Of a DNA stretch of 23,902 nt, positions 1 to 23,902 are shown piece after piece (the stretch's first letter is position 1; every line of letters starts with the position of its first letter). Source of the DNA: a virus; the IMG/VR virus record IMGVR_UViG_3300042892_000642, positions 1 to 23,902 of that record; one strand, 5' to 3'. The position numbers and the translations under genes were made by a program. The notes beneath the pieces are model-generated. The model made no database searches. It was not told the DNA's origin and saw only the letters and a program-made list of their open reading frames with translations.

Positions 1-331
1 CAACATACAAAGTCTTTCCAATGTGTCGTCTATTCCTTTGAGTCTAGTTTCCTAGAACAGTATTTCTACTGTGTCCTGCGACCATCTTCTATAGCAGTTA
101 GTTCAGAGTTTAATGTTTAAATTGCTGTATCCATCCTAGGATATTCAACAGGTAAGTGGTTGACTGCTTTTATTTTACACAGGCCATCACTCTGTGCTTG
201 TTAGTCTTGCTTCAATAGACTCCTTCAACGCTCGGTGTTTTTACGCACTCTGCTCCAGATTCTACCACAGTGTCTAACGATTCATAGTATTATGAATGTT
301 GCTGAACCTTACCTTATAATTTACTCTCTAT
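1..331 (-). ncRNA. Candidate structured non-coding RNA, 3' end outside the window
   Basis: No ORF of useful length exists here on the minus strand; every ATG is followed by a stop within a few to about 15 codons. The region lies directly downstream of a perfect sigma70 promoter and is rich in short perfect hairpins. These include ATTCATA/TATGAAT (280-297, 4-nt loop), AGTCT/AGACT (near 205-223), CACAG/CTGTG (near 180-198), TCAAC/GTTGA (145-163) and TATCC/GGATA (near 127-142). Two hairpins abut each other, ACAGTA-GAAA-TACTGT (57-72) and TCTAG-GAAA-CTAGA (43-56), both capped by a GNRA tetraloop. CAAAG/CTTTG could close the last 35 or so bases. No terminator is seen before position 1, so the RNA probably continues. 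I recognise no Rfam family. Large phage RNAs such as GOLLD or ROOL are possible relatives, but this is a guess. An untranslated leader of a gene beyond the window is the main alternative. Confidence 0.55.
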
Positions 332-337
332 GTTATT

Positions 338-366
338 ATTATATAGTCATTTAATTATCTTGTCAA
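338..366 (-). promoter_or_regulatory. Perfect sigma70 promoter (TTGACA-17-TATAAT)
   Basis: The -35 TTGACA lies at 361-366, a 17-base spacer follows, and the -10 TATAAT lies at 338-343. The predicted start is near 331. The -10 is followed by AATAACA, the same extension seen at the cold-shock promoter (11060-11088). It drives the ORF-free region 331-1. No ribosome binding site followed by an ORF is found downstream. Confidence 0.85.
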
Positions 367-403
367 CAAAAATATTGCTGATAATAGGCCTTTTTTAGCC
401 AAA

Positions 404-559
404 TTACTTACGATTGATATGATTGGCGATTTGAGTAATATTAGACTTAGAACGGTTATTTTCACGTTTGAGCAAGTTAACCTGGTCGCGAAGAATCTTC
501 ATTTCTGCTAGCAACAGATTAATCTTCAATTCTAATTCTTTTACTTTTTTATCGTCCAT
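404..559 (-). CDS. Small coiled-coil protein, 51 aa
   Basis: This short gene begins with ATG at 557-559 and stops with TAA at 404-406. A GAGG ribosome binding site sits about 8 bases upstream, inside the acidic-tail codons of the preceding gene, whose stop is 3 bases away. The protein starts MDDKKVKELELK and shows a leucine/isoleucine heptad pattern over about residues 9-35, then a basic asparagine-rich tail ending in INRK. This looks like a single amphipathic helix that dimerises. No family is recognised. It is the last gene of the block before the promoter at 338-366. Confidence 0.7.
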   Translation of the reverse strand: MDDKKVKELELKINLLLAEMKILRDQVNLLKRENNRSKSNITQIANHINRK

Positions 560-562
560 ATA

Positions 563-805
563 TCAATCCTCGTCTTCCTCGTCATCGTAGTATTTAATGT
601 CGAGTTCATCGTCAAGAGTTGCTGCCAATATTCGAATCAATCGAACAACTTCCATCGAACTTAAACTTAGTGTTATACTGGTTGCATCTCCACGAAGGGT
701 TAGGGTAGTTGCGCCAATGTTAGCATCAAATCCTACACGATAGTAATCCTGTAGTTGGGATGACGGAATACCAGGGATTGGGGGGATTGGCGTTGTATCA
801 GTCAT
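563..805 (-). CDS. Hypothetical acidic-tailed small protein, 80 aa
   Basis: The 80-residue protein has a proline-rich N-terminus (PIPPIPGIP), a middle part with alternating hydrophobic residues that suggests beta strands, a leucine-rich helix (about residues 50-66), and an almost purely acidic tail ending DDEEDED. It sits 4 bases downstream of the exonuclease gene and overlaps no neighbour. An acidic tail may mimic nucleic acid or bind a basic partner, but that is inference only. No family is recognised. Confidence 0.7.
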   Translation of the reverse strand: MTDTTPIPPIPGIPSSQLQDYYRVGFDANIGATTLTLRGDATSITLSLSSMEVVRLIRILAATLDDELDIKYYDDEEDED

Positions 806-809
806 AATT

Positions 810-1340
810 TTACCTAGGTCGAATTTTCATTTTAGTGTAGATGTTTTGTACACCCACGGCTTGACGAATAGCGTCCTGTAAGGCATCGTGCTTACTGCCC
901 TGCGGCATGTCTGGATCAAAGCCCAAATCAAATAATGTACGTGTATCTCGCAATTGCCAATATTGCCAGGGAAGATTTTTACCTAGTTGGCGGTATAAGT
1001 TTTCAATAATGACTAAGTCAAAAGTTGCACCGTGCGACCAAAATGCATCACATCCCCATGCAAACTTATGGAACTGATCCATAGCATCCGCAAGTGGAAT
1101 ACGACCTTCTTCACTAAATGCTTCTTCCATAATGGCAGGATCCTGCTTGCCCCACCATTCCAATGTTCGGGGATCGATTTCACGGCCCAGTTTGTCTTGG
1201 TCATCGAGGTCAATTTTAAAATAGATCTTGTCGCCATATCCATTTCCATAGGGATTGAAGTGTACTGCGCCTAAGCTCAGTACTACTGCACTTGGGGAGA
1301 CTGCCATAGTCTCCATATCGATCATTAGATGTTTTGCCAT
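810..1340 (-). CDS. DEDD-family 3'-5' exonuclease (RNase T / DexA / Rv2179c-like)
   Basis: This 176-aa protein is a compact DnaQ-fold exonuclease that would remove nucleotides from 3' ends using two metal ions. The acidic motif DxE is at D8/E10 (MIDMET), the second-motif Asp at D108 (SHGATFDLVIIENLY), and the third motif at H151 and D156 (HDALQDAIRQ), so all DEDDh residues are present. The size fits Rv2179c-like exoribonucleases and the catalytic core of T4 DexA-type exodeoxyribonucleases; sequence alone does not decide between RNA and DNA. The ATG at 1340 has no ribosome binding site. It lies 7 bases after a TATAAT element, so the transcript may start at the start codon itself. The HNH gene ends 21 bases upstream. 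Confidence 0.85.
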   Translation of the reverse strand: MAKHLMIDMETMAVSPSAVVLSLGAVHFNPYGNGYGDKIYFKIDLDDQDKLGREIDPRTLEWWGKQDPAIMEEAFSEEGRIPLADAMDQFHKFAWGCDAFWSHGATFDLVIIENLYRQLGKNLPWQYWQLRDTRTLFDLGFDPDMPQGSKHDALQDAIRQAVGVQNIYTKMKIRPR

Positions 1341-1346
1341 GTGTTT

Positions 1347-1375
1347 ATTATACTTTCTTTTTTAAGAAAAGTAAA
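1347..1375 (-). promoter_or_regulatory. Sigma70-type promoter giving a leaderless transcript
   Basis: A perfect -10 TATAAT lies at 1347-1352, with a weak -35 TTTACT at 1370-1375 (17-base spacer) inside the end of the HNH gene. Six bases separate the -10 from the A of the exonuclease start codon, which places the expected +1 exactly on that A. The -10 continues AAACACA, as at the promoter 3190-3218. The spacer contains an AT-only inverted repeat (TTTCTT/AAGAAA). Confidence 0.55.
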
Positions 1376-1835
1376 GATGTTTAATACCTTCATATAAGGT
1401 ATTCAATTCTTCTAGAGTTTCTATATTATTCTTTAACGTGTTAGCACGTAGACTAATGACAACCATATTGGATACATCGCTACTATTACCTCCGCGGCTG
1501 CGAGCTACTATATGATCTACGCTAGGACGGAACCAATCATTGTTTTCGCCACTGACATTCCTAACTATAGTATTCTTACCTAAACCGTAGTCTAGGGGAG
1601 TATTAAAAATTGGACAACAATCGGGACATTTTTTATAAAGTGCGTCTGCATCACATCCCCACTTTTGACTCATGCTAATGGCCCAAACCTTTTTTAGCAT
1701 GTCCTGTTTTTCTTTACTTTTTAGAAACTCCATGTAAAGATCATTTCGTAGATACGTACTAGCATCAAAATGCCGCCAATACGTTCTACTGATTAAAGAC
1801 TCGTCTACTCGGTCGATGTCTTGTTTCGGAATCAT
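1362..1835 (-). CDS. HNH endonuclease domain protein
   Basis: The protein is 157 aa. A zinc-type CPDC knuckle (C70, C73) precedes a classical HNH core: D107-H108-I, then N123 in DVSNMVV, then N132 with K135 (ANTLKNN). The N-terminal 60 residues are helical and unassigned. HNH proteins of this kind are often homing or mobile endonucleases in T4-like phages, but they also act as effector nucleases in defence. Its ATG overlaps the stop of the upstream DGQHG gene in an ATGA arrangement (1832-1835), so the two are translationally coupled and may act together. Confidence 0.8.
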   Translation of the reverse strand: MIPKQDIDRVDESLISRTYWRHFDASTYLRNDLYMEFLKSKEKQDMLKKVWAISMSQKWGCDADALYKKCPDCCPIFNTPLDYGLGKNTIVRNVSGENNDWFRPSVDHIVARSRGGNSSDVSNMVVISLRANTLKNNIETLEELNTLYEGIKHLYFS

Positions 1836-3157
1836 ACAGATTCTTCTTCAGCTTCTTCCATGTCGTTTACATCGTAAACTTCGCCATTAGCTGTCATAAA
1901 AGGCATGCTAAGATAAAACTCATAGTCGTCGTCTGTTCGAGCAACTGGAGCAAGGCTAACACCAAGACCCCGTGGACTACCTGCTTGACTAGTAATATAC
2001 AAGTCATAGTTCAAAACTGTACTAGCAATAGCCGCACCAATCATGTAACCGCGATTACCTGTATTAGTTTCTGCGGCATCCCGATACCTACTCAAAGGAT
2101 ATTGACCTTTAATTGATGCGTTGACTTCTGGCCAAACTTGTTCTGGCTTATCCCAACGCTCACCGAGGGCTAATGCAATAGCTTGATCCATTTTACGAAT
2201 CTTAGTCTTGTCAGTTTCGAGTTGATTATTCAACAGTTTGCACAGGCCCCACAGTGGCTCATGTGGTACGCTCTTGGTAGGCCACGCATTACGCATAATA
2301 CGAATACCACGTTTGAAAATCTCTTCATCAAATTCTTCAAAGTAATCTAAGAACTTTGCAGTATGTTTTGATTCACCGTCACTAGGAGTCTTGCCACGTG
2401 GGGGGATAAGAGTTACGTGTTCACGATTTAACAATTGATGTAGATCATAATGCACTTGGTCTTCGTGTTTGATACTGCCGACTTCTGTATTCATGCGTAT
2501 AGCACGATTAAGTTGGTTGCGATGATTATCGTAGATGTCTGCAATCATTGCACTAATATTACAAGCAATGAATTGATTAAAGTCGTGATACTCTTGATCG
2601 CTTTCGATATATTGTGCAGGAATCTTTTCAACACCTACCAATGCTAACAGGATAGAACCATGCTGTCCGTCGTTGATGTAGATCTCTGCAGATGAAGTTT
2701 TGCGGCCTTTGCCACCAAACACTAGACTCGAATCAAAATCAACTAACAGGTTAAACAAGTGGACAACGTTAATATTACGTTGGGCACGATAGTTAAGCGC
2801 AATGTCTTCCTGTGAATGTGTTTCCAATCCTTTAACAGCCTTGGCGATATCAAATAACGGCAACTCCCAACCCCATAATGCAGGCTTGAGTGTTGCGGGA
2901 TCAATACTCTTTTTAAGATGCTCTAGTACCAGACGTACTGCGTCAGTAAACTTAACCAGGCCACGATCGTGTGTAGCAATTACACCATCTGTAACTTTTT
3001 TAATACATTTACGAATATTACGTACTTCTGCATCAGTAGCCTGCGACAGTGGGCGACGATTGGCTCGCGGCCCTAGAATACTATCAAGGTCATCACCGTA
3101 GATGTCTTTGATTTCTTCATTGTACCAGCGTACTGGTGTTTTCGATTTAGTTGCCAT
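1832..3157 (-). CDS. DGQHG-motif (ParB-N / DndB-like) protein
   Basis: This 441-aa protein carries YINDGQHGSILLALVGVEK near residue 165. That resembles the DGQHR / DGxHR signature of ParB-N-like and DndB-like proteins, in which a nucleotide- or DNA-binding fold contacts phosphates. A basic helical stretch with DNHRNQLNRAIRMN follows, and the rest is mixed helical with an acidic C-terminus. The Arg of DGQHR is replaced by Gly. It has its own perfect sigma70 promoter upstream and is coupled by ATGA to the HNH gene. The pair could be a nuclease with a DNA-sensing partner, a chromosome-partition-like function, or a modification-related module. The function is not settled from sequence. Confidence 0.65.
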   Translation of the reverse strand: MATKSKTPVRWYNEEIKDIYGDDLDSILGPRANRRPLSQATDAEVRNIRKCIKKVTDGVIATHDRGLVKFTDAVRLVLEHLKKSIDPATLKPALWGWELPLFDIAKAVKGLETHSQEDIALNYRAQRNINVVHLFNLLVDFDSSLVFGGKGRKTSSAEIYINDGQHGSILLALVGVEKIPAQYIESDQEYHDFNQFIACNISAMIADIYDNHRNQLNRAIRMNTEVGSIKHEDQVHYDLHQLLNREHVTLIPPRGKTPSDGESKHTAKFLDYFEEFDEEIFKRGIRIMRNAWPTKSVPHEPLWGLCKLLNNQLETDKTKIRKMDQAIALALGERWDKPEQVWPEVNASIKGQYPLSRYRDAAETNTGNRGYMIGAAIASTVLNYDLYITSQAGSPRGLGVSLAPVARTDDDYEFYLSMPFMTANGEVYDVNDMEEAEEESV

Positions 3158-3189
3158 TTGAACCTCTGTTTCTGTGTTAATATGTGTTT

Positions 3190-3218
3190 ATTATAGCACG
3201 AGTTTGCACTATTGTCAA
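3190..3218 (-). promoter_or_regulatory. Perfect sigma70 promoter (TTGACA-17-TATAAT)
   Basis: The -35 TTGACA is at 3213-3218 and the -10 TATAAT at 3190-3195, with a 17-base spacer. It lies in the 69-base gap between the methyltransferase stop and the DGQHG gene start at 3157. The leader is about 26 bases and contains an AGAGG ribosome binding site. Confidence 0.85.
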
Positions 3219-3226
3219 GCGTTGGT

Positions 3227-4273
3227 TTAACCAAAATCAAATAAGTTTTCAAATTCGGTATCTGCTTGTTCCATAAGTCCGTAGTCAGTAGCTTCGTGTA
3301 CTTCACGTGGAACAAATAACCTATCCATATATTTTGGTATTTGCAGATGAGTCATTCCAATATTCTTACCAAAAAATAATCCAAACTGTTTCTTGTTAAG
3401 TGGCTTGCGGACTGCACATACACAAACATAATCTCGCTGGGCAAAGAAGTCATACAATGCTTGTGGATCATACCCGTACTGCTTACATTGTTTTGGAACA
3501 ATTTCTACCTGTACACTTGGGCGGCATCGATCAATAGTGTCCTTAGCACCTTCAATTACAAATAATTCACTGCCTTCAACATCAATCTTAATAGCATCAA
3601 CATCTTCAAAGTTATAACTGTCAATAGTTCTTGCAGGAACTTTTACAATAAATTCTTCTTTCTTAACCTGAGTAGTCTCGTAGACTGCAAAGTTATGGCC
3701 ACCATGTTCTGGATGATCCTGTATTCCAATAGTTCCGGTATTCCTATTAGTTAGTGCAACCTCATGAACAGTTATTTGTCCATGGATGTTCATTGACTGC
3801 GGTATACCTTTCCAATAGAACCAGCTGTCATTAACAGTATCATCTCTATGGATTGATCCTGCAATATCAGTGCCTGACCAATAGATACCTTTTAAATTAC
3901 TAAGTTTGGCAATTTCAATATTTGCCTTAAGCATAGTAAGAGTAGTAGGAGTAGGCTCAAAACTTTCTACATACTGTGCCCATTCTCCATAGGCAATTGT
4001 GTTGTTGCCTACATTAGCACCTACATCAATAATGCGGCGGGCCTGTGGATAAATGGTTCTAATAAGTCTACTATTGTTACCTTGGTAGTAAACATTGTTT
4101 CCTGAGAAACGGGGTCCTTGTAAATTGTCAATTGATAAAAGCCAATAGCATCTACCAAACTTGTTTATTACTAGGCGGAATTGTGAGTTTTCATATAACC
4201 CACTTGGTTCAACAAATCCGAACAGTTGTTCAAATTCTTGAGAGGTGATGACTGCTGTAATTTTCTGCGGCAT
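3227..4273 (-). CDS. FkbM-family SAM-dependent methyltransferase
   Basis: The protein is 348 aa. The SAM-binding motif I is IIDVGANVGNN (81-91), the acidic loop is ESFEP (E106 region), and the FkbM signature IKIDVEGSE spans 228-236 and is followed by IEGAKDTI. FkbM-type enzymes methylate hydroxyls of sugars and small molecules. Phages often carry them in modification or glycan gene clusters, but the substrate here is unknown. An N-terminal 75-residue extension and an 80-residue C-terminal tail frame the Rossmann core. The ATG at 4273 is preceded by AAGGAG at good spacing. Both a sigma70 promoter (4321-4350) and a late-type AATAAATA motif (4308-4315) lie upstream, so expression through more than one phase is possible. 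Confidence 0.85.
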   Translation of the reverse strand: MPQKITAVITSQEFEQLFGFVEPSGLYENSQFRLVINKFGRCYWLLSIDNLQGPRFSGNNVYYQGNNSRLIRTIYPQARRIIDVGANVGNNTIAYGEWAQYVESFEPTPTTLTMLKANIEIAKLSNLKGIYWSGTDIAGSIHRDDTVNDSWFYWKGIPQSMNIHGQITVHEVALTNRNTGTIGIQDHPEHGGHNFAVYETTQVKKEEFIVKVPARTIDSYNFEDVDAIKIDVEGSELFVIEGAKDTIDRCRPSVQVEIVPKQCKQYGYDPQALYDFFAQRDYVCVCAVRKPLNKKQFGLFFGKNIGMTHLQIPKYMDRLFVPREVHEATDYGLMEQADTEFENLFDFG

Positions 4274-4307
4274 ATTAGTTCTCCTTTCTAATCAATATTC
4301 GCTAAAA

Positions 4308-4315
4308 TATTTATT
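4308..4315 (-). promoter_or_regulatory. Candidate T4-type late promoter (AATAAATA)
   Basis: AATAAATA differs by one base from the T4 late consensus TATAAATA. It lies 34 bases upstream of the methyltransferase start, in the intergenic gap and just downstream of a sigma70 promoter. Confidence 0.4.
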
Positions 4316-4320
4316 AGTTA

Positions 4321-4350
4321 ATTATACAACAGACCTTAGTCTAGAGTCAA
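4321..4350 (-). promoter_or_regulatory. Sigma70 promoter (TTGACT-18-TATAAT)
   Basis: The -35 TTGACT lies at 4345-4350, overlapping the last codons of the bS21 gene, and the -10 TATAAT at 4321-4326, with an 18-base spacer. It would drive the methyltransferase at 4273. Confidence 0.7.
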
Positions 4351-4583
4351 TACATTTTTTTAGGTAAACTTTGATCACGTAATTGCTTATTCCAGCGAGC
4401 CTTTGCGGCTCCTTTTTTACGTTTGCGTTCTGTGGTGGGCTTTTCATAAAACATCTTGGCTCGTACTGTTTCTAATACGCCCGAATCTTCTACTTTTTGT
4501 TTGAATTTACGGAGTGCGACATTAAGTGGCATATCGCCGACGATTACTTTATTGCCAAATCCTGCTTTGTTATTTTTGCTCAT
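4347..4583 (-). CDS. rpsU: Phage-encoded ribosomal protein bS21
   Basis: This 78-aa protein is a recognisable bS21: PLNVALRKFKQ, then GVLETVRAKMFYEKPTTERKRKK, then a basic tail ending PKKMY. The FYEKPTTERKRK core is nearly identical to the bacterial consensus. bS21 sits on the 30S platform near the anti-Shine-Dalgarno and is exchangeable. A phage copy could replace the host protein and bias initiation toward phage mRNAs; that role is an inference made for other large phages. The N-terminus (MSKNNKAGFGN) is about ten residues longer than in E. coli. The gene overlaps the end of clpX by 14 bases, so the two are probably translationally coupled. Confidence 0.93.
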   Translation of the reverse strand: MSKNNKAGFGNKVIVGDMPLNVALRKFKQKVEDSGVLETVRAKMFYEKPTTERKRKKGAAKARWNKQLRDQSLPKKMY

Positions 4584-5802
4584 TCTTTACTTTTTTATCA
4601 AAAACCATGATGGCTGGCTTCCCATCAATCGTATCTTTACTTATCCGAATTGATTTTAAACCACGAGCTACAAGATCTACCGCATCAAACTGATAAGGCA
4701 TTAATATCTTTTCAATAATGTTTTTAAGGCCACGAGCGTTTGTTTTTAATTCTTTAGCTTTCTTAGCAATTTCACGTAAGGCATCTTGTTCAAAATCTAG
4801 ATTAATGCCGTCTAATTCAAACAGGTACTGATATTGTTTGATAGTACTGTTTTTAGTCTCTTTTAAGATGTTGACCAGTTGATCTTCAGTGAGCTCATCC
4901 ACATTGGTAATCAATCCAAATCTGCCTACAAATTCCGGAATTAATCCAAATTTAATAAGGTCTTTAGTTGTTACGTCGTGAAACACGTCCGGGTTATCTT
5001 CTACGTTATCTACATTTGCATGGAAGCCAACACTTCTGGCTCCAGTGCGTTGTTTGATAATTTTGTCAATTCCCACAAAGGCACCGCCACAGATAAACAA
5101 GATACTTCGAGTGTCAATCTCCTGCATGTCGCTACCTGGATGCTTTCTTTTACTTGTTGAAGGTACCCGCATGATACTTCCTTCAATCATCTTGAGCAGG
5201 GCCTGTTGGACCCCTTCGCCGCTGACATCACGGGTAATACTGGCACTTTCGCCTTTACGACTAATTTTATCAATCTCATCAATATAGACAATGCCGCGAG
5301 CAGCTTTTTCTAAGTCACCATCTGCTTCACTAATTAGTCGTGTAAGAATGCTTTCGACATCGTCACCTACATAGCCCGCTTCTGTAATGCCTGTAGCATC
5401 ACAAATGGCAAAAGGTAAGTCTAGGTAATCCGCAATCTTACGTGCCATCATAGTCTTACCGCAACCAGTAGGCCCTAACATAAGCACGTTAGTCTTTTCA
5501 AGTTCGATTGTTTTACTGGGATTGTTAATACGTTTGAAGTGTTGGCTCACGGCTACGCTAAGAGCAATCTTAGCATCGTCTTGCCCAATAACATAATCGT
5601 CAAGGTACTCTTTTATTTTAACGGGGTTTAGTAGTTTAAGTGTATTGGGGAAATTTTTAACTTTCTCGTCTTTGAGTATGTCAATGCATAGTTCTGCACA
5701 GTCGTTACATATAGCGGCATTGTCTCCAACAATTAACTTCTCTACGTCTTCCTTGCTCTTATTGCAAAAATCACATTTGTGATTAGTTTCCGATTTTGTC
5801 AT
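4570..5802 (-). CDS. clpX: ClpX, ATP-dependent unfoldase of ClpXP
   Basis: The protein is 410 aa, near the usual length (about 420), and complete. An N-terminal C4 zinc-binding domain (C10, C13, C32, C35) normally binds adaptors and substrates. The AAA+ core has Walker A GPTGCGKT (110-117), pore-1 GYVG (143-146), Walker B with DEID (175-178), the RKH loop (219-221), which in E. coli ClpX contacts the ssrA tag, and an ARGLKN sensor-2 region. The ClpP-docking loop equivalent to IGF reads VGF (258-260), so interaction with host ClpP is plausible; no clpP is in this window. It overlaps the upstream 133-aa gene by 20 bases and rpsU by 14. The same phage encodes a tmRNA whose tag ends LAA, the ClpX degron. 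A phage-specific target, or replacement of host ClpX, are both possible. Confidence 0.95.
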   Translation of the reverse strand: MTKSETNHKCDFCNKSKEDVEKLIVGDNAAICNDCAELCIDILKDEKVKNFPNTLKLLNPVKIKEYLDDYVIGQDDAKIALSVAVSQHFKRINNPSKTIELEKTNVLMLGPTGCGKTMMARKIADYLDLPFAICDATGITEAGYVGDDVESILTRLISEADGDLEKAARGIVYIDEIDKISRKGESASITRDVSGEGVQQALLKMIEGSIMRVPSTSKRKHPGSDMQEIDTRSILFICGGAFVGIDKIIKQRTGARSVGFHANVDNVEDNPDVFHDVTTKDLIKFGLIPEFVGRFGLITNVDELTEDQLVNILKETKNSTIKQYQYLFELDGINLDFEQDALREIAKKAKELKTNARGLKNIIEKILMPYQFDAVDLVARGLKSIRISKDTIDGKPAIMVFDKKVKNEQK

Positions 5803-6184
5803 TAAATGCTCTTTCTAAGAATGATTCTATCTTAGTTATCCGATTCTGATTGATGAAGTGGCTAACTGCGGATCTGCTTTCGTCTCCGGTTTTGTAGTAG
5901 GTGTTTTTCTTACCTAGGATATATCCACTTAATTGAGCAGTGACATAATTGAGACTGCCTAGATCAATATACTTGTAGTCACATCTAGACAATGCGTAGA
6001 AAAACCATTCTAAACTTATTTCGTGATCATAAAAATAAATGTTAATATGCTCAGTAAGATTAGCGTTGGCCAGCCATTTACTTACTACAGCTTGATCTTC
6101 ATCTGATAGATGTACAAACATAATGCTGTACGATTCATTCTCAAAAAAATCAGGAGGGGTTATTAATGTTATTCTATTGTCCAT
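5783..6184 (-). CDS. Hypothetical protein, 133 aa
   Basis: This small protein has alternating strands and helices (LITPPDFF, YSIMFVHLSDEDQAVVSKWLA, YKYIDLGSLNY) and a basic C-terminal helix. The pattern suggests a small alpha/beta fold, perhaps Rossmann-like without a glycine loop. No catalytic motif is visible. It begins in a TAATG overlap with the membrane-protein stop and runs 20 bases into clpX, so it is co-translated with both. It resembles conserved unknowns of T4-like marine phages by general impression only. Confidence 0.7.
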   Translation of the reverse strand: MDNRITLITPPDFFENESYSIMFVHLSDEDQAVVSKWLANANLTEHINIYFYDHEISLEWFFYALSRCDYKYIDLGSLNYVTAQLSGYILGKKNTYYKTGDESRSAVSHFINQNRITKIESFLERAFNDKIGN

Positions 6185-7491
6185 TATATTCTTGCCTTAA
6201 CTGCCATTATATACTCCTTGGGGACATCACGCAAGGATATGCGTTTAGATTTTACAAGTTCAATGTATTCTGCAACTTCTGGCGGAGGTGCATCGTTGTA
6301 GGGATCTAGATTGACGGCTGCGCTGGTTTCAAAATATTCTTCTTTGCTAATAGCGGTTTTTGTCCAAAGATCGCTTTCTGCTTGCTCTTCGTTTTGTACA
6401 AACAATGGTGTATCTGTGACAGTGGGTTCCGGGGAGACTACATCAACAACCGGTCCTTTTGGGCTGTCACCCTCCGCTTTATAAACTATTGGTTTCAGAT
6501 CTTTAAAATGTGCAAACGGTTGATTAAGATATGGATGTTGCTCTAACAGAGATTTTGTAACAGTGGGTTGTTCGTTGTTTACGTTAATAGGGTCCTGTTC
6601 AATGTTACCCTCTGCAACTTCCTCTTCAATTTTTTGCATGGCCGCTTCTTTATCTAACTGACGAGCACGTTCTCGACCTTGGTCAAACCAATCTTGAACT
6701 GCTTGTTCTTCTTCTTGTTCTCGAAACCGCTGGAAACTAATCTGACTTGCTAACAACAAAATTACTGCCATTGGATCAAATACTACAATCAGGATAATGA
6801 TAACCCAAGTTACTGCTTTTTCTAATAGACCTTCGTTGGCTTCACCATAGACAAACTGTGCTATGTATTTGATTGGGCCTACTTCGGCTTCTACTTTACG
6901 TACTTCTGCTCGAATAGGTGCGGCTTGGTCATTAAGAGTAGCAATAAGCTTCTGGTTGGCTTCAATGTCTTTGGCCACCGCACTGCGATCACGAGACTGA
7001 GCTTTGCGTATTGAAACCGCTTTGTCGGCACCTTTTTCATCTTGACTGCGACCCATGACTTGGTCAACCGCCTCATCCATTTGTTTAAGTTGCTTGCGGT
7101 TGGCTTCAATGTTCTCTTTTGCTGTTTTAATTTTTTCATCATATATTGCAATCTTACCCTGTACATCACCGCTTACTAGGCTTTGGTCACTGTGTGCTTT
7201 ACTTAGGAATCCAAAGATACCCATTGACGTAACTATCATAAGCACTATGATAGCGGTGAATAGATAAATCCGCATTGACCACGGTGCAATACTCCAGTTT
7301 TGTTTGAGCCATAGTGTTGCTGATATTTTACCCAGGCCTAATGCTATGCCCATGATAACTACAGGGATAACTGCGGCGGAGAAAATAGAAGTTAGGCCGA
7401 GAATACTGTAGTACTCTGCGACCAGTGATAGGAATAGTCCGCTAAACAGTGCTAGGTAGGCGAGGAACTTTTCATTTAATGTTGGTTTCAT
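6184..7491 (-). CDS. Four-helix membrane protein with a long periplasmic or cytoplasmic coiled coil
   Basis: Starting at ATG 7491 gives 435 aa; a TTG eight codons upstream (7515) is the alternative. I prefer the ATG because it leaves a natural MKPTLNEKF start right before the first membrane helix, but neither start has a strong ribosome binding site. Three hydrophobic helices lie within about residues 10-95. A roughly 110-residue charged coiled coil follows (IAIYDEKIKTAKENIEANRK and onward), then a fourth helix (VTWVIIILIVVFDPMAVILL), then a long acidic disordered tail. The layout resembles DUF4407-type proteins, by memory. It may be a phage inner-membrane protein acting on host physiology or lysis timing. 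An AATAAATA motif overlaps the codons just before the ATG. Confidence 0.75.
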   Translation of the reverse strand: MKPTLNEKFLAYLALFSGLFLSLVAEYYSILGLTSIFSAAVIPVVIMGIALGLGKISATLWLKQNWSIAPWSMRIYLFTAIIVLMIVTSMGIFGFLSKAHSDQSLVSGDVQGKIAIYDEKIKTAKENIEANRKQLKQMDEAVDQVMGRSQDEKGADKAVSIRKAQSRDRSAVAKDIEANQKLIATLNDQAAPIRAEVRKVEAEVGPIKYIAQFVYGEANEGLLEKAVTWVIIILIVVFDPMAVILLLASQISFQRFREQEEEQAVQDWFDQGRERARQLDKEAAMQKIEEEVAEGNIEQDPINVNNEQPTVTKSLLEQHPYLNQPFAHFKDLKPIVYKAEGDSPKGPVVDVVSPEPTVTDTPLFVQNEEQAESDLWTKTAISKEEYFETSAAVNLDPYNDAPPPEVAEYIELVKSKRISLRDVPKEYIMAVKARI

Positions 7492-7501
7492 TGAATATTT
7501 A

Positions 7502-8026
7502 TTAACCAATTCCAAATATGCCGTCCCATGTGGTCTTCAAGATCTTAGGCCTACGCTTGATATTTGATTCATCATTTATATTGCCAATGGGTTTTTCACC
7601 AACGATTGCAACATAATCTTCAATTAATGAATTTTCGATACTAATGATTTCGTCCCATGGGGAAATAGTCTGAAACGGATACTTAGTTACATCATAGATA
7701 GTAATTGTGATAAACTTATGATCAATATAAAGTCCGTACAGATTAAAAAATTCCTCTTCAATGATACGCCAATCTGATCCGCTAGACCCATTGAGTCGTT
7801 TTTTGTCCCAACTCTTGCAGTGTCCAATTTGTCGGTAAATTCTTTCGCCAAAATTTCTCGAGTTATCAGCACTCATACCAAACTTGATAACAATACCTTT
7901 ATATACAATTCTATATAGATATTTTCGAACCTTAAATTGTTTTAAGATTATTGAAATATCAAAAGGGTCATTTAGTTTACCACAGTTGATAGTATGTTTA
8001 GGAATACAAGTCCAATCAATTATCAT
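7502..8026 (-). CDS. Hypothetical protein with a possible GIY-YIG-like N-terminus, 174 aa
   Basis: Residues 37-70 read LYRIVYKGIVIKFGMSAD followed by ERIYRQIGH. This matches the spacing of a divergent GIY-YIG core: YRI for GIY, KFG for YIG, and an Arg on the following helix (R62). A Glu in IENSLIEDY near residue 137 could be the metal ligand. The match is weak and the two signature strands are degenerate. If correct, it would be a small nuclease or an inactive relative. The AAGAGG ribosome binding site before ATG 8026 is good. The gene has lower GC than some neighbours. Confidence 0.6.
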   Translation of the reverse strand: MIIDWTCIPKHTINCGKLNDPFDISIILKQFKVRKYLYRIVYKGIVIKFGMSADNSRNFGERIYRQIGHCKSWDKKRLNGSSGSDWRIIEEEFFNLYGLYIDHKFITITIYDVTKYPFQTISPWDEIISIENSLIEDYVAIVGEKPIGNINDESNIKRRPKILKTTWDGIFGIG

Positions 8027-8027
8027 A

Positions 8028-8426
8028 TTAACCTCTTCTCATCATAGAAATTTCAATTGCTTCTTCATCGCTAAACACTGGCACAGCATTTGACTTATGC
8101 ATAGTAGCGATACCTTTGACTTTAGTTCCTGTATAAACAGGGCTTGGCTTTAATACAGCGACACCCAATCCGCTGTTCAAACTTTTAATATGTGCATTAC
8201 TGCGATCTGCAGGAATATTTAAAGAGTAGTGACCGGATAGGCTGGTAGATTCGAGTCCGCGACTACGTTTGCGTTCTTCTTGTTCCATGCCCTGACGTTT
8301 GAGTAGAGCTTTCCATTCTTTATCCAATTGTTCACTCCTACGTTTAGCTTCGGCAGATGCAAATTTGATCTTGCCTTTACGTTTACCCGTAGTACTTAAC
8401 CATGGGCCTTCAAGATGCATTGTCAT
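8028..8426 (-). CDS. Hypothetical basic protein, 132 aa
   Basis: I chose the ATG at 8426 (MTMHLEGPWLSTTGKRKGK; a second ATG lies two codons on) rather than a longer frame from 8498, because the longer frame would lie inside the neighbouring gene. The N-terminal part is a lysine/arginine-rich helix (FASAEAKRRSEQLDKEWKA). The middle is serine-rich and the C-terminus ends DEEAIEISMMRRG. No domain is recognised. It overlaps the 94-aa gene by 17 bases. Confidence 0.65.
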   Translation of the reverse strand: MTMHLEGPWLSTTGKRKGKIKFASAEAKRRSEQLDKEWKALLKRQGMEQEERKRSRGLESTSLSGHYSLNIPADRSNAHIKSLNSGLGVAVLKPSPVYTGTKVKGIATMHKSNAVPVFSDEEAIEISMMRRG

Positions 8427-8694
8427 AATTTTCCCACGCTTTCTTTTCAAAGTTCCAATGACGGCTATCATAGAAGTTAAAATGAATACAATAGCCAAAC
8501 AGACCAGCTTCTAAATCAAGTCCGGCATGACTTTGTCGTACAGTCCAACTACAAGTGAATAACACTAGAGTAAAGTCTCTAGTAAACTCTAATTCAACAA
8601 ACTTATGTTTGAACGGAGTTTTGTAACTACGGCACCATAAGTTCTTAAATCGATTGCTCCACGGATTGCGGAGACTGAAGTTTAGAGATATCAT
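8410..8694 (-). CDS. Hypothetical aromatic-rich protein, 94 aa
   Basis: The protein is rich in Trp, Phe and Tyr (RNPWSNRFKNLW, CSWTVRQSHAGLDLEAGLFGYCIHFNFYDSRHW), suggesting a small beta-rich fold with a buried aromatic core. It has the look of a conserved T4-like marine phage unknown. Its ATG overlaps the stop of the upstream 110-aa gene by four bases (ATGA, 8691-8694), so it is coupled to it. It is the genuine frame in a region where the 132-aa gene has an apparent upstream extension. Confidence 0.7.
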   Translation of the reverse strand: MISLNFSLRNPWSNRFKNLWCRSYKTPFKHKFVELEFTRDFTLVLFTCSWTVRQSHAGLDLEAGLFGYCIHFNFYDSRHWNFEKKAWENYDNAS

Positions 8695-9023
8695 GCTGTT
8701 TCAAGAACAGGGAAATCAATAGGATTAGCAGTATTGGATGTATGTGGCTCAAATGTTTTTTGAACCTTGCTAGGAATGCCCGTAAATCGAAGCACTTGCC
8801 CATTAGGTGCAATTTTGAGTGATCCCGCAACTACCCAAATTTGTTTATCAGATGCATCAATACCTGCTAACTTTCGTACTACACCGTTGATCAATCCGCT
8901 TGCAGTATCCTTGCCGCGATTCCAATGATAGGTAGTGCCCTTGTTTGTCCAAATCTGCTCGTCACCACTATCGGCTAGGCAATGTTGTTTGACTTTAGTT
9001 AATGTGTATTCCGAGTTGTTCAT
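8691..9023 (-). CDS. Hypothetical protein, 110 aa
   Basis: This is the first gene after the tmRNA terminator, with its own predicted promoter (9055-9083) and a strong AGGAGG site 6 bases before ATG 9023. The protein looks like a mixed beta fold (EQIWTNKGTTYHWN, KQIWVVAGSLKIAPNGQVLRFTG), with two similar QIW segments that may be an internal repeat. No family is recognised. It heads the unit that ends with clpX and rpsU. Confidence 0.7.
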   Translation of the reverse strand: MNNSEYTLTKVKQHCLADSGDEQIWTNKGTTYHWNRGKDTASGLINGVVRKLAGIDASDKQIWVVAGSLKIAPNGQVLRFTGIPSKVQKTFEPHTSNTANPIDFPVLETA

Positions 9024-9054
9024 AGAACCTCCTAATGTGTATGTCTATGTTATC

Positions 9055-9083
9055 AGTATATAACAAAACTGGTTTTATTGCAA
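9055..9083 (-). promoter_or_regulatory. Sigma70 promoter (TTGCAA-17-TATACT)
   Basis: The -35 TTGCAA is at 9078-9083 and the -10 TATACT at 9055-9060, with a 17-base spacer. It lies between the tmRNA terminator and the start of the 110-aa gene. Predicted +1 is near 9048, giving a leader of about 25 bases with AGGAGG. Confidence 0.6.
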
Positions 9084-9097
9084 CCGATAATTTTACC

Positions 9098-9121
9098 AAA
9101 AGAAAACCCGCCGAAGCGGGT
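9098..9121 (-). terminator. Intrinsic terminator of the csp-iscUA-tmRNA unit
   Basis: ACCCGC-TTCG-GCGGGT forms a six-pair stem with a UUCG tetraloop (9106-9121), followed by TTTCTTTT. It is the clearest terminator in the window and follows the 3' region of the tmRNA coding piece. Confidence 0.92.
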
Positions 9122-9164
9122 CTGGTTGTTTCTGTTACGAGGTATTTCCTACCCTAAGCGGTGT

Positions 9165-9197
9165 TTAGGCCGCTAAGGCAAAATGTGAGTCATTTGC
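9165..9197 (-). other. tmRNA tag reading frame, ANDSHFALAA
   Basis: From the GCA resume codon at 9195-9197 the frame reads A-N-D-S-H-F-A-L-A-A and stops at TAA (9165-9167). It aligns residue for residue with the E. coli tag ANDENYALAA. The C-terminal LAA is the ClpX-recognised degron and the AND start is the part bound by SspB in E. coli. The bases just before the resume codon are GTAACT. The frame stays open upstream to another GCA at 9210-9212, which would give a 15-residue tag, but alignment favours the ten-codon version. Confidence 0.88.
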
Positions 9198-9303
9198 AGT
9201 TACTTTTTTTGCTTCTTCGACCGGGTTACCCCAATCCTACGGGTTCTGCTTTCCCGAGCTGTCCACTCTGTTACTCTTTGCCCTGTCGAAACTATGCAGG
9301 CCC

Positions 9304-9407
9304 ATTATAAAACACACTACGAACTCATCCTGCTGAATTTTCCGCTGTTCTCAACTAGATTCATCAGTTTTCGAGGCTGACCGCACCCTAGTATCTAATG
9401 TGTTTTA
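9304..9407 (-). other. Intervening segment of the permuted tmRNA precursor
   Basis: The 104 bases between the mature 3' CCA and the mature 5' G are removed in two-piece tmRNAs. The ends carry a perfect 9-base inverted repeat, TAAAACACA (RNA sense, 9399-9407) with TGTGTTTTA (9308-9316). It would extend the acceptor stem in the precursor and present both ends for processing. Confidence 0.8.
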
Positions 9408-9480
9408 TGGTGGACCTGGGGGGATTCGCACCCCCGTCCAGAACACTTTTCTCTTTGCTTCATACAGCAATAACTTATAT

Positions 9481-9807
9481 TTACACTCTAAAACTTTCTC
9501 CGCACCCGCATTTATCACGTTCATTAGGATTGCGAAATTCAAATCCTTCATTGAGTCCATTACGAGCCCAATCAACATTAAGTCCCTGTAAGTATGCAAG
9601 TGACTTTGCATCAACTAGTACTACAAAATCTGGTTGAGCAAAATTAGTAACTCCCTCTTCGGCAATGTAGCTGTCAACATATTCTAACGTATATGCAAGT
9701 CCGCTACATCCTGTAGTTTTTACACCTAGCCGTATACCAATACCCTTGCCGCGTTTGGACAGGAGTTGTAGGATTTTCTTATTGGCTGTGTCGGTTACGG
9801 TAATCAT
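9481..9807 (-). CDS. iscA: A-type Fe-S cluster carrier (IscA/ErpA/SufA family)
   Basis: The protein is 108 aa, the family's usual length. The three conserved cluster or iron ligands are present: C34 in TGCSGLAY, and C100 and C102 in CGCGESF. A-type carriers accept Fe-S clusters from a scaffold such as IscU and deliver them to apoproteins. The gene overlaps the end of iscU by 29 bases and lies immediately upstream of the tmRNA acceptor piece (stop at 9481). The exact subfamily (IscA, ErpA or SufA) is not decided. Single A-type carriers are known in marine phages; one coupled to a scaffold gene is more notable. Confidence 0.9.
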   Translation of the reverse strand: MITVTDTANKKILQLLSKRGKGIGIRLGVKTTGCSGLAYTLEYVDSYIAEEGVTNFAQPDFVVLVDAKSLAYLQGLNVDWARNGLNEGFEFRNPNERDKCGCGESFRV

Positions 9808-10165
9808 TCACAGCCGCCTTGATAGCATCTTCTGCTAGAATTGAACAATGTATCTTTACTGGCGGTAGGGCTAGCTCTTCGGCGATTTCGGAGTTTTTAA
9901 TTGATCCGGCTTCGTCAAGTGTTTTTCCCTTGACCCATTCTGTAATGAGGCTCGAACTCGCAATAGCCGATCCGCAGCCATACGTTTTAAATTTTGCATC
10001 TGTAATAATACCTGTATCATGATCAACCTTTATCTGTAGTTTCATTACATCACCACAAGCAGGAGCACCGACCATGCCAGTACCAATGTTATCATCATCT
10101 TTTCCAAACGATCCGACATTGCGCGGGTTTTCGTAATGGTCAATAACCTTGTCTGAGTAGGCCAT
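9779..10165 (-). CDS. iscU: Fe-S cluster assembly scaffold IscU
   Basis: The protein is 128 aa, full length. The ligands of IscU are all present: C37 with D39 (GAPACGDVMKL), C64 (KTYGCGSAIASSS), and H106-C107 (LPPVKIHCSILAED). The LPPVK motif (100-104) is the site bound by the HscA chaperone in E. coli. The N-terminus YSDKVIDHYENPRNVG is typical. It would build a [2Fe-2S] cluster with sulfur from host IscS. Its ATG overlaps the stop of the His-rich gene (TAATG) and its end overlaps iscA, so the genes are a translational unit. No IscS or ferredoxin gene is in the window. Confidence 0.95.
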   Translation of the reverse strand: MAYSDKVIDHYENPRNVGSFGKDDDNIGTGMVGAPACGDVMKLQIKVDHDTGIITDAKFKTYGCGSAIASSSLITEWVKGKTLDEAGSIKNSEIAEELALPPVKIHCSILAEDAIKAAVNDYRNRHSQ

Positions 10166-10524
10166 TACTTACATTCAATATAGATAGCTTGGACAAATTG
10201 TCCATATTGGTTTTTAACCCAACCAAAGTTCTCAAATGGATATGTACCTTGTGGGCATTGTATAATTGGAGAACCTTGTACAATCGGTGGTTGAACAACG
10301 ACAGTGGGAGTCTCAATGGGTCTATTATTATTTGCAATGGCAGCGCCTACAACTCCACCAATGATCAACGGAACAAATACTTGTCCCCAATTTCCTCCAT
10401 GATGGTGGATTACTCTTGGACCATGATATCCATGATATCCATGATGGCCGTGATGTCTATGTTGTGCTGACGCTGTGCCAACAAGGGCAAAAGATAAAAC
10501 AAGTGCAGTCAATAATTTCTTCAT
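10165..10524 (-). CDS. Secreted histidine-rich protein
   Basis: I start at ATG 10524, which has GGAG six bases upstream. Longer frames would run through a structured leader. The 119-aa product begins with a classic signal peptide (MKKLLTALVLSFALVGTASA, cut after ASA). A run rich in His, Gly and Tyr follows (HRHHGHHGYHGYHG), then a glycine-zipper-like hydrophobic stretch (VPLIIGGVVGAAIA), then a proline/valine linker, and a C-terminal domain with two cysteines that could form a disulfide (CPQGTYPFENFGW and IECK). The His run suggests binding of Zn, Ni, Cu or Fe in the periplasm. It looks host-derived. The neighbouring Fe-S genes make a role in metal handling tempting but unproven. Confidence 0.8.
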   Translation of the reverse strand: MKKLLTALVLSFALVGTASAQHRHHGHHGYHGYHGPRVIHHHGGNWGQVFVPLIIGGVVGAAIANNNRPIETPTVVVQPPIVQGSPIIQCPQGTYPFENFGWVKNQYGQFVQAIYIECK

Positions 10525-10676
10525 AACTTTCTCCATGATGTATATATAACGCCTTAGCCCTATATTACGTTGACACATTTGACGGAATCCGTAGGGCTTG
10601 TGGAGTCTCCGTCTAACTACAAGGTCTTTCACCTTGGCAACCTGCTATGCAGATTTACCCCTATCGGATACTATAT
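10525..10676 (-). promoter_or_regulatory. Structured leader upstream of the His-rich gene
   Basis: These 152 bases between the 48-aa gene and the His-rich gene hold no convincing ORF with a ribosome binding site. They contain three stems: CAAGGT/ACCTTG with a 5-base loop (10620-10636), ACGG/CCGT (10582-10592), and the enclosing AGCCCTA/TAGGGCT (10556-10562 with 10592-10598). None is followed by a U-run, so they are not terminators. They may be a riboswitch or RNA thermometer for the gene downstream, or an mRNA processing element. I match them to no known riboswitch class. Confidence 0.45.
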
Positions 10677-10823
10677 TTAATTAATTCTGCTATAGTTCAG
10701 CACCATACCAGAACCGTACATGCTTTCAGCAAGCATTTTACATTCCCAATCGTTGTTAGCATTGACTACAACGTCAGCAGTTTGATACTGATTAAGTCTA
10801 ACCCAAACACGATATTGATACAT
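10677..10823 (-). CDS. Small conserved-looking protein, 48 aa
   Basis: ATG at 10821-10823 is preceded by AAGGAG at 7-base spacing, and the frame ends with TAA at 10677. The protein starts MYQYRVWVRLNQYQTADVVV, continues with an acidic helix (NDWECKMLAESMYG), and ends MVLNYSRIN. The pattern strand-strand-helix-strand suggests a tiny alpha/beta domain. It lies 9 bases downstream of the cold-shock gene in the same transcript. The clean ribosome binding site and in-operon position argue that it is real. No family is recognised. Confidence 0.75.
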   Translation of the reverse strand: MYQYRVWVRLNQYQTADVVVNANNDWECKMLAESMYGSGMVLNYSRIN

Positions 10824-10832
10824 ACTAACTCC

Positions 10833-11039
10833 TTACTTTACAGATTGAATGTTCTGAGCCTGTTTACCATTCGGGCCATTAATTACTTCAAATTGGACAA
10901 GTTCGTCTGTTTTCAAAGTTTTATAGCCCTCCATTTGAATTTGGCTAAAATGTGCAAACACATCTTCACCGCCTTCGTCTGATACAATAAATCCAAAACC
11001 TTTGGAATTATTAAACCATTTTACTTTACCTTGTTGCAT
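10833..11039 (-). CDS. Cold-shock domain protein (CspA family)
   Basis: The protein is 68 aa and a full-length cold-shock domain. RNP1 is KGFGFI (13-18) and RNP2 is DVFAHF (26-31), and the QGKVKWFN start is standard. These proteins bind single-stranded RNA or DNA and melt mRNA structure. In a phage it may assist translation or antitermination in the infected cell. It is first in the transcription unit that continues through iscU, iscA and the tmRNA, with a perfect promoter 21 bases upstream and a GAGGAAG ribosome binding site. Confidence 0.95.
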
Positions 11040-11059
11040 TACTGCTTCCTCTTGTTATT

Positions 11060-11088
11060 ATTATACTGGATTTTTACCAGTTTGTCAA
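11060..11088 (-). promoter_or_regulatory. Perfect sigma70 promoter (TTGACA-17-TATAAT) of the csp-iscUA-tmRNA unit
   Basis: The -35 TTGACA is at 11083-11088 and the -10 TATAAT at 11060-11065, followed by AATAACA, identical to the extension of the promoter at 338-366. The leader to ATG 11039 is about 14 bases. Confidence 0.88.
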
Positions 11089-11091
11089 CCA

Positions 11092-11928
11092 TTATATTTT
11101 ACTTGGACGCCAGCAACTTACCCAATTTGCGTTATTTGCACCTGTTCCGCCCGGATAAGATTTGGTTATATCTCCGTCATCTGGGTTATTCTTTCCACCA
11201 CTAGGGGTTTGATTACCACCCACAAAGGTAAATTTACCATTTTGGGCAGTATAAACAAAGTTAACGTGTCTATAACTCCAAAATGCTATATCACCGGGCT
11301 GTGCTTGATCTTTAGGAACTTGCGTAGCGTTCCATTTTCCCGGACTGGTCGTAATTGCGGCCGCACTTGCAGTTTGGAAATATCGATATCCGCAACTTTT
11401 TAATCCAAAATTAATAAATCCCATGCACCAGGCCGTTTGGTCTGTTGTCCAAGGGCTACTGCTCGGGTATCCTAAATTCTGCCATACGCCTGTAATCGTA
11501 GGATTACTAGGTTTTCCGCCTTGTCCGGTTTCGCGCCACTTACCTTGTGCAGCCTCGTCGAGGCATTTTGTCAAGAAAGGTACAAGACTAGAAAACGTAG
11601 TATCAGTTGATATTGTTGATACTGCCGCAGTAGCAGTAGTAGCATCATCTACAGTGCCGGCATAGTTGGCCTTAACACCATCAGCTGCCGCAGCCGCATT
11701 ATAATACTGATTAGGTTGCCCAGTCTGAGCAGCAACATAGGTATTAACCTGTGCGGTTACTTCTTCTACTACTAGCGGATCTAACTCTACTGATACAGAC
11801 ACACTGATCCCACCAAAGGTTCCGCTGCCGCCAGGCGATAGCCAGAGAGCTATGGGAACATTATTAGCGTAGACGTTGCCGCTATGGTAAACGTCTGTAA
11901 GTCGGCCGGTGCCGGGAATGTATGGCAT
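11092..11928 (-). CDS. CHAP / NlpC-P60-type peptidoglycan hydrolase with a virion-type N-terminus
   Basis: The protein is 278 aa. The C-terminal half has the cysteine-peptidase signature: W-C168 in DQTAWCMGFINFGLK, then AQPGDIAFW (209-217), then H221 in RHVNFVY, and FVGGNQ (235-240). This matches the TIGR02594-type CHAP family that cleaves peptide cross-bridges of peptidoglycan. The first 30 residues (DVYHSGNVYANNVPIALW) look like one half of a PAAR-like tip module. A low-complexity Ala/Thr linker joins them. It is therefore more likely a tail or baseplate lysin than a free endolysin, though an endolysin role is not excluded. AGGAG precedes ATG 11928 at 6 bases. A weak GTAAATA late-type motif lies at 11946-11952. 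Confidence 0.8.
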   Translation of the reverse strand: MPYIPGTGRLTDVYHSGNVYANNVPIALWLSPGGSGTFGGISVSVSVELDPLVVEEVTAQVNTYVAAQTGQPNQYYNAAAAADGVKANYAGTVDDATTATAAVSTISTDTTFSSLVPFLTKCLDEAAQGKWRETGQGGKPSNPTITGVWQNLGYPSSSPWTTDQTAWCMGFINFGLKSCGYRYFQTASAAAITTSPGKWNATQVPKDQAQPGDIAFWSYRHVNFVYTAQNGKFTFVGGNQTPSGGKNNPDDGDITKSYPGGTGANNANWVSCWRPSKI

Positions 11929-11948
11929 ATTAATCTCCTATCATATAT

Positions 11949-12236
11949 TTACGATAAAGCAATACCAGTTGTTCCCTGTACATATTGATCGGCTGCACTT
12001 TTCTCTGCAAGTACCATTACAATGATGTGACTGTGTTTAATAGTAACATTGTCACTGCCACCCAAGAACATAAATGGCATCATGCCCAGTCCTTGTGCGC
12101 CGATGCTAACACTCTTAGGTCTGTTTAGTTTAACATACTCATTAGTATCTTCATCTAAACGTCCGATGATTTCTTCACCGGAAATTAATTTAATGCTCAC
12201 TGTGTCACCGGTGGCTGCGGGTTTTTGAATTAACAT
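11949..12236 (-). CDS. Small Sm-like beta protein, 95 aa
   Basis: The ATG at 12236 (MLIQKPAATGDTVSIKL) has AAGGA upstream; a longer frame would run into the neighbouring gene. VSIKLISGEEIIGRLDEDTNEYVKLNRPKSV has the strand pattern of an Sm/LSm fold, with a conserved GEEIIG turn. The C-terminal KHSHIIVMVLAE adds a last strand, followed by a tail (QYVQGTTGIAL). Similar small proteins occur in T4-like cyanophages, by memory. RNA binding is possible but unproven; a virion or structural role is equally likely. Confidence 0.65.
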   Translation of the reverse strand: MLIQKPAATGDTVSIKLISGEEIIGRLDEDTNEYVKLNRPKSVSIGAQGLGMMPFMFLGGSDNVTIKHSHIIVMVLAEKSAADQYVQGTTGIALS

Positions 12237-12237
12237 A

Positions 12238-12705
12238 TTATTCCTTATCTTCTTTTTTGGGTATTTCGCATAAAGCTTCGAGTGTTTTATAATGCTCATA
12301 GGCTTTTTTAAGAGCTGCGAAGTGCTCTAGTTTTGCAGGGTCTGGTTGGAGTATGGCAAGCCGGTTTGAAATAGTTTCCATAAACTCTGAGATATTCCGG
12401 CCGTTTATCATAACCTTGCCTTCGAACTCTGCGTCACCTGAGACTTTTAAACCTGGAGTTGACGAACTACTGCTTATATTCCAATTTGTGTTGCTCCAGC
12501 TAGTGCCATTCAAGCCGCTGGTTAGAAAGCTACCAGAGCTACCAACTGCACCATAGTTACTACCGCTACCGTTACTAATAGTAATGCTAGATGGTGTTGT
12601 ACTATAGGAGTAATTATAAGAGTTCATACTAGTGGAATCTATAAACATATCACCAGTTAACTCATCTTGAACATCTATAGTGATTGTATTATCTTTATCA
12701 TCCAT
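12238..12705 (-). CDS. Conserved structural-type protein, 155 aa
   Basis: The N-terminal half is a Ser/Asn/Gly/Tyr-rich low-complexity region (about residues 25-85). It is followed by GLKVSGDAEFEGKVMINGRNI, a short beta segment of the kind seen in phage tail and fibre proteins, then a helical C-terminus (EFMETISNRLAILQPDPAKLEHF) and a charged end. The KVSGDAEFEG plus RLAILQPDP combination is familiar from T4-like marine phages as a conserved unknown. Likely a virion component. It overlaps the glutaredoxin end by 8 bases. Confidence 0.7.
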   Translation of the reverse strand: MDDKDNTITIDVQDELTGDMFIDSTSMNSYNYSYSTTPSSITISNGSGSNYGAVGSSGSFLTSGLNGTSWSNTNWNISSSSSTPGLKVSGDAEFEGKVMINGRNISEFMETISNRLAILQPDPAKLEHFAALKKAYEHYKTLEALCEIPKKEDKE

Positions 12706-12925
12706 TTAGATGTGCCTTTAGTTCAGTAAAGCCACCAATGAGTTGATCATCGATAAAGATCTGTGGTACTGTTCTTGCTGTGGGAATTGCTTCTAACAAT
12801 TCTTCTTTAGAATATCCATCACCAATTTTCTTTTCTTCAAATGGAATACCTCGTTGTTTTAATAATGCCTTTGCCTGTTCGCAAAATGGGCAGTGGTACT
12901 TCGACCACACAATTGCTTTAGTCAT
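12698..12925 (-). CDS. grx: Glutaredoxin (NrdC-type)
   Basis: The ATG at 12925 has AAGGAAG at 5 bases; a longer frame is not supported. The 75-aa product has the dithiol active site CPFC (C12, C15), the cis-proline segment TVPQIF and a GG turn before the last helix. A dithiol glutaredoxin would reduce the C-terminal cysteine pair of NrdA after each turnover. It lies 10 bases downstream of nrdB. It is not the monothiol CGFS type that carries Fe-S clusters. Confidence 0.93.
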   Translation of the reverse strand: MTKAIVWSKYHCPFCEQAKALLKQRGIPFEEKKIGDGYSKEELLEAIPTARTVPQIFIDDQLIGGFTELKAHLNG

Positions 12926-12935
12926 TTTTACTTCC

Positions 12936-14036
12936 TTATAGATCTGGTAGTTCTTCATAGCTAACTGAATCACTCATAACACCAATAACATAATTGGTGC
13001 TTTCGTTTTCTTGTAATGCAGTTTGTTTCTTATTGATATTAACATGCTTGTTAAACCAAGGGATAGGGCTCATCTTTGGATGTTCTGCTAGGTACTTGAT
13101 GCCAATTTCTTTTAGTCTAGTAAATGCAGTATAGTCAACAAAGTCTTTCAATATGCTGGCGTTCAATCCAATGACCACACCTTTCTTGAACAAGTATTCA
13201 GCCCAGGCCTTTTCTTCTTGAATGACTTCCATATACATAGCGTATACTTCTGCTTCACACTCTTTTTCAATTTCAATAAAGTCTGGATCGTCTTTGGTTA
13301 CATTGTTGATCAACCAACCAGTCCACTCTGCGTGAAGTAATTCGTCTTGCAAAATCAAACTGATGATGTTGCCGTTACCAATGTAGATTTTATTCTCTAC
13401 CATAGCAAGTGACGTGGCGAAGGATACCATAAAACGTAGAGCTTCGAGTGCGTATGATGCATGTAGGGCCATCCATATGGCTCGCTTGTGAACGTGTAGT
13501 CCAACATCTTCACCCAACTCTTTACGGCTGTTAAGAATATGAAGGTCTTCATAGTAACGACCAACACTAGCAGCCATACCAGCAATTTCAGCCGTGTCGT
13601 GAATCTTGTTAAACTCATCTTTAGGTACTCCGTAGACGTTACGAATAATGTGACTATAGCTCTTGCTGTGAATACTTGTTTCGAAGAAACTCCAAGTAAG
13701 TGTTAGTGCTTCAAGTTCTGGAATTGAACAGACTGGTCCAAACACTTGGAAAGGTGCGCGGCCTTGAATACTGTCTAGGGCAGTTTGTCTTAACAGGTTA
13801 CTGGTAAAGATATGTTTAACAGCATCACTGGCTTCTTTGTGATCCATCTTATCTTTGGTAAGACTAATCTCTTCAGGTACCCAGAAAAAGCCACGAGCAA
13901 GTTCTTCGTACTTCTGTAGTTTAGGATACTTAACTTCCTCAAAACGTTGCACTGTTACGGGACCAGCAGGGTCTAAGAACATAGTTCGTTTAAGGTAATT
14001 CGTTTGTTTTGAAAAATTGTATTGTGCTTTTGACAT
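12936..14036 (-). CDS. nrdB: Ribonucleotide reductase class Ia beta subunit (R2)
   Basis: The protein is 366 aa, complete. The di-iron ligands and radical tyrosine are visible: D88 (LDSIQGR), E119 and H123 (FETSIHSKSY), Y127, E198 (LEALRF), and E232 and H235 (DELLH). E119 and H123 are one residue further apart than in E. coli (ETSIH against ETIH), a spacing allowed by the family pattern as I remember it. R2 generates the tyrosyl radical used by NrdA. It needs iron, which may link it functionally to the phage IscU/IscA. It is flanked by grx and a 133-aa unknown, with one base between genes. Confidence 0.95.
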   Translation of the reverse strand: MSKAQYNFSKQTNYLKRTMFLDPAGPVTVQRFEEVKYPKLQKYEELARGFFWVPEEISLTKDKMDHKEASDAVKHIFTSNLLRQTALDSIQGRAPFQVFGPVCSIPELEALTLTWSFFETSIHSKSYSHIIRNVYGVPKDEFNKIHDTAEIAGMAASVGRYYEDLHILNSRKELGEDVGLHVHKRAIWMALHASYALEALRFMVSFATSLAMVENKIYIGNGNIISLILQDELLHAEWTGWLINNVTKDDPDFIEIEKECEAEVYAMYMEVIQEEKAWAEYLFKKGVVIGLNASILKDFVDYTAFTRLKEIGIKYLAEHPKMSPIPWFNKHVNINKKQTALQENESTNYVIGVMSDSVSYEELPDL

Positions 14037-14037
14037 A

Positions 14038-14439
14038 TTAAATAACCAATTCCTGCCATGATGCTAAGTCATTGGACCATATGTACTTCTTCCCGTCATC
14101 AGGTGGAGGTGATGGCGGTTCCCATCCGCATATTGTTTCATTAAATACCCAGCCATTGGGATGGGAAAACTGCATAGCTTGTGCAATTCTAACCGCACGT
14201 TCTTCTGCGGTATATCCTACTAGAGTATGCACATCACGTACTACATCATCGTGGTGTAACTGATATATTGATTCAATTCTCTCATAAGGTCCTGCAAGCG
14301 GCGCAGAGACTCGTTCAAACACTTTTAATGTGTTTGGAAGATTGGCAGGATCAAATTGAGGATTGGCCTGTCTTAGATTGTCTTCTAGAATAGGATGATC
14401 TACAATCTGTCCGTTGATATATTTTATATATAATTTCAT
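14038..14439 (-). CDS. Hypothetical tail-fibre-assembly-like protein, 133 aa
   Basis: The N-terminus MKLYIKYINGQIVDHPI and the C-terminal NGWVFNETICGWEPPSPPPDDGKKYIWSNDLASWQ follow the pattern of phage fibre-associated proteins that end in W-x-P-P repeats. The middle part is helical (TAEERAVRIAQAM). Such proteins are usually found beside tail fibres. Here it lies between the aldolase and nrdB, which is a displaced position. The family assignment is by pattern only. Confidence 0.6.
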   Translation of the reverse strand: MKLYIKYINGQIVDHPILEDNLRQANPQFDPANLPNTLKVFERVSAPLAGPYERIESIYQLHHDDVVRDVHTLVGYTAEERAVRIAQAMQFSHPNGWVFNETICGWEPPSPPPDDGKKYIWSNDLASWQELVI

Positions 14440-14457
14440 TGTTATTCCTTTTATAAT

Positions 14458-15093
14458 TTAATACTTACCACTTGCAAGTACTATTTTGCAAATGTGTTCT
14501 AATCGTTCAATATGCTCAAAAGCACGCCATGGACTTGTATCAATGGCAACTACTCCGTGTCCTTTAATACCTACAATGTCAAAATTAATTGTACCATCTT
14601 TTCGAAGCCACAGATTTTCATGACAACGATCAGCAAGCTCTTGACTAATAGGCGGCACATCTCCTACGTTCTTAGCTACTTTTGTATAGCGATTTAATTC
14701 TGGAAACTCTACACTAACTGTGCTTAGATCAATGCCGGCATGCATGGCCGCAATACAGTAAGTAGGATGAACGTGTACAACTACACGAACGTCATTACTA
14801 TGCTGTCCCATTGCTCGTTGCAAACCAAAATGCAATGGAATTTCTCCACTGGGCTTTAGTTTTTCGCTAATATCAGTATAGGGCAGTTCAGTCCAGTTAT
14901 ACCGATTAACTGGTTGATGCAATATGCCAATCTTTTTAAACTGATCCGGCTGTAGTGTTTGCTTACGTACACCACTAGGTGTGATGTAAAAGTGATCACG
15001 GTCGTGATGACGGATACTTACATTGCCATCACGGCTAGTAATCCAATTGCGTTTATACGCATCTAACATCACATCACAAATTGTTTCCAGCAT
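14458..15093 (-). CDS. Class II aldolase / sugar-phosphate epimerase family protein
   Basis: The protein is 211 aa. Motifs of the AraD/FucA superfamily are all present: GNVS (23-26), ITPSG, then KPSGEIPLH with the catalytic Glu E84, the zinc ligands H107 and H109 (VVVHVHP), and H179 (KGHGVV). It should be an active zinc enzyme that cleaves or epimerises a small sugar phosphate, such as fuculose- or ribulose-phosphate. The substrate cannot be read from sequence. It sits inside the nucleotide-synthesis cluster, 15 bases after nrdA, which suggests a role in pentose or deoxyribose supply or in host carbon metabolism. Such enzymes are rarely seen as phage genes. Confidence 0.85.
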   Translation of the reverse strand: MLETICDVMLDAYKRNWITSRDGNVSIRHHDRDHFYITPSGVRKQTLQPDQFKKIGILHQPVNRYNWTELPYTDISEKLKPSGEIPLHFGLQRAMGQHSNDVRVVVHVHPTYCIAAMHAGIDLSTVSVEFPELNRYTKVAKNVGDVPPISQELADRCHENLWLRKDGTINFDIVGIKGHGVVAIDTSPWRAFEHIERLEHICKIVLASGKY

Positions 15094-15108
15094 TAATATA
15101 TTCTCAAT

Positions 15109-17433
15109 TTATAACTTACATGCTTCGCAGTCATCGTCTAATTCTTCATAGACTGTTACTGGTGAAAGTGTAATTGCACTACTTGTATTTGTCATGTCGG
15201 CCTTGGCGCCAACCTTATTAATTAAACTATAGTATATAGTCTTTAGTCCCCATCTGTAAGCCAGCATTAAGTTTTTGGCAATTACAGTTGCAGGTACTTT
15301 GCCTCCTGCATAATTGGCGGGATTATAGAATGTATTTGTTGACAAACTCTGATCAATGTAAACAGCCAATACTGAAGCTGTCTTCAAATAGTCAACACAA
15401 TCTTTCTGATCCCACATTAACTGATAACGGTTCTTTAATCTCTTGTATTCTGGTACTACCTGTACAAACGATCCTGCCTTTGATTCTTTAACACTAATCA
15501 TTTCCATGGGCATTTCAATTCCGTTAGTACTATTTAATACAACTGAACTAGACTCTACCGGAGCCACAGCCATCAATGTAGCATTGCGAATACCATACTT
15601 CTTCATACGTGCTCGTAACGGTTCCCAATCCATGCTGGGTGTAAAGTCAGTGAGTTCATTAACTCCAGCCTTGCGCCTTTCCCAGGGAAATACTCCCTTA
15701 CCGTAGTAAGTGTACTGACTACGTCCGCATGGGCCTCGTTCTTGGGCAAGCTCGACACTGGCTTCAGTAAGGTAGTAGGCCTGATGTTCCATCCAACGCT
15801 TAACTTCTGCTAATGCTTCAGGAGTTCCATATTTGAAACTCTTACGAGCATGCCAGTAAGCAAGATTAGTAATGCCGACTCCCAACGGTTCAAAATCTGT
15901 ATTGGCCAATTTACTTTGTATACTTAGGAAGTCTTGATAGTTTAATAAGTTACTTAAACTACGAACTAGTACACGACATGCTTTTCTCATCTCTTGCGGA
16001 TTTCTGAACGCACCCCAGTTGATTGACCCAAGAGTGCAAAGAGCAATTCGTCCCTCTGGATCTTCAATTCTTTGGAAAGGTCGGGTGGGTAAAAGTATCT
16101 CCTGGCATAGGTTTGATTGATATATTGGGTCCACCGTCGTATCAAAGGGACCCTGGTTGATAACGTTGTCGATGTTGACAAGATAAATGCGCCCAGTATC
16201 AGTTCTCTCTTTAAGAATTCCATTTTTGAATATCTCATCTGCCGATACAACTTTCTTTTTCTTTGTCTTATCTTGTTCATATTGTAGATACAACTTTTCA
16301 AATTCTGCGCTGTTACGATAGTAGGCTTCGTATAGGTCTGGAACTTCTGCCGGATCAAATAAACTCATTGTTTCGCCACGCTTATAACGATTCCAGAACA
16401 TGGCATTAACTACTACACTGTAATCCATTTGGCGCACACGAGTTTCGTCTGTTCCTTGATTATTTTTAAGTACAATGAGATCTTCAAATTGAGCATGCCA
16501 CACTGGGAATGTAACCGTACAGCTGGCATTGCGTATGCCGCCCTGACTGCATGATCTTAAATCAGCAAACCATTTCTTTAGGAATGGTATCATACCCGTA
16601 TGTTTGATTTCACCATTGCGAATTGGGGCGCCTAACGGTCTGATTCTGCCTATTTCGAGACCAATACCGGCTCGTTTTGAGGCATATTTGGCCATCATTT
16701 CGCCTGCGGCGAATATCGAATCAAGGGTATCGTCACTGCTAATAAGCACACAACTACTGAACTGTTTAGTTGTAGTACCGAGGCCAGCAAGCACAGGAGT
16801 AGCGAGAGTAAAATGACCATCGGACGCACATTCATAATATTCCTTTACTAATTTTAATCTAGTTTCTTTAGGTTCACTGTGAAACGCAGTTGCGGCGGCA
16901 ATAGCGTAACGAACCTGTGGGGTTTCATAAATTTGTCCTGTAGCACGATTTTGTACAAGATATTTTTCTGCTAGTTGGGCAATGGCAGCAAAAGTGTAAC
17001 CTTCATCTTTATCGTGATCTAAAAATAAATCAATGATCTTCCATTCGTCTTCAGTGTACCAATCTAGTAATTCACTAGTATACATTCCAGATTTAATGTT
17101 CTTCTGTACAATTTCATATAGGGGAGGAGGATCGTATGCACCGTATACTTCTTTGCGTAACATACTAACACGTTGCCTGCCTGCTACATATTGATAGTTA
17201 ACATTGTTAATTTCTGGGTTTTCAGTTTCGTCAATTAAATTAACCATGGCCTTGAGCAATAACTCATCTATGGTCTGAGTAGTCATTCCGTCGTGCAATT
17301 CTATTTGTGCTTTAATTTCAATCATTGATGGACTAACTCCATCAATGCCTCTGCAGCCGTGGGCTACCTGTCTCTGTATTTTTGCGATATCTAACGGGAC
17401 ACGATGCCCATTACGCTTGACCACTGTGATCAT
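15109..17433 (-). CDS. nrdA: Ribonucleotide reductase class Ia alpha subunit (R1)
   Basis: The protein is 774 aa, full length. An N-terminal ATP-cone (about residues 1-95) allows allosteric control by ATP/dATP. Active-site residues are present: C228 (QFSSCVLIS), N441, C443 and E445 (SNLCQEI), and C466 (ALCTLGS). The C-terminus ends CEACKL, giving a CxxC pair (C769, C772) where E. coli has CxxxxC; these cysteines pass electrons from glutaredoxin. It converts ribonucleoside diphosphates to deoxy forms for phage DNA synthesis. No intron or intein is visible. The gene starts after a 34-base gap from the 144-aa unknown. Confidence 0.96.
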   Translation of the reverse strand: MITVVKRNGHRVPLDIAKIQRQVAHGCRGIDGVSPSMIEIKAQIELHDGMTTQTIDELLLKAMVNLIDETENPEINNVNYQYVAGRQRVSMLRKEVYGAYDPPPLYEIVQKNIKSGMYTSELLDWYTEDEWKIIDLFLDHDKDEGYTFAAIAQLAEKYLVQNRATGQIYETPQVRYAIAAATAFHSEPKETRLKLVKEYYECASDGHFTLATPVLAGLGTTTKQFSSCVLISSDDTLDSIFAAGEMMAKYASKRAGIGLEIGRIRPLGAPIRNGEIKHTGMIPFLKKWFADLRSCSQGGIRNASCTVTFPVWHAQFEDLIVLKNNQGTDETRVRQMDYSVVVNAMFWNRYKRGETMSLFDPAEVPDLYEAYYRNSAEFEKLYLQYEQDKTKKKKVVSADEIFKNGILKERTDTGRIYLVNIDNVINQGPFDTTVDPIYQSNLCQEILLPTRPFQRIEDPEGRIALCTLGSINWGAFRNPQEMRKACRVLVRSLSNLLNYQDFLSIQSKLANTDFEPLGVGITNLAYWHARKSFKYGTPEALAEVKRWMEHQAYYLTEASVELAQERGPCGRSQYTYYGKGVFPWERRKAGVNELTDFTPSMDWEPLRARMKKYGIRNATLMAVAPVESSSVVLNSTNGIEMPMEMISVKESKAGSFVQVVPEYKRLKNRYQLMWDQKDCVDYLKTASVLAVYIDQSLSTNTFYNPANYAGGKVPATVIAKNLMLAYRWGLKTIYYSLINKVGAKADMTNTSSAITLSPVTVYEELDDDCEACKL

Positions 17434-17467
17434 TAAGTAACCTCTTTTTATTGTTCTAAGCTGATAT

Positions 17468-17902
17468 TTACCTTGGGGCGCTAACTTCTATTAGATTTTC
17501 TAGTCTAAACGAATCAGGCACTTCGGGTAAAAGAATTGGCCCATTATCACTGTAGTTTATAACCCAATTGTCATCAATATACAGTAAATTATACTGTCTT
17601 ATTCGATTAGAGTCAACTAATGTTCTCAGTTCAATCTTACTATCTTTAAATTTTTTTGTCAATTTCAAAGTCCAGCCAATCATTAGTGCTTTAGTAAAAT
17701 CATCATATCTATTTTCTACAATAATTTCCCAAGGGCTAGGCCAGCTTTTTTGGTAGTACGGGTCTACACTTTTATTATGGGGAGTGAAGGGAGCCAGATG
17801 CCAAAAATCCCATACAGTTTGTAAAGGATCTTCAACTTCGTCTAACTTTCTTCTATGATCTGCCCACTCTGTTAATCTACTATCTACAGGTTGGTTAAAC
17901 AT
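17468..17902 (-). CDS. Conserved hypothetical protein, 144 aa
   Basis: The protein starts MFNQPVDSRLTEWADHRRKL, then DPLQTVWDFWHLAPFTPHN, SWPSPWEIIVENRYDDFTKALMIGWTL, and ends with beta-type segments (YNLLYIDDNWVINYSD). This pattern is familiar as a conserved unknown of T4-like marine phages. Rich Trp content and a compact alpha/beta layout suggest a small virion-related or neck-type protein. It lies 7 bases downstream of the tail fibre gene. A perfect TATAAATA occurs about 85 bases upstream, inside the fibre gene. Confidence 0.7.
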   Translation of the reverse strand: MFNQPVDSRLTEWADHRRKLDEVEDPLQTVWDFWHLAPFTPHNKSVDPYYQKSWPSPWEIIVENRYDDFTKALMIGWTLKLTKKFKDSKIELRTLVDSNRIRQYNLLYIDDNWVINYSDNGPILLPEVPDSFRLENLIEVSAPR

Positions 17903-17909
17903 TTTTTCC

Positions 17910-19676
17910 TTACAGCATTAATCTTGTTTGCATTTCTACTCGAACAATCGAAGTTAATGTTGGATTAACACCTAATAACTCATAATATTTATAAGTAGGT
18001 TCAACAGTAACTCCCCAATATAAGCCGCCGTCAGATCCAGATGCGTTGTAGTCATCGTGTAAGCTAACATCGCTCGGAGTAGCGCCTGGCCTGATATAAA
18101 CTTGTAGAACTCCCATTGTATTGATCAAGCCGTCATTTGACGTGCAGTTATATTTTAAATTTAAATATTGTGCTTCGCTAGTTATAGGCAATCTCATGAT
18201 CGTTGTTGCAGTATTGGCAATTAAAGTCGATGTAGTTACTGAATTAAGATCTATAGTGGCTCTACCCTCTATTAGTGGATAGTATGTATATGTTGTTCCA
18301 AAATTTGAATTTTGAAAAAGTTCTCTGCCAAAATAATCATTAACGCTGGCATTGCCTTTAGTTGCAAATTTTATAACAGAAGTTCCTACGCTGTTGCTGC
18401 CTTCGACTATTCCTTGATCCCCAACTCTAATAAAAGAATTATTTTCGCTAACGTGGAAAGTGGCTGCGCCGTTTCTATTAGGTCCGACAAAAATTCCTTG
18501 ATTGTAAATATTTTGAAATTTGTTGTTTACAATTCTAGCATAGGTAGGTCCGTTAGTTGCTACTACGTTGGTAGTAGTACTGAATGCGGTGCCGTATGTT
18601 GAATAGTTAAAACTATTATTTTGAATTACAATATTGTTAGTATCATAATTTGATCTGACGCCATAATATAGCCCTTCAAACTGACATTTGTCAATTAGAA
18701 TGTTTTCAGAGGTACATGCATTGTATCCCCTAATGTCTATTCCTGTGTAGCCTGGTCCAACAGCTGGGTTGAGTAAGGACGTATATGTTCCTTGAAATTT
18801 TACTTCCCGAATAATTGCATTATCTACACAGTCTAAACTTATAAGAGCTAAGTTCGGATTAGACGGACTAGACACAGTGTATCGAAGGGTCATGCCTTCA
18901 ATGTGAATATTCTTAGGTTGGCCTGGACCAGTTATTGACAGTGTTAGACTGCTTGTATTAAGAGCGTCAAACTCTCCGTGGTCGTAATTATTTTCTGAAT
19001 GTTCACTTCTTCTGCCCTTCCAGTCAACAGTTTGAAAAATACCACTACCTGCTGTAATATCTTCAATGATAGTTTTGTCTATGCCTTCACCAATAATAAC
19101 TGTATCTCTAGGAATCTTTAATGTCTGTCCTATCTTATAGATACCTGCAGGGAAGAATAATTTTTTATTATATCGCAACGATACTTCAGTATCGTACTGA
19201 GTAGCAGTATTGTAGATATCCATGTCTAGAAATAAATGATCAATAGCTGTTTGTAAGGCAATGCTGCAATCAATAGAATCAGTTGCTGTAGTACCAACTA
19301 CTCCAAAATCTGCAACACTGACAAAATCGTCTAATTTATTCTGTACACTTCTTGTAACTCTATCATTAACGGTTGGTGCAAATCCTAATATATAAGTTGA
19401 GGAAGTAATTGTTTCTGACTGATCAATATTCCAGACATAATTTGTTGTAGTATTGAGCATTCCACTAGATACAAAACTAGTGAATAAACGAACATCGTTT
19501 TCAGTCAATACTCGTATATTAGCATCACGAGCTCCGCCGTCTTCTCTTTTTAAACCAATGTATAAGGTTTCATTATCTGTTGCCCAAGCAAATTCACCAC
19601 CTGCTAGCTGCGGAATGCCTGTTTGATTTTCTTGTCCTCTTCGGACTTGTATTTTTGCTATCTCAATAACGGCCAT
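17910..19676 (-). CDS. Tail fibre / tailspike with pectate-lyase-like beta-helix
   Basis: The protein is 588 aa. The N-terminus has a short fibre-attachment repeat (VRRGQENQTGIPQLAGGEFAW, then ETLYIGLKRED). Around residue 120, VADFGVVGTTATDSIDCSIALQTAIDHLF opens a pectate-lyase-fold domain, followed by many N/T/S-rich strands forming a right-handed beta-helix (NILIDKCQFEGLYYG, NIVIQNNSFNYS). A C-terminal receptor or trimerisation domain ends VRVEMQTRLML. It likely binds or cuts host surface polysaccharide. Translation begins behind a late promoter embedded in an inverted repeat (19679-19704). Confidence 0.88.
   Translation of the reverse strand: MAVIEIAKIQVRRGQENQTGIPQLAGGEFAWATDNETLYIGLKREDGGARDANIRVLTENDVRLFTSFVSSGMLNTTTNYVWNIDQSETITSSTYILGFAPTVNDRVTRSVQNKLDDFVSVADFGVVGTTATDSIDCSIALQTAIDHLFLDMDIYNTATQYDTEVSLRYNKKLFFPAGIYKIGQTLKIPRDTVIIGEGIDKTIIEDITAGSGIFQTVDWKGRRSEHSENNYDHGEFDALNTSSLTLSITGPGQPKNIHIEGMTLRYTVSSPSNPNLALISLDCVDNAIIREVKFQGTYTSLLNPAVGPGYTGIDIRGYNACTSENILIDKCQFEGLYYGVRSNYDTNNIVIQNNSFNYSTYGTAFSTTTNVVATNGPTYARIVNNKFQNIYNQGIFVGPNRNGAATFHVSENNSFIRVGDQGIVEGSNSVGTSVIKFATKGNASVNDYFGRELFQNSNFGTTYTYYPLIEGRATIDLNSVTTSTLIANTATTIMRLPITSEAQYLNLKYNCTSNDGLINTMGVLQVYIRPGATPSDVSLHDDYNASGSDGGLYWGVTVEPTYKYYELLGVNPTLTSIVRVEMQTRLML
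17986..17993 (-). promoter_or_regulatory. Possible late promoter (TATAAATA) inside the fibre gene
   Basis: An exact TATAAATA lies inside the fibre coding sequence, about 84 bases upstream of the 144-aa gene. It may be chance, since the codons encode Tyr-Lys-Tyr. Confidence 0.25.
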
Positions 19677-19678
19677 GG

Positions 19679-19704
19679 AAATATCCCCTGTATGGGATAT
19701 TTAT
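19679..19704 (-). promoter_or_regulatory. Late promoter (ATAAATA) embedded in a ribosome-site hairpin
   Basis: ATAAATA lies at 19698-19704. A perfect 9-base inverted repeat, AAATATCCC/GGGATATTT with a 6-base loop, spans 19679-19702 and ends 2 bases before the fibre ATG. It includes the AGGGGAT ribosome binding site. Late transcripts starting about 6 bases after the motif, near 19692, would begin in the loop and lack the 5' arm. Confidence 0.65.
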
Positions 19705-19716
19705 GCGTTGAGATGC

Positions 19717-20439
19717 TTACTTAGCCAAGGCGTAGTATTCTTCTACTTTAGTAAGCCACATATCCTGATACTTGTTAAAATCTTCAGATTTTAGATCAAA
19801 CTGCTGATACACTTCACCGCCTACTTTAATGCTGTCATCCCCACGACTACACATAAAGATAACGCCTCGACGCATATCAGTACCGTAAACTGCATTATGT
19901 GCCATAATGTAAGCCATTAGCTGTAAGTAGTAATCTTCAACCCACTCTGCTTTCTTAGGCTTATTTGTCTGCTTGTGATCGCATACAGCAGGAACACCCT
20001 CGTATACACCCACTAGGTCAGTAGTTCCACTATATAAACCTGGAAAGTATAAACTTTGTTCCATGGCCCATACTTCATCCATTTTGCTTAGGCCGTTAAG
20101 GATAATTTGATCTGCCATTGCATTGGCTTTGATATGAACTGGGTTATTACCCGGCTGTCGTTGCTCTCCAATTAGGAAACGTTCTAAATTGGCGTGCATT
20201 GCTGTTCCAACTCCAGCAGCCTCTGTAGTAATTTGTTGTGCTTTCTCAACACCAACACGTTTCTTCCATTCGTTTAAGTGTGTCATATCCTTAGTTGCCG
20301 AAAGGATAGTAGTAACGCTAGGTAGGCTCTCCCCATCCGGTGTACGATATACACGTTTGCGAGTAACAGGATCATTAACCTGTACGCAGTTTTTATATTG
20401 GAATCGTTCAACGAACGGAGGGGGAGTATAGATTGTCAT
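19717..20439 (-). CDS. PD-(D/E)XK exonuclease (MGME1 / RecB-like)
   Basis: The protein is 240 aa. GTAMHANLERF (H82 region), E127, then YSGTTDLVG (D141), and AVCDHKQTNKPKK (D154, K156) with QLMAY (Q173) form the motifs of a RecB-type nuclease with the D-x-K core. Small versions like this occur in T4-like marine phages as MGME1-like exonucleases that trim single-stranded DNA, by memory. The ATG at 20439 has no ribosome binding site and follows a perfect sigma70 promoter by seven bases, so the message may be leaderless. It precedes the tail fibre gene but is probably an early gene. Confidence 0.85.
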   Translation of the reverse strand: MTIYTPPPFVERFQYKNCVQVNDPVTRKRVYRTPDGESLPSVTTILSATKDMTHLNEWKKRVGVEKAQQITTEAAGVGTAMHANLERFLIGEQRQPGNNPVHIKANAMADQIILNGLSKMDEVWAMEQSLYFPGLYSGTTDLVGVYEGVPAVCDHKQTNKPKKAEWVEDYYLQLMAYIMAHNAVYGTDMRRGVIFMCSRGDDSIKVGGEVYQQFDLKSEDFNKYQDMWLTKVEEYYALAK

Positions 20440-20446
20440 AAACTTA

Positions 20447-20475
20447 ATTATAACAACTTTAACTCAGGATGTCAA
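20447..20475 (-). promoter_or_regulatory. Perfect sigma70 promoter (TTGACA-17-TATAAT), leaderless
   Basis: The -35 TTGACA is at 20470-20475, overlapping the stop of the 114-aa gene, and the -10 TATAAT at 20447-20452. Seven bases separate the -10 from the nuclease start codon, putting +1 on or next to its A. Confidence 0.85.
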
Positions 20476-20816
20476 ATATTTGGCTTTAATTGTTTGGCAT
20501 TGCTAGATGCCATGGCCGATACAGCAGGGCTAGCGCCTACTTCAGCTGGTTGTTCTTTGTCTTGATTGGCTGTTTTGGTCTTTAGTAAGACAGCGCCATT
20601 ATCTAATATATCGGCAATAACGTCACCGGCTGGGTCAACTGCATTTTTAAGTGCAATTAATCCATCCGGTGTACTGATACCTAAGCCAAACGGTTTAATC
20701 AATTTCATAACAACGGCAAATGGCAAAGTTGAACTTTGCCCTGCCCTGTTTGCTTGACCTTGTAGAACTGCTAGAACATCTCTAGCACTGCCTAGGTCTA
20801 CTTCTAATAATCTCAT
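20472..20816 (-). CDS. Hypothetical protein, 114 aa
   Basis: The N-terminal 75 residues are helical and hydrophobic (LEVDLGSARDVLAVLQGQAN, then FAVVMKLIKPFGLGISTPDGLIALK). The C-terminus is low complexity, rich in Ala, Ser and Lys. It overlaps the stop of the 493-aa gene by four bases (20813-20816), so it is coupled to it and may be part of the same structural module. No domain is recognised. Confidence 0.65.
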   Translation of the reverse strand: MRLLEVDLGSARDVLAVLQGQANRAGQSSTLPFAVVMKLIKPFGLGISTPDGLIALKNAVDPAGDVIADILDNGAVLLKTKTANQDKEQPAEVGASPAVSAMASSNAKQLKPNI

Positions 20817-22294
20817 TTAGCTAATTTAGATAGGATAGAGTGGCTTTCAGCTAGCTTGCGAGCAAACTTGCTTTCACGCATTTCACGACCAGTTGTGCCC
20901 ATGCCTGCGGCTGCATCACTGGCACCAAACTCATCAGCTGGCGCATTCATTTCATCAGGAGCTGCCATATCCATACCTGGCTCTGGAGGCATATCCATAC
21001 CTGGCTCCATGCCCATTGCGGCATCTGGAGTGGCTTCACCTGCTAGTACAGCAACAGCATTGCTTACTGCTTCACGTTGTTGTGTTAGTACTTCTAGGGT
21101 AGCACTCAGTGCTGGTCCAACTGCTTGCTTGAAAGTTTCTGCTTCTGCTGCTCCGAAGTCAGCTTTGATAGCATCTGCTAGTTCAATCATTGTCTTGGTC
21201 TGATACTGACCAACACGTTGCATCCATGATGTGTAATCATTGACCATATCGCCGGCAGCGGTAATGGCCTTGGCCTTACCTTCTTCGTCTTCTTGTAACA
21301 AGAAACCAATGCTTTCATTAACAAACCTAACATTGTGTTTGAATTGGCTTTCTTTAACCATATTCTTTTTGCAATCAGCTACCATTTGTTTTAATTCTTT
21401 TTGGTCGCAATCGGGATGCATTTTGCAAATCTCTGCTACGGATTTTCCGTCTTTACACATTTTCTTAACGTGTGTCATTGATGGTAATTTGCCGTCAGCT
21501 TCTTCCATGCCTTCTTTAACTTTCTTGGCTTTCTTATCGCTGTCAGGTGCCTTAGGAGCATCTTGGCCGCCATAGTTCTTACCAGCTGTGTGTTTTAGGC
21601 CTGTGGCAGTTTTAGTAATCTCGCCGCCTGTGCTAGACTTTTTCTTTTCGCCTTGCTTCATACCAGCTGTACCAGCGGCTGCTTTCTTGGCATCGTCAAC
21701 TGTTGGGAAACCTTCTTTAACTTTAGCAAAAGGATTAACGCCTTTCTTAGGACCTTCTTTCTTGCTAGCAACTGCTTTTTTCATTGGCTCTTTCTTGTCG
21801 CCATCTTTGTCCATGTCTAAGAAATCGGGCTTTGCACTTTCTTCAAATGGCTTGCCTGCCTTAGCAGCGGCTTTCTTACGACTGCCCATAACTTCAGCTT
21901 TAGGGCTTTCTTTCTTGCCGTCGCCATCATAATCTTTAGCGGCTGTGCCGGCAGCGTGAATCTTATACTTAGGTGCTTTAACACCCTTTTTAGCCTCGCT
22001 TAGTTGTGACATTTTGTCACGTAGTTTTTGCATTTGTTCGCCTAGCATTTCTTTAATCCTTGTGTTTAGCAAGGCTAGCATAGCCTTGTCTTTTTGGTAT
22101 GTTTCATTGGTTAGCAAATCATTAATACCTGCCTTACCTTCTTGCTGGAACACTCGAGTACGAAGTTTATTTCGCATGTCTTCTAGTTGTTCTCTAGAAT
22201 ACTTAGTAAAGTTGACATTGACGCCAAACATTTTATTCATATTCTCTTTTAGTTGAGAGCTTGTAGGGTTGTTTCTAAAATCGCTTGTCTTCAT
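20813..22294 (-). CDS. Large charged modular protein, scaffold/virion-like, 493 aa
   Basis: Residues 1-105 form a helical head. Residues 105-265 are Lys/Ala/Gly-rich and disordered, with two calcium-type DxDxDG motifs (DYDGDGKKE at 121-129 and DMDKDGDKKE at 160-169). Residues 275-310 hold four cysteines (C280, C290, C296, C308). Residues 320-420 are a helical domain (RFVNESIGFLLQEDEEGKAK, then WMQRVGQYQTKTMIELADA). The end is a Met/Pro/Asp-rich linker and a short helix (KFARKLAESHSILSKLAK). LxE sites followed by small residues (LSEA, LAES) resemble T4 gp21 protease cleavage sites. I read it as a prohead core or virion protein of marine T4-like phages, but the function is not proven. A late-type ATAAATA lies upstream. 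Confidence 0.6.
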   Translation of the reverse strand: MKTSDFRNNPTSSQLKENMNKMFGVNVNFTKYSREQLEDMRNKLRTRVFQQEGKAGINDLLTNETYQKDKAMLALLNTRIKEMLGEQMQKLRDKMSQLSEAKKGVKAPKYKIHAAGTAAKDYDGDGKKESPKAEVMGSRKKAAAKAGKPFEESAKPDFLDMDKDGDKKEPMKKAVASKKEGPKKGVNPFAKVKEGFPTVDDAKKAAAGTAGMKQGEKKKSSTGGEITKTATGLKHTAGKNYGGQDAPKAPDSDKKAKKVKEGMEEADGKLPSMTHVKKMCKDGKSVAEICKMHPDCDQKELKQMVADCKKNMVKESQFKHNVRFVNESIGFLLQEDEEGKAKAITAAGDMVNDYTSWMQRVGQYQTKTMIELADAIKADFGAAEAETFKQAVGPALSATLEVLTQQREAVSNAVAVLAGEATPDAAMGMEPGMDMPPEPGMDMAAPDEMNAPADEFGASDAAAGMGTTGREMRESKFARKLAESHSILSKLAK

Positions 22295-22320
22295 ATATGT
22301 TCCAAAAGAATGATTAAATT

Positions 22321-22327
22321 TATTTAT
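22321..22327 (-). promoter_or_regulatory. Candidate late promoter (ATAAATA)
   Basis: ATAAATA lies 26 bases upstream of the 493-aa gene start at 22294, in the gap after the 156-aa gene. The predicted start is near 22315. Confidence 0.5.
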
Positions 22328-22794
22328 CTAAACCGCATCAGTTTGTCAAAGCCATTGAATATAGTCTTTCTATGCTGTTCTTTTCGGTGTTTTGCAATAT
22401 TAAATTTAGTAAACATTACATCTGCTCGATCTACGTTGTTGGACTTTAAATTACGTTCTGCTAGGGTTAAATGCAGTTCTTCTTCAAATAGTGCATGTCC
22501 GTATCCACGGTCAGCATCCAATAATTCATCATCTAGATACTTGCCCAATGCTAGTCTATTGGCTAGCATAGCAGCAGTTTGTGGTAAATTTATAAATTCA
22601 ACAACTGCTTCATTACTATAGTTTAAAATGCTATAGAAGCCAGTTTTGTTTCTTTTGATTGTATAGTAGCCTACCCGTATTAAACCATCAGGTGTTTTAG
22701 TAGGGACGACAATCCCCTGGCGCTTTAATTGTTCTTTAACATCAAGGCCAAGTTGCTTAACTTTCTTGTAGATGTCATCAGGAGTTTGTTTCAT
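22324..22794 (-). CDS. Conserved hypothetical protein, 156 aa
   Basis: An N-terminal helix (PDDIYKKVKQLGLDVKEQLKRQGI) leads to a beta region (GLIRVGYYTIKRNKTGFYSIL), then long helices (AAMLANRLALGKYLDDELLDADRGYGHALFEEELH). The C-terminus is strongly basic (KHRKEQHRKTIF). The look is that of a structural or nucleic-acid-associated T4-like phage unknown. It overlaps the 69-aa gene by 17 bases. Confidence 0.7.
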   Translation of the reverse strand: MKQTPDDIYKKVKQLGLDVKEQLKRQGIVVPTKTPDGLIRVGYYTIKRNKTGFYSILNYSNEAVVEFINLPQTAAMLANRLALGKYLDDELLDADRGYGHALFEEELHLTLAERNLKSNNVDRADVMFTKFNIAKHRKEQHRKTIFNGFDKLMRFR

Positions 22795-22987
22795 TTATAT
22801 TCTTTATCAGCGTTCGGCTATCATTACTTATTGTATATATGCCTTTCCTGACAAGGTTCTGAGCCAACCATTGGTCGTGTTCGCCTAGACTATTAATAGA
22901 AACTTTAGTGCTATGGCTTTCGATGAACTGTTGTTCTTGATTAGTTATAGCGATACTGGTACCCGAAAGTAATTGTGCTATTTTCAT
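22778..22987 (-). CDS. Small hypothetical protein, 69 aa
   Basis: The segment VSINSLGEHDQWLAQNLVRKGIYTISNDSRTLIKN resembles a short winged-helix or helix-turn-helix hairpin, ending with a polar tail. The N-terminus MKIAQLLSG resembles that of many small phage virion-module proteins. It is coupled to the 156-aa gene by overlap. A regulatory role is possible but not supported further. Confidence 0.6.
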   Translation of the reverse strand: MKIAQLLSGTSIAITNQEQQFIESHSTKVSINSLGEHDQWLAQNLVRKGIYTISNDSRTLIKNINETNS

Positions 22988-22988
22988 A

Positions 22989-23408
22989 TTAAACTCCCGG
23001 AACTGGAGCTCCGCCAGTAGGCGGTGTACTACCTGCCGGTGCAGCGGCGCCTTCGGGTTTTTTACTCATAATTGTTTTCATTAGTCCTGCCATCTGTGTA
23101 GGCAAGCCTGGTTTGGAAATAGTGGCTTTGGCATAATCGCCAAGTACTTTTTCTTGGTCAGGAGTTAGTTGTTGTTTTTGTTGTATAGCTGTAAACGCTT
23201 TGAGAAAGTCATCTGAGCTGTTTACATTAATTTGATTTTGTTTTAACAGTTGATCTAATTGCTTACTGTTAGGATCTGTTTCCGGCTGACCTGGAGCAGA
23301 AGTAGCCGGCTTTTGAGCTGTACTTTGTACCGGTTGGCTTGTGGGCATTGTAGAGGAACCTGTAGTTCCTATAGGGCCTTGCTCTGATATGAGGTCTGAT
23401 ATACGCAT
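22989..23408 (-). CDS. Hypothetical Pro/Gln-rich protein, 139 aa
   Basis: Both ends are low complexity: residues 10-45 are rich in Ser, Thr, Pro and Gln, and residues 115-139 in Pro, Ala and Gly. The middle is a helical domain (SDDFLKAFTAIQQKQQLTPDQEKVLGDYAKA). The start MRISDLISEQ resembles short leader peptides of phage structural proteins. It shares a base with the upstream gene (TAATG at 23406-23410). Confidence 0.6.
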   Translation of the reverse strand: MRISDLISEQGPIGTTGSSTMPTSQPVQSTAQKPATSAPGQPETDPNSKQLDQLLKQNQINVNSSDDFLKAFTAIQQKQQLTPDQEKVLGDYAKATISKPGLPTQMAGLMKTIMSKKPEGAAAPAGSTPPTGGAPVPGV

Positions 23409-23713
23409 TATTTTATAAGTGTTAAAATGGTTTCAGCATGTGCAGATGCCCAACTTACTACCACAGCACCGCCAGCAATCATATATACCCACTTTTGCTT
23501 CCACTTCTCTAATTCTGTAATTTTAGTTGCAAGTTCGGCATGTTGATTACAAGACGCTGAATACATGTCGTCTAATTTACCTATTAGACTATCTCTTGTG
23601 TTATCAAGACAATCATGCATCTCTTTAACGTCTGTCTTGAGGTCGTCAAGTTTTCCGTTCAAATTCTCAACTTTGGTTTCAACTATACCAATTCGTTCTA
23701 CTGTAGTGGCCAT
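23408..23713 (-). CDS. Coiled-coil protein with C-terminal membrane helix (XhlA / holin-like)
   Basis: The first 70 residues form a coiled coil (VETKVENLNGKLDDLKTD, then ELATKITELEKWKQ). A single membrane helix follows (WVYMIAGGAVVVSWASA, about residues 75-93), with a short tail. This is the layout of XhlA-type holin accessories, but it may also be a membrane-tethered scaffold. An AAGGAG ribosome binding site lies before ATG 23713. Confidence 0.65.
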   Translation of the reverse strand: MATTVERIGIVETKVENLNGKLDDLKTDVKEMHDCLDNTRDSLIGKLDDMYSASCNQHAELATKITELEKWKQKWVYMIAGGAVVVSWASAHAETILTLIK

Positions 23714-23758
23714 TTAGGCTATCTCCTTAAGTTGTGTAATACCTACTAATGCGGTGCC

Positions 23759-23902
23759 TTAAATGGTGCCTTGGAGTGCCTTGATGATTGTGTTTTTAGT
23801 TGCAGAATCTTTTAATTCAAAGATCGGCTTGACTATATTTATAGTTTCTGTTAATTTTTGGATAACGGGAACACTGTGTACGTCTTCAATTAAACTGCCA
23901 AT
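23759..23902 (-). CDS. C-terminal end of an unidentified gene (partial)
   Basis: The last 47 codons of a gene enter from beyond the window and stop at TAA 23759-23761. The readable peptide (IEDVHSVPVIQKLTETINIV, then KPIFELKDSATKNTIIKAL) is helical and shows no domain. The frame is open to the window edge. It contains an exact TATAAATA at 23836-23843. Confidence 0.6.
   Translation of the reverse strand: MGSLIEDVHSVPVIQKLTETINIVKPIFELKDSATKNTIIKALQGTI
23836..23843 (-). promoter_or_regulatory. Candidate late promoter (TATAAATA)
   Basis: An exact match to the T4 late consensus, about 122 bases upstream of the holin-like gene start at 23713, inside the end of the preceding gene. Confidence 0.4.

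Follow-up and report, generated by a model that had tools for sequence, protein, structure and literature searches.

A circularly permuted tmRNA gene with the tag ANDSHFALAA in an uncultured phage that also encodes ClpX

Introduction

Does the two-piece tmRNA gene found in an uncultured phage work, and which protein-unfolding machine reads its tag? tmRNA frees stalled ribosomes and marks unfinished proteins for destruction, and ClpX is the protein-unfolding machine that normally reads the tmRNA tag. Genes for both occur in an IMG/VR virus record of 23.9 kb that is probably a fragment and that we analysed at its full length of 23,902 nucleotides (the window). A preliminary description of this DNA had placed a phage-borne, circularly permuted tmRNA with the tag ANDSHFALAA at 9122–9478. 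It regarded such a gene as unfamiliar in a T4-like phage, considered the tag beta-like, and proposed a search with the Rfam permuted models as well as a comparison with the tmRNAs of candidate hosts.

Results

The window carries a complete, circularly permuted tmRNA gene on the minus strand, which ARAGORN calls at 9500–9074 with the tag ANDSHFALAA. The Rfam family tmRNA_permuted (RF04321) matches over its full model length at 9469–9165 and far above its cut-off (111.4 bits, E 2.5e-21, cut-off 47); the proposed gene type and tag are confirmed. The range given in the preliminary description comes near, but the beta_tmRNA model (RF01850) spans 9505–9101 and a terminator occupies 9123–9104. RF01850 is the top-scoring subtype model, yet its 83.2 bits stay below the cut-off of 84.

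Direct reading of the minus strand places the acceptor half before the coding half, as had been described. The 5′ part (9500–9408; ARAGORN, RF04321 from 9469) comprises the acceptor-side piece with the T arm, the 3′ acceptor strand CAGGTCC (9418–9412), the discriminator A (9411), and an encoded CCA (9410–9408). A spacer of 104 nt (9407–9304), expected to be removed by processing, separates it from the 3′ part (9303–9124; RF04321, acceptor stem covariation). This coding piece starts with the 5′ acceptor strand GGGCCTG (9303–9297), which forms seven of seven pairs with CAGGTCC. The third pair is G.U and corresponds to the alanine identity element G3.U70, so that the perfect pairing and the identity element noted earlier are both borne out. 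The spacer itself folds (−25.6 kcal/mol, z −2.6) with a 12-bp closing stem, thereby joining both tmRNA halves in space. The tag frame at 9197–9165 (minus strand) reads GCA AAT GAC TCA CAT TTT GCC TTA GCG GCC TAA, a translated frame for ANDSHFALAA with a stop codon and a hydrophobic -AA terminus. Directly 3′ of the tmRNA, an intrinsic terminator (9123–9104, minus strand) consists of a hairpin (−12.9 kcal/mol, z −3.2) and a T-rich tail. The stretch between iscA and the tmRNA shows no evident promoter, with promoter-like matches in this region at chance level, and the Rfam scan yielded neither a riboswitch nor any other family above cut-off anywhere in the window.

Related phages maintain both the acceptor stem and the tag. 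We compared 41 distinct tmRNA genes from contigs that encode a window-type ClpX. The stem is fully paired (7/7) in 39 of these, and pair 3 is G.U in 35, most exceptions appearing to be mis-parsed by a simple script that took the wrong site. Pairs 4–6 covary (CG/GC, CG/AT/GC, and TA/GC/CG/AT), with the covarying halves in reversed order around a spacer of 12–217 nt. This covariation, together with the E-value of the RF04321 match, excludes a chance origin. Moreover, the reading frame of the tag is under purifying selection: across 25 distinct 10-residue phage tags, pN/pS amounts to 0.28 in frame versus 1.54 and 1.86 in the shifted frames. Consequently, the tag is selected as a peptide.

Within the same clade, many tmRNAs (L084, L088, L090, L094, L102, and relatives) show the T loop GGCAGTG, not TTCGANT, and some terminate in ACCT or ACCG in place of ACCA. 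At least one tRNA gene with a CTA anticodon (an amber reader, termed “tRNA-Pyl” by ARAGORN) is found in each of the clade contigs L119, L147, L148, L150, L156, L157, and L160, which suggests possible amber suppression in some members.

An IscA-like gene (9481–9807, minus strand), oriented like the tmRNA but not belonging to it, lies a short way upstream; it scores 99.9 bits against TIGR00049 (cut-off 58.8) and remains below the cut-off of the IscA equivalog. It is preceded by iscU (9779–10165, minus strand; TIGR01999 224.1 bits, cut-off 192.4). The best bacterial matches of IscU are 82–88% identical and belong nearly all to Comamonadaceae/Burkholderiales; close relatives also occur in hundreds of viral contigs (at least about 599).

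Further along the minus strand, the window encodes a phage ClpX of 410 residues (4570–5802). It scores 529.7 bits against the NCBIfam ClpX equivalog (cut-off 359), matches solved ClpX in phmmer with an E-value of 2.9e-123, and has the features of the unfoldase, namely the zinc domain, Walker A and B motifs, the GYVG pore loop, and the RKH loop, while its candidate ClpP-docking loop reads VGF (IGF-like). The 3′ end of clpX overlaps by 14 nt the gene for ribosomal protein bS21 (4347–4583, minus strand; TIGR00030 51.2 bits, cut-off 28.95; phrog_21469), the pair extending over 4347–5802.

A scan with the window ClpX recovered 80 viral loci at 65–100% identity, and among phage records none exceeded 60%. 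In all 80, the reading frame runs uninterrupted for at least 395 residues and retains the zinc ligands and the GYVG loop. A permuted tmRNA above cut-off accompanies ClpX in 60 of these 80 contigs of an uncultured clade, always upstream of clpX and on the same strand, mostly 3–8 kb apart in a common gene order. It was not found in the remaining 20, a weak kind of absence in possibly incomplete contigs. Among 20 contigs sampled as lacking ClpX, 3 contain a tmRNA; one of the 20 controls (L018) is a clade member whose truncated contig misses the clpX region. The shared orientation and the difference in frequency speak for a dedicated viral tag-and-destroy branch, in which phage tmRNA and ClpX, joined by ClpP in larger relatives, would have co-evolved so that viral machinery clears stalled proteins. 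The RKH loop, retained in 73 of the 80 phage ClpX, points the same way. So does a full-length canonical ClpP in 7 of 50 ClpX-encoding contigs, including the four largest searched (164–323 kb); the three ClpP sequences we read carry the motifs GQACSMG and MIHQPSGG or near-identical ones. In the large contigs L265–L267, the clade ClpP genes are located distant from clpX. Nine named huge phages with ClpX provide a further comparison: six reach the tmRNA cut-off, with a permuted form in Phosso, standard forms in G, LR756511, and LR756504, and scores barely sufficient in Lak-C1 and Lak-B2, and three (Atu_ph07, PA5oct, SCTP-2) have no tmRNA over the cut-off. This co-occurrence is suggestive, although genome size confounds it, huge phages carrying many translation genes regardless. 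The Acinetobacter “phage” MD-2021a was dropped from consideration as probable bacterial DNA (tig-clpP-clpX).

Shared descent confounds the association. On a tree of bS21 and the exonuclease, the ClpX-encoding contigs form one clade, with a single gain of ClpX, while the tmRNA changes state 14 times across the tree. Thus, 60 of 80 versus 3 of 20 does not represent independent co-gains, and the corresponding Fisher test (odds ratio 17, p 1.2e-6), with ClpX being a single event, is no evidence of coupling; we therefore rejected co-gain of the two genes. In the reverse test, which started from the tmRNA motif, we examined 50 further viral contigs that have a permuted tmRNA, and just one of them has a window-type ClpX. 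Since 20 of 80 ClpX contigs yielded no tmRNA and 49 of these 50 tmRNA contigs no such ClpX, neither gene requires the other. Besides, clpX adjoins the bS21 gene, not the tmRNA. Taken together, a co-evolved viral branch is a possible but rather doubtful account. We also rejected the idea that tags ending in AA mark the contigs that carry ClpX (40/41 versus 44/50, p 0.12).

Outside this clade, permuted tmRNAs are readily found in viruses. A motif scan of IMG/VR gave 80 loci, 50 of which ARAGORN calls permuted and 16 one-piece. Unusually long predicted tags of about 24–31 residues appear in the viral permuted tmRNAs L302, L303, L309, L329, and L335 (also L277, L288, L319, and L340), several of them with a common core, e.g., ANADTFDFSAMSFTGNTVSGKSKVALAA. 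Among isolates, Menderavirus Yut2, a T4-like phage of Stenotrophomonas, has a permuted tmRNA annotated as SsrA and adjoining nrdA-nrdB, and RF04321 and ARAGORN both detect permuted tmRNAs in the Xanthomonas phages X1 and XacN1. The latter two (L434 8940–9390 and L435 1440–1860) are without annotation in the GenBank records. No clpX homologue is present within the stretches of X1 and Yut2 that we read. A two-piece tmRNA has also been published for the marine myophage Melnitz; the same paper describes 53 two-piece structures in public phages, as well as 17 permuted genes in a set of 47 related contigs (PMC9004378). The window tmRNA is therefore a further case of a known kind, and the rarity assumed for a permuted tmRNA in a T4-like phage was mistaken. 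A T4-like nature of the window phage, or a relationship to Menderavirus, is plausible from its gene content, as the nearest isolated NrdA and NrdB are those of X1 and Menderavirus; the 24-kb fragment itself lacks most hallmark genes.

The comparison with Burkholderiales leads back to viruses. In the sets compared, every one of the 40 sequences that best match the window tmRNA at the nucleotide level is viral, ahead of the sampled Burkholderiales permuted genes. The beta-like character of the tag thus holds with respect to the best subtype model, but neither the score nor the closest sequences carry it further. In Burkholderiales, the permuted form is a minority (12 of 250 over the RF04321 cut-off), and the Comamonadaceae and relatives examined have a one-piece tmRNA, mostly with the tag ANDERFALAA. 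A plasmid search for the window tmRNA gave no match. For the viral and Burkholderiales sets compared, we accordingly rejected recent capture from a host: the best tmRNA matches are viral, and Comamonadaceae, the source of the best IscU matches, have one-piece genes.

Discussion

We are fairly confident that the window gene is a working phage two-piece tmRNA, which would depend on the alanyl-tRNA synthetase and SmpB of the host and direct tagged proteins to host ClpXP or to the phage ClpX. Its part in ribosome rescue is most likely, given what the sequence shows and what is established about tmRNA biology; that phage ClpX may use the tag is suggested by the co-occurrence of the two genes. The gene would be transcribed as one precursor, possibly by read-through from iscU-iscA, that ends at the terminator at 9123–9104. 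Host tRNA-processing enzymes would remove the spacer, leaving two RNAs joined by the acceptor stem, and host alanyl-tRNA synthetase would charge the molecule through G3.U70. Host SmpB, needed because none of the 50 ClpX-encoding contigs tested contains SmpB, would then deliver the charged tmRNA to ribosomes stalled on broken messages, where the ANDSHFALAA tag would be added and the ribosome freed. Unfolding of the tagged proteins may finally fall to host ClpXP, or to phage ClpX acting with host ClpP and, in some relatives, with phage ClpP.

Taken further, the same genes could form a self-contained branch of trans-translation in a large uncultured clade, with its own permuted tmRNA, ClpX, bS21, and, in bigger genomes, ClpP, drawing only SmpB from the host. 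We hold this extension to be tentative and on balance unlikely. If it were true, proteins stalled during infection would be tagged and degraded on viral terms.

The lack of SmpB in the contigs tested would also suit an RNA that draws on the host pool and mainly interferes with it: by competing for the ribosome or for the SmpB of the host, it would dampen or re-label host trans-translation. Phage DS6A offers a reported precedent with a form reduced to the tRNA domain, as cited in PMC4131195 and PMC11915505. However, the DS6A form is without a tag, whereas the tag of the window is complete and under purifying selection, for which a pure decoy has no need; interference is thus improbable. A functionless relic, be it a captured host gene or the remnant of an attachment site, would fit the patchy distribution with 14 state changes and the frequent use of tmRNA genes as integration sites (PMC11915505), but it is highly improbable for a complete gene with a covarying stem, a selected tag, a terminator, and viral rather than bacterial nearest relatives, in a window without an integrase among its identified genes.

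In the open-licence literature, we found papers on phage tmRNA and papers on phage ClpX or ClpP (PMC7824862, PMC11242549, PMC9723584, PMC7162821), none of which links phage tmRNA with phage ClpX. For Sinorhizobium phage AP-J-162, tmRNA, ClpX, and Clp proteins are listed but unconnected (PMC11242549). The window gene adds a clear case to the viral permuted tmRNAs, a set apparently commoner than published counts indicate, because inside the same fetched ClpX-clade loci RF04321 found 51 tmRNAs and ARAGORN, the tool behind the published phage counts compared, found 21. The joint presence of phage tmRNA, ClpX, bS21, and sometimes ClpP turns into a testable question why phages carry tmRNA and whether its tag leads to viral or to host proteolysis.

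Compared with known systems, the window gene shares with the bacterial two-piece tmRNAs (RF04321, RF01850) the gene order, the G3.U70 acceptor stem, the T arm, and the tag end ALAA. In contrast, it falls just short of the bacterial beta_tmRNA model (83.2 versus 84), and most Burkholderiales have another form. Melnitz, a Methylophilales phage, and the pelagimyophages (PMC9004378) are myophages that likewise combine a two-piece permuted tmRNA with nrdA/nrdB; their tmRNA, however, has been described as of alphaproteobacterial type, with a link to a glutamine riboswitch, whereas the window gene scores highest with the beta model and the window has no riboswitch above cut-off. Closer in several respects are Menderavirus Yut2, X1, and XacN1, all three of which receive the permuted call from RF04321 and ARAGORN. 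In X1 and Menderavirus, the tmRNA is situated near nrdA-nrdB, and their NrdB proteins are the nearest isolated ones to that of the window (63% and 57%). The tags of the Yut2, X1, and XacN1 group are VAANDDSYTVRIAA, VAANDADYSVARYA, and ANANTFDYALAA, compared to ANDSHFALAA in the window. Finally, the phage ClpX of the window has full-length counterparts in the jumbo phages Atu_ph07, Phosso, G, PA5oct, and Lak. Of these, PA5oct (L425), a cultured jumbo phage of Pseudomonas, has a clpX that overlaps a bS21 gene by 14 nt, as it does in the window.
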